Part shown: positions 1 to 64,000 of the stretch, piece after piece
How positions within the stretch are numbered: the first letter of the stretch is position 1
Layout of the letters: every line of letters begins with the position of its first letter
From: Desulfosudis oleivorans
GTDB lineage: Bacteria > Desulfobacterota > Desulfobacteria > Desulfobacterales > SURF-7
Length of the DNA stretch: 64,000 bases
Direction of reading: 5' to 3'
NCBI GenBank assembly: GCA_020723325.1
Contig: DYJD01000026.1
Span: forward strand, 1 to 64,000
Notes under the pieces: model-generated
What the model was told of the DNA's origin: nothing
Seen by the model: only the letters and a program-made list of their open reading frames with translations
The model's database searches: none
Position numbers and translations under genes: made by a program

Positions 1-35
1 CCGATCCCGATACCGACCCCGACCCCGAAAAAAAA
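1..35 (-). repeat. Copy 1 of a dispersed TCGGTATCGG-type repeat
   Basis: Read on the minus strand, this is a T-run, then CGGGGTCGGGGTCGG, then TATCGGGATCGG. The same pattern recurs on the plus strand at 6903-6926 and 34084-34130. This copy is cut by the window edge. All three lie in intergenic DNA. Confidence 0.6.
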
Positions 36-93
36 CTACATGCGATTGCCCTGGGGGAGCCGGCAGGGGATGCTTGTTTATTGCGCACGGTAA

Positions 94-113
94 GGGCGAA
101 AAATTTTTCGCCC
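94..113. repeat. Perfect palindrome downstream of recD2
   Basis: GGGCGAAAAATTTTTCGCCC is a perfect 20-base palindrome lying about 65 bases past the recD2 stop. It could act as a terminator in either direction, but it has no loop bases and no separate T-run beyond the stem. The rest of 36-179 is AT-rich with repeated TTAAC words at about 150-190 and holds no gene that I can see. Confidence 0.4.
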
Positions 114-179
114 CTAGGGTCGACCTATATTCCCACTTGCTGTTTTTTTCATTAACAATTAACCGTTAACAATTGATTA

Positions 180-2669
180 TTAACCATTAAAAACCAATAG
201 CTCCTGCAAGGCCGTCTGGCGTTTGCTGGTGTCCTGGTTTTTCACGGCCATGGCCAGGGCCTTGCGCGTGCCCACAAAAACAGCCAGTTTGCGGGCGCGG
301 GTCAGGCCGGTGTAGATGAGGTTTTTAAAGAGCATGTTGAAATGCTGGCTGAGCACCGGGATGATCACCGCGGTAAATTCACTGCCCTGGGATTTATGCA
401 CGGTGACGGCATAGGCCAGATCCAGTTCCATGATGTCGTCCCGTTGATAAAGGACCTCACGATTGTCCGGGTAAAAGGCCACCACGCAGGTTAGTTCCTC
501 ATTGTCGATTTGCCGGATCCGGCCGATGTCGCCGTTGAACACACCCAGATCGTAATTGTTGCGGCGATGGATGACCCGGTCGCCTTCCCGGAAAATCCTT
601 TCCCCCACCCGCAGTTGGCGTTTGCCTTCAGTAGGAGGGTTGGCCGCTTCCTGAATCACGGCATTCAAATTCAGTGTGCCGAGGCTGCCGCGGGTCATGG
701 GCGCCAGAATCTGGATCTCAGAGTCTTTACCGAAATATTTGGGTATCCATTCCAGATAGAGTTTCCGGACAATATCCACGGCTGTCAGACCATAGTGCAA
801 GGAAGACCAGGGGTGGACTTTTTTCAAAACCGCGCTCAGTTCTTCAATGGGATTGCCGGCCTGGAGAAGGGCCTCCAGATTCACATGCTGGAATTTTTTA
901 GGGATGACCAGTTCGGTCTCATAGGGGCTTACAGCCTCACCGACCCGGAACTCATAGAGGTCGGCCGTATTTTCCGTTTCCAGGGCCGCGGTTTTCAGGC
1001 TGTAAAAGCGTTTGACCCGGGCTATGAAGCCTAACTGTTCCTGGGTGGCCTCGTCCGCATCCAGAAAAAGACAATCGCAGCCATTGCTCCAGATTTCCGG
1101 TTTTTTAAAGGGCGAATCAATGCGGGGCAAATCTCCCCGGTTGATCTGGTGGGCATATTGAATGATCAAGGATTGCTCGGCCTGCCGGAAAATACGGGTC
1201 AGGTGGAAACACGGCACCTGGCCGGAAGCAATCAGGTCTTTCAGGACATTGCCGGCGCCCACCGAGGGAAGTTGGTCGGCGTCGCCGATGAACAGGACCC
1301 GGCCGTGGGCCGGGACGGCCTTGAGCAAAGCGGCTGTAAGGCTGATGTCCAGCATGGAGCATTCGTCCACGATGAGAAAATCCAGGGCCAGGGGGCTGTC
1401 TTCATTTTTGTTAAAGCGGCCCTGGTGCCATTCCAGCAAGCGATGGATGGTTTTGGCTTCTTTGCCGATGACATCGGTCATGCGTTGGGCCGCCCGGCCG
1501 GTGGGGGCGGCCAGCAACACCTTCAGCTTCATGGCTTCCAGCAGTTTGACCAGCACCAGGGTGGTGGTGGTCTTGCCCACCCCGGGGCCACCGGTGAGAA
1601 TGGCGAATTGACAGCCGACAATGCGGTTGACGGCTTCGGCTTGTTCCACACTCAAGGCGATCCCATTGGCCCGGCAGTAAAGGTTGATCCAGCGTTGAAT
1701 CCGCTCTTGATCAACCGGGATAGTACTGTTCATGCCGCTGATTCTTTGGGCCACATACAATTCATCGAAATACAGGCTCTTGGAATAGTAGCAGGGCTCG
1801 CCGCGGCCTTGGGCCACGGCCGGCCGGCGGACCATGAGCAGACCGTCCTTTTCCATCTGTTGGAGCAAATCAGTAAGTTGCTGGGCAAGGTCCAAACCCA
1901 GCAGCTCCCCTGCCTGGGCGGCGATCTGGGATTCGGTCAGGTAGCAGTGCCCCAGTTGGCGGCTGGCGGCCAGCACATGCTTGATGCCGGCCATGATCCT
2001 TTGGGGGCTGTCCGGGCCGAAGCCGATGCTGAGGGCCACCTTATCCGCGGAAAAAAAGCCGATGCCGTAAAAATCATTGGCCAGCCGGTAAGGATCGGCG
2101 GTCACATAGGCAATGGCATTGTCGCCGTATTCCTTATAGATCCGCACGGCATAAAGGGTGCTGATGCCGTGGGACTGGAGGAACATCATCACTTCCCGGA
2201 CAGCGCGATGCTCGGCCCAGGCAGCACTGATCATGAGCAGTTTCTTATGGGCAATGCCGGGCACTTCCGTGAGCCGTGCAATATCGCCTTCAAATATGTC
2301 AAGGGTTTTTTTGCCGAAATGTTTGACGATCTTGGTGGCGGTCTTGGGTCCCACGCCTTTAATGAGCCCGGAGCCCAGGTATTTTTCAAGGGCGGCGCTG
2401 GTGGCCGGCTTTTTTTCCACGGCGCTGGTGGAATGAAACTGGCGGCCGTGCCTGGGATGAATGCTCCAGGCCCCGTGAAATTCCATGGTGGCGCCGGCAA
2501 AGACTTTCATCTGGTGGACGATGACGGTTTCCTGCTGATGGGGGTTGTTGAAGGGCGACACGCGCAACACCGACCAGCCGTTTTCGGCATTATGATAGGT
2601 GACCCGGTTGACGATCCCCCGCAGGGTTTCCGTGATCACGCCGGTTTTGATGAGGGCCTGCTGTTCCAT
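180..2669 (-). CDS. recD2: RecD2-type ATP-dependent DNA helicase
   Basis: Superfamily 1B 5'-3' helicase of the RecD2/TraA family (829 aa), acting on DNA ends in the cytoplasm outside a RecBCD complex. Visible parts in order: an N-terminal OB-like segment; tandem helix-hairpin-helix motifs (GSGLIKGVGPKTA at about 100-140); Walker A GGPGVGKTTTT at about 357-367; Walker B LIVDECSML; motif III LFIGDADQLPSVGAG; motif IV LTRIFRQ; and the C-terminal UvrD-like motif AVTVHKSQGSEF. Residues about 545-620 are an insertion relative to the usual family length of about 720-750 aa. I chose the ATG at 2669, which lies just after the porin stop. A TTG at 2702 would lengthen the protein by 11 residues and overlap that gene. 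No strong ribosome site is visible, so coupling to the upstream gene is likely. Confidence 0.93.
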   Translation of the reverse strand: MEQQALIKTGVITETLRGIVNRVTYHNAENGWSVLRVSPFNNPHQQETVIVHQMKVFAGATMEFHGAWSIHPRHGRQFHSTSAVEKKPATSAALEKYLGSGLIKGVGPKTATKIVKHFGKKTLDIFEGDIARLTEVPGIAHKKLLMISAAWAEHRAVREVMMFLQSHGISTLYAVRIYKEYGDNAIAYVTADPYRLANDFYGIGFFSADKVALSIGFGPDSPQRIMAGIKHVLAASRQLGHCYLTESQIAAQAGELLGLDLAQQLTDLLQQMEKDGLLMVRRPAVAQGRGEPCYYSKSLYFDELYVAQRISGMNSTIPVDQERIQRWINLYCRANGIALSVEQAEAVNRIVGCQFAILTGGPGVGKTTTTLVLVKLLEAMKLKVLLAAPTGRAAQRMTDVIGKEAKTIHRLLEWHQGRFNKNEDSPLALDFLIVDECSMLDISLTAALLKAVPAHGRVLFIGDADQLPSVGAGNVLKDLIASGQVPCFHLTRIFRQAEQSLIIQYAHQINRGDLPRIDSPFKKPEIWSNGCDCLFLDADEATQEQLGFIARVKRFYSLKTAALETENTADLYEFRVGEAVSPYETELVIPKKFQHVNLEALLQAGNPIEELSAVLKKVHPWSSLHYGLTAVDIVRKLYLEWIPKYFGKDSEIQILAPMTRGSLGTLNLNAVIQEAANPPTEGKRQLRVGERIFREGDRVIHRRNNYDLGVFNGDIGRIRQIDNEELTCVVAFYPDNREVLYQRDDIMELDLAYAVTVHKSQGSEFTAVIIPVLSQHFNMLFKNLIYTGLTRARKLAVFVGTRKALAMAVKNQDTSKRQTALQELLVFNG

Positions 2670-2673
2670 GGAA

Positions 2674-3891
2674 TCAAAAGGAAAAGGTGATTTTGGCGGC
2701 AAACAGAAACCAGTGGGGATTGGTGCCGAAGCCGTCGGGATTATCGGCGTTGAGCAGAATGGCGCTGCCGTTCATGAGATGGCCTTCCATTTTAATGGTC
2801 CAATATTCATTCAAGTCAAGGCGGGCGGAAAGGCAGGCGTCTTTGAGCCAGGCCCGGTGAAAGAACTCCTGGGTGCGGCCCTCCCGGTCAAAATCATCCG
2901 GGAAGTATTCGGCATAGTAACAGCCGGCTTCAAATGCCGAAGCCAGCCGGTAGGTGGCGCTGCCGTAATACCCTTGGGTATAGAATTCGGGGACAAAGCC
3001 GGGGGCCAGGGGCAAGAGACGCCGGTTGGTGGGAAAAATTTTCCAGTATATTCGCATATACTCCGCGGCCAGGATCAGGTTTTCAAAAGTGTATTCAGCC
3101 GAAAGGGTATAGGATTCGGCATCCAGGGAAAAATCCGTATCAATGGGCAGCCGGCGGGTGTCCATGTCGGCTTTAAAGGCCAGGGACCAGAAGGAACAAC
3201 CCAGCCGCAGGCTTTCCAGGGGCGTCAGCCATTGCAGACTGGCCACATGCCCGTGTTCCACATGGATTTTTTCAGCCGAAGTGGGAAGATCGCGGGGCAC
3301 CTGGTCGTTGAAATGCAAGGCCGGGCCGCTATGGCTGTCGATCTCCACTGTCCCGGTCTGGGCCCGGTAGGAAATGCGGCCGAATTTCATCAAGGGAAAG
3401 TTGCCGAAGATCCCCACACCCTTATTGGCGGCGATCACATCCCGCCAGGATTCGTTATACACACTTTGGGGCAGGAAAATATTGGTTCTGAGCATGTCCA
3501 CATCCCTGGTTTCATTATAGAGCCCATGGGGGACCTTGATTTTTCCGGCGGAGAAACCCAGCCAGTCCCGCCAGCGGTATTCGGCCACGGCCCAATCCAG
3601 AAAGACCTGGTCGTTTCCGATCTGACCCAAATCCCGGGCAAAAAGCTGAAGACCCAGGCGCAGGTGGTGTGCGGGCATGTGGGTGATGAAATTGATGCCC
3701 ATTTCATTCAGTTCAAAGGTGCCCTGGCTGGTTTCCGCAAAAAAATTTCTGCTGGAACTTTGCATGTATCCTTGGGAGACGAAACCATGAATGGCCACGG
3801 CGCCGGGCTCCAATATTTCCGCATTTGCGACGGTATTTGCGACCATCATGACGGCCGTTATCAGCATGCTCCGTAGCAATATTCGTATCAT
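2674..3891 (-). CDS. Outer-membrane porin-like beta-barrel protein
   Basis: 405 aa with a Sec signal peptide (hydrophobic ITAVMMVANTVANA, cleavage near residue 24). The mature protein is rich in alternating aromatic and polar strands and ends in Phe (ITFSF), the usual C-terminal signal for outer-membrane barrels. It resembles the porins with no sequenced substrate that occur with sensor genes in Desulfobacterota; I cannot name a substrate. ATG at 3891 follows AAGGAGATGAAGGC. It is the third gene of the run kinase, binding protein, porin, all on the minus strand with gaps of about 12 bases or less, so it probably shares their transcript and may admit the ligand that the upstream proteins sense. 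The outer-membrane barrel call is firm; the transport role is inference. Confidence 0.7.
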   Translation of the reverse strand: MIRILLRSMLITAVMMVANTVANAEILEPGAVAIHGFVSQGYMQSSSRNFFAETSQGTFELNEMGINFITHMPAHHLRLGLQLFARDLGQIGNDQVFLDWAVAEYRWRDWLGFSAGKIKVPHGLYNETRDVDMLRTNIFLPQSVYNESWRDVIAANKGVGIFGNFPLMKFGRISYRAQTGTVEIDSHSGPALHFNDQVPRDLPTSAEKIHVEHGHVASLQWLTPLESLRLGCSFWSLAFKADMDTRRLPIDTDFSLDAESYTLSAEYTFENLILAAEYMRIYWKIFPTNRRLLPLAPGFVPEFYTQGYYGSATYRLASAFEAGCYYAEYFPDDFDREGRTQEFFHRAWLKDACLSARLDLNEYWTIKMEGHLMNGSAILLNADNPDGFGTNPHWFLFAAKITFSF

Positions 3892-3903
3892 GCCTTCATC
3901 TCC

Positions 3904-4383
3904 TTATTCATCTTCTAAGATCCGGATGCGCTTGACCCCCGCCAGCTTGGCCAGCCTGGACACATACCCGACGGCGCCCGGGGTTTTTTCCACAAAGGTG
4001 ATCACATCCGCTTCGGTCTTTAAAGTGGTGGGCGGGAATCCGCGTCCTGAAAAGACCAGTTTTTTCCAATAGCGGCTGTACTGGACCGGGGTCTTGCGCA
4101 GGTATTGCTTCACAAAGGTTTCATGAAGTTCGCCACCGTTCTGCAGGACAAAAAGTATGGGCTGGTTTTCCGGCCAAAGGGTGCGTTCGCCTTTAAAAAT
4201 CAGTTTTAAATCGGTTTTGCTGAGATTGTCCACCGGCAGGGTTTTGTGTCCGATAATCACAATGGGCTCAGTCCCGGGTTCTGCGGCAATGTCCGAAAAC
4301 GGGGAGGCGGTGAGGACCGCGGCCAGGGTGCAAAACAGCAGCCGAAAAATAGGGCTGTCCATAAAATGCCCCATGAATTTCAT
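3904..4383 (-). CDS. Small phosphate-binding-protein-like periplasmic protein
   Basis: 159 aa, exported (hydrophobic FRLLFCTLAAVLTASPF near the N terminus). The mature part matches the compact PstS-like family usually annotated as phosphate ABC transporter substrate-binding protein. Family hallmarks visible are a start like IVIIGHKTLPVDNLSKTDLK, then IFKGERTLWP, a central SRYWKKLVFSGRGFPP, and a closing TPGAVGYVSR. No ABC permease or ATPase genes are nearby, so a sensory or scavenging role is more likely than classical uptake. The ATG at 4383 overlaps the kinase stop as ATGA and is preceded by AAGGACTCGGA. Translational coupling to the kinase suggests that this protein presents its ligand to that pathway; this is inference. 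Confidence 0.75.
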   Translation of the reverse strand: MKFMGHFMDSPIFRLLFCTLAAVLTASPFSDIAAEPGTEPIVIIGHKTLPVDNLSKTDLKLIFKGERTLWPENQPILFVLQNGGELHETFVKQYLRKTPVQYSRYWKKLVFSGRGFPPTTLKTEADVITFVEKTPGAVGYVSRLAKLAGVKRIRILEDE

Positions 4384-6719
4384 TCCGAGTCCTTGGCAAG
4401 GGACTGCCGGCTTTGCCATGTCTCGATTTTTTGAAGCAGTTCTTGGGGGTTGATGGGTTTGGTCAAATAATCATCCATGCCGGCTTCCATGCAGATTTCC
4501 CGGGCTCCTTTCATGGCATGGGCGGTCAGTGCGATAATCGGAATGCTGCCAAGCGGGGCAGTGAGCTTGCGGATTTCTTTGGTGGCCGTGAACCCGTCCA
4601 TCTCCGGCATTTGAACATCCATGAGCACAAGCTGAAATGTCCCGGCCTGAAGGGCGGACAAGGCTTCTTTGCCGTTGAAAACCGCCTCGGCCGCATACCC
4701 CATTTTGGAAAGCATCATGAGAACCACTTTTTGGTTGATGGAATTATCCTCGGCCAGTAAAATCCGAATCCCCTTTTTCTGGTTTTCCTTGAGGGCATGG
4801 CGGGTTATCAGGGGCGTGGCCTTGCCGGTGGGATCGATTTTGCGCAGGCCCATGGCCAGGGCCAGGCATTCCCGCAGTTGATTGTACTTGATGGGTTTGG
4901 TGAGATAGGCAGCATAGCCGTTTTGCCGCAAGCGGGCGCCGTCGCCGCGTTCACCGGCGGAGACCATGGCAATGAGAATGGTTTCCGCAAGGGCGGGATC
5001 AGCCTTGATGCTCCGGCCGAGGCGCTCGGCTTCTTCATCGGCCGTGAGCGCGGAAACAACGACCATGTCAAAGGGGCGGTGCCGGGCCTGGGCTTCCCGG
5101 AGTTTGGCAACAACCGCGGCTGCATCCGCAATGGTTTCACAACAACAGCCCCAGTTTTCCAGGTAATGGCAAAGGACGCGCCGGCTGGGGGTGTCGGCCT
5201 CAGCCAGTAAAATCAGTTTGTCCCGGATACTTTCCATGGGTACGGATTGTCTTTTTTGGGTGTCGCTTTGTTTTTTCTGCACCACCGTAAACCAGAAGAC
5301 GGCACCTTCCCCTGGCCGGCTTTCCACGCCGATTTTCCCGCCCATTAATTCCACCAGATTCTTGGAAATGGCTAGTCCCAAGCCGGTCCCGCCGTATTTG
5401 CGGGTAATGGAGCTGTCCGCCTGGGAAAAAGACTGAAACAGGTACTGCATGCGATCAGGAGGAATGCCGATGCCGGTGTCTTTTACGGTAAAGCGCAGGC
5501 ATGCGCCGGATTCGTCTTCTTGTTCCAGGACCACCTGGATGATGACTTCCCCTTGCTCGGTGAACTTAATGGCATTGTTGGCCAGGTTGATGACCACCTG
5601 ACGCAAGCGCCCGGGATCACCCTGCAGTAAAGAGGGAACATCGTGATGGATCCAGCAGGCAAATTCCAGCTTTTTTTCCTGGGTTTTAATCGAGAGGATA
5701 TCGCTGACCTCATCCAGCATGGTTCTGATGTCAAAGTCAATGCATTCCATGTCCAGCTTGCCGGCCTCGATCTTGGAAAAATCCAGAACGTCGTTGATTA
5801 CAGTGAGCAAGGCATTGGCGCTTGCGCGGATGGTCTCGGCAAAATCCTTCTGCTCGGTGGTCAATTCCGTGCTTAGCAGTAAATCGGTCATGCCGATGAC
5901 GCCGTTCATGGGTGTGCGGATTTCATGGCTCATATTGGCCAGGAAAACACTCTTGGTGCGATTGGCGGCTTCCGCATCCTCATAAGCCTTTTTCAAGATC
6001 TGATTGGTGTCGGCCAGCATTTCAGAGGCAGCTTCGGCCCTGAATTTTTCATCTTCCGCAGCGGCAATGGCTTTTTTCAGTTCCGTTTCCGTTTGTTTCA
6101 AGTTGGAAATATCCACAAAGCTGACGATCCAGTAATCCTTTTCATTGAAATTGGTTTGGGAAACCCGGCTCAGGACGGCAATATTCATACCGGCGGCGGT
6201 GGTCAACCGCAGTTCCACATCCTCATCCCGGCCCATGAGATCCGGCATCAGATGCGCGTCCAGGTCTGCTTGGTTCAGGAAGTTCTGGAAAGGGCGGCCC
6301 ACAATCCGCTCCTTGTCGGCGCCGACAATTTTCAGACTGCTTTTATTTACATCCATGATCAGTCCGTCCAGGGCGTCGATGATGAAAACACCGCTCTGGA
6401 TAGTATCTAGGATGGTATTCAAGCGCCCTTCGGACATGATCAGGGATCTTTCCATTTCACGGACGCGCACCAGCTCCCGCATCATGTTTTCGGTCATTTC
6501 CTGCAATTCCTGGGTACGCTCCTTAACCAGTTCCTCCATCCGGCCGCGCTCGAGCGCCAGCTCCTTTTTCAAAGCCTGATGTTGGGCCTGTTCCTTTTCC
6601 AGGGCCGCCGATAATTGTCGAATCCGTTCCAGGGCCGCCTGAAGGGCAGCCGGATTCTCATCAAGGGCGGGTTCCGGTAAATTGAAATCCGGCTTTATAT
6701 TTTTCCCATCAACGACCAT
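4380..6719 (-). CDS. Hybrid sensor histidine kinase (PAS, HisKA, HATPase, two receivers)
   Basis: About 779 aa, with no membrane segment visible. A Glu/Lys-rich coiled coil (about 30-100) leads into a PAS domain (about 105-225). Next come HisKA with [12 protein letters not shown] (His near residue 264), a HATPase domain with [20 protein letters not shown] and GGTGLGLAI, and two receiver domains. The second receiver is intact (ILLAEDN; phospho-acceptor Asp near 700 in [13 protein letters not shown]). The first receiver keeps the fold ([13 protein letters not shown]) but reads [12 protein letters not shown] where the Asp should be, so it is probably not phosphorylated. No DNA-binding output is present. 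I chose ATG 6719; a TTG at 6731 is possible. It is first in an operon with a binding protein and a porin. Confidence 0.9.
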
Positions 6720-7073
6720 GGATGAAAGCAACTTTCCAGAAAATTGCCGATGGATTCACCGGCAGGGTGATGAGTGTTTTTAATTTGGGGACGTTATCAG
6801 AAACGGTTCAGTTGGATATTTTGATATAACTTATCATTTTATTGTGAGAGATTCAAGAAAGGAATCAATGGCAGGGCAACCGCATGTATGAATATGTCCT
6901 ATCCTCGGGGTCGCTATCGGTATCGAATTAATTTTTAAATATAAAAGAGAAGACGTAATTGCCGTTGCCTATCCTCTTCTTTTTCGATTATTATGCAATA
7001 ATTTTCGGGAGTCGACGGCAGCCGCACTTTCAGGCAGCGGATATCCAAAAATACAAAAATTTGTGGTGAAAAA
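6720..7073. other. Intergenic region between divergent regulators, with one dispersed repeat
   Basis: AT-rich gap between the hybrid kinase (leftward) and the sigma-54 activator (rightward). It contains a copy of the dispersed repeat (6903-6926) and a loose inverted pair, AAAAGAGAAGA near 6942 and CCTCTTCTTTT near 6973. I see no gene and no convincing promoter. Confidence 0.5.
6903..6926 (+). repeat. Copy 2 of the dispersed TCGGTATCGG-type repeat
   Basis: CTCGGGGTCGCTATCGGTAT followed by CG. The core GGGGTCGCTATCGGTATCG is identical to the copy at 34092. Confidence 0.6.
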
Positions 7074-8483
7074 ATGACTGAAATCCTGCAGCCCCAATAT
7101 CCGATCCTCATCGTGGATGACAAGGAAGTCAATCTGAAATTTATTTGCAAACAGTTGCAGAAGGCCGGCATTAACAATCTGCTCACTTGTCAGGATAGCA
7201 GAAACGCCATGGATTTTTTTGATCAATATTCTATTGAAATCGCCTTGGTTGATTTGTTGATGCCCCATACTTCGGGCTATGAGCTGTTGGAAACGATCAA
7301 TCAGCGGTTCCCTGAAATTCCGGTTATTATCGTAACCGGATCTGAGGATATTGAGGATGTCGTGAAATGTATTAAATTGGGGGCGCATGATTATATCATC
7401 AAACCGGTTGCCCCCGACTTATTGGTCTCTGCCATCAGACGGGCAATGGACTTACGAAAATTGAAGCGGGAAAATGATCGGCTTCGACAGACCGGCGAAT
7501 TCAATCTTCTTAAAAATCCGGAAGCATTCAGCCACATCGTCACGCAAAATGCCCGGTTGATAGATGTCTTTAAAAATATTGAAGCCATAGCGCCCACACA
7601 CCATCCGGTATTGATTACCGGCGAGACCGGTGTGGGCAAAGAGCTGTTTGCGCGCACCATACATAAAATCAGCGACAGAAAAGGATCTCTGATATCAGTG
7701 AACGTGGCCGGGCTGGATGACGCCATGTTTTCAGATACCCTTTTCGGCCATGCAAAGGGCGCGTTTACCGGCGCAAATCAGACTCGCCGCGGGCTGATCG
7801 AAAGAGCGAAAGGCGGCACTATTTTTCTTGATGAAATCGGCGACCTCAGTATGAAATCACAGGTGAAGCTGTTGCGACTTCTTCAGGAAGGCGAATACTT
7901 GCCCTTGGGGCTTGATAAACCCCAAAAGACAGATGCGCGGATAATAGCCGCCACCAATAAAAATCTTTGGAAACTTCAGGAAGAGTATCGGTTTCGCGAA
8001 GACTTAAATTACAGGTTGCGTTTTCATCACATTCACATCCCGCCGCTTCGAAAACGGCTGGAAGACCTGCCCTTGCTAGTGGATTTTTTCCTGGAAAAGG
8101 CTTCCAAAGAGCAGAATAAAAAAAAGCCTTCCCTACCAAAGGAATTGTTTACCCTCTTGGAAACCTACTCCTTCCCAGGCAATGTAAGGGAATTACAAGC
8201 CATGGTTGTCAATGCCGTCAGCCGGCATAAATCAAAAATGCTGTCACTGGATGTATTCAGGTCAGCGATACATCCCAAATCAGACGATGGCGCTTCATCA
8301 GCACAACAACCGAATCAGGATAATGGTCACCTCCTGACATTTCACACGAATATTCCGACTATCAGGCAGGCGACCCGGTTGCTGGTGGCCGAGGCCATGA
8401 AAAGAGCCAAAAACAACCAATCGATAGCAGCCAAAATACTGGGCATTTCCCAGCCGGCTTTGAGCAGGCGCCTTAAAAATTGA
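7074..8483 (+). CDS. NtrC-family sigma-54 response regulator, likely activator of the Rhs gene
   Basis: 469 aa. An N-terminal receiver (LIVDDKEVNLKF; phospho-acceptor Asp60 in LVDLLMPHTSG) is followed by an AAA+ domain with Walker A GETGVGKE (about 183-190), the sigma-54 contact loop GAFTGA (229-234), Walker [14 protein letters not shown] and the arginine-finger region FREDLNYRLRF. A C-terminal Fis-type helix-turn-helix ends SIAAKILGISQPALSRRLKN. All parts are intact. ATG 7074 is preceded only by a weak GTGGTG. No histidine kinase is adjacent on this strand; the hybrid kinase across the intergenic gap is a possible but unproven partner. About 250 bases past its stop is a near-consensus sigma-54 promoter facing the Rhs gene, so local control is the simplest reading. 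Confidence 0.95.
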   Translation: MTEILQPQYPILIVDDKEVNLKFICKQLQKAGINNLLTCQDSRNAMDFFDQYSIEIALVDLLMPHTSGYELLETINQRFPEIPVIIVTGSEDIEDVVKCIKLGAHDYIIKPVAPDLLVSAIRRAMDLRKLKRENDRLRQTGEFNLLKNPEAFSHIVTQNARLIDVFKNIEAIAPTHHPVLITGETGVGKELFARTIHKISDRKGSLISVNVAGLDDAMFSDTLFGHAKGAFTGANQTRRGLIERAKGGTIFLDEIGDLSMKSQVKLLRLLQEGEYLPLGLDKPQKTDARIIAATNKNLWKLQEEYRFREDLNYRLRFHHIHIPPLRKRLEDLPLLVDFFLEKASKEQNKKKPSLPKELFTLLETYSFPGNVRELQAMVVNAVSRHKSKMLSLDVFRSAIHPKSDDGASSAQQPNQDNGHLLTFHTNIPTIRQATRLLVAEAMKRAKNNQSIAAKILGISQPALSRRLKN

Positions 8484-8566
8484 TCAGCGCAAAACTCATC
8501 TTTATTCCGCATTGATTTCTCCCGAATCGAGCCCAAAACCAATAAAACAAATATTATAATTATGCG

Positions 8567-8725
8567 TTTTGTTATAAATGCCGATAACGCATTTATTTAT
8601 TAAGACAAAATGTGTCAATAATTGCCTTTTTCATGCATTTCAATAATTTTTGTTATAATGGTTTCGTCAGTAAAATTTTTCCATTTTTTGCGATATTTAT
8701 TAGTTATAACAAATAGTTGTCTTAA
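8567..8725. promoter_or_regulatory. Repeated motifs upstream of the sigma-54 promoter, candidate activator sites
   Basis: Two word families recur here. TTTTGTTATAA occurs directly at 8567-8577 and 8648-8658, and its inverse TTATAACAAA lies at 8704-8713. TTAAGACAA at 8600-8608 is mirrored by TTGTCTTAA at 8717-8725. The last copies lie 12-24 bases or more upstream of the -24 element, the earliest about 170 bases upstream. Binding by the product of the gene ending at 8483 is inference. Confidence 0.45.
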
Positions 8726-8736
8726 CAATGCGTATT

Positions 8737-8752
8737 TGGCATAAGGATTGCT
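8737..8752 (+). promoter_or_regulatory. Sigma-54 (-24/-12) promoter of the Rhs gene
   Basis: TGGCAT, five bases (AAGGA), then TTGCT. This matches the TGGCAC-N5-TTGCW consensus with one mismatch and the required ten bases between GG and GC. Transcription would begin near 8763, giving a leader of about 115 bases to the ATG at 8878. It fits the sigma-54 activator encoded immediately upstream. Confidence 0.75.
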
Positions 8753-8877
8753 GATATATCAGCCAGTGTTTGAGAACAACGTCATTGGGAATGATGAGAA
8801 GCAGCAAATCATTTTCGGTCATGTTTTTATATTAGAATGTATTACAAAAATATTGTGAGAAATTGGGGGATACTTAC

Positions 8878-11800
8878 ATGAAAAAACGAATCAGCGGCTT
8901 GTTTTTTGGTCTCTTGACTTTACTAGTCGTGTCATCATCTGCCTTGGGTGTTGAGGTAAGCTTGCTGGGTCCGCTTCAATACGATCGCACCACAGGTGCG
9001 CCGAACATTTATTCCAAATCTTTTCGAGGTGTGGAAGGCAAGGGGACATTGATTATCAGAAACGGCGACGCCAATGGAGGAAACCGCATTACCAGCGCGG
9101 GTGTTTTCATAAACGACGTTACTGTTTTCAATCCGGATGATTTTAAAAAGAAGGCTGATGTCCTGACCGCCGAAGTAAATTTGGCCGAAAGCAATACCAT
9201 AAAGGTCGAACTACGCGGCGCACCCGGAACCTATATTTCTGTTGAGATCATTCAGGATATCGATCCGCCCGTGGTCACCATTCAAGCGACACCCGCGTCC
9301 GTCATCCTCGGGAATACCGCCGAACTTGCCTGGACATCGGAAAACGCCGACATTTGTGAAATCACGCCTGATATCGGTCTAGTCGACTTGAGCGGCCGGA
9401 TGACAGTAAGCCCCCAAGCCACCACCACTTACACCATCACCGCTATCGGTTTGGGCGGCACTGCCACCGCCGAAACGGTTGTTTCTGTATTTTTGCCACC
9501 GACTGTAACTATCGATGTTGATCCGGATACGATTATAGAGGGTCAAACAGCCACTCTAACCTGGACGTCGGCCAATGCGGAAAATTGTGTCATTCAACCC
9601 GGTTTGGGGTCGGTTCCGCTAAACGGCACCACCACTGTCTCCCCCAATCAGACTACAATTTACACTATCACAGCCTCAGGTCCGGGGGGGATCGTTACGG
9701 CCGAAGTCCAAATCGAGGTGCAACCAATAGCCGGTCCGCCGCGCATCAACTTTACGCCTTCATCAATAACCATTTCTCGAGGCCAGTCCGCTTCACTGTC
9801 ATGGACCGCTGCTATTGCGCAAAAAGTCTATATCGATAACGGTATCGGTACCGTTCCCACCACCGGAAGCATCTCTGTTACGCCGGAGCATACCACTGTT
9901 TATAGTTTGACTGCCACCGGGGTCGGCGGTTCGTCCAGCGCGCAAGTGTTCGTGCATGTCAATGGCAATCCAGATCCTCAACCCGAGGGGACGTTCGGGC
10001 ATATGTATAATGACTTGATCCCGGCAGACGCCTCGGTTTTTTATTATGAGGAAAAACGCTTTGCCATCATTACGGGCGAGGTCGTTGATTTGCAGGGCCA
10101 ACCCATTGAAGGGGTAACCGTCTCCATTCATAAACATCCTGAATACGGCACTACCACAACCGACGCACAGGGAGATTTCTCCTTACCGGTTGAAGGTGGC
10201 GCCGTCATGACCGTTGTCTATCATAAACAAGGTCTGGTTACTTCTTCCAGGCAGGTCAACGTGCCGTGGAACGATTTTGTGATAGCTGAAACCATTGCCA
10301 TGCTGACTGAAGATCCGGCCTCCACCAGCGTTAACTTTGACGGCAGCCCCGAAACGGTTGTCACTCATCGCAGCACGCCCTATACCGACGAGTTCGGCAC
10401 CCGTTCCGCAACATTGGTATTTACCGGCGACAATCAGGCCTACCTGTCCGATGAAAACGGCAATGCTGTTCAATCCCTGAACACTATTACTGCCAGGGCT
10501 ACAATATATCCGACGCCCGCCTCCATGCCGGCCGTCCTTCCCCCGAATTCCGCATTCACTTATTGTGTGGAACTCGCCGTGGATGGTGCTCAAAGAGTAA
10601 AATTCAGCAAACCGGTCACCACCTGGGTCGATAACTTTCTTGGGTTTGACGTGGGCGAAATCGTTCCCGTGGGCTATTTTGATCGCGACCGAGGCGTTTG
10701 GGTGCCTTCGGATAACGGTATCGTCGTTCGGTTGCTCGACACTAACGGCGACGGCAAGGTTGACGCCATCGACACCAACGGCGACGGCCAACCCGACGAT
10801 CTAGACGGTGATGGTACATATACAAACGAAGCCATCGGCCTGGAAGACAGTGCCCGCTATGCGTCGGGAACCACTTTCTGGCGGGTCGCCATAACCCATT
10901 TCACGCCATGGGATTGTAACTGGCCATATGGTCCTCCGGATGATGCCATTCCACCCAACCCCCCAACAGATCCCGACATGGATGAGCAAAAGAAAGAAAA
11001 TGAGGACTCCAAAGGTTGCTATAATTCCTTTGTGGAGGAAAGAAGTCGGATCTTCCACGAAGATATTCCAATTGCCGGCACGGATATGACGCTTCATTAT
11101 GCCAGCAACCGGGTGGAAGGCTACAAGACCATTATCAGTGTGCCTGTAAGTGGGCCGACTGTGCCGTTCAGTCTTAAGGGAATCTTCGTTAAAGTCGAAA
11201 TAGCCGGCAGGACTTTTATGCAGTCCTTGTCTCCGTTGCCCAATCAGAAGGCGACGTTTTTCTGGAACGGGCTGGATTATCTTGGAAACAAAACGCAAGG
11301 GGTGGTAACCGCGCATGTCCATATCGGTTTTGTTTATGATACGTTTTACTACTCTCCTGATGAATTCGCTAAAGGATTCGCTCAGGCAGGGAGAAATAAC
11401 ACTGGAATCAAGGCGTTGAAAGAGGCGACCTTCTGGAAGGATTTCAACATTAAAACCACAGTCGAAAGTGATCGGGGGAGCGGAATTATCGCCGAAGGCT
11501 GGACGCTTTCTTTGCACCATCGGCTTTACCATGACAATGATTCAGTTCTTATTAGCAAAGGCGATGGAAGCTTTGCCAAAGTTGGCTTCAATATCATCAC
11601 CACAGTGGCCGGCACTGGTTCTCGCGGCGACAGCGGAGACGGTGGCTTGGCCGTTGGAGCGCAGCTGAATCGTCCAACTAGTGTGACCGTGGATGCTTCT
11701 GGGAGTCTCTATATTGTGGATCGAGATAACCGCCGTATCCGGAGGGTGAATACTGATGGTGTCATTACAACCGTAGCTGGAGGGGGTGACGGTGGAGATG

Positions 11801-14800
11801 GTGGGCCTGCCACTGAAGCATGGCTTGAGTGGCCACAAGGAATCGCCGTGGACGCCTCCGGAAACCTGTATATCTCGGATTCAATCAGCCACTGTATCCG
11901 AAAAGTAGATACAAGTGGCATCATCACGACCGTGGCTGGCAACAGCGGATATGGCTTCGGGGGCTACAGTGGAGACGGCGGTCCAGCAATTCAAGCGCAG
12001 CTTAACGAACCATACGATGTAGCTGTGGATGCTTCCGGAAGCCTCTATATATCGGATTCTTACAACCACTGTATCCGTAAAGTAGATACAAGCGGCATTA
12101 TCACGACTGTGGCTGGCAACGGCCTATGGGGTGAAGATGGAGATGGTGGCCCCGCCGTTCAAGCGCGAATTAGCTTTCCTAAGGGTATAGCCGTGGACAC
12201 TTCCGGAAACCTCTATATAGCAACCCATAATCGTATTCGGAAGGTGAATACAAACGGTGTCATCACCACCGTGGCCGGCAACGGCTCATGGGGATACAAT
12301 GGGGGCGGCGGTCCCGCACTGCAAACAGCGCTTCATTTGCCTTGTGATATGGCTCTGGACGCTTTCGGAAATCTTTTTGTTGCGGATATGGGTGACGAAT
12401 GGCCCTCGAATATGAGTAACGATCGTATCTGTAAAGTGGCTCAGGCGCCAGGAACTTTCGCAAATGCGATAACCGTCAGCGGCCAACTCGCAGTTGCCGA
12501 AGGAAGCGAGATTGGGCATGTGATGAGCACGAGTGGCCTGCATATTCGCACAATCGATCTTTATACAGGAGTCTCCTTGTACGAATTCTCTTATAACCAG
12601 GAAGGAAAGCTTGTTTCCATCACCGACCAATTCGGAAACACGGTTCATATTGAAAGAGCTGGTGGCTCCCCAATGGCCGTCATCTCGCCCGATGGAATGA
12701 GAACAGAGCTTTCCATTAACAGTGCCAACCACTTGGCGCAGGTCACCTACCCCGGTGGTGTTCATTATAATTTTCATTATACGGCCGACGGTTTGCTTAC
12801 CGAAAAGATCGATCCCAAAGGCAATCATTTCCGCAACGGATTCGATTCCCAAGGTCGACTGGTGAATATTTCGGACGACGAAGGCGGACTCTGGCGCTAC
12901 TCCACGATGGTAGAAGCTGGTGGCGACAATCTTGTCGAAAAACTAAGCGCCGAAGGGAACCTCACCACCTATCGAGATCATACCGATCCACTTGGCGCCT
13001 ATCAGTCGACTATAACCGACCCCAACGGTGCCCAAACTCTCTATAGCCGCTCGGCGGATGGTCTTACAGCGCAAAAGACTACCAGCTGCGGCATGTCGCT
13101 TGCCTTTCAATATGGCCTTGATTCCGAGTATGGATTCGATTATGTGAAGCAAATGAGTGAAACCACACCATCGGGACTGAAAAGGAGCATCACACATCAG
13201 AAGACCTATGTGGACTCGAACGCGGATAAAATCCCCGATCAAATCACCGAAATTGCGATGGTAAATGGCAAGGCTACAACAATTTCAACCGATGCTCTCC
13301 AGTCGAGTAAATTCGTCACCTCACCAGCGGGGAGGACCGTGACCACTCTTTACGATCCAACAACTTTGCTTACCACCAGTCTTAGCATCCCGGAGCTTTT
13401 TGAAACGACCTTTAGCTATAACGAAAGAGGCCGTATCACCTCCATCATCACGAATACTCGGGAGACCGCTTTCGCTTATGACAGCCGGGGCAATCTCTCT
13501 TCCGTCACTGATCCCGAATATCATACCACAACTTACGGATATGACGATTTGGGGCGGGTAACCGCGGTTTATCGGCCGGATACGTCGGATCTTTTCTTCA
13601 GTTACGACGATAACGGCAATATGACCATATTGACCAATCCGAATACGATCGCCCATGGATTTGGATACAACCGGGTTAATATGTTCGGCAGCTATCAAAC
13701 CCCCTTGAGCGGCGGATACAGCTTCTTGTATGATAAAGATCGTCGACTGGTGCGCAAGACCTTCCCTTCCGGCAGACAAATTTACAATCTTTATGACGGA
13801 ATGCTGCTGAGCCAGATCCAGACACCGGAAGGCAATATCGATTATACCTATCTGTGCAGTTCCAAGGTCGGGAGAATTACCAAGGATGGCGAGAGCGTCA
13901 CTTACGGCTACGACGGCAAATTGCTTACCTCGGAAGTAATAAGCGGTACGTTGAATCAAAATCTGACTTTCACCTACAACAATGATTTTAATGTCAAGTC
14001 TCTCACCTACGCCGGCACGGTTAATTCCTTTACCTATGACAATGACGGTCTGCTGACCGGATCAGGGGTCTATGCCATATCCCGCAATGCGCTGAACGGT
14101 TTACCGGAGAGCGTTTCTGGTGGTTCATTCCATCTCTCCCGCTCTTTTAACGGTTATGCTGAGATCAGCGATCAAACGGCAACTGTCGGCGGACAGGCTT
14201 TGCTGTCCTGGAGTGTATCGCCGGACAATACCGGCCGGATTCTGTCGAAAACCGAAACCGTCGGCGGAGTGACGGTGACCTTCGGATACGATTATGACAG
14301 CATGGGCCGTCTCCTTACGGTTACAAAGAACGGTGTAAAGGTTGAAGAATACGATTATAACCTCAATGGCTCTCGCGAATACGAAACCAATACCTTGCGG
14401 GGAATCACCGGAAGAACCCTGGCGTATTCGGATGAAGATCACTTGCTCACAGCGGGTGGAGTATCCTATCAATACGATCGGGACGGCTTTTTGACCAGCA
14501 AAACCGAGGGAGCTGGAAGCACAGGCTATACCTATTCTTCCAGAGGTGAGTTGCTCAACGTTGCGCTTCCGGATGGCACCTATATTGAATATGAAAATGA
14601 CCCGCTTGGACGACGCATTGCAAAACGAGTCAACGGAACCATGACGGAAAAGTATCTGTGGCAAGGCCTTACACGGCTTTTGGCCACCTATGACGGTGCC
14701 GATAACTTAATCCAGCGCTTTGAATATGCCGATGAACGAATGCCGGTTGCAATGACCCGGGGCGGTGTCACCTACTATCTAACCTATGATCAGGTCGGTT

Positions 14801-15411
14801 CATTGCGATTGGTTGCCAACGCTTCGGGAAATGTGGTAAAAAGAATCGATTATGATTCATTCGGCAATATTATAACGGATACCAACCCGGCTTTCAAAGT
14901 TCCGTTTGGATTTGCCGGAGGCCTGCACGATCGAAACACCGGTCTGGTAAGATTCGGTTATCGCGATTACGATCCCGAAACCGGTCGCTGGACTGCCAAA
15001 GACCCGATTCTTTTTGCCGGTGGGGATACGGATCTGTATGGGTATGTCCTAAATAATCCGGTCAACCTGATTGACCCATATGGATTGCATATAATACAAT
15101 CTGGCTTCCATAGTCATTCAGAAAAAAACAGTTCAGCCTATGCTACAACAGTCGGCCCTTACACCCGTTATAATCAGAACTTTGATAATTTACATCCTCT
15201 AAAACAGGAATCTGTGGAATATCATGAGAGTTTGCATAGAGAATATGGACCTTTCATGGGGGAGCAGAAAGTTCGTGAGCAAGAAATTAATTTTATAAAA
15301 GGACAGAAAAATGAATATGATCCCAATTCGAATGAGTATAAAATCCTTGATAAATGGTTAAAGGACAATGAAGATAGCTATAAAGAAGATTATGGAAAAC
15401 AATGCCCATAG
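8878..15411 (+). CDS. Giant secreted Rhs/YD-repeat protein with NHL propeller and HExxH toxin-like tip
   Basis: 2177 aa. Order of parts: Sec signal peptide (1 to about 22); beta-rich domain (to about 120); three tandem Ig-like domains of about 78 aa (about 128-365), each with a xLxWTS/xA core and a TTxYTIT end; carboxypeptidase-regulatory-like domain (about 395-470); Asp/Gly-rich calcium-type loops DTNGDGKVDAIDTNGDGQPD (about 622-641); five NHL-type repeats (about 903-1188) with the recurring phrase ITTVAG; YD repeats (about 1230-2000); and the Rhs core ending DPYGL (2066-2070). The last 107 residues are a variable tip with HESLH at 2116-2120 and acidic residues about 10-20 positions later (GEQKVREQE), the layout of a zincin metallopeptidase. 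Base composition turns AT-rich exactly after DPYGL, a usual sign of tip exchange. ATG 8878 follows GGGGGATACTTAC; a TTG at 8863 lies in frame upstream. No VgrG or PAAR domain is present, so export is Sec-first. Sigma-54 control is likely. Confidence 0.9.
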   Translation: MKKRISGLFFGLLTLLVVSSSALGVEVSLLGPLQYDRTTGAPNIYSKSFRGVEGKGTLIIRNGDANGGNRITSAGVFINDVTVFNPDDFKKKADVLTAEVNLAESNTIKVELRGAPGTYISVEIIQDIDPPVVTIQATPASVILGNTAELAWTSENADICEITPDIGLVDLSGRMTVSPQATTTYTITAIGLGGTATAETVVSVFLPPTVTIDVDPDTIIEGQTATLTWTSANAENCVIQPGLGSVPLNGTTTVSPNQTTIYTITASGPGGIVTAEVQIEVQPIAGPPRINFTPSSITISRGQSASLSWTAAIAQKVYIDNGIGTVPTTGSISVTPEHTTVYSLTATGVGGSSSAQVFVHVNGNPDPQPEGTFGHMYNDLIPADASVFYYEEKRFAIITGEVVDLQGQPIEGVTVSIHKHPEYGTTTTDAQGDFSLPVEGGAVMTVVYHKQGLVTSSRQVNVPWNDFVIAETIAMLTEDPASTSVNFDGSPETVVTHRSTPYTDEFGTRSATLVFTGDNQAYLSDENGNAVQSLNTITARATIYPTPASMPAVLPPNSAFTYCVELAVDGAQRVKFSKPVTTWVDNFLGFDVGEIVPVGYFDRDRGVWVPSDNGIVVRLLDTNGDGKVDAIDTNGDGQPDDLDGDGTYTNEAIGLEDSARYASGTTFWRVAITHFTPWDCNWPYGPPDDAIPPNPPTDPDMDEQKKENEDSKGCYNSFVEERSRIFHEDIPIAGTDMTLHYASNRVEGYKTIISVPVSGPTVPFSLKGIFVKVEIAGRTFMQSLSPLPNQKATFFWNGLDYLGNKTQGVVTAHVHIGFVYDTFYYSPDEFAKGFAQAGRNNTGIKALKEATFWKDFNIKTTVESDRGSGIIAEGWTLSLHHRLYHDNDSVLISKGDGSFAKVGFNIITTVAGTGSRGDSGDGGLAVGAQLNRPTSVTVDASGSLYIVDRDNRRIRRVNTDGVITTVAGGGDGGDGGPATEAWLEWPQGIAVDASGNLYISDSISHCIRKVDTSGIITTVAGNSGYGFGGYSGDGGPAIQAQLNEPYDVAVDASGSLYISDSYNHCIRKVDTSGIITTVAGNGLWGEDGDGGPAVQARISFPKGIAVDTSGNLYIATHNRIRKVNTNGVITTVAGNGSWGYNGGGGPALQTALHLPCDMALDAFGNLFVADMGDEWPSNMSNDRICKVAQAPGTFANAITVSGQLAVAEGSEIGHVMSTSGLHIRTIDLYTGVSLYEFSYNQEGKLVSITDQFGNTVHIERAGGSPMAVISPDGMRTELSINSANHLAQVTYPGGVHYNFHYTADGLLTEKIDPKGNHFRNGFDSQGRLVNISDDEGGLWRYSTMVEAGGDNLVEKLSAEGNLTTYRDHTDPLGAYQSTITDPNGAQTLYSRSADGLTAQKTTSCGMSLAFQYGLDSEYGFDYVKQMSETTPSGLKRSITHQKTYVDSNADKIPDQITEIAMVNGKATTISTDALQSSKFVTSPAGRTVTTLYDPTTLLTTSLSIPELFETTFSYNERGRITSIITNTRETAFAYDSRGNLSSVTDPEYHTTTYGYDDLGRVTAVYRPDTSDLFFSYDDNGNMTILTNPNTIAHGFGYNRVNMFGSYQTPLSGGYSFLYDKDRRLVRKTFPSGRQIYNLYDGMLLSQIQTPEGNIDYTYLCSSKVGRITKDGESVTYGYDGKLLTSEVISGTLNQNLTFTYNNDFNVKSLTYAGTVNSFTYDNDGLLTGSGVYAISRNALNGLPESVSGGSFHLSRSFNGYAEISDQTATVGGQALLSWSVSPDNTGRILSKTETVGGVTVTFGYDYDSMGRLLTVTKNGVKVEEYDYNLNGSREYETNTLRGITGRTLAYSDEDHLLTAGGVSYQYDRDGFLTSKTEGAGSTGYTYSSRGELLNVALPDGTYIEYENDPLGRRIAKRVNGTMTEKYLWQGLTRLLATYDGADNLIQRFEYADERMPVAMTRGGVTYYLTYDQVGSLRLVANASGNVVKRIDYDSFGNIITDTNPAFKVPFGFAGGLHDRNTGLVRFGYRDYDPETGRWTAKDPILFAGGDTDLYGYVLNNPVNLIDPYGLHIIQSGFHSHSEKNSSAYATTVGPYTRYNQNFDNLHPLKQESVEYHESLHREYGPFMGEQKVREQEINFIKGQKNEYDPNSNEYKILDKWLKDNEDSYKEDYGKQCP
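11585..12440 (+). repeat. Five tandem NHL-type repeats inside the Rhs gene
   Basis: Units of about 160-175 bases encode the pattern IITTVAG, then GDGGPA, a proline or leucine segment, then AVDASGNLYISD and IRKV. The ITTVAG codons fall near 11592, 11761, 11921, 12097 and 12258. Such units build a beta-propeller, probably for binding or surface display. Confidence 0.85.
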
Positions 15412-15471
15412 AATAATGGCAAAAGGGTTCAGTAATTATGTATCCTTAAGGTCATAAAGGATGATGGAGAT

Positions 15472-15966
15472 ATGAGCTATACAAAATCATATTATAGTGC
15501 TTCACAAAGCATAATTAATATAATAACGCTTATTACCATTTTATCAATTAGCAATAATGTTAACGCAAAAATAGTTGTTTATTCGTTTGAAGAAAAAGTT
15601 AATAGATCTGATGTAATTGCTATTGGGAAAATTATAAAAATAACAAAAAATATATTTACAAAAGATGAAATAATAATTGATATTATTGAGTTAATTAAAG
15701 GTGATATTTCAAAAAAGCAAATAGAAATAGAATATGGAAACTATTTTTTTGCACCGAAAGAGGATTTGTCTAATTTTGTAGACGGTGGAAAATATGTATT
15801 TTTTATTACTCAAGATGAGTCATCATATTATTTGACGGGAGCTTCGAGTGGATATTATCAAATACTAGAAAAAGATATGATTTGTTTCGATGAGAAAAAA
15901 ATAAAAATCGAAGATTTCAAAAAAACAATAAATAATGAATCTAAAGCTCGGGTTTCAGCTCAGTAA
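15472..15966 (+). CDS. AT-rich exported protein, candidate TIMP/NTR-like immunity partner of the Rhs tip
   Basis: 164 aa, first gene after the Rhs stop (60-base gap), on the same strand. A hydrophobic segment (IINIITLITILSI) ending NNVNA looks like a signal peptide, so it should act in the periplasm or outside the cell. The mature part follows the strand and motif pattern of bacterial TIMP/NTR-like proteins: EEKVNRSDVIAIGKII, then a strand ending ELIKGDI, then an xIEIEYG strand, then FVDGGKYVFFI. The N-terminal cysteine of true TIMPs is absent. Composition is far more AT-rich than the flanking genome and matches the Rhs tip, so the two probably moved together. Immunity by position is the usual rule for Rhs tips; the TIMP resemblance is by eye only. 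ATG 15472 is preceded by GGAGAT, with AAGGATG slightly further up. Confidence 0.6.
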   Translation: MSYTKSYYSASQSIINIITLITILSISNNVNAKIVVYSFEEKVNRSDVIAIGKIIKITKNIFTKDEIIIDIIELIKGDISKKQIEIEYGNYFFAPKEDLSNFVDGGKYVFFITQDESSYYLTGASSGYYQILEKDMICFDEKKIKIEDFKKTINNESKARVSAQ

Positions 15967-16623
15967 GAAAAATTGATCGGATCGGGTGATAGAGAGGGGC
16001 GGGCCTCGTTGAATGCTCGCCAATCAAGGATTTGACCTCAAAACAAAAAAACATAGGGGTCGTACACTCTTGACAGAAGATCAACAATCAACTCCCCGGC
16101 TGCTTTTTTCTTTTAACTGCTACAATTGACAGCATACCGACGAGTGCCCTGTGCCGAGCCCGCCGCGCGCGGCACGGCGAAGCCGGTTTATAAAATCAGA
16201 CAGACGTTTACCGCAACGCAAGGCCCCGCCCGGCGTGATGCTTGCTTTCGATTACATGAATCCGAATTATCCGATCGTTGCACCTCAAGTAGAATAAATC
16301 AGGCGCAATGTTGGATAATACCCCTCGGATTATGTAAGAGAACGCAGGCAGCATGACGGGCGGGGCCTTTTAAATTGACAAGCGGCTTCCTCATGTGCTG
16401 TTGCGGTTAAAATAAAGACGGAACTCCTTGTTCAAAGGGTCGGCGGGTGGGTAGTCATCAAAATTGACGCCGCTTATCTCGCCCCCGCCCGGCACCGGCG
16501 TGATGGCTGCCGGAATCTTGCAGCGATCATGACAGCGGCGGGCTTAAAATAGACAAGCGACATCCTTAGTTTTTAATCTATGTTACCTTGTAACGCTATT
16601 TCTTATCGACGAGTGCCTCTGTA
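15967..16623. other. Gene-poor region with degraded repeats
   Basis: No credible gene. A 76-codon open frame at 16126-16356 has no ribosome site and is Arg/Ala/Cys-rich, as expected from GC-rich noncoding DNA. The region holds an imperfect long palindrome (16220-16369), a direct repeat of CGACGAGTGCC (16138 and 16608), and repeated words like AATTGACA and AATAGACAAGCG. It lies between an Rhs toxin locus and a toxin-antitoxin pair, typical of recombination debris. Confidence 0.5.
16220..16369. repeat. Imperfect 150-base inverted repeat
   Basis: AAGGCCCCGCCCG at 16220-16232 pairs with CGGGCGGGGCCTT at 16357-16369, a perfect 13-base arm. Weaker pairing continues inward (TGATGCT with AGCATGA). 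I could not find the conserved ends of an integron attC site. Confidence 0.5.
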
Positions 16624-16935
16624 TCAGTGCTCGTTTTTCGGCAGTCGGGATTGCCAGCTTCTCGGATGTCGACGCTGATGCATAACAGCGACAATCAAAA
16701 TAGTGTTTTCCCTGATTTGGTAAATGATCCCGTAAGGAAATCGATTGGTCAGACAGCGGCGGGTCCGATTTGACGAAGGAAGGCGGGACCAGGCTTCCGG
16801 ATTTTCTTTGATCCGCTCTATCGTATCTTCCACCTCTTCGGTAAAATCCTCGCCCAGCCCGTGTTTTTGGATATTGTAAAAAACAACGGCTTCATAAAAC
16901 TCCATGCGGGCGGGTATGAGAAAGTCAACCTTCAT
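16624..16935 (-). CDS. RelE/ParE-family toxin
   Basis: 103 aa of the ParE/RelE fold. It opens with a short strand and helix (VDFLIPARMEFYEAVVFYNIQ), has the typical central helix ending RIKENPEAWSRL, then the strand pair TRRCLTNRFPYGIIYQI and IVAVMHQRRHPRSW. Such proteins inhibit DNA gyrase or cleave mRNA on ribosomes; sequence alone does not say which. It is the second gene of a pair: its ATG (16935) overlaps the antitoxin stop by four bases, the usual coupled layout. It stands in a recombination-rich stretch. Confidence 0.88.
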   Translation of the reverse strand: MKVDFLIPARMEFYEAVVFYNIQKHGLGEDFTEEVEDTIERIKENPEAWSRLPSSNRTRRCLTNRFPYGIIYQIRENTILIVAVMHQRRHPRSWQSRLPKNEH

Positions 16936-17153
16936 CGGCGGCGGAGATCTTTGAAAACGTCCTCTGCGGATACGGTTTTTATCTCGCCCCGTTCATACGC
17001 ATCAATCCGGCTTTCGGCTTCCTCAGCCCACAATCGGTCTATTTCCTCATAGGATATATCCAGGCTGGTAAACAAACGTTCCGCCAACTGTGCCCTTTCA
17101 TGCGGCGGCAGAGTCAGTGCTTCGGCCAGCACTTGTTCGGCTCTTGCGGTCAT
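16932..17153 (-). CDS. Addiction-module antitoxin (TIGR02574-like)
   Basis: 73 aa, acidic and helical. It carries the family pattern AEALTLPPHERAQLAERLFTSL, a middle WAEEAESRIDAYERGEI and a closing SAEDVFKDLRRR. This is the standard partner of ParE/RelE toxins of this type: it binds and masks the toxin and probably represses the pair. It is first in the pair and overlaps the toxin start by four bases. Its own ATG (17153) overlaps the TGA of a decayed XRE-like reading frame, so it was once coupled to a third gene. The GAGGAGGACCAT context upstream supplies a ribosome site. Confidence 0.88.
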   Translation of the reverse strand: MTARAEQVLAEALTLPPHERAQLAERLFTSLDISYEEIDRLWAEEAESRIDAYERGEIKTVSAEDVFKDLRRR

Positions 17154-17361
17154 ATGGTCCTCCTCGAATCCGATCCTTTCATGGCCAGTTGTTCGAAAAG
17201 ATGCTTTTTGATAAAGGCTTCGATAAGAACCTTTAGATGCATACGGTCTTCGTCTGAAAGCTCATCTCTTTGGGCGAACTGGTCGATTAGTTCAATCTCG
17301 TATTTTTCCTAAGACACGATTCTTCCCGCTTCTCAGCAAATAGTCAAGGCTGACATCCAGG
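17150..17361 (-). pseudogene. Frameshifted remnant of an XRE-type regulator
   Basis: Two minus-strand frames read as consecutive parts of one protein end. Bases 17334-17361 encode SLDVSLDYLLRSG-type sequence, the end of an XRE helix-turn-helix domain (compare the family phrase GVSxDYLL). After a frame change near 17310, bases 17150 to about 17305 encode EKYEIELIDQFAQRDELSDE and a helix ending AFIKKHLFEQLA, the usual C-terminal helix of such regulators. The DNA-binding helices are missing. The fragment ends in TGA inside the antitoxin start codon. Confidence 0.55.
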
Positions 17362-17569
17362 CTGTTTTCATTTCTATCGTATCTCCTCCCAAAAATCAAA
17401 TCATGAATCCGGCTTTGCCTAATGGCTACGCTAATTAAAGACCCAGCTTCGCGAAAAACGCTACGCCGGGGCCAACAGAATCCGGCTTCGCTTAAAATGG
17501 CAGTATTCCGCATTGGGGGTATTCGCCTGATCGGATGCGGTTTGATATTATGAACATCTGTTTGGGAAA
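17362..17569. other. Degraded intergenic sequence with a short direct repeat
   Basis: GAATCCGGCTTTGCCTAATG near 17404 and GAATCCGGCTTCGCTTAAAA near 17467 are diverged direct repeats. A 73-codon minus-strand frame crosses this stretch, but only its last part (the XRE remnant) looks coding. Confidence 0.4.
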
Positions 17570-18856
17570 TTATGGTTCCGGCAAGGGCGGCAGGTTTCCC
17601 TCTGCGTCAAAATGCAGTGGCGTCCAGGGGCTGATCATTTGCAAGGCGTGATTTTTAGTAATAAAGGGCTCCAGGGCCTTGGAAATCTGGAGAAGGCGCA
17701 AATCAGCGGTGTTTTTGATCCGGACGATGCGGGCATTGGCAAGGGATGGGAGCCCCAGGGTTTGGACGCAAACCTGCAGGGCTTGCCGATCTGATGCAAA
17801 ATGCATGGGGATGGCGGCTTTTTCCGGCGAGATGGCGGCAATGGAATTGGTATAAGTCTTGGCCATGTCCAGGGCTTTGACCAGCCGGGTGGTGGTGACA
17901 TCCGCCAGGCCGATGCCGTTGCCGTTGCCGTCCGACAAGGGCGACAGGTCCCGGACAAAAATCCGTCCAGGGTGGGGGGCGCTGAAGAAATCACCGGTTA
18001 TATCCCGATGGCGTCCGGTGACATTGGAATCCATGCCGATCCCGCTGATGTCTTTGCCGATATAATCAACAATCAATATATCGATGGGGTCAAAGGGGAT
18101 TTGTCCCAGCCAGGTGTAAGCCTGTTTCAGCAGTTCCTTTTCCTCTCGGATCATGGTTTCCGGCGAGAGGGCTTGGATATGGGCCAGCCGGCCATGACCG
18201 TCTTCCAGCAGGGCCAGGCCGAATAATAATTTGGAATGGGGCAATATTCGGGCCGCGGCAGCCTCGATGATCTGAAAACCATGGCGGACCGCGTGTTGAT
18301 GAAAGGCGGCGGCGCCCACGGCCTTGCCGAGTCCGATGGTCAGCATTTTACAAAGACCGCTTTCAATGGGGGCGCTGAATTTGGTATGGGGCTTGATGCG
18401 ATTGATCAGCACCAGATGATCGGCTTGCAGGGCTGTTTGGGCCATATGCAGCGGCAAACCGCTTTCCAGTTCCCCGATCACAACCGTATTCATTTCCCCA
18501 CGAACCGGAACCCCCATGGCGGTTTCAGTGATGCCGAATTTGGCCAGTAATTGCTTTTGACCTTCCGGGGTTGCACCGCCGTGGCTGCCCATGGCCGGTA
18601 CAATAAAGGGTTGGAGTCCAAACTGTTGAAGGACGTGAATACACCGGGATGTGACCTGATGGATTTTATCAATACCCCTGCTGCCCACGGCCACGGCCAC
18701 GGAATCGCCGGGGGAGATACGGCCGGAAAGGGCGAGACGGCTGATGGTCTGGGAAATGGTTGGGCCCATGTCCTGGATTTCACCCTGGTAAAGGGTCTGC
18801 CTGACCAGGGCCAAAAGCAGATCAGGATGCACAGCATTGTTCCAGGACGAACGCAT
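17570..18856 (-). CDS. LarA-family (DUF2088, lactate racemase domain) protein
   Basis: About 428 aa. It has the LarA N-terminal domain pattern: VAVAVGSRGID, a conserved FIVPAMGSHGGATPEGQ, then NRIKPHTKFSAPIESGLCKM followed by a Gly-rich LTIGLGKAVGAAAFHQH. The C-terminal half includes IDILIVDYIGKDISGIGMD and NVTGR. The founding enzyme is a nickel-pincer lactate racemase, but many relatives have other or unknown substrates, and no larBCE maturation genes are in this window. The protein is soluble and has no signal peptide. The start is uncertain: ATG 18856 has AAGGGA directly against it, and an in-frame GTG at 18868 adds four residues. It stands alone, separated from the ferredoxin gene by a hairpin. 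Confidence 0.75.
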   Translation of the reverse strand: MRSSWNNAVHPDLLLALVRQTLYQGEIQDMGPTISQTISRLALSGRISPGDSVAVAVGSRGIDKIHQVTSRCIHVLQQFGLQPFIVPAMGSHGGATPEGQKQLLAKFGITETAMGVPVRGEMNTVVIGELESGLPLHMAQTALQADHLVLINRIKPHTKFSAPIESGLCKMLTIGLGKAVGAAAFHQHAVRHGFQIIEAAAARILPHSKLLFGLALLEDGHGRLAHIQALSPETMIREEKELLKQAYTWLGQIPFDPIDILIVDYIGKDISGIGMDSNVTGRHRDITGDFFSAPHPGRIFVRDLSPLSDGNGNGIGLADVTTTRLVKALDMAKTYTNSIAAISPEKAAIPMHFASDRQALQVCVQTLGLPSLANARIVRIKNTADLRLLQISKALEPFITKNHALQMISPWTPLHFDAEGNLPPLPEP

Positions 18857-18922
18857 TCCCTTACCCACTATAAAGCATGAAGGAATTCAGGATGAAGCGA
18901 GGCCGGCAATACCGGGTTGAGC

Positions 18923-18954
18923 CCCCCGGATATTCTGCGACGAATATCCGGGGG
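18923..18954. repeat. Strong GC-rich hairpin between the ferredoxin and LarA-family genes
   Basis: CCCCCGGATATTC (18923-18935) and GAATATCCGGGGG (18942-18954) form a perfect 13-base stem with loop TGCGAC. It sits downstream of the ferredoxin gene. No T-run follows on either strand, so it may stabilise the mRNA end rather than terminate alone. Confidence 0.6.
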
Positions 18955-18985
18955 CCGGCAGTGTTGCGAAAGGGCAGTAAGCGAA

Positions 18986-19174
18986 TTATGATTCTTCAAC
19001 CACGATGGCGTCTTCTTCACACACTTCCACGCAGCTCTCGCAGCCAAGACATTCTTCCGCATTGACAGAAACGGATTTTCCATCCTGCATTTCAAATACT
19101 TCCACAGGGCAAACATCGACACATTCTTCACAGCCCTGACATTTTTCTGCGTCAACAATCGGATTAAAAGCCAT
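18986..19174 (-). CDS. Small 2[4Fe-4S] ferredoxin
   Basis: 62 aa. It has two cysteine clusters: CQGCEECVDVCP near the N terminus and CLGCESCVEVC near the C terminus. The first follows the CxxCxxCxxxCP rule; the second has the same spacing but Glu in place of the final Pro. This predicts two low-potential [4Fe-4S] centres in a cytoplasmic electron carrier. The protein is very acidic, as ferredoxins of anaerobes are. ATG 19174 follows a perfect AAGGAGG at the right distance; an upstream in-frame extension to 19294 lacks any family resemblance. It is probably monocistronic, with a strong hairpin past its stop. Confidence 0.95.
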   Translation of the reverse strand: MAFNPIVDAEKCQGCEECVDVCPVEVFEMQDGKSVSVNAEECLGCESCVEVCEEDAIVVEES

Positions 19175-19290
19175 TGATAAGCCTCCTTGTAAATGAATTC
19201 TATTGTGTAAATACGGTCTAACTTCCCATTTGGAAATGGTCGGAAAAATTTGCTTAATATAATTAAGAGGGGGAGTCAAGCCCCTTCTTT

Positions 19291-20280
19291 TCATCTGATG
19301 GAAATAAATCCGATCAAGGTGTCCACAATCGAAGACGGGCCGCAGGCGGATGGGGCTGCCGGGGAATAGGGTCCTAAAAACCGTTGAAAAAAGGAGCGGG
19401 GCTTAAGACCGGAAATTTTGTAAAGATCCATGTAGATGGAGGCTTCCTGAAGGGAAGACGGCACCGGCACCTGTTCCCTTGCTGAACCAAACGGGGCTTG
19501 GGCCAGGCCAAGGATTGTTGCCGACACCATGGGCCGGGAATCCCAGCTTGAATCCGGGGCCGGCCCGGCCTGGGGGTCTGAAAACAGGGTGGCGATTTGT
19601 ACGAACTCCGGCCCGGCTTCAAGGATCAGATCCAGCACGGCGCGGCTGACGGTGATGAACAGGCCGTGCTCGTTTGGGTCGTGTTGCAACAGGCAGGACC
19701 AGGCTGCCAGGCGCTCGGCCGGCATGTGGGCACCCGGATCCGAGTCCGCCGGGGATGAAAGCCCCAGGCCGTTGGAAGATTTTTTGGATGCATCCATGGT
19801 GCCCATGAGCCCTCGCAGCATTTTAGCTTCCATGGCCGCCACCCGGCCCATGCCGCGGCTGATTTCCTCTGCTTGGCCGTCAAAGTCCCGGGCAAGCTGC
19901 AGAAAAAGGCGGGCATGCAATAAAAGGTCCTTGCTCTTGCTTGAATCTTGTTCCGGCCGTGAATATTGCCGGACGGCATTGCGGATCTGGGCGGCGCTTG
20001 ACTCGGACGACCCGCTGCTGCCCTCCGACAGGACGGTTTTAAAAAAGGAAAGATCGCCCTGGCCGTGGACCCGCCCCCATTCCCGGCAGGACTTATACAG
20101 GTTGTCAAAGTGCTCCTCATCTTCCGGCAAAGGAACATGGATCTTAAGGAGCGCGGCCTCCTCATCATGCAGGGCCGCCTGGGAAGTTGAGGCATACAAG
20201 GCGATTTTTGAAAACCAACCTGAGAGGGCCTTCAAATGTCCGGCCGGAAGCCGGGTGAAAGGAAAATAAAGCGGTGTCAT
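19291..20280 (-). CDS. Unknown protein encoded after the CysK-CysS fusion
   Basis: 329 aa; I do not recognise the family. It has no signal peptide, membrane span or metal-binding cysteines. It opens MTPLYFPFTRLPAGHLKAL, then an acidic helical stretch; the middle is Ser/Gln-rich and helical (ARLFLQLARDFDGQAEEISR); the end is hydrophobic (YMDLYKISGLKPRSFFQRFL). The start is ATG 20280, preceded by AAAAGGATCCC, which begins 10 bases past the fusion gene's stop. The open frame continues upstream to 20532 only as a shadow of that gene. The position suggests cotranscription with cysKS, tmk and surE. Confidence 0.75.
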   Translation of the reverse strand: MTPLYFPFTRLPAGHLKALSGWFSKIALYASTSQAALHDEEAALLKIHVPLPEDEEHFDNLYKSCREWGRVHGQGDLSFFKTVLSEGSSGSSESSAAQIRNAVRQYSRPEQDSSKSKDLLLHARLFLQLARDFDGQAEEISRGMGRVAAMEAKMLRGLMGTMDASKKSSNGLGLSSPADSDPGAHMPAERLAAWSCLLQHDPNEHGLFITVSRAVLDLILEAGPEFVQIATLFSDPQAGPAPDSSWDSRPMVSATILGLAQAPFGSAREQVPVPSSLQEASIYMDLYKISGLKPRSFFQRFLGPYSPAAPSACGPSSIVDTLIGFISIR

Positions 20281-20290
20281 GGGATCCTTT

Positions 20291-22567
20291 TCAAATTTTA
20301 TGATCATGGACAGCAATCCCCCGGTCATGGAGCTGGGTGCGGATTTGATCGGCCAGCCCCCAGTTTTTTTCCTTGCGAGCCTTGGCCCGGGCTTCCAGAA
20401 GCTGCTGAATTTCTGAATCCCCAAAGCTGTTGCTGAAATTGAAAACCTGTAAAACTTCGTCAATGGCCCGAAAGGCATTGATGATTTTACCGGCATCATC
20501 AGCGCTGACTTGGTTGTTTTGCAGCAGGGCATTGATCCTTCTGATATTCTGAAAAAGCGCGGCCAAGGCGGCTGAAATGTTTAAATCATCGTCCATGGCG
20601 TTGATGAATCCCTGCTTGATGTCATACAGCAACTGATCCAGGTCGCCAAGGGATTTGACGGCCCAGGCCGCGAACAAACGCGCCATGCAGGTGTCGATTC
20701 TTTTTAAGGCCCGCCTGGCATTATCCAGGCGATCCGGGGAAAAGATAATGGGTTTGCGGTAATGGCTGGACAAGAGCCAGTATCTGATCTCCCGGCCGTT
20801 ATAACCCATTTGATGAATGTCCGCGAGGGTGATGCGCGTGCCTTTTTCATCCAATTTTTTGCCGTCCACCAGAATCCGTTCACTATGGATCCAATAGCGG
20901 GCCGGGGATTTGCCGGTAAGGGCCTTGGCCGTGGCCAGGACGTTTTCATGGTGGGGGAAAATCAACTCCTGGGCGCTGGTATGAATATCGAAATTTTCAC
21001 CAAGGTATTTCATGGACATGGCCGCGCATTGGATGTGCCAGGAAGGCCGCACATTGCCCCAGTCAGAGCGGACAAAGATTCCCCGCTTCAGCTCAGAGAG
21101 CTTTGAGCGCTTAAACAGGGTGAAATCCCTGGGATTGTCCTTTTCATACTCATCCAAGTCCACGGTGGCGCCCAATTTGATCTTGTTGATATCGATATGG
21201 GAAAGGCGGCCGTATTCCGCGAACCGGGCAATATTGAAATACAGGGAGCGCAGTTTTTCATAGGCATAGCCCTTTTCCACCAGCTTGCCGGCCAGGGCCA
21301 CCATGTCATCCAGATGCTGGCTGGCCCGGGGATATTCCTCGGCCGGTTTGATATTCAGAACCATCAAGTCTTTTTTAAAACGGTTGATATGATTTTCCGT
21401 GAATTCCTTGAGTTCCATGCCGGCCTGCTCGGAGCCCGCAATGGTTTTGTCATCCAGGTCGGTGATGTTCATGACATGGCGGACTTCATAACCGCGGAAG
21501 GTAAGATAACGGGACAACAGATCCGAGAAAACAAAGCGCCGGCATTCGCCCACATGGATGGGGGCATGGGCGGTGGGCCCGCAGGTGTACATGCTTACTT
21601 TGCCCGGGATGGCCGGCACAAATTGTTCTTTGGTGCGGGTCATGGTGTTGAACAAGGTCAATTCCACCTTTTCCCGCACCGTGAAAAGGGTTGTGCTCAA
21701 ATAGCGTTCGCCGTTGTCCGGAAAGATCACCACAATGGTGCCGTGGGTCATGGTTTCCGCTTCCCGGGCCGCCAGGACCATGGCGGCGCCGCTGCTCATG
21801 CCCACGAAAAGGCCTTCTTCCCGGGCCAGCCTGCGGGTCATTTCAAAGGCCTCTTCATCGTCAATGTGAGGGTTTTTGTCCAGCCGTTTTTTTTCAAAAA
21901 TTCCCGGCTGGTAAGCTTCTTTCATGTTCTTCAGGCCCTGGATCTTATGGCCTAGATACGGCTCCACGCCCACGATTCTGATTTGGGGATTGTATTCCTT
22001 GAGGCGGCGGGAAAGGCCCATCAGGGTACCGGTGGTACCCATGGTGGCCACCAGGGTGGTGATTTCGCCGTTGGTCTGCTCCCAGATCTCCGGCCCGGTG
22101 CCTTCGTAATGGGCCAACCAGTTAGCCGGATTGTTGAACTGATCGGTCATGAAATAGGATTTGGGATTTTCCCGGGCCAACCGATAGACCTCTTCAATGG
22201 CGCCGTCCGTACCCAAATGCCCGGGGGTCAGCAGGATTTCCGCGCCCCGGGCCTTTAGAATTTTCTGGCGTTCCTGGCTCACGGCTTCGGACATGGCCAG
22301 CAGCAGGCGGTAGCCTTTTATGGCGCAGACCAGGGCCAGGCCGATACCGGTGTTGCCGCTGGTGGCTTCCAGCACGATTTTATCATGGGTCAGCTCGCCC
22401 GAGGCTTCGCCGGCATTGATCATGTAAAGAGCGGCACGATCTTTGATGGACCCCCCGGGATTGAAATATTCCAGTTTGGCCAGAATACGGACACGGGGAT
22501 TGGGATTCAACCGTTTTATTTCCACCAGCGGAGTGCGGCCGATATTATCAAGAATTGAAAAGCTCAT
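20291..22567 (-). CDS. Natural fusion of cysteine synthase (CysK) and a cysteinyl-tRNA synthetase-like domain
   Basis: 758 aa in one frame. Residues 1 to about 305 are an O-acetylserine sulfhydrylase: PLP lysine K42 in PGGSIKDRAA, substrate loop EATSGNTGIG, phosphate loop ATMGTTGTLMG and GMSSGAAM. Residues about 310-758 follow CysRS throughout: the zinc-site Cys in YTCGPT (C329), the WHIQCAAMSMKYLG block, and FPHHEN. Both class I signatures are altered, however. HIGH reads HVGE at 338-341 and KMSKS reads KLDEK at 571-575, so the second lysine is lost. The domain may be a specialised or altered ligase rather than the cell's normal CysRS. ATG 22567 follows CAGGAAAACCC and overlaps the tmk stop as ATGA. 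Channelling of new cysteine to an adenylating domain is the obvious idea but is inference. Confidence 0.92.
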   Translation of the reverse strand: MSFSILDNIGRTPLVEIKRLNPNPRVRILAKLEYFNPGGSIKDRAALYMINAGEASGELTHDKIVLEATSGNTGIGLALVCAIKGYRLLLAMSEAVSQERQKILKARGAEILLTPGHLGTDGAIEEVYRLARENPKSYFMTDQFNNPANWLAHYEGTGPEIWEQTNGEITTLVATMGTTGTLMGLSRRLKEYNPQIRIVGVEPYLGHKIQGLKNMKEAYQPGIFEKKRLDKNPHIDDEEAFEMTRRLAREEGLFVGMSSGAAMVLAAREAETMTHGTIVVIFPDNGERYLSTTLFTVREKVELTLFNTMTRTKEQFVPAIPGKVSMYTCGPTAHAPIHVGECRRFVFSDLLSRYLTFRGYEVRHVMNITDLDDKTIAGSEQAGMELKEFTENHINRFKKDLMVLNIKPAEEYPRASQHLDDMVALAGKLVEKGYAYEKLRSLYFNIARFAEYGRLSHIDINKIKLGATVDLDEYEKDNPRDFTLFKRSKLSELKRGIFVRSDWGNVRPSWHIQCAAMSMKYLGENFDIHTSAQELIFPHHENVLATAKALTGKSPARYWIHSERILVDGKKLDEKGTRITLADIHQMGYNGREIRYWLLSSHYRKPIIFSPDRLDNARRALKRIDTCMARLFAAWAVKSLGDLDQLLYDIKQGFINAMDDDLNISAALAALFQNIRRINALLQNNQVSADDAGKIINAFRAIDEVLQVFNFSNSFGDSEIQQLLEARAKARKEKNWGLADQIRTQLHDRGIAVHDHKI

Positions 22568-23241
22568 GGGTTTTCCTGCGTTTGGTGTGAATGATGCGCT
22601 GTATGGTTTTTTTCAAGGATGCTGTTCATGATCGTCTGCATTTTGTTCCGCACCGCGGTTTCATCACCGGCGGCATCGATAATCCGGAACCGGTCCGGTT
22701 CCAGGCCGGCCAGGGTCAGATAGCCCTTGCGGACGCGTTCATGAAAATCGAGTCGCTCTCTTTCAAAGCGGGACTCTGAATCCATCCTGGCCCCTTTGTC
22801 AATGGCCTGCAAGGCCCGGGCAAGACCTACGGCAACCGGCAGATCGAACAACAGGGTCAAATCCGGTTTACATTCCGCAAGCACCAGCCGGTGAAGCTGC
22901 CGGATGACGTCGAGGTTGAGGCCGCGCGCATACCCCTGGTAAACCGTGGTTGCATCCCAGAAGCGGTCGGAAATGACCGTGCGCCCCTGGGCCAAGGCCG
23001 GGAAAATGAGCTCCCGGGTATGTTGGGCACGGTCGGCGGCATATAGCAGCAGTTCTGTCAGGGGGGCCATGCCGGTATTGTCCGGGTCCAGTAAAATGCT
23101 GCGAATTTTTCGGCCGATGGGGGTCCCGCCGGGCTCCCTGGTGACAAGGCAATCATGGCCCCTGGCCGCCAGCATGGCCACCAGATGCCGCAGTTGAGTG
23201 CTTTTGCCGGAGCCCTCGATACCCTCCAGGGTAATGAACAT
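22564..23241 (-). CDS. tmk: Thymidylate kinase
   Basis: 225 aa. Phosphorylates dTMP to dTDP with ATP. Visible motifs: P-loop GIEGSGKSTQL near the N terminus, the dTMP-binding TREPGGTPIG, the DRF motif in VISDRFWDATTVYQG, and the lid region RMDSESRFERER. The length is normal. I chose ATG 23241, one base past the surE stop; an in-frame TTG at 23250 would overlap surE. The stop overlaps the start of the cysK-cysS fusion. It has an extra histidine-rich tail (HTAHHSHQTQENP) of no known meaning. Confidence 0.95.
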   Translation of the reverse strand: MFITLEGIEGSGKSTQLRHLVAMLAARGHDCLVTREPGGTPIGRKIRSILLDPDNTGMAPLTELLLYAADRAQHTRELIFPALAQGRTVISDRFWDATTVYQGYARGLNLDVIRQLHRLVLAECKPDLTLLFDLPVAVGLARALQAIDKGARMDSESRFERERLDFHERVRKGYLTLAGLEPDRFRIIDAAGDETAVRNKMQTIMNSILEKNHTAHHSHQTQENP

Positions 23242-23242
23242 G

Positions 23243-23998
23243 TTATTCAATAATCCATTCCTTCAGATTTTCGATCATGCCGTAGTCGGTCATATCGCAT
23301 TTGATGGGGGTGATGGAGATGTAATTGCTGCTTAGGGCCTCGCTATCGATGTCCGGATCCGCGAAACGGAGTTGATTGTCGCAGGCCTGCCAATAATAAG
23401 GACGGTTGCGGGGATCGATTTTTTTTTCAATGCGCTCCTGAAAAAAATAAATACCCTGGCGGCTGACCCGGATGCCGGCCACGGCTCCCATGGGCAGGTC
23501 CGGAAAATTGACATTCAAAAAGGTGCCGAAGGGCAGGCCGTTTGCCAGCACTTTTTCAGCCAAACGCCTGGTGAATCCGGCCGCGTCTTCATAATGATTG
23601 GGTGCGGAATTGGAAATGGAAACGGCAATGGCCGGGATGCCGTACAGCGAGGCTTCTTTGGCGGCCGCCACTGTGCCGGAATAATTTACATTAACACCGA
23701 TATTGGCGCCGGGATTGATGCCGGATACCACCAGGGTGGGTTTTTCCGGCAGCAGTTCCAGGAGCCCCAGTTTGATGCAGTCCGCCGGTGTGCCGCTCAC
23801 CGCGAAGCCCCAGTGATCCCCGTTTAATCGGATCTTGTCGGCGCGGATGGGTTCGTGCAGGGTAATGCCGTGACCCACGGCGCTGCGCTCACGATCCGGT
23901 GCAATCACCGTAACCTTGCGGAGCTGGGCCAGCTCCTTCTCAAGGGCCCACAGCCCCTTAGCAAAAATACCGTCATCGTTGGTAACTAGGATACTCAT
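23243..23998 (-). CDS. surE: 5'/3'-nucleotidase SurE
   Basis: 251 aa. A metal-dependent nucleoside monophosphate phosphatase. It has the full SurE signature: an N-terminal VTNDDGIFAKG that binds the metal, VIAPDRERSAVGH, SGTPADCIKLGL, and VSGINPGANIGVNVNYSGTV. The length is typical. It is first in the minus-strand run surE-tmk-cysKS-unknown, which begins at 23998 opposite lptD across a 76-base shared promoter region. The ribosome site is weak (AGTGATG). Confidence 0.96.
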   Translation of the reverse strand: MSILVTNDDGIFAKGLWALEKELAQLRKVTVIAPDRERSAVGHGITLHEPIRADKIRLNGDHWGFAVSGTPADCIKLGLLELLPEKPTLVVSGINPGANIGVNVNYSGTVAAAKEASLYGIPAIAVSISNSAPNHYEDAAGFTRRLAEKVLANGLPFGTFLNVNFPDLPMGAVAGIRVSRQGIYFFQERIEKKIDPRNRPYYWQACDNQLRFADPDIDSEALSSNYISITPIKCDMTDYGMIENLKEWIIE

Positions 23999-24021
23999 TT
24001 CATCACTTTACATCTGTTATA

Positions 24022-24052
24022 TTGACTTTTCCATTCAGGTCCGTTTTATACT
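24022..24052 (+). promoter_or_regulatory. Possible sigma-70 promoter for lptD
   Basis: TTGACT at 24022-24027 and TATACT at 24047-24052, 19 bases apart. The spacing is longer than ideal. It lies in the surE/lptD divergent gap. Confidence 0.3.
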
Positions 24053-24074
24053 GAAAAATTTTAAAGGGTTCAAG

Positions 24075-26348
24075 GTGAAAAAACATGCCTCGACAAGATG
24101 GTTGCGGATGCTGATGGGGAAATGGCCTTGGTGGAGCAGCGTTTTTCTTGCGGTTGTCTTATGGGCAGCCACGGCGGGACCAGTTCATTGTGGGGAATCG
24201 CCAATGGACTCCTGGCGGATTTTTGCAGATGAAATGACCTATGACCGGAAAGCGGACCGCTTCATTGCCAAGGGCGGAGTGCGCATCCAAAAACCCGGGC
24301 GTGAATTGACCGCGGATCATGTGAGCTATGATCGACTTACCAGGCGCGCCCAGGCCGAGGGGCATGTGGCCCTGAAAGCCGGTGAAGACACCCTCATGGG
24401 TGACCGGGCCGAGCTGGATCTGGAAAGCGGCACCGGAACCATTTACCAGGGCAGCGCCTTCACCCAATTCAATCATTTTTATATAAAGGCCGATGTCATT
24501 CAAAAGACCGGCCCCTTAACCTATGTTGCCCAGGATGCGAGCATCACCACTTGTGATGGGGAATCACCGGATTGGAAGCTGACCTGCCAGGAGTTGGAAG
24601 TCACCGTGGAGGGCTACGGCGTGGCTCAGCATGCGGCCCTGTGGGGCAAAAGCCTGCCTTTGCTGTATTCGCCCCTGCTGGTTTTCCCGGCCAAGACCAA
24701 ACGTCAGTCCGGTCTGCTGGTGCCGGAAATCTCCTTTTCGGATCGTAAAGGCTTTGACTGGAATCAACCCTTGTTCCTAGCCCTTAAGGAAAACATGGAT
24801 GTCACTTTTTACAGCCGTTACATGTCCGCCAGGGGCGCCAAACTGGGGGCCGAATTTCGATATATCGCTGCTGCCGAGACCCAGCACGGCAGCATGTTTG
24901 ATTTTCTGAACGACAGCCGCAGGGATGACGGCACCGGCAGGACCAGCAAGCTCTGGGGCTATGAAAACGATGGGTATTTGCGATCCAATTCGGACCGGTA
25001 TTGGTTGCGCATGAAACATGATCAGGCCATGGGTTACGGGGTTGCGGCCAAACTGGATCTGGATGTGGTCAGTGATCAGGATTATTTATTGGAGTTTGAA
25101 GATGGCTACAACGGCTTCCGCTCCACCCAGGATTATTTTTTAGGGGCCTACGGCCGCGGGCTGGATGATTACAATCAGACCATCCGCAAAAATCAGCTCA
25201 ATCTGAACAAGATTTGGGTGCAATATGCACTCAATGGGGATCTGTTGTGGTATGACGATGTGCTCAAGCGGCGCTGGGAGAAAACCGACAACACCCTGCA
25301 AAAATTGCCCCATATTCAGTTCCATGGTCTGAAACAGCGGGTGGGCCCCGCCCCTTTTTACTGGGACCTGGTTTCCGAATATGCCTATTTGTTCCGCAAA
25401 GACGGCAATCGCGGCCAGCGGGGTGAGCTCCATCCGCGGATCTATGCGCCCATATCGTATCAGCATTATTTTACTTTCGAGCCTTCCGCGGGAGTGCGGG
25501 AAACCCTATGGTATGTCAATCGGCACGATGACGGGTCCGAAGCCGACCAGGCCGGATTCAACCGCCAAATACCGGATGTCAGGCTGGATCTTTCCACTGA
25601 AGTGCAGCGGATCTTTTCGGTGCGCAGCCTGGGAATCGATGCGCTGAAACATGCTGTGCGACCCCAGTTGGTATATGATTTTATTCCGGAACAAGCCCAA
25701 ACCCGCTATCCGCTGTTTGATGCCTTTGATCGGATCCAAAAACAGAACCGCTTGACCTATTCCATTGCCAATACCCTCATTGCCCGCCGGCCCCTTGCCG
25801 ACCAAGGAAATGAAATCAAGCTCCCAGATGCATACAAAGCCTCTCAGCATGTTTATTCGGAATTTTGCTACTTCCATTTGTCCCAGTCTTATGATATCAA
25901 CGCAGCCCGTGAATCCTCGGACCCAAAACCTTTTTCCGCCGTCACCGGTCTCTTGGAGCTGAATCCGTCATCCCAGATCAGCCTGAGGGTTGACTGGGGC
26001 TGGGATCCATATACCAAGCGGTTTGTATCTCACAGCGAGGCTTTGCGTTGGGCCGATGAGCGCGGCGACAGTCTGTTATTTGAATTCCGCCGGGCCGCCG
26101 AGATTTCTGAAACGGTTTGCAGCCTGGGAAATATTTTGTTCAGTGAACGCTGGTCGGCCTATGGAAAATATGAACGCAATTTAAAAGACGGTAAAAATGT
26201 TGAAACCGGCCTTGGTTTGCGATATACGAGCCAATGCTGGGCCTTGGACATTGCCGGCATGCAGCGGGAAAAGGATTCGATTTACCGTTTCATGATCCAT
26301 CTTTACGGATTGGGGCAAACCGGTACTTCGATTGCCGCCCCCCATTAG
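24075..26348 (+). CDS. lptD: LPS assembly outer-membrane protein LptD
   Basis: 757 aa. Inserts lipopolysaccharide into the outer leaflet of the outer membrane. An N-terminal hydrophobic signal (VFLAVVLWAATAGPVHC) is followed by the periplasmic LptA-like jellyroll (about 45-220), with WRIFADEMTYDRKADRFIAK, GVRIQKPG and a MGDRAELDLESGTGTIY repeat. The long C-terminal barrel has the LptD family phrases SPLLVFPAKTKRQSGLLVPE and a closing YRFMIHLYGLG. Cysteines near the mature N terminus and in the first domain (TTCDG, LTCQE) could form the usual disulfides. I chose GTG 24075 because TTAAAGGGTTCAAG precedes it; ATG 24108 is an alternative. The upstream open frame to 23916 is antisense to surE. Confidence 0.93.
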   Translation: MKKHASTRWLRMLMGKWPWWSSVFLAVVLWAATAGPVHCGESPMDSWRIFADEMTYDRKADRFIAKGGVRIQKPGRELTADHVSYDRLTRRAQAEGHVALKAGEDTLMGDRAELDLESGTGTIYQGSAFTQFNHFYIKADVIQKTGPLTYVAQDASITTCDGESPDWKLTCQELEVTVEGYGVAQHAALWGKSLPLLYSPLLVFPAKTKRQSGLLVPEISFSDRKGFDWNQPLFLALKENMDVTFYSRYMSARGAKLGAEFRYIAAAETQHGSMFDFLNDSRRDDGTGRTSKLWGYENDGYLRSNSDRYWLRMKHDQAMGYGVAAKLDLDVVSDQDYLLEFEDGYNGFRSTQDYFLGAYGRGLDDYNQTIRKNQLNLNKIWVQYALNGDLLWYDDVLKRRWEKTDNTLQKLPHIQFHGLKQRVGPAPFYWDLVSEYAYLFRKDGNRGQRGELHPRIYAPISYQHYFTFEPSAGVRETLWYVNRHDDGSEADQAGFNRQIPDVRLDLSTEVQRIFSVRSLGIDALKHAVRPQLVYDFIPEQAQTRYPLFDAFDRIQKQNRLTYSIANTLIARRPLADQGNEIKLPDAYKASQHVYSEFCYFHLSQSYDINAARESSDPKPFSAVTGLLELNPSSQISLRVDWGWDPYTKRFVSHSEALRWADERGDSLLFEFRRAAEISETVCSLGNILFSERWSAYGKYERNLKDGKNVETGLGLRYTSQCWALDIAGMQREKDSIYRFMIHLYGLGQTGTSIAAPH

Positions 26349-26361
26349 AAGTGGTTGAAAA

Positions 26362-26913
26362 ATGATTGCAGTCCCCAAAACAGGAATCACCGGTGCCCAA
26401 TTGCCGCGAAACTGGTATGTGCTGCATACCAGGAGCCGCTTTGAAAATGTGGTGCACGAAGGCCTGGAAAAAAAAAGGCTGGAGGTGTTTCTACCGAAAA
26501 TCCGGGTCAGAAGCAAACGGCGGGATCGCCGGCTGATGATCCATGTGCCGCTTTTTCCCGGGTATGTATTTGTAAAGACCGGACTGCATCCCCATGAATA
26601 CCTGGAAATCGTCAAAACCGTGGGGGTGGTCCGGCTGGTGGGCAACCGCGGCGGTCCCTGGATGGTCCCGGATGAAACCGTGAATTCCCTTAGAATCATG
26701 GTGAATGGGGATGAGCAGATCCTTACCGGCAACCGGTTCAAGAAAGGCGATCGGATCATGGTGATCCAGGGGCCTTTTGCCGGGGTGGTGGGTTATTTTG
26801 TTCAATATCGCGGCCAAGGCCGGGTCATTGTGAATATAGAGGCCCTTGGACAATTCGCCGCGGTGAACGTCAATGAGGAAGATGTGGAGGCCGTGCCGGA
26901 AATTTTATCATAA
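26362..26913 (+). CDS. NusG-paralogue transcription antiterminator (RfaH/UpxY-like)
   Basis: 183 aa. The N-terminal NGN domain (NWYVLHTRSRFENVVHEGL, then PLFPGYVFVK) binds RNA polymerase. The C-terminal KOW domain (FKKGDRIMVIQGPFAGVVGY) binds S10 or Rho. Composition and the short NGN-KOW layout fit the specialised paralogues that help transcribe long polysaccharide or secretion operons, rather than housekeeping NusG, which sits next to secE and rplK. No polysaccharide operon follows here. It lies 13 bases after lptD and so is probably cotranscribed with it, which is unusual. The ATG has only a weak ribosome site. Confidence 0.85.
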   Translation: MIAVPKTGITGAQLPRNWYVLHTRSRFENVVHEGLEKKRLEVFLPKIRVRSKRRDRRLMIHVPLFPGYVFVKTGLHPHEYLEIVKTVGVVRLVGNRGGPWMVPDETVNSLRIMVNGDEQILTGNRFKKGDRIMVIQGPFAGVVGYFVQYRGQGRVIVNIEALGQFAAVNVNEEDVEAVPEILS

Positions 26914-26917
26914 CTGC

Positions 26918-26946
26918 TTGACATTTTACTTACTTATGTTTTATTG
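26918..26946 (+). promoter_or_regulatory. Sigma-70 promoter for the HU/IHF-holB-ricT-metG run
   Basis: TTGACA at 26918-26923, a 17-base spacer, then TTATTG at 26941-26946. The -35 is perfect and the -10 is weak. It starts directly after the NusG-paralogue stop. Confidence 0.45.
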
Positions 26947-27028
26947 TCGTGGGTGTGTATGAATTCATGTTGGTTGCATCAAGATTCGGCTGCCGATCTC
27001 GATTGTTCCTGAATAATAAGGAGGATAT

Positions 27029-27304
27029 ATGAATAAGTTGGAGTTGATTTCCGCATTAAAAAATGAAGCGAATATTTCCAAGTCCGACGCGGCCAAGGTC
27101 ATTCAGATCTTTTTTGACTCCATGGCCGATGCCATGGCCAAAGGAGAACGGGTGGAAATCCGGGGATTGTGCAGCTTTTTTGTGAAAAATTACAAGAGCT
27201 ATACCGGCCGAAATCCCAAGACCGGCGAAAAAGTAACCATTAAACCAAAGAAACTGCCCTTTTTCAAATGCGGTAAAGAATTGAAAGAGCGGGTTGATTA
27301 CTAA
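27029..27304 (+). CDS. HU/IHF-family DNA-bending protein
   Basis: 91 aa. The DNABII family is clear from the N-terminal helices (MNKLELISALKNEANISKSD), the strand KGERVEIRGLCSF, and the DNA-inserting arm YTGRNPKTGEKVTIKPKKLP with its intercalating proline in RNPKTG. The pattern RGLCSFFVKNYKSYTGRNP is closer to IHF-beta than HU. ATG 27029 has an ideal AAGGAGG site. It overlaps the next gene by 11 bases if holB starts at TTG 27294. Confidence 0.93.
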   Translation: MNKLELISALKNEANISKSDAAKVIQIFFDSMADAMAKGERVEIRGLCSFFVKNYKSYTGRNPKTGEKVTIKPKKLPFFKCGKELKERVDY

Positions 27305-28385
27305 ACGCGTGGCCGGGTCCGACATTTTGTCCGACTTGCAATTGCAGCCCGCAACTCAATCCCTTATTGATCAAGAAAAGGTCATACGGTTTTTATCCGC
27401 TACCCTCAACAAGAGAACCATTCCCCAGGCCCTGCTCTTAACCGGGATACCGGGAGTGGGAAAGCAGGATACGGCCTTGGCCTATGCCATGGCCTGCAAC
27501 TGCTCCATACGCCTGGAGACGGCAAGGGCCTTGGAAGAAATTCCTGAAAACCAGGCAAGGGGTCAAGGTCAAACCAAAATCCCCTGCGGCGTATGCAAGA
27601 CTTGTCGTAAGATCATATCCGGCCAGCATCCGGATGTAATTAATGTGAAGCCGTCCGCGCGTGTTATCACCATCGCCCAGATTCGCGACCTTTGTCGTTG
27701 CTTGACCGTTAGACCATATGAGGCCCGGGTGCGCGCGGTGATTATTTCCGATGCCGGAAGATTGAATGCGGAGGCAGGAAACGCCATGCTGAAAATCCTG
27801 GAAGAACCGCCTGCCCGAACCATATTCATTTTGACTGCGCTGCAGGCGTCCGAGCTTTTAGCCACCATTGTCTCCAGATGCCAGCAGATTCGATTCCGGC
27901 CCATTTCAGTGAAAAGTCTTGTGGAATGGATGACGGCCACCCATGGGCTGAATCCTGAAGAAGCCGGTATCCTGGCCCAAATGGCCGGAGGCAGCCTGGC
28001 CAAGGCCCAGATCATGTGTGAAACCAATTGGATTTCCTTTCGGAACAGCTTGCTGCGGGAGCTCGCCCAATTGCCGAATCCATCCATAACGCGCTTGCTG
28101 TTGTTTGCCGAGCAGCTTTGTGACAAAAAAGAACGCTTGACCGAGGCCTTGGAAATTTTTCAGACCTGGTTCAGGGATTTGATCGTGTTTTCAAAAGCCC
28201 CGCACCAGATTATCAACAAGGATATGAAGGCTGCCATTGCCGGCATGGGCCCTAAATGGCAGTCCGCAGCCCTCCATGGAATCCTCTCAGCCATCGGCAA
28301 TGCCCAAAGACGAATCGAGGCCAATGCCAATGCGCGGCTGATCATGGACACCCTGATGCTGCAAATGGCGGGCGGGGTGCTATGA
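27294..28385 (+). CDS. holB: DNA polymerase III delta-prime subunit
   Basis: 363 aa. Part of the clamp loader that places the sliding clamp on primed DNA. AAA+ features: GIPGVGKQDTAL (P-loop), a zinc module with CGVCKTCRKIISGQHPD, the sensor region NAMLKILEEPPARTIFIL, and the SRC arginine-finger motif (IVSRCQQIRF). An extra Cys pair (CNCS) precedes the zinc module. The start is uncertain: TTG 27294 overlaps the previous gene, and GTG 27309 is possible. The stop overlaps the ricT start as ATGA. Confidence 0.9.
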   Translation: MITKRVAGSDILSDLQLQPATQSLIDQEKVIRFLSATLNKRTIPQALLLTGIPGVGKQDTALAYAMACNCSIRLETARALEEIPENQARGQGQTKIPCGVCKTCRKIISGQHPDVINVKPSARVITIAQIRDLCRCLTVRPYEARVRAVIISDAGRLNAEAGNAMLKILEEPPARTIFILTALQASELLATIVSRCQQIRFRPISVKSLVEWMTATHGLNPEEAGILAQMAGGSLAKAQIMCETNWISFRNSLLRELAQLPNPSITRLLLFAEQLCDKKERLTEALEIFQTWFRDLIVFSKAPHQIINKDMKAAIAGMGPKWQSAALHGILSAIGNAQRRIEANANARLIMDTLMLQMAGGVL

Positions 28386-29185
28386 AAAAAGTGGTGGGTG
28401 TAAGATTCAAACCGGCCGGCAAGATTTATGATTTTGACAGCGGCGCCTTTGTATTGAATTTGGGTGATACCGTCATCGTGGAGACCGAGCATGGACTCGG
28501 GTTCGGGACAGTGGCGGCTGCGCCGGTTCAAATGGAGGAAGAAACCCTTGCCAATCCATTGAAAAAAGTCTTTCGGGTGGCCACGGAAAATGATTTCAAA
28601 CAACAGGAAAACAATCTGCTACTGGAAAAACAAGCCCATGATTTTTGTCAGGAACAAATTGAAATTCTCAAGCTGGACATGAACCTGTTTTCCGTTGAAA
28701 GCACTTTTGACGCCAATAAATTGACTTTTTTCTTTACAGCCGAAGGCCGGGTGGATTTCAGGCAGCTCGTGAAGATTTTGGTAAAGCAATTCCGCAGCCG
28801 CATTGAAATGCGCCAGGTGGGTATCCGTAACCAGGCCAAAATGTGCGGCGGCATCGGGCGCTGCGGCCGGCAGCTTTGTTGCGCCACCTTTCTTGCCAAA
28901 TTTGAGCCGGTATCCATCCGCATGGCCAAGGAACAGGGGCTGTCATTAAACCCCACCAAAATTTCAGGACAGTGCGGGCGGCTCATGTGCTGCCTGACCT
29001 TTGAAAATGACACGTATGTCCATCTTCGGCAAAAAGCGCCGAAAATCGGTCTACAGGTATGCATCAACGGCCGTTCCGGCAAGGTCGTCCGTCAGAATGT
29101 CATCTGCAACCGGGTTGCCGTGCAATATGAGGACGGCGTCGAAACCGAGGTCGGTATTGATGAAATCAAAAACCTAGACGGATAG
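28382..29185 (+). CDS. ricT: PSP1/RicT (YaaT) family protein
   Basis: 267 aa. PSP1 C-terminal domain family; in Bacillus, RicT works with RicA and RicF in a complex that steers RNase Y and carries Fe-S clusters. The conserved cysteines are all present: MCGGIGRCGRQLCCATFL, then SGQCGRLMCCLTFEN. The N-terminal GVRFKPAGKIYDFD and the DRR-like metal-free core are typical. The neighbourhood holB-ricT-metG is the common bacterial arrangement for this family. ATG 28382 overlaps the holB stop; the open frame upstream to 28256 is a shadow. Confidence 0.93.
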   Translation: MKKVVGVRFKPAGKIYDFDSGAFVLNLGDTVIVETEHGLGFGTVAAAPVQMEEETLANPLKKVFRVATENDFKQQENNLLLEKQAHDFCQEQIEILKLDMNLFSVESTFDANKLTFFFTAEGRVDFRQLVKILVKQFRSRIEMRQVGIRNQAKMCGGIGRCGRQLCCATFLAKFEPVSIRMAKEQGLSLNPTKISGQCGRLMCCLTFENDTYVHLRQKAPKIGLQVCINGRSGKVVRQNVICNRVAVQYEDGVETEVGIDEIKNLDG

Positions 29186-29193
29186 GAGCTCAC

Positions 29194-31116
29194 ATGGCAG
29201 GGTCTTTTTATATAACCACACCGATATATTATGTGAATGCAAAGCCCCATTTGGGCCACGCCTATACCACCATTGCCGCGGACGTGATCAACCGGTTTTA
29301 CGGCATGCGGGAGACGGATCGCTTTTTTTTAACCGGCACGGATGAACATGGGGACAAAATCGTGGCCGCGGCCGAGAAAGAAAACCTCAGCCCGCGGGTG
29401 TATGTGGACCGAATCAGTCGCCTCTTCAAGGAATTGTGGCCGGAGCTAAATGTTCAGCATGACTTTTTCATCCGCACCACGGACAAGGAGCACATCGCCG
29501 TGGTTAAAGCCATCTTGAAAAAAATATATGACAGCGGCGACATTTATTTCAGCGAGTATGAAGGGCTGTATTGCTTTGGGTGTGAACGCTTCTATATGGA
29601 GCGGGAATTGGTGAACGGCAAATGCCCGGATCATGAGAAAGAACCGGAACTGATCAAGGAATCCAATTATTTTTTTCGTATGAGCAAATATCAGGATTGG
29701 TTGATTCAGCACATTCAAACCCATCCGGATTTCATCCGGCCGGAACGCTATCGCAACGAAGTCCTGGCCTTTTTGCGGGAACCCCTGGAGGATCTTTGTA
29801 TTTCCCGGCCTAAATCCCGTCTCAAATGGGGCATTACCCTGCCCTTTGACGATAACTATGTCACCTATGTCTGGTTTGATGCCCTGGTCAATTACATTTC
29901 CGCCCTGGGATATCCGGACGGCCCGGCTTTTCAGAAGTACTGGCCGGCGGCCCAGCACATTGTGGCCAAGGATATTTTAAAGCCCCACGGCATTTACTGG
30001 CCCATCATGCTGAAAGCCGCCGGTGTGAAACCCTATGAGCATCTGAATGTTCATGGTTATTGGAATGTGGATGACAGCAAGATGTCCAAAACCATCGGCA
30101 ATGTGGTTGATCCCCTGAAAATGAAAGCAGAATACGGGCTGGATGCCTTCCGCTATTTTCTCATGCGCGAGATGGTTTTTGGACTGGATTCCGGTTTTTC
30201 AGAAACGGCGCTGGTGCAGCGCATCAATTCAGATCTGGCCAATGATTTGGGCAATCTGTTTTCCCGGGTGATTGCCATGGCGCACAAATATTTCGACGGT
30301 CGGGTTCCGGAGGTGGATGCGGAAACCGACAAGGACTTTCAATTCGGTCTGGAGGATGTCGCTCGCCGGGCCGTGGATGAATTTGAGGCGGCCATGGAAA
30401 TGTTCGCCTTTCACAAGGCCTTGATGGCTGTCTGGGAACTCATCAGCCAGATGAACAAATATATCGATGTGACCGCGCCCTGGGAACTTGCCAAGAAAAA
30501 GTCAAGCCGCAAGCAGCTCCAAGCCGTTATTTACAGTTTACTGGAAGGCTTGCGGGTGATATCCGGCTTGGTTTATCCGATCATGCCGGATACGGCCAAA
30601 ACCATGCAGACCCATCTTGGCCAGGATCCGGGCGCCGCCTTTTATCTGATTAAGAAATTGCGGCAATGGCGCTTGATGCCGGCCGGGACTTTACTCCCCA
30701 AAGGCATCACCTTGTTTCCAAGAATCGATGTGAAGAAAAAGGAGCTGCCGGAAATCCAAGTTTTGGAAGCAGAGCGCAATTTCCCGGAATTGAAACCGGA
30801 AATCACCATCGACCTATTGGCGCAAATAGATTTGCGGGTTGGTACGGTGCTATCGGTGGAAACGATTCCCAAAGCCAAAAAGCTGCTGAAACTGGAAATT
30901 GATCTGGGTGAAAAACGGGTAATCGTTGCCGGAATTGCGGAAAATTATCGGCCGGAAGAAATCACCGGAAAGCAGGTGATCGTGGTGGCCAACCTGAAAC
31001 CGGTGAAATTGATGGGGGTGCTGTCCATGGGCATGCTTCTTGCAGCCAATGACGGCAAAGGGCCTGTGGTGGTGGTGCCGGACCGCAGCGTGCTTGCCGG
31101 TACGCCCCTTTCATAA
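29194..31116 (+). CDS. metG: Methionyl-tRNA synthetase with C-terminal tRNA-binding domain
   Basis: 640 aa. Charges tRNA-Met. Class I signatures are intact: HLGH in NAKPHLGHAYTT and KMSKT in DDSKMSKTIGN. One zinc knuckle is visible (CFGCERFYMERELVNGKCPDH), with the last ligand as His. Residues about 530-640 are an EMAP-II/Trbp111-like domain (IDLRVGTVLSVETIPKAKKL and MGMLLAA), which dimerises and binds tRNA. The length fits the single-knuckle MetRS2 type. ATG 29194 has TAGGAGCTCAC. It is third in the holB-ricT-metG run. Confidence 0.96.
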   Translation: MAGSFYITTPIYYVNAKPHLGHAYTTIAADVINRFYGMRETDRFFLTGTDEHGDKIVAAAEKENLSPRVYVDRISRLFKELWPELNVQHDFFIRTTDKEHIAVVKAILKKIYDSGDIYFSEYEGLYCFGCERFYMERELVNGKCPDHEKEPELIKESNYFFRMSKYQDWLIQHIQTHPDFIRPERYRNEVLAFLREPLEDLCISRPKSRLKWGITLPFDDNYVTYVWFDALVNYISALGYPDGPAFQKYWPAAQHIVAKDILKPHGIYWPIMLKAAGVKPYEHLNVHGYWNVDDSKMSKTIGNVVDPLKMKAEYGLDAFRYFLMREMVFGLDSGFSETALVQRINSDLANDLGNLFSRVIAMAHKYFDGRVPEVDAETDKDFQFGLEDVARRAVDEFEAAMEMFAFHKALMAVWELISQMNKYIDVTAPWELAKKKSSRKQLQAVIYSLLEGLRVISGLVYPIMPDTAKTMQTHLGQDPGAAFYLIKKLRQWRLMPAGTLLPKGITLFPRIDVKKKELPEIQVLEAERNFPELKPEITIDLLAQIDLRVGTVLSVETIPKAKKLLKLEIDLGEKRVIVAGIAENYRPEEITGKQVIVVANLKPVKLMGVLSMGMLLAANDGKGPVVVVPDRSVLAGTPLS

Positions 31117-31199
31117 TGCGGGTAAACCATTATGGGTGGATCTTTTGATTGGTTGACAATATGTTCAAGTACACTTTACGAATCAGCGAAGAGTGAGCT

Positions 31200-32852
31200 A
31201 TGCAGAAGAGAAATCACAGATCGAGTTGCAGTCAGTCAAGCTGGCAGACCTACCAATCCAAACTGAAACGGGAAGCGGTTTACAGCAAGCTGAAAAAGAA
31301 GCTGTTCACTTATGCATCCATTATGGCCATTATTATTGTTGTCAGCTATACCGTGCCGGTGGGCAGAAGCGGGACCGCCTACCAGCAGCTTCTGCCCAGC
31401 AATGAAAAGGCGGCCACCGCGGCGGTTGTGGCAGCGGGCACACCTGATGGTGCCACCGATAGGACTGATTCGGCGGATAGGACCGATAGGACTGATAAGA
31501 CCGATAAGACAAATAGGACCGATTCGAGCCAGCATCCTGAAATTCAGGATGCGGATAGGACTGCCGTTGAAAGCGCTTCAGCCGAACCAAGCAGTCCTGC
31601 CGATAGCTTTGATCCACCCCATCCGGTTCTGTCGGCCGACCCGGCCGCCTTCAATGAAGTTGTCCATGCCGGCGGCATGCGGAAAGATGAGCTCCAGGCC
31701 CTGCTGAATTGGAAGAATTTTTATAATTTAACGAGAGAATCGGTGGACATCCAAATCGATGGGCGCCACTACCTGGTGGATACCAGCCTGGATTCCTCTT
31801 TGCAGCAATTTCTGCTGGAAAATATGAATCGGAATCATGCCCGTTACATCGGTATTGTGGCGGTTGAGCCTGCCACCGGACGGGTATTGGCCATGGCCGG
31901 CTTTGACAGCACCAATCGCAGCGGCAATCCCTGTATTGAAGCCTCTTTTCCGGCGGCAAGCGTATTCAAGATCGTCACGGCAGCGGCCGGCATTGAAAAA
32001 TGCGGCTTTCAACCCTCTTCCAGGTTCGCTTTAAACGGCGGAAAGCACACCCTTTATAAGTCCCAGATCAATGAGCGCGTGAGCAAGCACACGCTATGGA
32101 TGAGTCTCAAGGAATCTTTTGCCCATTCGGTTAATCCGATTTTCGGCCGGATTGGCGCCAACCACGTGGGCCGATCATTGCTGGAAAAATATGCCGAGGC
32201 TTTTGGATTCAACCGGCACATCAATTTTGAACTGCCCCTGGCCCAAAGCAAAATCATGCAGCCCGAGGACACCTATCAGTTGGCCATGGTGGCAAGCGGA
32301 TACAATCGTGATACCACCCTGTCGCCTTTGCACGGCGCCTTGATGAGCGCGGCGATTTTAAATAAAGGCGTCTTTATTGAACCCACCATCATCGATACAA
32401 TTACCGATGAAAAGGGCGCGGTGCAGTATAAGAGTCAGCCCAAAACATTGCGCCAAGCCATTTCCGCCGATGCAGCGACATCCATCAATGCCATGATGCT
32501 GGAAACGGTTTGCAGCGGCACCGGCAGGCGGGTATTCAAGGATGCGGATAAAGATCCGATTCTTTCCCGCCTGGAGATCGGCGGTAAAACCGGCTCCATG
32601 GGCAGCGGGGAGGTACCCAACCTGAAATTCGATTGGTTTGTGGGATTTGGTGAGGATAAACAGAGCGGTCGGAAAATCGCGGTGGCGGCCATGGTGGGCC
32701 ATGAAAAATTCATTGGAACCCGTTCGGCCTACTATGCCCGCTTGGCCATCCAGCAATATTTCGGACGCTACCTAGAGAAGCTGGCAACCGTCAAGACACC
32801 GGATTCCAAACAGGTCGTAAAACGCAAGAAGAAAAGCAGACATGCGGTGTGA
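31200..32852 (+). CDS. Penicillin-binding protein (transpeptidase) with Thr-Asp repeat linker
   Basis: 550 aa. A basic cytoplasmic head, one membrane anchor (ASIMAIIIVVSYTVPV, about 39-54), a disordered linker, then a transpeptidase domain. The catalytic set is complete: SxxK as SVFK (Ser254, Lys257), SxN as SVN near 310, and KTG at 463-465. There is no glycosyltransferase domain and no dimerisation domain of usual size, so it is a compact class B-like enzyme acting on peptidoglycan in the periplasm. The linker includes eight tandem 9-base units. ATG 31200 has a weak site. It is followed after 25 bases by kdnA. Confidence 0.88.
   Translation: MQKRNHRSSCSQSSWQTYQSKLKREAVYSKLKKKLFTYASIMAIIIVVSYTVPVGRSGTAYQQLLPSNEKAATAAVVAAGTPDGATDRTDSADRTDRTDKTDKTNRTDSSQHPEIQDADRTAVESASAEPSSPADSFDPPHPVLSADPAAFNEVVHAGGMRKDELQALLNWKNFYNLTRESVDIQIDGRHYLVDTSLDSSLQQFLLENMNRNHARYIGIVAVEPATGRVLAMAGFDSTNRSGNPCIEASFPAASVFKIVTAAAGIEKCGFQPSSRFALNGGKHTLYKSQINERVSKHTLWMSLKESFAHSVNPIFGRIGANHVGRSLLEKYAEAFGFNRHINFELPLAQSKIMQPEDTYQLAMVASGYNRDTTLSPLHGALMSAAILNKGVFIEPTIIDTITDEKGAVQYKSQPKTLRQAISADAATSINAMMLETVCSGTGRRVFKDADKDPILSRLEIGGKTGSMGSGEVPNLKFDWFVGFGEDKQSGRKIAVAAMVGHEKFIGTRSAYYARLAIQQYFGRYLEKLATVKTPDSKQVVKRKKKSRHAV
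31455..31526 (+). repeat. Eight tandem 9-base repeats coding Thr-Asp-Arg/Lys/Ser
   Basis: Units read ACCGATAGG, ACTGATTCG, GCGGATAGG, ACCGATAGG, ACTGATAAG, ACCGATAAG, ACAAATAGG, ACCGATTCG. They encode TDR-TDS-ADR-TDR-TDK-TDK-TNR-TDS in the PBP linker. Copy-number change would keep frame. Confidence 0.85.
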
Positions 32853-32877
32853 TCCGCATTGGTAAGGAGATTCGTAA

Positions 32878-34065
32878 ATGCCGGGTTTTGAGTTATTCGG
32901 AGAAGAAGAGCGCAAAGAAGTACAGGATGTTTTGGATACCGGAGTTTTATTCCGCTATGGTTTTGATCAGGCCCGGAAGGGGCATTACAAAGCACGCAGT
33001 TTTGAAGAGGAACTCTGCGCACGTCTGAGGGTGGGGCACAGTCATTTGTGCGCCAGCGGCACAGCCGCCCTTTCCATTGCCTTGGCCGCCTGCGGTGTGG
33101 GCGCCGGGGATGAGGTGATTGTGCCGCCCTTTACCTTTATCGCCACCATTGAGGCGGTTCTCATGGCCGGCGCTGTTCCGGTTTTTGCCGAAATCGATGA
33201 GACCTTGTGCCTGGATCCCCAGGCCCTTGAACGCGCCGTCACTACCCGCACCAAGGCGGTCCTGCCGGTGCACATGTGCGGAGCCATGGCACAAATCGAA
33301 GCCATCAAGACATTTTGCGACCGCAAAGGACTGGTACTGATCGAGGACACCTGCCAGTCCCTGGGGGCTTCCATGGCCGGCAAAGCCCTGGGCACCTTCG
33401 GGCAGATGGGCTGTTATTCTTTTGACTATGTCAAGACCATCACCTGCGGCGAGGGCGGGGCAGTGGTGACGAATGATCACGCCCTGTATGTCAAAGCAGA
33501 CGCATATGCGGATCATGGCCATGATCATGTGGGCCATGATCGCGGGAAAGAAGGGCATCCGATTCTGGGGCTCAATTACCGCATCAGTGAACTGAATGCG
33601 GCTGTGGGCCTGGCCCAGTTGCGCAAGCTGGACAAGATCATCGCCCGCCAGCGTTCCCACAAGCAGGAAATCAAAGCAGCCTTGACGCAAAAGACCAAGC
33701 TGGGATTCCGGGTGCTGCCGGATGAAGAAGGCGATTCGGCCACCTTTCTTGCATTTTTCCTCTCGGATGAAAATCAGGCCAGGCAGGCGGCTGCCGGGCT
33801 CGGCCAAGCCGGCGTGGACGGATGTTTCTATTGGTATGACAACAACTGGCACTACATCCGCCAATGGGAGCACTTGAAAAAAATGTCCGCGGCAGCAAGA
33901 CTGCCCATTGATTTGATATCCGACCGTCCGGATTACGGTGGGATTGCCAGCCCCAAATCCGATGCCATTATCGGTCGCACCATCTGCATGCAGATCAAAC
34001 TGGCCTGGACCCAGGCGGAAATTGACCGCAGGATCGATGCCATGGTTTCGGTGTTGCGGGGATAA
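32878..34065 (+). CDS. kdnA: 8-amino-3,8-dideoxy-manno-octulosonate (Kdo8N) aminotransferase KdnA
   Basis: 395 aa. DegT/DnrJ/EryC1-type PLP enzyme that transfers an amino group from glutamate to the 8-keto sugar made by KdnB, forming Kdo8N for the LPS core. The N terminus MPGFELFGEEERKEV, the block VPPFTFIATIEAVLMAGAVP, and the PLP lysine K186 in SFDYVKTITCGEGGAVV agree closely with what I recall of Shewanella KdnA, as do ADHGHDHVGHDRG and CFYWYDNNWHY. ATG 32878 has AAGGAG. It is paired with kdnB 75 bases downstream, which makes the function call strong. Confidence 0.9.
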   Translation: MPGFELFGEEERKEVQDVLDTGVLFRYGFDQARKGHYKARSFEEELCARLRVGHSHLCASGTAALSIALAACGVGAGDEVIVPPFTFIATIEAVLMAGAVPVFAEIDETLCLDPQALERAVTTRTKAVLPVHMCGAMAQIEAIKTFCDRKGLVLIEDTCQSLGASMAGKALGTFGQMGCYSFDYVKTITCGEGGAVVTNDHALYVKADAYADHGHDHVGHDRGKEGHPILGLNYRISELNAAVGLAQLRKLDKIIARQRSHKQEIKAALTQKTKLGFRVLPDEEGDSATFLAFFLSDENQARQAAAGLGQAGVDGCFYWYDNNWHYIRQWEHLKKMSAAARLPIDLISDRPDYGGIASPKSDAIIGRTICMQIKLAWTQAEIDRRIDAMVSVLRG

Positions 34066-35208
<1,143 letters not shown>

Positions 35209-35378
35209 TGTAAAGAGCAATTAACATGCTTCTAACTATTTTGGTTTGCATTCATCATGGACTAAAGGTCCTCCGGCATAGGCTTTGGGCTGTACTGATG
35301 CTGGAGATTTATTTCGGCAGGGCCCCCAAAAGCATGACCGGAGACTGCCTGGTGCTTTTTCCGTACCAGGCCGGACTA

Positions 35379-38300
35379 TTGTGTTGCGGTCTGGCTGGCA
35401 TCATCGCCTTTAAGAAAAAAACCGCGGCAGCCGAGCACTTCAGCTTGACCAGGTTGCTTGAGGCAGCGGCCGCACTGGAGGGCCAAGGCCTAGCCCATGG
35501 CCCCAGGCAGGCGGGGGATATTGCCGCAAAATACCTGGGAGGCGAACTGGGCACCAGGGATTTTCTCAAAGCCGCGCGCTTGTGTAAGCAGGAACCGGCT
35601 TTTGTGAAAATTTTTCAAAATCCTAATATGCAAAAGGAGCTCTTCAGTCTGTCAGAGGGACTGGAAAAGGTCATTCAAACCGAAGCCGCCCTGCTTGAGA
35701 AACATATGGGTGATCTGAGCATTGTGGATGCGGATATAGCGGCCCGGCGCCTTGAAGACCTGAAGGATATCAACTGGTGCCTGCGCCGGGAGGTCCTTAC
35801 GAATATCGCCAGCACGGCGGATCTGATGACCACCCTGGGGGGAGCTGTTTCAGCCCAGGTCATCGGGATCTACAAAAATTTGAATGCGATCTTGAACAGC
35901 ATCGACCGGCTGGAAGTGCGCGGACGGGACTCGGCCGGGATTTCCTTGATGTTTGTGATTCATGGGCAGACCTATGCGGAATTCCAGCAGCGTGTGAAAG
36001 CCATGGAATCTGAAAAAGCCGCTTTTGAAACCAGGGTGCAGCAGCCGATCCTGTTGAACCGCAGTGTCAGTGTGCATGAATCCACGGCTGAAAACGGCGA
36101 ACCCCGGGCTACGTTGACCATGGTTTATAAGATTGCGGCTGAAATCGGTCACTTGGGTGACAATATCCGTTTTTTACGGACCCAGATCCGGGAGGATAAA
36201 ATCCTGTCGACCTTGGCCGGCCTGCCCATTATTTACCATACCGTGAGCGCCCATACCCGTTGGGCCTCGGTGGGGGCCATCACCGAGCCCAATTGCCATC
36301 CGGTGGACAATCGTTCCGCGGAAAGGTCCGAAGCCCACAACGGCACCATTCATGTCTGTCTGAATGGCGATATTGATAATTATCTGGCGTTGAAAGCCGC
36401 CTATGAACAGAAATCCGGACCTATTCAGGAAGAGGTCAGCACCGACACCAAGATAATTCCCCTGCAGATGGAAACCTATCTGCGCAACGGGCATGGGGTG
36501 GTGGAGTCTTTTCGTTTGGCCCTGAATGATTTTGAAGGTTCCCATGCCATTTCCATGCATACGGATCTGTTGCCCGGCAAGCTGTTCCTGGCCCAGAAAG
36601 GCAGCGGGCAGGCCATATTCATAGGGCTTTCGGAAGATCATTACATGCCCACTTCGGAAGTGTACGGCTTTGTGGAGGAGACCTCTAACTATCTGAAGCT
36701 GGACGGGGAAAAAATTGTCGACGGAAAGGCCGGCAAAACCCAGGGACAGTTTTTTATTCTAGACCAGGCCTCGGCCGGAAAACTGGAAGGCATCCAAGGG
36801 TTTTATTATGACGGCACGCCCATTGCGCTGACGGAAAAAGATATCAAATCCACGGAAATCACTTCCCGGGACATTGATCGTCAGAATTTTCCCCACTATT
36901 TCCTGAAGGAGATCTCCGAAGCGCCGGTATCGGTGGAAAAAACCATACAGAATCGTTGGAAAATCAAGCCCGGTGAAAAGGACCGATATGTCATTGCCTT
37001 GAATGAGGCGGCTGTGCCGCAAAAGATCAGGCTGGCTCTTTTGGAAGAGCGGATCCGCCGGATTTTTTTCGTGGGTCAGGGCACGGCCGGGGTGGCGGCC
37101 CAGGCCTGCGCCGATATCCTCAATTACTATATGGATGATCCCGGCCTCCAGATCCAAGCCCTTAAATCATCCGAGATGAGCGGCTTCAAACTCGGACGCA
37201 GTAACAGCCATAAGGAATTGGGCGATACCCTCATGGTGGCCATCACCCAGTCCGGCACCACCACGGATACCAACCGTACCGTGGACATGGTGCGGGAACG
37301 GGGCGGTCATACCCTGGCCATTGTCAACCGCCGCGATTCGGACATCACCTTCAAGGTGGACGGTGTGATTTACACCAGCAGCGGTCGTGATATTGAAATG
37401 TCGGTGGCTTCCACCAAGGCCTTTTATTCCCAGATCGTGGCCGGCGCAGTACTGGGGTTGTTTTTGGCCGGAATCAGGAAACGGCGCGGAGATGATTTCA
37501 TCACCGCGGAGATCAAACAACTACAAGCCCTGCCAGCCCAGATGCGCAAGATTCTGGCCATGAAGGACGCCATTGAAGCTTCCGCGCGGCAATCGGCAGT
37601 AACCAAAACCTACTGGGCGGTTGTGGGCAGCGGTCCCAACAAAGCCTCGGCCGATGAGATCCGCATCAAGCTCAGCGAGCTTTGCTATAAAACCATTTCA
37701 ACGGATTATGTGGAGGACAAGAAGCATATAGACTTGTCCTCCGAGCCCCTGATCATCATTTGCGCGGCCGGCGCACGGGATGCGGTCATCGGCGATATCA
37801 TCAAAGACACGGCCATCTTCAAGGCCCATAAGGCCTTGCCGGTGGTGATCGCCGACGAAGGCGAGGAGCGTTTTGCCCCTTATGCGGAGGCCGTGTTTCA
37901 CGTGCCCCCAGTGGGTGAACATCTTGCCCCCATTGTGAATACCCTGGTCGGGCATCTGTGGGGGTATTACGCCGCCCTTGCCATTCATGCCGGCTCCAGT
38001 TTTTTCCATGAGGCCAGGGAGGAATTGAAAAACACCATTGAAACCTTTGCCGCCCAGGGATTGGATGTTTTTGAAGCTGTTCTGGAAAAAACCTTTCGGG
38101 AAAAGATCCTAAAATTCTACAAGGCCTTTCGCTGGAAAAAAAAGCAGAATCAAATCGCCGGGATCATGGGCATTGAGAAAGCCGCGGACTTGACATTGCT
38201 GTTGAAATACTTGTCCGGCCGGTTGCCGGTAGCCGACTTTGAACTTGATTTTAATGTCAGGGGCACGGCCCTGAACATGTTGAACAGCCTTTTTACCTGT

Positions 38301-38990
38301 CTTAGCGAATGCATCAACTCCATGGCGCGGCCCATCGACGCCATCAAACACCAGGCCAAAACCGTTACCGTGGGCACCAGCCGGATCAGCGAGAAAGTGG
38401 AGGGCGTCCTTTTCAATATACTTGCGAAATTCGGGTTTCAGACATCCCAATTGACCCACAAAAATGTTTTGGTGTTGAAAAATTTGCAGGGAGTTGTTTC
38501 GGAAATCAAAGGGACCATTCTGTATCGCATTGAGGGCCTGGACGCCCTGGGGGAACTCACGGATGAAACCCGGATCCATATCATGCAAAAGGAAGGCATA
38601 CTGGCGGCCCTGGAGTCCCGGGTGGAGAAGGACACCCTGCTCAAGGGCACCAAGCGGATTATTGTTCGTCAAGGGAATGTATATATCGGCAAAGGTCGCA
38701 AAGATGACCGGAGCATTATTGTGATCCCCATCATTTCTGCTTCCCATTCCACCCCCAACTTGATCGAATTCCTGTTGCTGCTGAATATCGGCTTTCAGGA
38801 GCGGATTCCGTTGGTTTCTAAGATCAAGGCCCTGGGGGGCAAGTATGAGCATATCAAGAATATTGTTCAGGAAAACAGCGTGGTTTGGGATGACGTCCAT
38901 TTGGAGATGATTACCACCCAGGATCTCTTCGGACTTTCGGCTGAAAAAATCGGTGAAGCCATTGTGTTCCAAAAAAGGAAGGCGTCATGA
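35379..38990 (+). CDS. Very large GlmS-like protein (Ntn amidotransferase plus two SIS domains)
   Basis: About 1203 aa against about 610 for GlmS. The amidotransferase part is split by a long insert: CCGLAGIIAF at the start, then (after about 240 residues) HTRWASVGAITEPNCHPVDN and HNGTIHVCLNGDIDNYLAL. Two SIS domains follow: FFVGQGTAGVAAQACADI, AITQSGTTTDTNRT and SVASTKAFYSQIV; then VVGSGPNKASADEIRIKLSE. A further 300-residue C-terminal region is unknown to me. Class II amidotransferases need an N-terminal catalytic Cys, so I place the start at TTG 35379, giving Met-Cys-Cys-Gly. An in-frame ATG at 35226 adds 51 residues before the Cys and would require processing. It follows kdnB on the same strand, so a role in amino-sugar or LPS supply is likely but unproven. 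Confidence 0.75.
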   Translation: MCCGLAGIIAFKKKTAAAEHFSLTRLLEAAAALEGQGLAHGPRQAGDIAAKYLGGELGTRDFLKAARLCKQEPAFVKIFQNPNMQKELFSLSEGLEKVIQTEAALLEKHMGDLSIVDADIAARRLEDLKDINWCLRREVLTNIASTADLMTTLGGAVSAQVIGIYKNLNAILNSIDRLEVRGRDSAGISLMFVIHGQTYAEFQQRVKAMESEKAAFETRVQQPILLNRSVSVHESTAENGEPRATLTMVYKIAAEIGHLGDNIRFLRTQIREDKILSTLAGLPIIYHTVSAHTRWASVGAITEPNCHPVDNRSAERSEAHNGTIHVCLNGDIDNYLALKAAYEQKSGPIQEEVSTDTKIIPLQMETYLRNGHGVVESFRLALNDFEGSHAISMHTDLLPGKLFLAQKGSGQAIFIGLSEDHYMPTSEVYGFVEETSNYLKLDGEKIVDGKAGKTQGQFFILDQASAGKLEGIQGFYYDGTPIALTEKDIKSTEITSRDIDRQNFPHYFLKEISEAPVSVEKTIQNRWKIKPGEKDRYVIALNEAAVPQKIRLALLEERIRRIFFVGQGTAGVAAQACADILNYYMDDPGLQIQALKSSEMSGFKLGRSNSHKELGDTLMVAITQSGTTTDTNRTVDMVRERGGHTLAIVNRRDSDITFKVDGVIYTSSGRDIEMSVASTKAFYSQIVAGAVLGLFLAGIRKRRGDDFITAEIKQLQALPAQMRKILAMKDAIEASARQSAVTKTYWAVVGSGPNKASADEIRIKLSELCYKTISTDYVEDKKHIDLSSEPLIIICAAGARDAVIGDIIKDTAIFKAHKALPVVIADEGEERFAPYAEAVFHVPPVGEHLAPIVNTLVGHLWGYYAALAIHAGSSFFHEAREELKNTIETFAAQGLDVFEAVLEKTFREKILKFYKAFRWKKKQNQIAGIMGIEKAADLTLLLKYLSGRLPVADFELDFNVRGTALNMLNSLFTCLSECINSMARPIDAIKHQAKTVTVGTSRISEKVEGVLFNILAKFGFQTSQLTHKNVLVLKNLQGVVSEIKGTILYRIEGLDALGELTDETRIHIMQKEGILAALESRVEKDTLLKGTKRIIVRQGNVYIGKGRKDDRSIIVIPIISASHSTPNLIEFLLLLNIGFQERIPLVSKIKALGGKYEHIKNIVQENSVVWDDVHLEMITTQDLFGLSAEKIGEAIVFQKRKAS

Positions 38991-39035
38991 GGCGCCCTTG
39001 GACCGGCATGGGAAAGGGGCCTTTGCGTTGAATCC

Positions 39036-39467
39036 ATGAAACTTTCAACCCGCAGCCGTTATGGAACCCGCATCCTGTTGGAATTGGCGCGCAACCGCAA
39101 GGGCGGGCCCGTGCAGGTCAGCGCCATTTCAAAAAGACAGGGAATCCCGCTTAAATATGTGGAACAGCTCATCCGGTCATTGAAACAGGCCGGGATGATC
39201 ACCAGCATGCGGGGCCCCAAAGGTGGTCACCTTTTAGCCAAGGACCCGGCCCGGATCAGCCTGGGGGATATTGTGCGTTTATTTGAAGGCCAGACCGATC
39301 TGGTGGAATGCATCAGCTCACCGGAAAAATGCGAGATGGCCGACGATTGCAAAGTCCGCATGGCCTGGAAGGAAGCCACGGAAGTGCTTTATCAAAAACT
39401 GGACGCCATCTGTATTGCTGATTTAATTGGCGACAATCAGGTGTCTCCTTGGAAACCTGCCTGCTAG
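39036..39467 (+). CDS. Rrf2-family transcription regulator with an Fe-S type cysteine triad
   Basis: 143 aa. The winged helix is typical (MKLSTRSRYGTRILLELARN, then VQVSAISKRQGIPLKYVEQL and MRGPKGGHLLAKDP). Three cysteines, CISSPEKC followed by EMADDC, sit where IscR binds [2Fe-2S], so redox or Fe-S sensing is plausible. In Desulfovibrio vulgaris, rrf1 and rrf2 follow hmcABCDEF and control it. Here an Rrf2 homologue lies near hmc but on the opposite strand, tail to tail with a response regulator. The ATG has a weak ribosome site. Confidence 0.9.
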   Translation: MKLSTRSRYGTRILLELARNRKGGPVQVSAISKRQGIPLKYVEQLIRSLKQAGMITSMRGPKGGHLLAKDPARISLGDIVRLFEGQTDLVECISSPEKCEMADDCKVRMAWKEATEVLYQKLDAICIADLIGDNQVSPWKPAC

Positions 39468-39470
39468 TAT

Positions 39471-39989
39471 TCAGCGATTGGCAAGCATTTCCTTTATTTT
39501 ACGGAGGGTTTCCTGATCACTGCTCTGGACGAGGCGAATGACGGCCTCCTGGTCGGATGCGGCCTGTTCTTTTTCCTGATCAATACCTACCGATAGAATA
39601 TCGCAAATGGCCTTAACCAATTTTTGGGGCGAAACCGGTTTTTCCAGGGTATAGCGGGGGCGATTGCCGGAAACAAAGGCATTGAAGCTTTTCAGATCTT
39701 CCCGGCCAAATTCATCATGGGCATGGGCGGTTATGACGATGACGGGCAGATCTTTAAATTTGGGGTTCTCGCGCAATGTGCGCATGACTTGGATTCCGGA
39801 TTTGCGCGGCATTACCATATCCAAGGTCATTAAATCCGGCGGGTTTGCTTCTATTTTTTTCAAGGCCTCTTCACCATTGGCCGCTGTTTCCACTTGAAAG
39901 CCGGCGTCGGCAATGCAGGTAACAAGAAAGTTACGGACATCCGGCTCATCATCCACCACCAGGATTTTTTTTTCAGAAGCAAGCACCAT
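39471..39989 (-). CDS. Single-domain response regulator (Rrf1-like by position)
   Basis: 172 aa. A receiver with ILVVDDEPDVRNFLV, the phospho-acceptor Asp in LMTLDMVMPRKSG, and the lysine in TLEKPVSPQKLV; there is no DNA-binding domain. The tail of about 40 residues is Gln/Glu-rich and helical (DQEAVIRLVQSSDQETLRKI). ATG 39989 has GGAAAGGAATTAACTG. The stop is three bases from the Rrf2 stop on the other strand. It may signal to a partner protein rather than to DNA; the hmc link is by neighbourhood only. Confidence 0.88.
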   Translation of the reverse strand: MVLASEKKILVVDDEPDVRNFLVTCIADAGFQVETAANGEEALKKIEANPPDLMTLDMVMPRKSGIQVMRTLRENPKFKDLPVIVITAHAHDEFGREDLKSFNAFVSGNRPRYTLEKPVSPQKLVKAICDILSVGIDQEKEQAASDQEAVIRLVQSSDQETLRKIKEMLANR

Positions 39990-40183
39990 CAGTTAATTCC
40001 TTTCCTCTTTTTTCGCTGAGATTGCATGAACCAATTCGGCTGGCCTGAATCTCGTATCTCAACTTTTGCACTGAAAAGCAACCCCATATATTCCATTTTG
40101 CATCAAACACGGCCTGGGTCTCGGCCCTAGCTCCTGGTTGCCGTTTTGGATGCAAAATGGAAGTAAAATACAGATATGGAGCA

Positions 40184-40849
40184 CTAGGCTGCAGGTGTGC
40201 TTTCCTTTAAGCTGCGCAGGGCCTTGGTCAATTCCAGCACGACCCCCAGCCCCTCCCTGACATCATTGTCGAATCCGGCTGAAATCATGCCCACCAAACC
40301 GACTTTTTGGCTGTTAGCGAGGTCGATATTGGCCGGCAGGGCCGCTGCCTTTTCCAGAAAGGCCATGGCTTTGGGATCGGCCAGTTTTTTCATAAGACCC
40401 AAGAGGGCCACCATGACATCGCCGATTTTATCGATATCTTCGGAATTGTAGGTGGCGGCCACTTTGGCGCGTACATCCAGCATGGATTTGATGATCCGGA
40501 AAACCCCACGGCGTTCAAGATCATCCAAATGCTCAATAATTTGCGGCACGGCGGATTTCATCAGCGGTTCCAGATCCCGAACAAATTCGATGATGCTGGA
40601 CATCTGCCGCATGGCGAAAATCATATCCCGGGTGCTGCGCATGGTTTGTTTAATCAACAGGAAAAGGTCATCCAACTCAAATCCGGCCTCGACTTCCTGC
40701 AATTCTTTGATCACCAGGTGCACGGCCGTATTTCCCAAGGGAACCATATCGTCTTTCAATTCCTTGAGGCTTTGGCCGAATTTGATCACCGGGATGAGGT
40801 GTGACTCCAAATACTCCAGTTTCTGAAGGATCAATTCTTCATTGGTCAT
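40184..40849 (-). CDS. DUF1641 protein paired with the SQR-like flavoprotein
   Basis: 221 aa, all helical, soluble, with no metal motif. The DUF1641 pattern is visible in the repeated leucine- and glycine-spaced helices (VMVALLGLMKKLADPKAM, VGLVGMISAGFDNDVREGLG). DUF1641 proteins occur beside sulfide:quinone-reductase-like or formate-dehydrogenase-related genes, with no proven activity. ATG 40849 has a perfect AGGAGG that overlaps the end of the flavoprotein gene (stop at 40859), so the two are coupled and probably form a complex. Confidence 0.85.
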   Translation of the reverse strand: MTNEELILQKLEYLESHLIPVIKFGQSLKELKDDMVPLGNTAVHLVIKELQEVEAGFELDDLFLLIKQTMRSTRDMIFAMRQMSSIIEFVRDLEPLMKSAVPQIIEHLDDLERRGVFRIIKSMLDVRAKVAATYNSEDIDKIGDVMVALLGLMKKLADPKAMAFLEKAAALPANIDLANSQKVGLVGMISAGFDNDVREGLGVVLELTKALRSLKESTPAA

Positions 40850-40858
40850 GCCTGCCTC

Positions 40859-42109
40859 CTATTCGATATCCATGCGCGGCCAGCTTTTTCCGGCCATGTT
40901 CATTTGAGGCTCAAGGGGCAGTTCCTGGCCGGTGAGCAACATGTTCCAGTAAACCCATTTGAACATCATTTTGCCCCAGTAGTTGATATAGCTTTCGCCC
41001 ACCAGATCAAAGGGCCCGAGACCCGGGAAGGGGAATTTGCCGGGCAGCGGCTCGGTTTTGTAGTTGAAGTCGAACAAATAGGCCTTGTCATAACCAGAGA
41101 CGATAAAACAGGTGGAATGGCCGTCAAAGGCGGGCTTGGGCGCTTGGCCCTCGATTTCCAGGAGCAGGTTCTCAACCACAATTTCCGCCTCATAATGGGC
41201 CACGGAACCGGCCTTGGAAGTGGGTACATTGGTGGCGTCACCCACTACATAAATATTATCATATTTTTCCGCCCTGAGGGTATGGTGATTGGTCATGACA
41301 TAGCCCATGCCGTCCCCCAAGCCGGAGTCGTCCACATATTCTGCCCCCAGATTGGGCATGGTGGAAACCAACAGGTCGTATTGAACGGTCTCGCCTTTGG
41401 CCGAGGTCAGAATGCCGCTTTCTGGATCCACGGAGGCCAAGTCGAAATTCGGGGTGACTTTGATATTTTTTTCATTGGCGGCCACGCTCAACACTTTGGT
41501 GGCAATGGGTTTGGTGAAAATACCGGTGTTGGGTGTCACAAATTCAATTTCAATGTCTTTGCGCACGCCGTTTTTGGCAAAGAACCAATCGGCCATGAAA
41601 ATGAATTCCATGGGAACCACCGGGCATTTATGGGGCATTTCAGCAATGTTGAAAACCATGCGGCCGGATTTGAAATATTTCATTTTTTTATGCAGGGCCA
41701 CAGCGCTTTCCAGGGTAAAGAAAGTATGTTCCTTGCGCTTGGGATCCGGTTTCCAGTCATCCAGACCATCGATTTCTTGGGGGGCGATACGGCAACCGGT
41801 GGCAATTACGAGCCAGTCATATTCATAGCTGCTGCTCTTACATTGAACCGTGCGGCCGTCCGGATCCACAGCCACCACTTCGTCCAATATGAAATTCACA
41901 CCTTTGGGAATGAAGTCCCGTTTGGGTTTCATACAATCCGCGGCAGTATAAATACCAAAGGGAATAAACAGCCAACCCGGCTGGTAATGATGCATCTCAT
42001 CATTGTCGATAATGGTGATTTGCCATTCCAGCGGATTCAATTCCTTGCGCAATTTCGCGGCAACCATGGTTCCACCGGCCCCGGAACCTAAAATCAATAT
42101 TTTTTTCAT
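40859..42109 (-). CDS. Sulfide:quinone oxidoreductase-like FAD flavoprotein
   Basis: 416 aa. A Rossmann FAD site at the N terminus (ILILGSGAGGTMVAAKLR), then YDWLVIATGCRIAP, and a second FAD site in NIYVVGDATNVPTSKAGSV. The phrase EMPHKCPVVPMEF holds the cysteine typical of the SQR-like group that pairs with DUF1641; other cysteines (ADCM, ATGCR, STCF) could complete the redox site. The C-terminal part (YWGKMMFKWVYWNMLL) is amphipathic, as for membrane-surface SQRs. It probably moves electrons from sulfide or a related sulfur species to quinone at the inner membrane face. ATG 42109 has AGGAGGATTTG. It lies between hmc and the regulators, in the same direction as hmc. Confidence 0.8.
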   Translation of the reverse strand: MKKILILGSGAGGTMVAAKLRKELNPLEWQITIIDNDEMHHYQPGWLFIPFGIYTAADCMKPKRDFIPKGVNFILDEVVAVDPDGRTVQCKSSSYEYDWLVIATGCRIAPQEIDGLDDWKPDPKRKEHTFFTLESAVALHKKMKYFKSGRMVFNIAEMPHKCPVVPMEFIFMADWFFAKNGVRKDIEIEFVTPNTGIFTKPIATKVLSVAANEKNIKVTPNFDLASVDPESGILTSAKGETVQYDLLVSTMPNLGAEYVDDSGLGDGMGYVMTNHHTLRAEKYDNIYVVGDATNVPTSKAGSVAHYEAEIVVENLLLEIEGQAPKPAFDGHSTCFIVSGYDKAYLFDFNYKTEPLPGKFPFPGLGPFDLVGESYINYWGKMMFKWVYWNMLLTGQELPLEPQMNMAGKSWPRMDIE

Positions 42110-42353
42110 TCAAATCCTCCTCTTGGGCAGCGCCTTTTCTCCATTTTTATTATTTTAAATTGAATATCAGACTGAGCCCGCTGTTGGGCAGGCTGTGCGG
42201 TTTTTAATTTCCTTTTTTTTTAGGTTGAATTATTTTGGATTGATTTATAGATATCCAAAATAATCTATACAAAAAGGATATAGATCGAATTTGTCGGATA
42301 ATTTGTCAAGCAAAATTTTAGGCCGCATATATGGAATACCCAGATAATTGTTT

Positions 42354-42452
42354 TGGATAAAATGAGTAACGTGTTGTATCTATATGTAAAAAATTTTAGC
42401 TGAAAGGAATCCGCCCATTTTGATACTGCCGCCGCCGGAAATCGCCGTATGA
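42354..42452 (+). pseudogene. Decayed copy of the promoter and start of the three-PAS kinase gene
   Basis: Matches 49184-49284 by eye. Shared blocks include GATAAAATGA, TTGTATCTATAT and CCATTTTGATAC. The reading frame TTG ATA CTG CCG CCG CCG GAA ATC GCC GTA then TGA gives ILPPPEIAV where the intact gene gives IPPPQEIAIW; the Trp codon TGG has become TGA. Only about ten codons remain. Confidence 0.7.
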
Positions 42453-42477
42453 ATCCGCTTCTGAAGGAAAAAAAGGC

Positions 42478-42537
42478 ATGTCGCACAACTATCTTCTGGA
42501 TATATTCCAGCGTGTGGATCAACTATGCGTATATTAA
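42478..42537 (+). pseudogene. Truncated copy of the small gene at 51577
   Basis: ATG at 42478 starts MSHNYLLDIFQRVDQ. The first 46 bases match the intact gene at 51577 in 43 positions by eye, then the frame leaves homology and stops at TAA. In the intact locus this start lies 2.3 kb past the kinase start; here only 58 bases separate them, so the middle was deleted. Confidence 0.75.
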
Positions 42538-42580
42538 TGATGGCTTTTCCTATCCCAGATCTCGCGAACCTGTATGCGGC

Positions 42581-43972
42581 CTATTCCTCTTCTTCTGCAG
42601 GCTTTAGATGCTCCGGAACAATCACCATTTTCAGCAGGAGGGGTTTGAGAAAGGACCAACGGATGCCGATTTCATATATTTCCTCCATGTCGCGGATGGC
42701 GTCCCAGCAATTGTGGCAGGGGGCAACCACCAATTTAGCGCCGGTGGCCAGAATCTGATCGCGCTTGACCTTCAGGCCGATGTTACGTTCCTTGCGGTAG
42801 CGGCCTAGACCGTTCATGCCGCCGCCGCCGCCGCAACAGAAATTATGCTCCTTGCAGGGGGACATCTCCCGAAAATCATCGGCGATCTGGCTCATAATGT
42901 AACGGGCCGCGTCCTTTAGGCCGGCATTGCGAATGTAGTTGCAGGAATCCTGGTAGGTCACCGGTTCCTTGATTTTTTTGGCAGGATCGATTTTCAGCTT
43001 GCCGGTTTTCAAAGCTTCCGCCACCCATTCCACATAATGCTGGGTTTCCACCGGGGTTTTGCCGCTTGTCAAACCGGCCCAGTAAGGGCCTTCAATGACC
43101 GTGGCGCGGTAGGCGTGGCCGCATTCGGTTACCACCATGCGCTTGGGTTTCAAGCGCTCCATGGCGCTATAGACCGACATTACCTGCTGGCGGCAGCCTT
43201 CCCAGTCGCCGGCGAACATGGCCAGGCTGGTTTCCTCCCAGCCTTCACTGGGCACGGTCCAGTTCTCACCGGCGATGTGGAAAAGAATGGCGGCCTCGGC
43301 CAGGTCTTCAGGATAATGTTTGGGTTCTCTTGCATTCACGGTATAAATGAAGTCCGCATTTTCCTTGTCAATTGGGATTTCCAGACCGGGCCATTTTTCG
43401 GAATTTTCCTCGCACATCCATTCACAGGTTTCCACCCAGTCCTCGGAGGTCACATCCATCTGAGCATTGTAGATGCGGTGCATGCCGGAGCCGATCTTCA
43501 GCTCCCAGGGCACAAAGCCTTGAGAGAAACAAAGACCGCGCAAGTAACCGAACATAACGCCCATATCGATGCCGAAGGGGCAATACATGGCGCAGCGGTT
43601 GCAGCAGGTGCATTTACCCCAAGCCGTGTCCATGACCGTTTGCATAAAAGCATTGTCCACATTACCTTTACGACGGACGATTTCCCCCAGGGTGGATTGG
43701 ATTTTGTAAGAGGGAACCTGTTTGGGATCCCGTTGGTTGGCCAGGTAGAAGAAGCAGCTGTCAGCGCAAAGTCCGCATCGGGCGCAGATTTCCAGCCAGG
43801 TGCGCAAACGTGATTTGCAGGTTTTTTGCAGGGTGTTGTAAAGAGCTTCGCGGTCCACATCCAGTTGATTCATTTCCTGGTAGTATTGAGCGCCGTTTTT
43901 ATCGTCCAAAAGGGCCTTGAGCTCTTCACGGGTGTTTACCGGTTTGCGATTACACAGTTTTCCTTGAGCCAT
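42581..43972 (-). CDS. hmcF: Hmc complex cytoplasmic Fe-S subunit HmcF (HdrD-like)
   Basis: 463 aa. Two N-terminal [4Fe-4S] sites ([11 protein letters not shown] and [11 protein letters not shown]) and a C-terminal half with CCG-type cysteines ([31 protein letters not shown]), as in heterodisulfide reductase HdrD. No membrane span, so it faces the cytoplasm. It is the last gene of hmcABCDEF and probably passes electrons between the membrane cytochrome b (HmcE) and a cytoplasmic acceptor, perhaps a disulfide. ATG 43972 follows TCGGGAATCATA. DsrK is the nearest relative, but the whole operon order fits Hmc. Confidence 0.92.
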
Positions 43973-44011
43973 GATTATGATTCCCGAATAATATAAATTT
44001 TCTTTTAAAAT

Positions 44012-44689
44012 CTACCAAGCCAACCCTTTGCCTTTCATGCCGCCCCGCTTGATGCCGAAATCCATGCCGATCTGGGCCCGGGTCAGGAAGAACAGGACCA
44101 TGTGGGACAATTTGGTGAAGGGAATCGCGATCAGCCAGACCTCGCCGCTTATAATATGCAGCATCAACCAGAATTGGTAATCCGCCGTCTGGCGATGGGC
44201 CAGAAAACCGGTGATGAAAGGCGCCACGGCTATGAGCAGCAGAAGATAGTCATAAGCCGTGGTCAGAATCCGGACCTCCGGCAGGGCAATACGGCGCAGG
44301 GCCAGAAATGCGGCGGAGATCATGACCAATATGGTGAGGAGATCAGCAGTGTTTTCGCTGATGGCCCACAGATTGAATCCCCATCTTTCCTTGAGCAGTA
44401 AATTGTGACCCAACAGAAAAACCGGGGTGATAAGCAGGCCCAAGTGGAAAAGAAACACTAAAATGGTGAAGAACGGTTTGGCGCGCCAGCTTCTTGAGCC
44501 GAAAGGAATGATCCAGAACACGATGGAGCGCAGAGCGCCTTTGACCCCAAACAGGGTATTGACGGAATAAGTGACCCGATCCAGTTTCCAGTCCAGTCCT
44601 CTGATATAGAGGACCGCGCGTACCGCGATGCCGATGAAAAAGATGAGAAACGCCAGCCATGCCAGCGGTCCAGTGACGATTGCGTACAT
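44012..44689 (-). CDS. hmcE: Hmc complex cytochrome b subunit HmcE (NarI-like)
   Basis: 225 aa, five membrane spans of the nitrate reductase gamma type. Visible spans include LAWLAFLIFFIGIAVRAVLY, FFTILVFLFHLGLLITPVFL and LLLLIAVAPFITGFLA. Paired histidines (FHLGLL, GHNLLL, HIISGEVWL, LSHMVLFF) can bind two b haems and a quinone site. ATG 44689 has CAGGAGAACCTT; the upstream in-frame start at 44704 lacks a site. It sits between hmcD and hmcF and links the periplasmic and cytoplasmic halves of the complex. Confidence 0.92.
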   Translation of the reverse strand: MYAIVTGPLAWLAFLIFFIGIAVRAVLYIRGLDWKLDRVTYSVNTLFGVKGALRSIVFWIIPFGSRSWRAKPFFTILVFLFHLGLLITPVFLLGHNLLLKERWGFNLWAISENTADLLTILVMISAAFLALRRIALPEVRILTTAYDYLLLLIAVAPFITGFLAHRQTADYQFWLMLHIISGEVWLIAIPFTKLSHMVLFFLTRAQIGMDFGIKRGGMKGKGLAW

Positions 44690-44725
44690 AAGGTTCTCCT
44701 GCATACAGGCCCAAAAGGGGTAAAA

Positions 44726-44896
44726 TCAGTGATGCCCATGCCGGCCTGGTTTAGTGTCTTCCGGCTGATCATCGTCCCGGTCGGTGAGAAACAGAAAAAA
44801 ACCGAGGAAACCCAGTAATGAGATCAGCATTACCAAATAGGTTAAGCTTTCCGTATGCAACATAAATTCATGGAGCGAGTAAAATACAGAATGCAT
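44726..44896 (-). CDS. hmcD: Hmc complex small membrane subunit HmcD
   Basis: 56 aa, short enough to escape most gene finders. It starts MHSVFYSLHEFMLHTESLTY, has one membrane span (LVMLISLLGFLGFFLFL) and ends in a charged, His-rich tail (DRDDDQPEDTKPGRHGHH). ATG 44896 has AAGGGATGACAC and lies 11 bases past the hmcC stop. Size, single span and place between hmcC and hmcE are just those of HmcD. Its role in the complex is unknown. Confidence 0.88.
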   Translation of the reverse strand: MHSVFYSLHEFMLHTESLTYLVMLISLLGFLGFFLFLTDRDDDQPEDTKPGRHGHH

Positions 44897-44907
44897 GTGT
44901 CATCCCT

Positions 44908-46080
44908 TCAATGGTTTGCTTGGTAATCCGGATGTCCATAGAGAATCGGCATCCGGGTCACGATAAAACGATATACGAGGATCAGCAGAGTCACCATGAA
45001 AACCGAAATGCCGATTTCCATCCAGTGAGGGAAATAACGCTCGGCAACCGGCAGATGGTAATTAAAGGCGATCACGGACACGTTCAAGCGGTTCAACACA
45101 ATTCCGGCCACGGTCCAGGCAGCGGTGAAACGGATCAGTTTGAGATTCTTCTCCCGGGCGCCCATGGCGTAGAGCAGGCAGGGCAGGGCCACAAAACCGA
45201 GGAGCTCGACCAGGAACCAGTATCCATAGGGGCTAGTCAACAGGTGCCAATGATTGCCGGCGGTGATACCCACGATCTTGATGGTGAAGTAACCGGCCAG
45301 CACCAGGGCCGCGGCCTTGCCGAAACCCAGCACCAACCCGTCGCTTTCCTGCAAATGGGTTGCATCCATTTTGTGGTGAAAAGCCTTATGGGACAAGGAG
45401 CCTTCGAAGATCACCATGGACAGCCCGGCGATAATGCTGGAGACAAAGAAAAACACGGGCAGATAGGGGGAATACCAAAGGGGATGCAGTTTGGACGGCG
45501 CGATCAGAAACAGTGCCCCCAGGGAGGACTGGTGCAGGGTGGATAACACCACGCCGAAAATGGTGAGGACCATGGTCAGCTTTACCGCCAGGTTGCGGGT
45601 CTTGGTAAGGCCCAGCCATTCCAGGGGCGCCGGCGTAAATTCCAGGAACAGGACGGTTAGGTAAAGGGCCACGCACAGGCCGACTTCAAACAAAAGGGAT
45701 GTGGTGCCCCAGCCCACGATGAAAGGATAGGGCAGGCGCCAGGGCCGGCCCACATCGTAATGCAAGGCGATGACCACGAACAAGTATCCGAGAAAGCCGG
45801 TCAGAACTGCCGGCCTCACCGCGGAATGATAGCGTTTCATGCCGAAAACATAGACCGCCGCCGAGGTGACATAACCGCCGGCTGCCAGGGCCACGCCCAC
45901 CAGCAGGTCAAAGCCGATCCAGATGCCCCAGGGGCTGTGGTTGGACAGATTGGAAACCGCCCCCAGCCCTTTGGTAAAACGCAGGACGGTGATGAACAGC
46001 CCCACGATGACAATGAGGCCGGCAATGAGATTGAATGGTGTCAGCTTGGAGCTGTTGGGTGCAGTGTTTTCTGTGGACAT
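44908..46080 (-). CDS. hmcC: Hmc complex integral membrane subunit HmcC (NrfD family)
   Basis: 390 aa, about ten membrane spans of the NrfD/PsrC type, which bind menaquinone and may move protons or charge. Marker phrases: SPWGIWIGFDLLVGVALAAGG, PWRLPYPFIVGWGTTSLLFE, LHQSSLGALFLIAPSKLHPLW and VIFEGSLSHKAF. No haem ligands are expected. The stop of hmcB (TAG) directly abuts its ATG (46080), and GGGAGGAAG inside the hmcB tail is its ribosome site, so the two are coupled. Confidence 0.94.
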   Translation of the reverse strand: MSTENTAPNSSKLTPFNLIAGLIVIVGLFITVLRFTKGLGAVSNLSNHSPWGIWIGFDLLVGVALAAGGYVTSAAVYVFGMKRYHSAVRPAVLTGFLGYLFVVIALHYDVGRPWRLPYPFIVGWGTTSLLFEVGLCVALYLTVLFLEFTPAPLEWLGLTKTRNLAVKLTMVLTIFGVVLSTLHQSSLGALFLIAPSKLHPLWYSPYLPVFFFVSSIIAGLSMVIFEGSLSHKAFHHKMDATHLQESDGLVLGFGKAAALVLAGYFTIKIVGITAGNHWHLLTSPYGYWFLVELLGFVALPCLLYAMGAREKNLKLIRFTAAWTVAGIVLNRLNVSVIAFNYHLPVAERYFPHWMEIGISVFMVTLLILVYRFIVTRMPILYGHPDYQANH

Positions 46081-47184
46081 CTATACTTCCTCCCCCTCAC
46101 CCTTAGTTTGCGGTTTGGTTTCCGTTGCGGTGGCGGCTGCTTCCAGGGCTTTTTTGACAGCCTGTTCTTTGGCTTTTTCCGCCTGTTCCAGGGCTTTGTC
46201 CTTTTCTTTTTTGGCCTTGTCCAGGGCCTGGGTCAATTGGGTCTGGGCCTTGCGCTGGGCCTCGGCCACGGCCGCCGCCACAGCTTGGGCTTGTTCTTGG
46301 GCGGCGATTTTTTCCTTGCGCTTGTTCATGGCAAACACCCCGGTCAATAAAACCGGCCAGAGGCCCACCACCATGGGTACGATACTTAAAGCGCCGGCGG
46401 TTAATTCCGGTGCGGGTTTGATGCCCAGATCCTCCCGCAAGCCGACGGAGCCAAAGGGCACACTGGAAAGATAGAGCCAGCTTGTACCGCCCATTTCGTT
46501 TTCACCGTAAATATGATTCAGATATCGGCCCGGATGATTGCGGATACGCTCCCGGGCGATTTGAATCAGATCGGTGCGCTTGCCGAAGGTCAGGGCTTCT
46601 TTGGGGCAGGCTTCCACACAGCCGGGCAATAGGCCCTGTTCCAGCCGGGGGGCGCACAGGGTACATTTCAGCACCCGTGGGGTCAAAGGCTCGTTATATT
46701 CATAGGTGGGGATTTCAAAGGGACAAGCCATCATGCAGTAGCGGCAGCCCACGCAAACCGACGGGTCGTAAAGTACGGGTCCTTTTTCAGTTTTCTTAAA
46801 AGCGCGTACAAAACAGACCGAGGCGCAAGCCGGCTCAAGGCAGTGGTTGCATTGTATTTTACGGAACACCGGGATCGCAGCTTTCGGTTCTGAAGATTCG
46901 TAGCGGTTCACTACCGTATAGGCTTCATTGGTAGTAGCCCGTTTTTGTTCCAGTACCGTTAAGTCAGAGAAGGGTTTGGTAGGGGCCGCCAAATTATTAA
47001 CCTGGTTGCAGGCCGCTTCACAGGAACGACAGCCCACACAGCGGGTGATATCATGCAGCACGCCCATGCTGCCGGGGTAGCCGGTGAAATGCCCGGTGGA
47101 GGCAGCCCCAGCGGATTTGGCGACCGTGGAGCCGATGCCGGCCGCGCCCATCCAGCCCAGGAATTTTCGTCTTGATATGGCCAT
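46081..47184 (-). CDS. hmcB: Hmc complex periplasmic Fe-S subunit HmcB with a coiled-coil tail
   Basis: 367 aa. Tat signal ([17 protein letters not shown]), then four [4Fe-4S] clusters of the NrfC/DmsB kind ([61 protein letters not shown]). Near the end is a membrane anchor ([20 protein letters not shown]). After it comes a cytoplasmic tail of about 80 residues made almost wholly of Ala, Lys, Glu and Gln ([20 protein letters not shown]), a long coiled coil that I do not recall in HmcB. ATG 47184 has AGAGGAACGATCA; a longer open frame upstream is antisense noise over hmcA. Confidence 0.93.
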
Positions 47185-47248
47185 TGATCGTTCCTCTATT
47201 CTATTTGCAAATGGACTTTGGGTCGATTGCATTTTATCCCAGCGCTCA

Positions 47249-48817
47249 TCACGATTGCCCTTTTTCCTTATGGCAGTCGGTACAGCCGGCCGGTTTATGG
47301 ATCTCCATTTTTTTATGGCATTCCATGCATTGCAGATGATAGGCCCCCAGCAGGCCCGGCTTGATGCCGGCCGGATTGTTGAAGGCCGCGCCATGGCAGC
47401 TTCCGCATTGGGGCGGCTTTAGGCCGGCCGGGCTGTTGTGGTGGCAACCTTGGCAAAGGGTGGTTTGATCCGCATGGAAATAGCCGGCCAGTTTGCTGCC
47501 TTTAATTTCTTCAAACAAGCTGGTCACGATTTTACGGTGGGGAAATTCCACCGGCGTATATTTCTGCGACAGGCGTTTGATTAGTACTTTTTCCGGTATG
47601 GATTGGGTTTCCGGCAGTCGAGGAACCAAGGTCCTTTCTGCCAAGTAAGCGGCCGCGGCTGCGGTTTCTGCTTCCAGGCTGGCCTGGCCCTGTTCCACAG
47701 CCGGAAGTGGGGTATGACATTTACCGCATCCGCCGTTATCCGCCCGCTTTTTCCCGGAAATAGGCGTGTGGCAGCCGGCGCATTCCCGCTTGGCTTGGTT
47801 GCGGGCGTGGCAACCCAGACAGCTAGAGGCTGAATCCGGGCGGTGCATGGCTTGTTCCAAGCTGATTTTGGCGCCTTCCGGGGCACCGGTCATTGTATGA
47901 CAAACATAGCAGTTCTGCATGCCGGCATGGTGGCAGACCCTGCAGGTATGGTTGCTTTCCTCATGGGCTTTGTGATCAAAGGGCACGAAGCTCATACGGT
48001 TTTCTATAGGCTCGGCACTTGTTTTTATCAACCGACTATCGGGTTGTTTGCGGTTCAAGCGAGGCACCGGCGCGATTTTTTCAAAACCGGCTTGGGATTC
48101 CAGGGTATGGCACCCTGCGCAAGTCGACGGACCACTCTTCTTTTTCTGTGAAGCGGTTTTCAAATGGCAATCAAGACAAGCGGTATGGGCTGCGGCGGAC
48201 ATGGAGCGCCGGTTTTTTTCCATGACCGGCTTGTGGCAAAAACGACAGGAATCTTCCTGATCTTTTATATAAATCAGTTTTTGGGCGGCCTCGTCGTATT
48301 CATGATGACAGATTTCACACTTGTTTTCCAGGGCCTGAACATGCCGATAATGCAAGGATGGGTCAAGCCCCATAGGTTGTCGATCCGCTTGAACAGTAGG
48401 TTTTTCCAGATGGCATCCACCGCATTCCACCGGCCCGGAGGGATTGCTGTCGGCCGCCATGGCTTTGTGGCAGGCAATGCAATTTTCATGGTAAATATCC
48501 ATGACCGTTTGGCGGTCGCGGTCTTCAATACGCTTAAACTGAAGGGAGAAGCGGTTTGCTTTGGGAAGATGGCAGGTGGTGCAGTCCAGGCGCTGTTTGG
48601 CCAGGATCGTGGTATGCCGGTCATGCGGAAAGGGAACCGCGGGGCGTTCCAGCTTCCCGAAAATCTTCATGGAGTCGATGAAGACGACATCTGCCGAACC
48701 GGTGATATTTATTGTCTCTGTTCGTGTTTCGGTTCCAAACCCTTGCATGCCCCAGATTGAAAATACGGCAATCAGGCAAAACAATGCTGTTCTGCCTATC
48801 GCCCTTCCCGTCTTCAT
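47249..48817 (-). CDS. hmcA: Sixteen-haem cytochrome c HmcA
   Basis: 522 aa. Sec signal ([18 protein letters not shown]), then exactly sixteen CxxCH motifs, from CTTCH through CIACH, CGGCH, CEICH, CRFCH, CLDCH, CAGCH, CRVCH, CYVCH, CLGCH, CAGCH, CGKCH, CQGCH, CGSCH and CMECH to CTDCH. Many free histidines in the order expected for class III cytochromes supply second ligands. It collects electrons from periplasmic hydrogenases or type I cytochrome c3 and feeds HmcB-F. I chose ATG 48817 with GAGGATAATAAT; ATG 48835 lies six codons upstream without a site. First gene of the operon. Confidence 0.95.
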
Positions 48818-48873
48818 ATTATTATCCTCGTTCATTTGGCAGATTGATCCTTGCTTAGTTCTGACATTGGTGG

Positions 48874-48987
48874 CTATTGGGTTTGTTGTGGCGAGAAGTT
48901 GCTGAATGCGTGGGTCGATCGAAGAAAATGTCGGCTTGAAAATGGCTTTAGTTCATCGTGCACATTATGTATGTTGGTTGCTGCCAT
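48874..48987 (-). CDS. Possible 37-residue leader peptide upstream of hmcA
   Basis: Short frame starting MAATNIHNVHDELKPFSSRH, no cysteine, no membrane span. It has a good ribosome site (GAGGGGAAACCAAG) and lies just inside a convincing sigma-70 promoter, before hmcA. I do not recognise it. It may be a leader peptide or a chance frame. Confidence 0.35.
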   Translation of the reverse strand: MAATNIHNVHDELKPFSSRHFLRSTHAFSNFSPQQTQ

Positions 48988-49039
48988 CTTGGTTTCCCCT
49001 CTTTTCTTGATCTCCATAGTCAAGAAACAAGAAAAAGGT

Positions 49040-49068
49040 AAACTAAATGAGAAAATCGTGGTTGTCAA
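49040..49068 (-). promoter_or_regulatory. Sigma-70 promoter of the hmc operon
   Basis: On the minus strand TTGACA (49063-49068), a 17-base spacer, then TAGTTT (49040-49045). Transcription would begin near 49033, leaving about 215 bases of leader to hmcA, which holds the 37-residue frame. The rest of the 48836-49252 gap shows no other gene. Confidence 0.6.
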
Positions 49069-49185
49069 CCCTCTTTTTTCAAATACAGCTCTGACGCCAC
49101 ACGAGAAGACTATTGCTATTTTTTAATTTTCATTGGGTTAATTCCGGATGGTCTTTCCCAACTTGGAAACCGCATACGATTTGTA

Positions 49186-49214
49186 TTGATAAAATGAATA
49201 ACATATTGTATCTA
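49186..49214 (+). promoter_or_regulatory. Promoter of the three-PAS kinase gene
   Basis: TTGATA at 49186-49191, 17 bases, then TATCTA at 49209-49214. Most of it is kept in the decayed copy at 42354-42386, which suggests that it is older than the duplication. Confidence 0.4.
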
Positions 49215-49252
49215 TATACGAAATTTTTCAAACCATAAGGAGTTTGGCCATT

Positions 49253-51058
49253 TTGATACCGCCTCCACAGGAAATAGCTATATGGATTCGGGAACAATTG
49301 TTTGATGCCGTACCCATGGCCATTGCTTTTATAGACCAGGCTTTTAATCTTGTGTATGCCAACAAGGCCTTTGAAGACACTTTCGGCCCCTGGCGTCAAA
49401 AGAAATGCTATTCTGTGTACAAGAATAGGGGTACACTTTGTCCGGATTGCAAAGGTGCAAAAGCCTTTCTTGATGGTAAGGTCCGCATCAATGAAGAAGT
49501 CGGTATCAATAAATACGGAAAATTGACCCGTTATATCAAGCGAACCTTACCGATTGTGGATCAAGACGGCGACATTCCATTCCTGGTGGAAATGTGCATG
49601 GATGTCACTGAAATCGAGCAGATCCGCAGGGAGCATCAACTCCTCTTTGATCAGGTGCCTTGCCAGATTCTCTTGATCGACAGGAATTTTCGGATCGTCA
49701 AGACCAATGCCAGAACCCGTGAGATGCTGGGTGATGTTGACGGTAAACATTGCTTCCAAAGTCTGAAGGGCTTTGATCATACTTGCTCGGAATGTACGGC
49801 ACGCCAGACCTTTGAAGACGGCGAGCTTCACACCGGCCATCACATCTGGCGCACCAAGGATGGGCAGACCGTGCACCTGCATGTGATCACCGTGCCGCTA
49901 AAGATTACGGACAATGGTTTTGATATGGTCATGGAAATGGCCGTAGATGTCACAAAAACCATTAAATTAATGGAGGGACTGAATTACGCCCAAACTTTCC
50001 TGGAGACCCTGGTGGCCACTTCCATGGACGGTATTCTGGCAGTGGATTCCGGCGGCCGCATCACCATCATCAATCCGGCGGCCCGCAAACTCTTAGGCGC
50101 CCAAGTCAATCAGATCTTGACCCGGGAATCCCTGGCAGGTCTGCTGCCCGCAGGGGTTATTGAACAGGTGACCGAGAATCGGCGGCATGTCTATATACCG
50201 GAAACCGTGGTGACAAGTTTCACCGGTGAGGCCGTGCCGGTGCGCCTGGTGGGCAACCAGTTGCTGATGGACAATAAATCCCTGGGCATGGCTTTTTCTT
50301 TGCAGGATTTGAGTGAAATCAAAAAACTCCAGAACGCAAAACTGGAAGCGGAAAGGCTCGCCGCCGTGGGCCAGACCGTGGCCGGCTTGGCCCACGGCGT
50401 GAAAAATCTGATCACTGCCCTGGAGGGTGGCATGTATATGCTCAACAGCGCAGTGCAGAAAGCCGATATCATGCGTTTGGAAAAGGGCATGGAAATGCTG
50501 CACCGGAATATCGAGCGGATGTCCACTTTTGTTAAGGCCTTTCTCGGTTTTTCAAAAGGTCGCAAGATCCGTCCGGCTCTCAACCACGCCGGGGATATTG
50601 TGAAAGAAGTCGTGGAGATGTATGCCGCCAAAGCCATCACCCTAGGCATCGGTCTGGAATATAAAGTACAGGCAGCCATGGAACCGGCGGCCTTGGATGC
50701 TGAAAGCCTGCACGAATGCCTGGCCAATCTGGTGGGGAATGCCGTGGATGCATGCCAAGGACGGGAGGACTCGGCCGAAGCCGGAATTCATGTAAATTGT
50801 TTTGAAGAAGATGACAGTATTCAAATTGTGGTGACGGATAACGGCTGCGGAATGGATGCGGAAACCCGGCAAAAACTCTTCTCCACCTTTTTTACAACCA
50901 AAGGGCTTGACGGCACCGGACTCGGCCTGCTCATGAGCAAGAAGATCATTCAGGAACACGGCGGAACCATCGAGGTGCAATCGGAGCTCGGCAAGGGCTC
51001 TGTTTTTCATATCCGGCTGCCGCGCCGGCGGCTGCCGGAAATCGTAAATGAGGAATAA
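49253..51058 (+). CDS. Sensor histidine kinase with three PAS domains, two bearing cysteine motifs
   Basis: About 601 aa, soluble. PAS1 (about 15-115) contains CYSVYKNRGTLCPDC and PAS2 (about 125-240) contains CFQSLKGFDHTCSEC. Both have Cys-x10-Cys-x2-Cys, which could bind a metal, an Fe-S cluster or haem and act as a redox switch. PAS3 follows (about 250-360), then a HisKA with AGLAHGVKNLITALEGG and a HATPase with NLVGNAVDAC, DNGCGMD and GTGLGLLMSK. No receiver domain. I chose TTG 49253, ten bases past AAGGAG; the decayed copy keeps this TTG but not the TTG at 49244. It is divergent from hmc, so redox control of hmc is an attractive guess. Confidence 0.85.
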   Translation: MIPPPQEIAIWIREQLFDAVPMAIAFIDQAFNLVYANKAFEDTFGPWRQKKCYSVYKNRGTLCPDCKGAKAFLDGKVRINEEVGINKYGKLTRYIKRTLPIVDQDGDIPFLVEMCMDVTEIEQIRREHQLLFDQVPCQILLIDRNFRIVKTNARTREMLGDVDGKHCFQSLKGFDHTCSECTARQTFEDGELHTGHHIWRTKDGQTVHLHVITVPLKITDNGFDMVMEMAVDVTKTIKLMEGLNYAQTFLETLVATSMDGILAVDSGGRITIINPAARKLLGAQVNQILTRESLAGLLPAGVIEQVTENRRHVYIPETVVTSFTGEAVPVRLVGNQLLMDNKSLGMAFSLQDLSEIKKLQNAKLEAERLAAVGQTVAGLAHGVKNLITALEGGMYMLNSAVQKADIMRLEKGMEMLHRNIERMSTFVKAFLGFSKGRKIRPALNHAGDIVKEVVEMYAAKAITLGIGLEYKVQAAMEPAALDAESLHECLANLVGNAVDACQGREDSAEAGIHVNCFEEDDSIQIVVTDNGCGMDAETRQKLFSTFFTTKGLDGTGLGLLMSKKIIQEHGGTIEVQSELGKGSVFHIRLPRRRLPEIVNEE

Positions 51059-51295
51059 ATGAAATACGCAAAATTACTGCAACTGGCGGGAAAAAAGGAG
51101 CAGGCGCCCTCCCTCGCGCCGCTGAATTGGAGTTGTGTTGAAAAGGAGCGCATGGATCAGGGACTTTGCGTGGGCTGCGGACTTCAACCTGCCAGCCGAA
51201 CAAGTTATCTCTGTCCGGTCTGCGAGTCCCGTGACACCGCCGCCGGCATTCAAGCAGAGATCGACGCCCTCAAACAGCAGATTTTGAAGAAATAG
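51059..51295 (+). CDS. Small zinc-ribbon-like protein
   Basis: 78 aa. It has CVGCGLQPASRTSYLCPVC, a four-cysteine knuckle fit for zinc, then a C-terminal helix (IQAEIDALKQQILKK) that could form a coiled coil. I do not recognise a family. ATG 51059 directly follows the kinase stop, and GAGGAATAA serves as its ribosome site, so it is coupled to the kinase and may be its partner. Confidence 0.75.
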   Translation: MKYAKLLQLAGKKEQAPSLAPLNWSCVEKERMDQGLCVGCGLQPASRTSYLCPVCESRDTAAGIQAEIDALKQQILKK

Positions 51296-51339
51296 TCATA
51301 TGAACATGAATCACCGTTTGATTAGGATTGGGAAGGAAA

Positions 51340-51537
51340 ATGGCAAATCAGTACCTTTTTGAAATTCATCGTTATATCAGTGAAACATTGGAACAGATTA
51401 AATTGCGGCAGGCGGAAATGCTGCACCAGGGCAATGGGCTGGAAGCGGCCTTTTGGGAAGGGCAATTGCAGGAATTCACCGAACTCAAAGATTATCTCAC
51501 GGAACAGTACAATTTGGCCACCCAATCCTATCCTTGA
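51340..51537 (+). CDS. Small helical protein, paralogue of the next gene
   Basis: 65 aa, unknown. It starts MANQYLFEIHRYISETLEQI and continues as helices with LEAAFWEGQLQEFTELKDYL. ATG 51340 has GGAAGGAAA; an in-frame TTG at 51328 is less likely. It aligns by eye with the next gene over most of its length, so a local duplication is likely. Confidence 0.7.
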   Translation: MANQYLFEIHRYISETLEQIKLRQAEMLHQGNGLEAAFWEGQLQEFTELKDYLTEQYNLATQSYP

Positions 51538-51576
51538 AACCGAGTCGGGCAGGAAAATAAGAAAAGGAAAAAAGGC

Positions 51577-51843
51577 ATGTCCCACAACTATCTTCTGGAT
51601 ATATACCAGCGCGTGGATCAACGCCTGGCCTCGGAAGCAGCCGCCCTGGCTGAATATGAGGCCGGGCAGCCCGGGCGGCGTCTTTCCGAAGGGCGGATCC
51701 ATGCCCTGAACAGTTTTAAAGCATACCTAAGCCGGAATTTTGATGTAAAACTGCCCCGCAGGATCTATAAACAGCTTTGCCTTCAGCGGGTTGTTCCCCA
51801 GCATGCGGAAACACAAACCATTAGCGCTAGTCATGTGCCATGA
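51577..51843 (+). CDS. Small helical protein, paralogue of the previous gene
   Basis: 88 aa, unknown. It starts MSHNYLLDIYQRVDQRLASE, then a helix ending GRIHALNSFKAYLSRNF and a basic VKLPRRIYKQL. The N terminus is repeated at 42478 as a truncated copy, showing that this locus was once duplicated across hmc. AAAAAAGG lies just before its ATG. Its last 17 bases overlap the end of the minus-strand gene at 51827, tail to tail. Confidence 0.72.
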   Translation: MSHNYLLDIYQRVDQRLASEAAALAEYEAGQPGRRLSEGRIHALNSFKAYLSRNFDVKLPRRIYKQLCLQRVVPQHAETQTISASHVP

Positions 51844-52471
51844 TGCCGATATGAACGTTATTGGCGGCTGCGGCGCCGCCGGCGCCTGTGATGGTAGTGG
51901 TCCCGCCGCCGACATAAGTTTTGATCAAGACTTGCATCTGGCTGTGAAAATCAATGGGGGTGCCGTTGGCGACCTGACCCAGGCCGATGGTTTTAACATC
52001 ACCGAAGTCGGCGATCTGGATTCCGTTGGGCAGACTGATGATTACGGCAACATCGGATACGCGATCGGATACGGCAGGATTGGCTTCATTCAGAGCGCTC
52101 ATCTGCAGGCTGCCGAAGCGCGCAGCATCAGCGGCGCTTATGCCGGGAATCCCGCCTGAAGCAATCGCGCTGGTGAATTCAGACCGGCTGATGATGTCGA
52201 TGTCCAGGGTTCTTGAACCGAGAAAAGAGATCTCCTGGGTTGATCCTTCGGCCTCAATGAGCAACCAGTTCGTGTTGTTGCCGAAAGCAGTTTCACCTTC
52301 ATCGCCGTAACCGCTGACCCACGAGGATTTTTCGATCCGAAGGGTGTTGAGGAAAATACTGATACCGGCCTGGCCGGAAAGCTCTTCAAGATCTGCATCT
52401 GATATAGAGTCCAGTGCGCAAACAGAACAAGGGAACACCAGGATCGAAAAAAATAATATCAATTTTTTCAT
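51827..52471 (-). CDS. Secreted protein with the ELSGQAGI signature
   Basis: 214 aa. Sec signal (KLILFFSILVFPCSVCA) followed at once by LDSISDADLEELSGQAGISI, a start shared by a set of secreted or surface proteins in deltaproteobacteria and gammaproteobacteria whose function is unknown to me. The rest is strand-rich, with Ser, Gly, Ala and Thr runs and a glycine-rich end (VGGGTTTITGAGGAAAANN). ATG 52471 has AGGATGTGATTTGA. It stands alone on this strand between two plus-strand kinases. Confidence 0.7.
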   Translation of the reverse strand: MKKLILFFSILVFPCSVCALDSISDADLEELSGQAGISIFLNTLRIEKSSWVSGYGDEGETAFGNNTNWLLIEAEGSTQEISFLGSRTLDIDIISRSEFTSAIASGGIPGISAADAARFGSLQMSALNEANPAVSDRVSDVAVIISLPNGIQIADFGDVKTIGLGQVANGTPIDFHSQMQVLIKTYVGGGTTTITGAGGAAAANNVHIGIMAHD

Positions 52472-52684
52472 TCAAATCACATCCTAAAAGGGTTAATAGT
52501 TTGTTATGAAAGCCTTGGGCACTTTTATAAACGTTGTTTACTACTATAACCGTACTCTTAAGTCAATGCCTTTTTGAAGTGGTTGCTTTCTTGTTTATTA
52601 TACGCTAAAGTAGCCGGAAAAATAAGAATTTAATACGTCAGTCATCCATGTCATTCCAAAAACTTTCAATTTGCGTTTTGCGTT

Positions 52685-54838
52685 ATGGGCGGGACGGATA
52701 TCGATACATATCGCGTTCGATGCATATCGACGATTCAATTATTGGATTATTTTATCAAGCTAGGCGTTGATGAAAACGACCTGCTGCAAAATATCGAGAC
52801 CGCCAGAGACGATTTATCCAAACCCCATAACTGGATTTCCCTGAGCGACTTTCTTACCATCATTGAAAATTGTCGGCGGGCCTATCCTTCCCTGACCCTG
52901 GACGACTGGGAAAGAATCGGTGCCCAAATTAAAAGCGGACCGACTTCAGCCTTATTCCGGTCGATTGTTTCCCTGTTCGGCTTGCGTGCAAGTTATGGTT
53001 TTTCCCACCGGCTCATCCGGCGTTTCAACAATTTTTCCACCATTAAAATGGTTCAATTAAACCAGAAGACGGCTGATTTTATCATCAGCATGGAACCTTC
53101 GGTGGTTGCCCAGTCCATGGGAATCTACGGACGTTGGATAGCCGGTTTTCTGTCGGTGTTGCCCGCGGTTTACAGCCACAAGCCGGCTGAAGCCGTTATT
53201 CTCTATGATCAGGCCTTGCTGAAAAATATCTGTGAAAAATTATACAGCGCTTATGAATTGAACTACAGGGAGTGTGACGGCAATATTTTCCTCAAGGACC
53301 GCCTTGTGGCTAATCGGATCCGCTTGCATGAACAGCCTGGGGACAAGGTTCCGGTGTTCAGTGAGCACTATTCAGCGGATCCGCCCTTTAATGCCACGGT
53401 CATTACCGAGGATGTCGTTGTAAACGGCGTGTGTTTGCTGAGAAAAGGCGATATTTTTGATGCCCCCTATGGACGGGTGCGCATCAATTGGTCGGAGATG
53501 CCGTTGTTACCCAGATGGCTGTTGATGATTCAGGATATCAACCCCATGGCCAAGGAAAGACGCTTGCTTTTTGAGCGGCAGCTCGAATTGGCCGATCGCC
53601 GCTATTTTGAAGCCGAACGCTTGCGACAGCAAGAAATCCTGGCCCGCAAAAAACTGCAGGACGTGAATGAGCAATACCGTAAAAAGATTGTTTCCCTGCA
53701 TCAAACCAAGGCGGCCTTACGCAAGAGTGAAGAAAAGTATCGGGCCATTCTGGCGGATATCGAAGATGGGTATTTTGAAGTGGATCTGGCCGGGAACCTG
53801 ACGGCGGTGAATGCTTCCATGTGCCGCATTCTTGGGTATGGGGAAAAGGAATTGATCGGCATGAACAACCGGCAGCTCATGGATGCAGACAACGCCAAGA
53901 AGGTGTTCAAAGCCTTTAATACGGTTTTTCGCACTGGGGTTCCAACCAAGGCCGTGGATTGGTGGGTTTTTCGCCGGGATGGTTCCATATGCTGGATCGA
54001 GACCTCCATCACCTTGATCAAGGACGCTGCCGGCAATCCCACCGGCTTTCGAGGTATTTTACGGGATATAACCGAACGGAAACGGGCCGAGGCCCATCTG
54101 TTGCGATCCGAGCGGATGGCGGCTTTGGGCGATCTGGTGGCCGGGGTGGCCCATGAGATCAGCACCCCGCTGGGTGTGGCGGTCATGTCCGCATCCTTCT
54201 TGAACGATACCACCTTCACCTATCTTCGTAAGGCGGAAGCAGGTGAACCGGAAAGTGCCGAGGTAAAAAAATATGCGCGCATTGCCCGGGAATCATCCGG
54301 GCTCATCCTGGCCAACCTGCAACGGGCGGCGGAACTCCTGAACAGTTTCAAGCAGGTCGCAGTGGACCAGACCGGCGATGAGAAAAGATTGATCAATTTG
54401 AAAGCCTATATAGAAGAAGTATTGCGCAGCCTGCGTCCCAAGTACAAGCGCACAGGTCATACGGTCAGCATTGATTGCCCGGAAAGACTCGAGATCAATA
54501 CCCATCCAGGGGCGATTTCCCAGATCATCACGAACCTGGTGATGAATTCCTTGATGCATGCTTTTGAAGGCGATGCCAAAGGGGAAATCCATATCCAGGC
54601 AACTCCCAAGGAGGAGAAGTTGCATTTGCAATACCAGGACAATGGAAAAGGTATGGACGCAAAAATTTTGGAAAAAATTTTCGAGCCTTTTTTTACCACC
54701 AAACGCGGCCAAGGCGGAAGCGGCCTGGGTTTGCATATTGTTTATAATCTGGTGACCCAGAAACTAAACGGCCGGATTGAATGCAACAGCGCGCCGGGAA
54801 AGGGCACTGAATTTCTGATCACCATGCCGCTGATGTGA
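52685..54838 (+). CDS. Sensor histidine kinase with an unknown 300-residue sensory domain and a PAS
   Basis: 717 aa, soluble. Residues 1 to about 300 form an alpha/beta sensor region (STIQLLDYFIKLGVDENDLL, RIGAQIKSGPTSALFRSIV) that resembles the ligand domains seen in some AraC-type regulators and cyclases; I cannot name it. Next come a coiled coil (about 300-345), a PAS with DIEDGYFEVDLAGNLTAVNA (about 350-470), a HisKA with VAGVAHEISTPLGVAVMSA, and a HATPase with NLVMNSLMHAF, DNGKGMD and GSGLGLHIV. No receiver domain. The ATG at 52685 lacks a clear ribosome site, so a later start is possible. Confidence 0.87.
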   Translation: MGGTDIDTYRVRCISTIQLLDYFIKLGVDENDLLQNIETARDDLSKPHNWISLSDFLTIIENCRRAYPSLTLDDWERIGAQIKSGPTSALFRSIVSLFGLRASYGFSHRLIRRFNNFSTIKMVQLNQKTADFIISMEPSVVAQSMGIYGRWIAGFLSVLPAVYSHKPAEAVILYDQALLKNICEKLYSAYELNYRECDGNIFLKDRLVANRIRLHEQPGDKVPVFSEHYSADPPFNATVITEDVVVNGVCLLRKGDIFDAPYGRVRINWSEMPLLPRWLLMIQDINPMAKERRLLFERQLELADRRYFEAERLRQQEILARKKLQDVNEQYRKKIVSLHQTKAALRKSEEKYRAILADIEDGYFEVDLAGNLTAVNASMCRILGYGEKELIGMNNRQLMDADNAKKVFKAFNTVFRTGVPTKAVDWWVFRRDGSICWIETSITLIKDAAGNPTGFRGILRDITERKRAEAHLLRSERMAALGDLVAGVAHEISTPLGVAVMSASFLNDTTFTYLRKAEAGEPESAEVKKYARIARESSGLILANLQRAAELLNSFKQVAVDQTGDEKRLINLKAYIEEVLRSLRPKYKRTGHTVSIDCPERLEINTHPGAISQIITNLVMNSLMHAFEGDAKGEIHIQATPKEEKLHLQYQDNGKGMDAKILEKIFEPFFTTKRGQGGSGLGLHIVYNLVTQKLNGRIECNSAPGKGTEFLITMPLM

Positions 54839-54852
54839 ATATAGTTGCAGGG

Positions 54853-55689
54853 TTAAGCCCCCTTTTTTTTCAAAACATCCATCATGGAAAAAATCCGGCC
54901 TTTTACCCCGGCCGAGACCTGGTCGTGTAAAAAACAGACCGCATCCAGGCTGCCTTCCGCGTAAATATCGCGGCCGTTGATATTGTGGGTGAATTCGAAT
55001 ACCACGGTTTGATCGGCGGAAACAAGGGTATATGTATGCCAGCCATGGCCCCCCAAATATTCGGCAGGTATGCCCCAGACCTTTTGCTGTTTTTCCGGGT
55101 CCCGTTCCATGATGATGTCGTCGGCGGAAAAGGGCACGCCCAACCGGTTGAAATAGCCCACCATGGCCTTGGCAGTCCCGCTGGTGTCGGCCTTGCCTTT
55201 TTGATGGCTTTCACGGATGGAAAGGGTATAGCCTTTGAAGAGATCCGGGAAGGTTTCGGCCGCATAGGCCATCATGGCCTGAAATCCGACGATTTGTTTG
55301 GCCATGTTGGGGGCGATTACTGCCGGGATGTTTGAATTCAGGACGGTGCGGGCAAGTTCGTCCCGGTCCCCGCCGGTGGTCCCCATGACAAAAGGAAGTT
55401 CATGGGTGCAATAAAATTTTCCATTGGCGTTGACCGCCGCAGGGTGGGTATAGTCAATGGAAATAAAGCGGTTGTATTGCTTCTGGACGACCCGCAATTG
55501 TTCATCCCGCTGCCCGGGTTTGATCAGGTGAAAGGCAACGGAAGCAACCATGTGAGTGTCCGCCTCGATTTCAGGACCGGTCAAAGAGAACGGTATCACC
55601 GTAAAGCGCTCATCGGAAAGGGCGTGTTCAGTAAGGTTGACGGCCACTTTGCCGGGAATGCCGTTGATCATGATGGGAATGGGTGCCAT
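54853..55689 (-). CDS. dapB: 4-hydroxy-tetrahydrodipicolinate reductase DapB
   Basis: 278 aa. Reduces the dipicolinate precursor with NAD(P)H on the way to lysine and meso-diaminopimelate for peptidoglycan. The catalytic signature is clear: SHQKGKADTSGTAKAM, and HELPFVMGTTGGDRDEL before it. The N-terminal nucleotide loop is INGIPGKVAV rather than the usual GxxGRMG, as in the plant-like DapB group. I chose ATG 55689 with AAGGAGGATAAGCAC; the longer open frame to 55740 runs into the fusion gene. The fusion gene's stop is four bases away, so the two are cotranscribed. Confidence 0.92.
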   Translation of the reverse strand: MAPIPIMINGIPGKVAVNLTEHALSDERFTVIPFSLTGPEIEADTHMVASVAFHLIKPGQRDEQLRVVQKQYNRFISIDYTHPAAVNANGKFYCTHELPFVMGTTGGDRDELARTVLNSNIPAVIAPNMAKQIVGFQAMMAYAAETFPDLFKGYTLSIRESHQKGKADTSGTAKAMVGYFNRLGVPFSADDIIMERDPEKQQKVWGIPAEYLGGHGWHTYTLVSADQTVVFEFTHNINGRDIYAEGSLDAVCFLHDQVSAGVKGRIFSMMDVLKKKGA

Positions 55690-55693
55690 GTGC

Positions 55694-57406
55694 TTATCCT
55701 CCTTGCAGGATTGTATAGCGGGTTTTGATCTGCCTGGCAATCGTCTTCAGAGCCGGCAAGTCCGGGGCTGCCGGATGGTTCAGGTAGTAATCCAGACTTT
55801 CCATTGCCCGGGGAATGTATTGTTCAAAAAAAACCTTGCCCTTGACCCTGCTCAGGAAACCGAAGGCCCCCAGGATCTGGAGGTTGCGGGTAAGCGCGCA
55901 ACAGAAAAAGCCCCGTTGAAAAAAGTTTTTCGGCAGGTTCAGGCGGGTGTTGACCTGCGCCGCAGCATATTCCAGCAGTTGCAACTGGGCTGCAAAAGGC
56001 AGGGCCGTGTAGGGATCCAGCAGCAGGGAAGCCAGGTCATATTGCAGCGGACCCAGGCGTCCGCCCTGGAAATCAATCAAAAAGAAACCCTCGTCTTTGA
56101 CCATGATATTGCGGGATTGTAAATCCCGGTGCATGAACCCGGTCACGGCATGCTGGAGGGCCTCTTGGGCCAGTAGCTCGCAATCTTCTGCAATAACGCT
56201 GTATTCCAACTCAATTCCAAGATAGGTGTTCACAAACGCATTGAGGAAATAGCGGCATTCTCGAAGGATGATCAGATCATGGTCATAGGTCGGGGTCTGA
56301 TAAGTAAAGGCCGGGTCAAAACCTTCCGCAGCCAGCATGTTCATGCGCACCAAGAGATCGATGAGTTTACCGTAGCATTTGCGAAGATCCGCCTGGGTAT
56401 GGAGATGTTGAACCTGTTGCTGAAGATTGAGATCGCCCAGGTCTTCCAGAAATACCAGGCCGGCAAAGGCATCGGCGGCAAAAATGCGGGGCACAGGCAG
56501 GCCTTTCCTCTGCAGATGGCGGCCGATGGCGATAAAGGCGTCGGCCTCGCAAACCTCCTTTGATGGCCGGATACCGTGATCGGCAAGGATGAGGCTGTGT
56601 TTTCCGGCTGACAGCCGGAACCAGCACCGGTCGGAGCCGTCGCCTTTGAGTTGAATCCAATCCACGGATCTTTGGGGTTTGCTGCCGAAGGCCGCCTGAA
56701 AGGCTTCGGGCACCATGGCTTCACAGGCTGTGCGGCGATAGGTTGCGGGCGTGCCGATATCCTGCCACACATGGTTTTGAGCGATGAAGGCTTTTACCCC
56801 GCGGCGATTTTCAATGAGCTGCCGATAGGCATCGATGCTGCTGTAGAATACATGGGCGGGAATATAGTCAAGCACCTCGGGATCCAGGACTTGAATTCCG
56901 GTGAAGGCCAGCCGGACAGTTCCCTGTTCTTGGGCATCCGGAGGCCCTTGATTAAACGCGCAGATCATTCCGCCTTTGGTTACAGTCACATTGTTAAAGG
57001 TCGCCCAATCATGCATGACCAGGGTGGCCGGATAGGGGTGGGCCTGATGAAAATCATACACCAGGCGGAGATCGATGTTGGTGAAAATATCGCTGTTGAT
57101 CACCATAAAAGGCTGCTGATCCCAGAAATCCCCAAGATTTTTAATGGCGCCGCCGGTGCCGAGAATGGAAGGCTCAAAGCGGGCCTGCACCGGAACAGGA
57201 TAGGTCCGGGAAGCGATAAAAGCTTCGATCTGGTCATGGAGATGGTGGGTGTTGACGGCTATGGCCCGGCAACCGGCCTGGATGAGTTGCCCGATGATAT
57301 GGTCCAGCAAAGGCCGGCCGTTGATGGAAAAAAGCGGCTTGGGAAAACGCTCGGTATGGGGCAAGAGCCGCGTGCCGAGACCGGCGGCTAGGATTAAGGC
57401 CTTCAT
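55694..57406 (-). CDS. Fusion of a MurU-like nucleotidyltransferase and an AmgK-like sugar kinase
   Basis: 570 aa. Residues 1 to about 240: sugar-1-phosphate nucleotidyltransferase (LILAAGLGTRLLPHTERFPK, then SILGTGGAIKNLG and VINSDIFTNIDL). Residues about 250-570: aminoglycoside-phosphotransferase fold with FMHRDLQSRNIMVKDEG (near 422) and LIDFQGGRLGPLQYDLASLL (near 445), the AmgK pattern. In Pseudomonas, separate AmgK and MurU turn recycled MurNAc into UDP-MurNAc, bypassing MurA (the fosfomycin target). One chain would do both steps here. ATG 57406 has only a distant GGAC. It lies between plsB and dapB in one operon. Confidence 0.85.
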   Translation of the reverse strand: MKALILAAGLGTRLLPHTERFPKPLFSINGRPLLDHIIGQLIQAGCRAIAVNTHHLHDQIEAFIASRTYPVPVQARFEPSILGTGGAIKNLGDFWDQQPFMVINSDIFTNIDLRLVYDFHQAHPYPATLVMHDWATFNNVTVTKGGMICAFNQGPPDAQEQGTVRLAFTGIQVLDPEVLDYIPAHVFYSSIDAYRQLIENRRGVKAFIAQNHVWQDIGTPATYRRTACEAMVPEAFQAAFGSKPQRSVDWIQLKGDGSDRCWFRLSAGKHSLILADHGIRPSKEVCEADAFIAIGRHLQRKGLPVPRIFAADAFAGLVFLEDLGDLNLQQQVQHLHTQADLRKCYGKLIDLLVRMNMLAAEGFDPAFTYQTPTYDHDLIILRECRYFLNAFVNTYLGIELEYSVIAEDCELLAQEALQHAVTGFMHRDLQSRNIMVKDEGFFLIDFQGGRLGPLQYDLASLLLDPYTALPFAAQLQLLEYAAAQVNTRLNLPKNFFQRGFFCCALTRNLQILGAFGFLSRVKGKVFFEQYIPRAMESLDYYLNHPAAPDLPALKTIARQIKTRYTILQGG

Positions 57407-57412
57407 GCTGGT

Positions 57413-60061
57413 TCAGTCCGTCAACAAATTCAGGTAGTACTGGATTTTTTCCGAATAGAATTCGATTTTTTCCTTGTTGTTTTCATCATTCAGCTCCTGG
57501 TCCATGAAATGTTTGTCCGCATTCAAATAGCTGATTTTGGAAAGGGCCTCGATGTGCTCGATTTCTTTGCGGCGAAACATGCGGTTGCCGATGGTCTGGA
57601 TTTTTTTCAGGCGGTCCTTGCTGTCGATCACGTGGGTCGGATAGCGGTTAAAAAAGGTCAGAACGATCAGGTATGATTCCAGATAGGTTTTCAAAAAAGC
57701 GGCGAAAAATTTCAATTTGCGCCGGCCGGCGGAGGTCAATGAATAGGTTTCCGGCAGGGAATGATGGGGGATGAGCATGCCGTTGTCGATAAAGGCCTTG
57801 AGGGTCTTGCGGATGTAAATGGTCGCGGTTTTGTCCAGATCAAAGGCAAATTCGTTGATGAACAATTCCTGCAGAAAGCGGTAGGTGCTGATGAGCTCCG
57901 GGGCGGAAAACTGGAACACATCGGCTTCCAGAATGGCCATGGCGGTAAAGGCCGCCGGTATAAAAAAATTGATACAACTGTTTTTATAATAGTCCAGGCC
58001 GGGACGCCGGCCTTCGTTGATTTTATAGAGCCGCTTGGAATCAAGGTCAGGAGCGGTTTCTTTAGTGGTGGCTTGTTCAATGAATTTGCGTTGGATAAAA
58101 ACGCCGAGTACGGACCGGAAGGTATGGGCGTGGTCCCCGCCCAGCAATGAATCAGCTAGTTTGGCGTTGACGGCCATCAGATAATCCATATAGGTGGTGA
58201 GCAAGGCTTCAATCATTTCATAGGGCGCTCTTTTTTTGGAGAGGTTCAGGGCGGCGGCAGCCACGACTCCGTAAGGCGTAACCACGGATACCTGATTGAT
58301 GCTGTTGACAAAGCGAAAGCCGAGATCCTGACAGATTTCTTTTTGCTTTTCCCGGGGCAAATCCGGCTGATGATGGCCGCGGCTATGCAAATATTCCTTG
58401 AAGGAAAGGGGCTCGTGGAAATTGACATAGACCTTGCCGTAGCGTTTTTTCAAGGTTTTGCGGGCCTTGATGACCTGTTTGAGGCTTTCCGGTTCTTTTT
58501 GGCCGCCCTCGACTTCATGCAAGTAGGATTTTTCTTCAATAACCCGGTCATAACCGATGAAAATCGGAACAAAGAGGAGATCATCGCAGGCGCCCTTTAA
58601 ATAGGATTCCACGATGATGGATAATAGGCCGAGTTTGGGCATAAGGAGTTTGCCGGTCCGGCTGCGGGTGCCTTCGATGAAAAATTCGATATTGAAGCCT
58701 TCATGCATGATTTTGTAAATGTAGCGGGAAAACACCATGGCATACAAGGGATTGCCTTTGAAGGTGCGCCGCAAAAAGAAAGCGCCCCCGCCCCGGAAAA
58801 TGGTCCCCATGGGCCAAAAAGAAAGATTTTTGCCGGCGGCGATATGGGGGCAGGGCATGTTGTTGTTGTGAAAAATATAGGAAAGGATCAAGTAGTCGAG
58901 ATGGCTTTTATGGCAAGGCACCAGCACCAAAGGCCCTTTGGTGGAAAGGCGTTTGACCCGCTCCAGCCCGTGCTTGTCGATGACCATGCCGTCAAACAGC
59001 ATGCCCAGGATCAGACGTAAAGTCAGGTCGAACATTTTGATCCAGTTGGAGCTGTAATTGGCGGCGATTTCTTCAATATAGTCGTTGGCCTTTTTTTGAA
59101 CCTGCCGCAGAGGCAGATTTTCCTCACTGGCGTGTTGCTGGATGAATTCCTGCAGATGGCGGTTGACCAGGACGCTTTCTTTCAGCTCCACCCGGGTTTT
59201 CAATACAGGGCCCAGAATGCTGCGGCGATGGCGATCAATGGCGGACAGCAAGTATTCCCGCAAGGTCAGGGCTTGCTGCTCAATACTCATGCTGCTGATA
59301 CGCGGGATGGATAGGAATTCCTTGAGATTTATCGGATCACCGTTTTCCACAAAGATTTTTTTAGGGCGCTGCAGCAGCATGATGAGCCGTCTGATCCGCC
59401 CAGGGGCTTCTTCGGCCCCGAACAAAACATCCAGCAGGGAAGGCGAGGACTTGATGGGACGGCTGCTGTAGAAGACCATCTGGGGGATGATCAGGACCGG
59501 ACGGTCAATGGTGTATTGCAATTCTATCAAATAGCGGACCGGATCGGTTTTGGCCTTGATAAAGCGCCGGTAAAAGCCCTTTTTATCCACCAGGGAAAAG
59601 AAACCGGCTTTGCCGCCGGACAATTCTTTTTTGATGTGGCCGCTTTTGAACGGATCCGGAAAGGTGAAGTGCCGCGCGAAATGATCCAAATGGGCAAGGA
59701 AAATCCGCAGCAAACGGGTCAACGGTTGCCACATATACAGATTGTAATACAAGCCGATTTCCGGGAAAGGCAGCCGCAGGGCCTTATGGCGGGAATGATA
59801 CAGCAACAGTTCAAAATGGCTCTTATATTTATTGACATATACAACCACGCTGTCCTTTTCCAGCTCTTTCAGTTTGGAAAGGGTTTGCCCTTCCATGCGA
59901 ATGCCGGAAAAAAATAGCCGCAGAATGAGATTGGTCAACAGACCGATGCGCGGTGGCAGTTGGCAGGTATAATGATGGTGCGTGCCTGAAAGGGCCGAGA
60001 AAATGATTTTATCCAGGAAGGTTTTCAGTTGCTGGAAAACCTTTTTTAGCGTTTGGTTCAT
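57413..60061 (-). CDS. plsB: Glycerol-3-phosphate acyltransferase PlsB
   Basis: 882 aa. Adds the first acyl chain to glycerol-3-phosphate at the inner membrane. The active region is intact: HxxxxD in VPCHKSHLDYLIL, then GGGAFFLRRTFKGN, the substrate motif FIEGTRSRTGKLL, and FVPIFIGYDRVIEE. The N-terminal third has a weaker acyltransferase-like stretch (VVVYVNKYKSHFELLLY) lacking the catalytic His-Asp, usual for long PlsB. The length fits the family. ATG 60061 has AGAG close by. First in the run plsB, murU-amgK, dapB. Confidence 0.94.
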   Translation of the reverse strand: MNQTLKKVFQQLKTFLDKIIFSALSGTHHHYTCQLPPRIGLLTNLILRLFFSGIRMEGQTLSKLKELEKDSVVVYVNKYKSHFELLLYHSRHKALRLPFPEIGLYYNLYMWQPLTRLLRIFLAHLDHFARHFTFPDPFKSGHIKKELSGGKAGFFSLVDKKGFYRRFIKAKTDPVRYLIELQYTIDRPVLIIPQMVFYSSRPIKSSPSLLDVLFGAEEAPGRIRRLIMLLQRPKKIFVENGDPINLKEFLSIPRISSMSIEQQALTLREYLLSAIDRHRRSILGPVLKTRVELKESVLVNRHLQEFIQQHASEENLPLRQVQKKANDYIEEIAANYSSNWIKMFDLTLRLILGMLFDGMVIDKHGLERVKRLSTKGPLVLVPCHKSHLDYLILSYIFHNNNMPCPHIAAGKNLSFWPMGTIFRGGGAFFLRRTFKGNPLYAMVFSRYIYKIMHEGFNIEFFIEGTRSRTGKLLMPKLGLLSIIVESYLKGACDDLLFVPIFIGYDRVIEEKSYLHEVEGGQKEPESLKQVIKARKTLKKRYGKVYVNFHEPLSFKEYLHSRGHHQPDLPREKQKEICQDLGFRFVNSINQVSVVTPYGVVAAAALNLSKKRAPYEMIEALLTTYMDYLMAVNAKLADSLLGGDHAHTFRSVLGVFIQRKFIEQATTKETAPDLDSKRLYKINEGRRPGLDYYKNSCINFFIPAAFTAMAILEADVFQFSAPELISTYRFLQELFINEFAFDLDKTATIYIRKTLKAFIDNGMLIPHHSLPETYSLTSAGRRKLKFFAAFLKTYLESYLIVLTFFNRYPTHVIDSKDRLKKIQTIGNRMFRRKEIEHIEALSKISYLNADKHFMDQELNDENNKEKIEFYSEKIQYYLNLLTD

Positions 60062-60473
60062 CTCTGTTATCCGTTTGTTTGGGAATCTGCGGCCGGTTTC
60101 AAATTGCAGACCGTTTCCGCGAAAGGGTCTCGATCATCATTTCGGTCATCCTCCATTGTGGGAGCGGCTTCCAGCCGCGATAAGGCCGAGACGATGACCA
60201 AGGCCCGCGAAAGGTAAAAAAATTAACAAATCGAATAAGGCTTTGCAATAGGATTGATTCGAATTATCAAGGCCGTTTTTTTCTATAGCTCAAATAATCC
60301 GTCTTTGAAGAATCATTCCCTTTGTTTTTTGAAAAATTTTGGTCTTGCGTTAGCCGGGTGGTTATGTTACGTTTTGCCCAATTTTGAACCGGCCTGCAAA
60401 ATATTATATATCTATCTGAATCGGTTGAAATAAATTGTGCATATAATTTTAAGTTAAAGGAGGAAACGGTTTT
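60062..60473. other. Intergenic region with one REP-like element
   Basis: A 412-base gap between plsB (leftward) and a small membrane protein (rightward). It contains the REP-like hairpin at 60156-60180 and otherwise AT-rich DNA. I see no other gene and no clear promoter. Confidence 0.5.
60156..60180 (+). repeat. REP-like palindromic element
   Basis: GTGGGAGCGGCTTCCAGCCG within TTGTGGG...CCGCGA. The stem GCGGCT/AGCCGC has a three-base loop. It resembles repetitive extragenic palindromes of Pseudomonas and other proteobacteria that REP-associated transposases copy. One copy only is present here. Confidence 0.55.
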
Positions 60474-60740
60474 ATGAAAACACTAATCGGCGGCGCAATC
60501 GGAGCTCTCTTGGGAATTATCGGCATGGCCATTTGGTTCGATTCATTTTTGCAGCTTTTGGCCGGTAGTATTCCAGCCATGTTGCTGCTGGGCGGTTGTC
60601 TGGCCCTGTATCTTGGTTTTGATGAATTGAAAGACACCTGGAAAAAAGATGAGGGTGTTGAGCCGGCTCCGGCAGAAGACAAAGACCGTCAGATTGCGGA
60701 TTTGAAAAAAGAGATCGACGGCCTGAAGAAAAAGGCCTGA
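60474..60740 (+). CDS. Small membrane protein with a charged tail
   Basis: 88 aa, unknown. Two hydrophobic stretches with glycine zippers (IGGAIGALLGIIGMAIWF and LLAGSIPAMLLLGGCLALYL) are followed by an acidic-basic helical tail (KDRQIADLKKEIDGLKKKA) likely to form a coiled coil in the cytoplasm. ATG 60474 has a strong AAAGGAGGAAACGG. A clear terminator follows, so it is monocistronic. Confidence 0.82.
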   Translation: MKTLIGGAIGALLGIIGMAIWFDSFLQLLAGSIPAMLLLGGCLALYLGFDELKDTWKKDEGVEPAPAEDKDRQIADLKKEIDGLKKKA

Positions 60741-60750
60741 TGCTTATTAT

Positions 60751-60788
60751 AAGAATCCCGTCCACATCGCGACGGGATTCTTGTTTTT
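60751..60788 (+). terminator. Rho-independent terminator
   Basis: AAGAATCCCGTC (60751-60762) and GACGGGATTCTT (60771-60782) form a 12-base stem with an 8-base loop, followed by GTTTTT. It lies ten bases past the stop of the small membrane protein. Confidence 0.93.
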
Positions 60789-60805
60789 AGCGGGTCTGTT
60801 TCGGA

Positions 60806-61127
60806 CAGAACCAATTGTCCCTTGGAGAGGCTTTTGTCCATATAAAACAATCACAAAACCACGGTTGTTCTTTCGGCAAATCACCAAGAAAGAACCATGG
60901 GGATAAACTCCATCTATAAGTACAATTATCGAAAGCCACGGAAGTTCTTCCTTGAATCGTTCCGCCAATCTCTTTAAAGCCCTCAATCCGCTCCCCTGCA
61001 AATAACGATCAACGCCTTCGGCACTAGATTCCATGAAGCTGTGTCTTGAAATCAGGGTAATCGCATGTAAAAAATGTCCATTTACCGAGAAAACACTAAA
61101 CAGCTTTACGTTTATATCAATTTGCAA
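60806..61127 (-). pseudogene. Internal fragment of a transposase
   Basis: An open frame of about 100 codons reading like the middle of a DDE-type transposase: HSFMESSAEGVDRYLQGSG, then ALKRLAERFKEELPWLSIIV, LIDGVYPHGSFLVICRKNN and FVIVLYG. The family pattern LKAFxRLAxxLKxxFPxLxI, then DxLYAxxPVFxxCxxNxW, is recognisable. Both ends are missing and no terminal repeats are visible. The rest of 60789-61287 holds nothing that I recognise. Confidence 0.6.
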
Positions 61128-61287
61128 TATGAATAGTCACATGCATTTAACAGATTGTCGCTCTTTTATTGGAGGATCTGGACTACCGTTCGGATTAAGC
61201 GAAAGCCTAGCGGTTAGAAGCGGCCGATAATATCGCCTGCTGAACGGCTTGCCCATCTGCAACCACTTTTAATGTTCGGCGGTGAAT

Positions 61288-63060
61288 ATGAAAATTACCA
61301 GACCGAAAGTCCTGTTTATTCCCGCTCTGTCCATTGTGATCGTGGTGGTGTTGCTGCTGGTGATGATCAGCGTATCCACTTTCCAGAATCTGGATCGGGA
61401 CCGGGAAAAAGCATTGGAATTCGTGCATCGTCAGGGGCTCTTGTTGATTCAGACCCTGGAGGCCGGCATCCGGGCCGGATTGGTGGGCCGGGACCTGTCC
61501 GACCAGGTCATCGAGCGTTTGATCCGGGAAACCGCTGACGGCGAAGATGTGGCCTATGTCTATATTCTGGACGGCACCGGCAAGATGATCATTCGTTCGG
61601 ACCAGCCCGGAACCGACGACGAAAGCGCCCGGACCTGGCCCGAAGAAATTACCGGCGGATTTGAAGCAACTCTGAGCCGCATGCGCACAAGGCCGGATCG
61701 GGTGCAGGTATATGAATTGGCCAAACGCTTCACGCCTACCAGTCCCCATGCTGCATCCAACAGCCGCATGCCGGGTTCGCTTGCGCCGGAAGACGGGGAT
61801 GAATACGGGGATACGATCATTGTTACCGCCTTGAAAATGCAGGCTTTTGAAGAGGCTCGGCAAACGGATTTGCACCATGCCGTTATCATGGCGGCAATTG
61901 TATTGGCCTTGGGCTCCGGCGCCATCTTTTTCATTTTTGTGATTCAGAATTATTATCTGGTGAACCGGACCCTGAAGCAGACCAGGGATTATACCCGGCT
62001 GGTGGTGGAAAACATGGCCAATGGTTTGCTGAGCATCGACCGGGCTGGCCGTGTGCTCTCCTTTAACCGGCCGGCAATGGAGATGCTGGGGCTGGAGGAA
62101 AGGCATCTTCAGGCGGCTGATCTGAGGGAGATCATTGATTTTCAGGAAAGCGGCATTGATGACATTTTAAACCGCTGCACCGCGGTTTTGGAAAAGGAAA
62201 TTCATTTCAAGACCCGGTCAGGCCCAGCGGATAAAATCGTGCCGCTGGCCATCACCGCCACACCCATCCTGGGTGAGGGCAGCGATTGCCGGGGGGCGGT
62301 GCTTGTTTTACGGGATTTAACCCAGATCAAGCAGTTGGAGGCCAGGGTGCGGCGCACGGAACAACTGGCTGCCGTGGGCAGGATGGCGGCGGTGGTGGCC
62401 CATGAAGTCCGCAATCCGCTCAGTTCCATCAAGGGGTTTGCCCAGTTTTTGCGGCAGGCCCTGAATGAGCGGCCCAAGGAAAGGGAGTACGCTGATATCA
62501 TGATCAAGGAAGTGGACCGCATTAATCGGGTGGTTACGGATTTGTTGGTTATTGCCCGGCCCCTGGAGGCCGAGCGGCAGCCTACGGATGTCAAGGCCTT
62601 GCTCGTCCACACGGTAACTTTGATCCAGGCCGATGCCGACTCCCGTGGAATCGCCGTTCAAGTGGATTGTCCGGGGCAGCCGGGCACCTTTTCCCTGGAC
62701 GGCAACCAGATGAATTCGGCTTTGTTGAATCTGTTATTGAATGCTCTCCAGGCGGTTGAGACCGCAGGCTATATTTGCATCGGCGGGGCTGTGGACGATC
62801 AAAAATCGGTCTTGCACCTCTGGGTTTTGGATTCCGGACCCGGCATTGCCGCGGATGATCATAAAAAAATTTTTGAACCCTTTTTTACGACCCGAGAAAA
62901 AGGGACCGGCCTGGGTCTGGCCATTGTCCAGAAAATATTGGATAACCACGGCGGTTTGATCCAGGTGCAAAGCCCGGTGGGCAATACCGGGCGCGGCTGC
63001 CGCTTTGACCTTTTCATTCCAAAGGAGGAGCAGGCTGTTTCAATGGAGAAATGGTCATGA
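61288..63060 (+). CDS. Membrane sensor histidine kinase (ZraS/AtoS-like)
   Basis: 590 aa. First membrane span ([20 protein letters not shown]), a periplasmic sensor domain of about 170 residues ([20 protein letters not shown]), second span ([20 protein letters not shown]), then PAS ([18 protein letters not shown]), HisKA with [20 protein letters not shown], and HATPase with [20 protein letters not shown] and [11 protein letters not shown]. It phosphorylates the NtrC-type regulator encoded next. I chose ATG 61288; a GTG at 61282 is in frame. Its stop overlaps the regulator's ATG as ATGA. Confidence 0.93.
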
Positions 63061-64000
63061 AGCCCAAAATACTGGTGGTTGACGACGACTTTTCCCACCG
63101 CCGGATGCTGGAAGCCGTGCTGACCGCAGAGGGCTTTGAAGTTTCCCAAGCCGACAGCGGCCAGGCCGCCATTGCCGCCGTGGAAGACCGATTCTTCGAT
63201 TTGGTGCTCATGGATGTGCGCATGGGTAAAATCGGCGGGATCGAGGCCCTCAAATCCATACGCCAGATCAGTCCGGGTATTTTCATCATCATTATGACCG
63301 CCTTTGCTTCGGTGGGTACGGCGGTGGAGGCCCTCAAAGCCGGTGCCTTTGATTATCTGACCAAGCCCCTGGACATCGAAGAGTTGAAGCTGCTGGTGCG
63401 CAAAGCCTTGCACCATCAGCAACCGGAGAGTGAAAACAGTCAATTGAAGGAACGGATTACTGAACCCTTTGATTTTTCCAATATCATCGGCGGCAGTCCG
63501 GCCATACGGCAATTGTTTGAGGTGGTGGGCTTGGCGGCGCCCACCGATGCCACGGTTTTCATCACCGGCGAAAGCGGCACGGGCAAGGAGCTGGTGGCCG
63601 ACGCCATCCATGCCAACAGCGGCCGCAAAACCAGGCCGTTCGTCAAGGTCAATTGCGCAGCCCTGCCGGAAACCCTCTTGGAAAGCGAATTGTTCGGGCA
63701 TGAGAAAGGCGCTTTTACCGGCGCCGCGGCCCGCAAGCCCGGGCGATTTCAGACCGCCCACACGGGTACCATTTTTTTGGATGAAATTGTGGAAATGCCT
63801 ACCGCCATCCAGGCCAAACTCCTGCGGGTGTTGCAGGAGGGCGAAATTGATCCCCTGGGCAGTTCTAAAACCATTAGGGTGGATGTGCGCATCATCGCCG
63901 CCACCAATCGCCGGCCAGAGGAGGAGATCCGGCGCGGCGCCTTTCGGGAGGACCTTTTTTACCGCTTGAATGTGGTCAACGTGCATATGCCGGCCCTGCG
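63057..64000 (+). CDS. NtrC-family sigma-54 response regulator (partial, runs off the window)
   Basis: The first 314 residues are present and in frame to the window end. Receiver: [14 protein letters not shown], phospho-acceptor Asp53 in [13 protein letters not shown], lysine in YLTKPLD. AAA+ domain: [11 protein letters not shown] (Walker A), GAFTGA at 218-223, [13 protein letters not shown] (Walker B region; Val replaces the usual Gly before EMP), and RIIAATNRR. The C-terminal helix-turn-helix lies beyond the window. It forms a classical two-component pair with the overlapping kinase gene. No sigma-54 promoter target is visible in the remaining sequence. Confidence 0.95.

What the first reader, a model, noticed from the sequence alone, without database searches (positions are those of the whole stretch)
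15085..15966. Rhs tip with HExxH protease motif next to a TIMP-like exported protein
The Rhs tip has HESLH with acidic residues about 10-20 positions on, as in zincin proteases. The adjacent exported protein follows the strand and motif plan of bacterial TIMP/NTR proteins. TIMPs inhibit metalloproteases in animals. A bacterial toxin-immunity pair using the same inhibitor fold would be a striking parallel. The motif and the neighbourhood are seen directly; the fold match and the immunity role are inferred.
Basis: partly seen in the sequence, partly recalled or inferred. Interest (0 to 1): 0.85.

Follow-up and report, generated by a model that had tools for sequence, protein, structure and literature searches.

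The report
TIMP-fold protein beside Rhs protease tip
A large exported bacterial protein ends in what looks like a small zinc-protease toxin, and the gene right after it encodes an exported protein predicted to share the shape of the animal inhibitors of such proteases (TIMPs), so the two are probably a toxin and its antidote.

Summary
An Rhs protein (8878-15411 +) ends in a 108-residue orphan tip with one HExxH (HESLH). A 164-residue protein with a signal peptide (15472-15966 +) follows 60 bp later. Tip and partner share 29% GC, lowest of the window. HESLH alone is weak evidence: 3.1% of shuffled tips have HExxH.

An AlphaFold2 model on 52 sequences (pLDDT 82) matches TIMP-1 from an MT1-MMP complex (VIA Z 11.4, 117 residues) and other NTR domains. 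A profile of nine distant relatives, partner excluded, finds only the partner in its 7.2-Mb genome (E 1.2e-6). Relatives mostly abut, or are fused to, metzincin-type proteases: 9 of 9, 37 of 53 and 29 of 35 in three samples; control ORFs 0 of 135 and 6 of 252. None of 52 members scanned has a Pfam match. The window's genome has no matrixin above Pfam's cut-off.

Best reading: a zincin Rhs toxin with a TIMP-fold immunity protein. The tip's fold, interface and inhibition were not tested; the tip lacks the metzincin motif and the partner lacks TIMP's Cys1. Precedents: Listeria Mtz-Tim, a T6SS metalloproteinase with Potempin A-like immunity, VgrG2b-PA0261.

The parts
8878..15411 (+). Rhs protein with teneurin-like shell (TTR, FN-plug, NHL and YD-shell matches) and a signal peptide read by eye, 2177 aa from ATG 8878 (frame open from TTG 8863)
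14851..15087 (+). Rhs-associated core domain (TIGR03696), ending at the DPYGL boundary
15085..15411 (+). Variable C-terminal tip, 108 residues, proposed zinc metallopeptidase toxin; no convincing relatives found
15223..15237 (+). HESLH (HExxH) motif, tip residues 47-51
15277..15285 (+). EQE, tip residues 65-67: candidate third zinc ligand (Glu 65 or 67), inferred only
   Evidence: offsets; role is inference
15472..15966 (+). 164-aa protein with signal peptide, proposed TIMP-fold immunity protein
15472..15567 (+). Signal peptide, residues 1-32, VNA|K cleavage read by eye
   Evidence: by inspection
15568..15963 (+). Mature TIMP/NTR-fold domain (modelled as residues 31-164)
15085..15966 (+). Low-GC tip-plus-partner cassette (29.0% GC)

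Best explanation
The locus is a polymorphic-toxin pair. The Rhs shell is exported and carries at its C-terminus a small zinc-dependent peptidase (gluzincin-like, HESLH plus a downstream Glu) that attacks proteins outside the cytoplasm of a competitor. The next gene makes a Sec-exported protein with the TIMP/NTR fold that protects the producer and its kin by binding the peptidase in the periplasm. By analogy with animal TIMPs, the mature N-terminus and nearby loops would sit in the active-site cleft. Shown here: gene order, HExxH, cassette composition, homology of the partner to a mostly metzincin-linked bacterial family, and its TIMP fold (predicted model). Inferred: export of both (signal peptides by eye), zinc binding and proteolysis by the tip, the complex, the inhibition, and the wedge geometry.
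For: The AF2 model of the partner (52 rows, pLDDT 82.0, pTM 0.77) matches agrin NtA 'structurally related to N-TIMP-1' (Foldseek E 1.7e-4, TM 0.58), then complement C3b, TIMP-1 from the MT1-MMP complex (E 1.8e-3, TM 0.55) and other NTR domains. VIA gives TIMP-1 Z 11.4, rmsd 2.9, 117 residues of a 119-residue chain, and N-TIMP-3 Z 10.8. A nine-relative profile without the partner hits only the partner among 429 window frames below E 0.7 (8.7e-9) and only the partner in the 7.22-Mb genome at E <= 10 (1.2e-6); without the linking relative L057 it still scores 6.7e-7 in the window frames. Relatives are linked to metzincin motifs: 9 of 9, 37 of 53, 29 of 35 including 7 fusions; controls in the same loci 0 of 135 and 6 of 252. 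The genome's best PF00413 match is 16.7 bits, below the 24-bit cut-off. Tip and partner share unusual base composition. The genome has 10 Rhs cores; five other tips that my script cut out are unlike this one. HExxH Rhs tips (Tox-MPTase1-5) are described in PMC3482391 (passages). VgrG2b-PA0261 is an experimentally shown gluzincin toxin with an exported immunity protein (PMC6899460, passages).
Against: HExxH arises in 3.1% of shuffled tips. No tip relative was found to show that the motif is conserved. No zincin profile matches the tip. The linked proteases of relatives have metzincin motifs, while the tip's site is not one, so the inhibitor would have to act on another zincin clan. Animal TIMPs use a free N-terminal Cys1 (recalled) that the partner lacks. 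16 of 53 scan loci have no metzincin neighbour; 10 of these have over 2 kb in view on both sides of the TIMP-like frame, so the family is not tied to proteases without exception. The homology is distant: the linking relative alone does not find the partner at E <= 0.01 in its genome, and a profile of 51 scan relatives gives only E 0.0015. In the relatives the order is mostly inhibitor then protease; here it is toxin then partner.
Confidence: 0.65

Rival explanations
1. The partner is an immunity protein, but the tip is not a zinc peptidase: HESLH is chance, and a TIMP/OB-like fold was recruited to block some other toxin activity.
For: 3.1% shuffle chance of HExxH; 7 of 135 control ORFs carry HExxH; no usable family match for the tip.
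Against: The partner's family is otherwise mostly coupled to zinc proteases, so HExxH in exactly the neighbour is not expected by chance; HExxH Rhs tips are a known kind.
Confidence: 0.16
2. The partner is a TIMP-fold protein unrelated in function to the tip: a passenger gene, or an inhibitor of another protease of the cell.
For: 16 of 53 scan loci and 6 of 35 profile matches show family members with no metzincin neighbour; the neighbour here is not a metzincin. Only one metzincin family (PF00413) was sought in the genome.
Against: It is the only family member found in the genome and no PF00413 match passes the cut-off there; it shares the tip's low GC and sits at the standard immunity position.
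Confidence: 0.11
3. The partner is not a plain inhibitor but a folding or release factor, or a substrate: like a prodomain it is cut or displaced by the protease, as reported for Listeria Mtz-Tim, where the metzincin cleaves and releases the TIMP-like lipoprotein.
For: In 7 of 7 fusions scored, and in L067, the TIMP-like domain lies N-terminal to the protease motif, where a prodomain would be; Mtz-Tim paper (PMC8235301, abstract, passages and section 4.1 seen).
Against: Here the proposed protease is carried by a huge shell and the partner is a separate downstream gene, as for immunity proteins.
Confidence: 0.08

Closest known systems
Animal TIMPs (N-TIMP domain) and other NTR domains
   Same: Predicted fold of the partner: TIMP-1 of 3ma2, Z 11.4 over 117 residues; agrin NtA, PCOLCE NTR and complement C3-C5 chains also match. 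The first aligned model residue (2, A32) pairs with the first TIMP residue in several rows, within one residue of the predicted mature start.
   Different: 7-16% identity in the 50 VIA rows shown; no N-terminal Cys, one Cys in all; no PF00965 match; no evidence yet of inhibition.
Listeria Mtz-Tim (secreted metzincin plus TIMP-like lipoprotein), PMC8235301
   Same: Exported TIMP-like protein encoded beside a secreted metzincin, reported in pairs in many Gram-positives (abstract, passages and section 4.1 seen).
   Different: There the partner is a metzincin, not an Rhs tip; Tim is cleaved and released; no immunity role. Whether Tim is homologous to the partner was not tested.
Stenotrophomonas rhizophila T6SS PAAR2-Tse2 with immunity Tsi2 resembling Potempin A, PMC13340143
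   Same: Interbacterial metalloproteinase effector with a signal-peptide immunity protein likened to Potempin A of Tannerella, the genus that makes the MMP-like karilysin (passages). Closest precedent for the idea.
   Different: MMP-like effector on PAAR, T6SS; in the passage seen the assignment is by structural comparison and BLAST. Relation of Potempin A to the TIMP fold not examined here (the potempin paper is not held).
Pseudomonas VgrG2b C-terminal gluzincin with PA0261, PMC6899460
   Same: HExxH plus Glu toxin acting in the periplasm, exported immunity protein that binds it (passages).
   Different: T6SS spike fusion; PA0261 levels depend on disulfide formation. The tip found no usable PDB sequence match; PA0261 itself was not compared.
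Rhs polymorphic toxins with Tox-MPTase1-5 tips, PMC3482391
   Same: HExxH metallopeptidase domain in toxins with Rhs repeats (passages).
   Different: No match of the tip to such a Pfam model; the passage seen shows '-' where other toxins list an immunity protein.

Membership tests
TIMP family (PF00965) | N-TIMP / NTR OB-type fold | tested here: met
   Predicted model only:
TIMP family (PF00965) | Sequence match to the curated PF00965 profile | tested here: not met
   No Pfam match of the partner at E 10; PF00965 over cut-off in 0 of 247 phylum genomes
TIMP family (PF00965) | N-terminal Cys1 (CxC) just after the signal peptide, disulfide-rich domain (feature recalled) | tested here: not met
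   Partner has one Cys, at 138; 0 of 51 relatives have Cys in the first 8 residues of the domain as placed by my script
TIMP family (PF00965) | Inhibits metzincins through an N-terminal wedge (recalled) | not testable with these tools
   No complex prediction or assay available
Bacterial metzincin-linked TIMP-like family (uncatalogued) | Sequence homology over most of the exported domain | tested here: met
Bacterial metzincin-linked TIMP-like family (uncatalogued) | Gene abuts or is fused to a metzincin (usual, not universal) | tested here: not met
   Neighbour has HESLHREYGPF, not HExxHxxGxxH/D; no PF00413 match over cut-off in the genome
Rhs polymorphic toxin | Rhs core followed by a short variable tip and a small downstream gene | tested here: met
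Zincin metallopeptidase | HExxH | tested here: met
   One HESLH; 3.1% of shuffles also have HExxH
Zincin metallopeptidase | Third zinc ligand and zincin fold | not tested
Tox-MPTase1-5 | Match to those Pfam families | tested here: inconclusive
   No such match for a single orphan sequence at E 10; HMMER filters and divergence limit this

The most novel reading that the evidence does not exclude
Bacteria hold a wide, uncatalogued family of TIMP-fold protease inhibitors that travel with matrixin-type proteases, as separate genes or as a domain of the same protein, and one lineage turned such an inhibitor into an immunity protein against an Rhs toxin of a different zincin clan. The animal TIMP-metalloprotease pairing would then be one case of a much older and broader bacterial arrangement.
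Probability: 0.42. Interest if true: 0.86.

Novelty: new variant of a known kind. Interest (0 to 1): 0.73.

Why it matters
If right, it is an Rhs zinc-protease toxin with an immunity protein whose mechanism can be guessed from its fold. It also points to a bacterial TIMP-like family that the libraries do not name: of 52 members scanned, 0 match Pfam and 1 has a weak, unrelated NCBIfam match. By record titles the scan loci come from several phyla. Two questions become testable: whether bacterial TIMP-folds inhibit their neighbouring proteases, and whether the TIMP-protease pairing is older than animals.

Tried and rejected
Tip relatives: none convincing in 194 relatives and 395 phylum genomes, plasmids, phages, genome contigs (30) or viral contigs (31). 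The weak hits mostly fall on one stretch of the tip; in the one such locus I read (L004) the protein reads like a NiFe-hydrogenase large subunit, and I take the likeness as chance.

Partner alone: no family match, no usable PDB match, no viral relative, no plasmid or phage relative. Single-sequence AF2 was useless (pLDDT 46.4) and its fold look gave mixed rows; I do not use it. PDB search with profile A1 gave two poor matches. PF00965 in 247 phylum genomes: matches in 12, none over the cut-off.

One search gave 53 of 395 genomes with a partner match at E <= 1, the window's own included. Of the loci I read, only L040 looked collinear and exported; I chose it by eye for that. The profile without it and the later samples guard against that choice.

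Sample 1 (9 of 9): the pattern listed 8 of the loci; L067 has S in place of the glycine and was read from its printed translation, with PF00413 over the cut-off. Sample 2: 37 of 53 (31 with the protease downstream, 6 upstream only); without: L084, L093, L094, L097-L100, L104, L110, L111, L115, L116, L118, L124-L126. Of these, L084 and L118 have under 350 bp downstream and L093, L097, L124 and L126 under 700 bp upstream. Control in those loci: 6 of 252 ORFs, all lying upstream of an already counted metzincin in L085, L087-L089 and L091. Repeats: L076/L072 and L102/L071 across samples 1 and 2; L088/L089, L097/L126 and L112/L118 share 40-residue stretches within sample 2; samples 2 and 3 share none. 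Sample 3: unlinked L184, L186 (contig end), L187-L190. Its pattern allowed G, S, N or C at the glycine position; L179 and L182 depend on C, so without C it is 27 of 35. Two of the 35 (both in L161) share one protease, and a few linked frames overlap widely because frames are stop to stop.

A viral-contig scan for the family found none. No Rhs core was found in the relatives' loci searched. Papers seen only to exclude: PMC13375697, where 'timp' was an author name, and PMC13243786, where TIMP1 is mentioned for animal cells, both passages; PMC11148199, passages, no TIMP.

Full report
WHAT IS THERE. The Rhs frame (8863/8878-15411 +) starts with a signal peptide by inspection and matches teneurin-like TTR, FN-plug, NHL and YD-shell models. 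The Rhs core TIGR03696 ends at about 15087. The remaining 108 residues are the tip. It holds one HExxH, HESLH, and Glu at +18 and +20 from the first His. The next gene, 60 bp on, encodes 164 residues with a signal peptide ending VNA|K, read by eye. Tip plus partner has 29.0% GC; the Rhs body has 50.9%, and 0 of 1263 grid windows of that size are as low. That is what a tip-immunity cassette acquired as one unit would look like.

CHANCE. HExxH appears in 3.1% of shuffled tips and in 7 of 135 control ORFs. The motif alone therefore proves little. The tip has no match worth using in Pfam, NCBIfam, PHROGs, PADLOC or the PDB and no convincing relative in the collections searched. Its fold was not predicted.

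THE PARTNER'S FAMILY. A loose search of 395 phylum genomes gave one collinear exported protein, L040/L057, lying beside a protein with HEAGHASGLAD. Searching 146 relatives with it gave 8 genomes, not including the window's own. All nine proteins lie directly upstream of (gaps of -17 to 72 bp), or in L067 are fused to, a protein with the metzincin motif; 6 of the 8 protease proteins that I scanned pass Pfam's cut-off for matrixin PF00413, L066 and L069 do not, and L072 was not scanned. A profile of these nine, without the partner, finds the partner as its only clear hit: 29.9 bits against 4.0 for the next of 429 window frames, and the only match at E <= 10 in 7.22 Mb, E 1.2e-6. Without L057 it is still 6.7e-7 in the window frames; hhalign gives E 4.2e-6, probability 86.9. 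So the partner is a divergent member of this family.

HOW GENERAL IS THE LINK. A genome-contig scan with three of the nine gave 53 loci, by their titles from several phyla. In 37 of 53 a frame with the metzincin motif abuts or overlaps on the same strand, 31 downstream and 6 upstream only; in 16 it does not. A profile search of 395 phylum genomes (profile of ten, partner included) gave 38 matches in 28 genomes. Leaving out the partner and two already counted, 29 of 35 are linked: 22 adjacent and 7 fused, with the TIMP-like part N-terminal in all 7. Controls from the same loci: 0 of 135 other gene-like ORFs and 6 of 252, the six being further metzincins in five of the linked loci. Relatedness and a few near-identical loci inflate these counts, but the family is diverse (18-28% identity to the first row in A1), samples 2 and 3 share no member, and the link is kept both as gene neighbours and as fusion. 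The window's own genome has no matrixin over the cut-off (best 16.7 bits); by the motif printed that match reads to me like an archaemetzincin. Other metzincin families were not sought there.

FOLD. With 51 relatives as alignment, the partner (residues 31-164) is modelled at pLDDT 82.0, pTM 0.77. The best Foldseek matches are four agrin NtA entries, two of them titled as related to N-TIMP-1 (E 1.7e-4 to 2.9e-4), then complement C3b, TIMP-1 of an MT1-MMP complex (E 1.8e-3) and PCOLCE NTR. VIA ranks TIMP-1 of 3ma2 first: Z 11.4, rmsd 2.9, 117 residues aligned in a 119-residue chain; then TIMP-1 with MMP-3 and N-TIMP-3 with TACE. By their titles the 50 rows shown are TIMPs, agrin NtA, PCOLCE and meteorin NTR domains, or complement C3, C4 and C5, whose C-terminal domain is also of this fold (recalled). 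Model residue 2 (A32) pairs with TIMP residue 1 in several rows, so the predicted mature N-terminus falls within one residue of TIMP Cys1. That residue is not Cys here, and none of 51 relatives has Cys in the first 8 residues of the domain. Since TIMPs chelate zinc with the backbone groups of residue 1 (recalled), a wedge without Cys is possible but unproven.

MECHANISM. The simplest account is a zincin toxin tip held in check outside the cytoplasm by a TIMP-fold immunity protein. Precedents for each step exist: HExxH domains in Rhs toxins (PMC3482391, passages), a periplasmic gluzincin toxin with an exported immunity protein (PMC6899460, passages), a metzincin-TIMP-like pair (PMC8235301, abstract, passages and one section), and a T6SS metalloproteinase effector whose immunity protein resembles Potempin A (PMC13340143, passages). 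Searches of this open-access library for Rhs with TIMP and immunity protein (0 papers), polymorphic toxin with TIMP and immunity (5 listed, one looked into) and tissue inhibitor of metalloproteinase with T6SS and immunity protein (1 review) showed no paper on a TIMP-fold immunity protein of an Rhs toxin; four of the five were judged by the listing only.

LIMITS. The tip's zinc site, the complex and any activity are untested. The linked proteases of relatives carry metzincin motifs and the tip does not, so the inhibitor would have crossed clans. Sixteen of 53 scan loci lack a protease neighbour, 10 of them with over 2 kb in view on both sides of the TIMP-like frame. On rechecking I moved the confidence from 0.66 to 0.65 and the passenger rival from 0.10 to 0.11 for this reason.

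Noticed in passing
L057, L066-L073, L074-L126, L157-L190: A wide family of exported TIMP-like proteins, without a Pfam match in the members scanned, mostly next to or fused with matrixin-type proteases.
   Followed up: yes
L093, L094, L097-L100, L104, L110, L111, L115, L116, L124-L126: Loci, by title nearly all gammaproteobacterial, with TIMP-like genes but no metzincin neighbour in view; function unclear.
   Followed up: partly
window 8878-15087: The Rhs shell matches a set of teneurin domain models (TTR, FN-plug, NHL, YD-shell).
   Followed up: no
L198, L200 (window's own genome): Other Rhs tips in the same genome: one reads like Fic/Doc, one like an M15-type cell-wall peptidase followed by a gene with a hydrophobic N-terminus (by inspection). 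The script found no core end in 4 of 10 cores and set it too early in L196.
   Followed up: partly
window 15130-15216 (tip residues 16-44): Stretch with VGPYTRYNQNFDNLHPL resembles the protein of L004, which reads like a NiFe-hydrogenase large subunit (56% over about 29 residues; similar weak hits not read); probably chance.
   Followed up: partly
window about 16624-17160 (-): A small gene that reads like a ParE/RelE-type toxin with an addiction-module-like frame before it (by inspection).
   Followed up: no
L080: A TIMP-like/metzincin pair on a metagenome contig titled Klebsiella pneumoniae; the title is probably a binning error.
   Followed up: no
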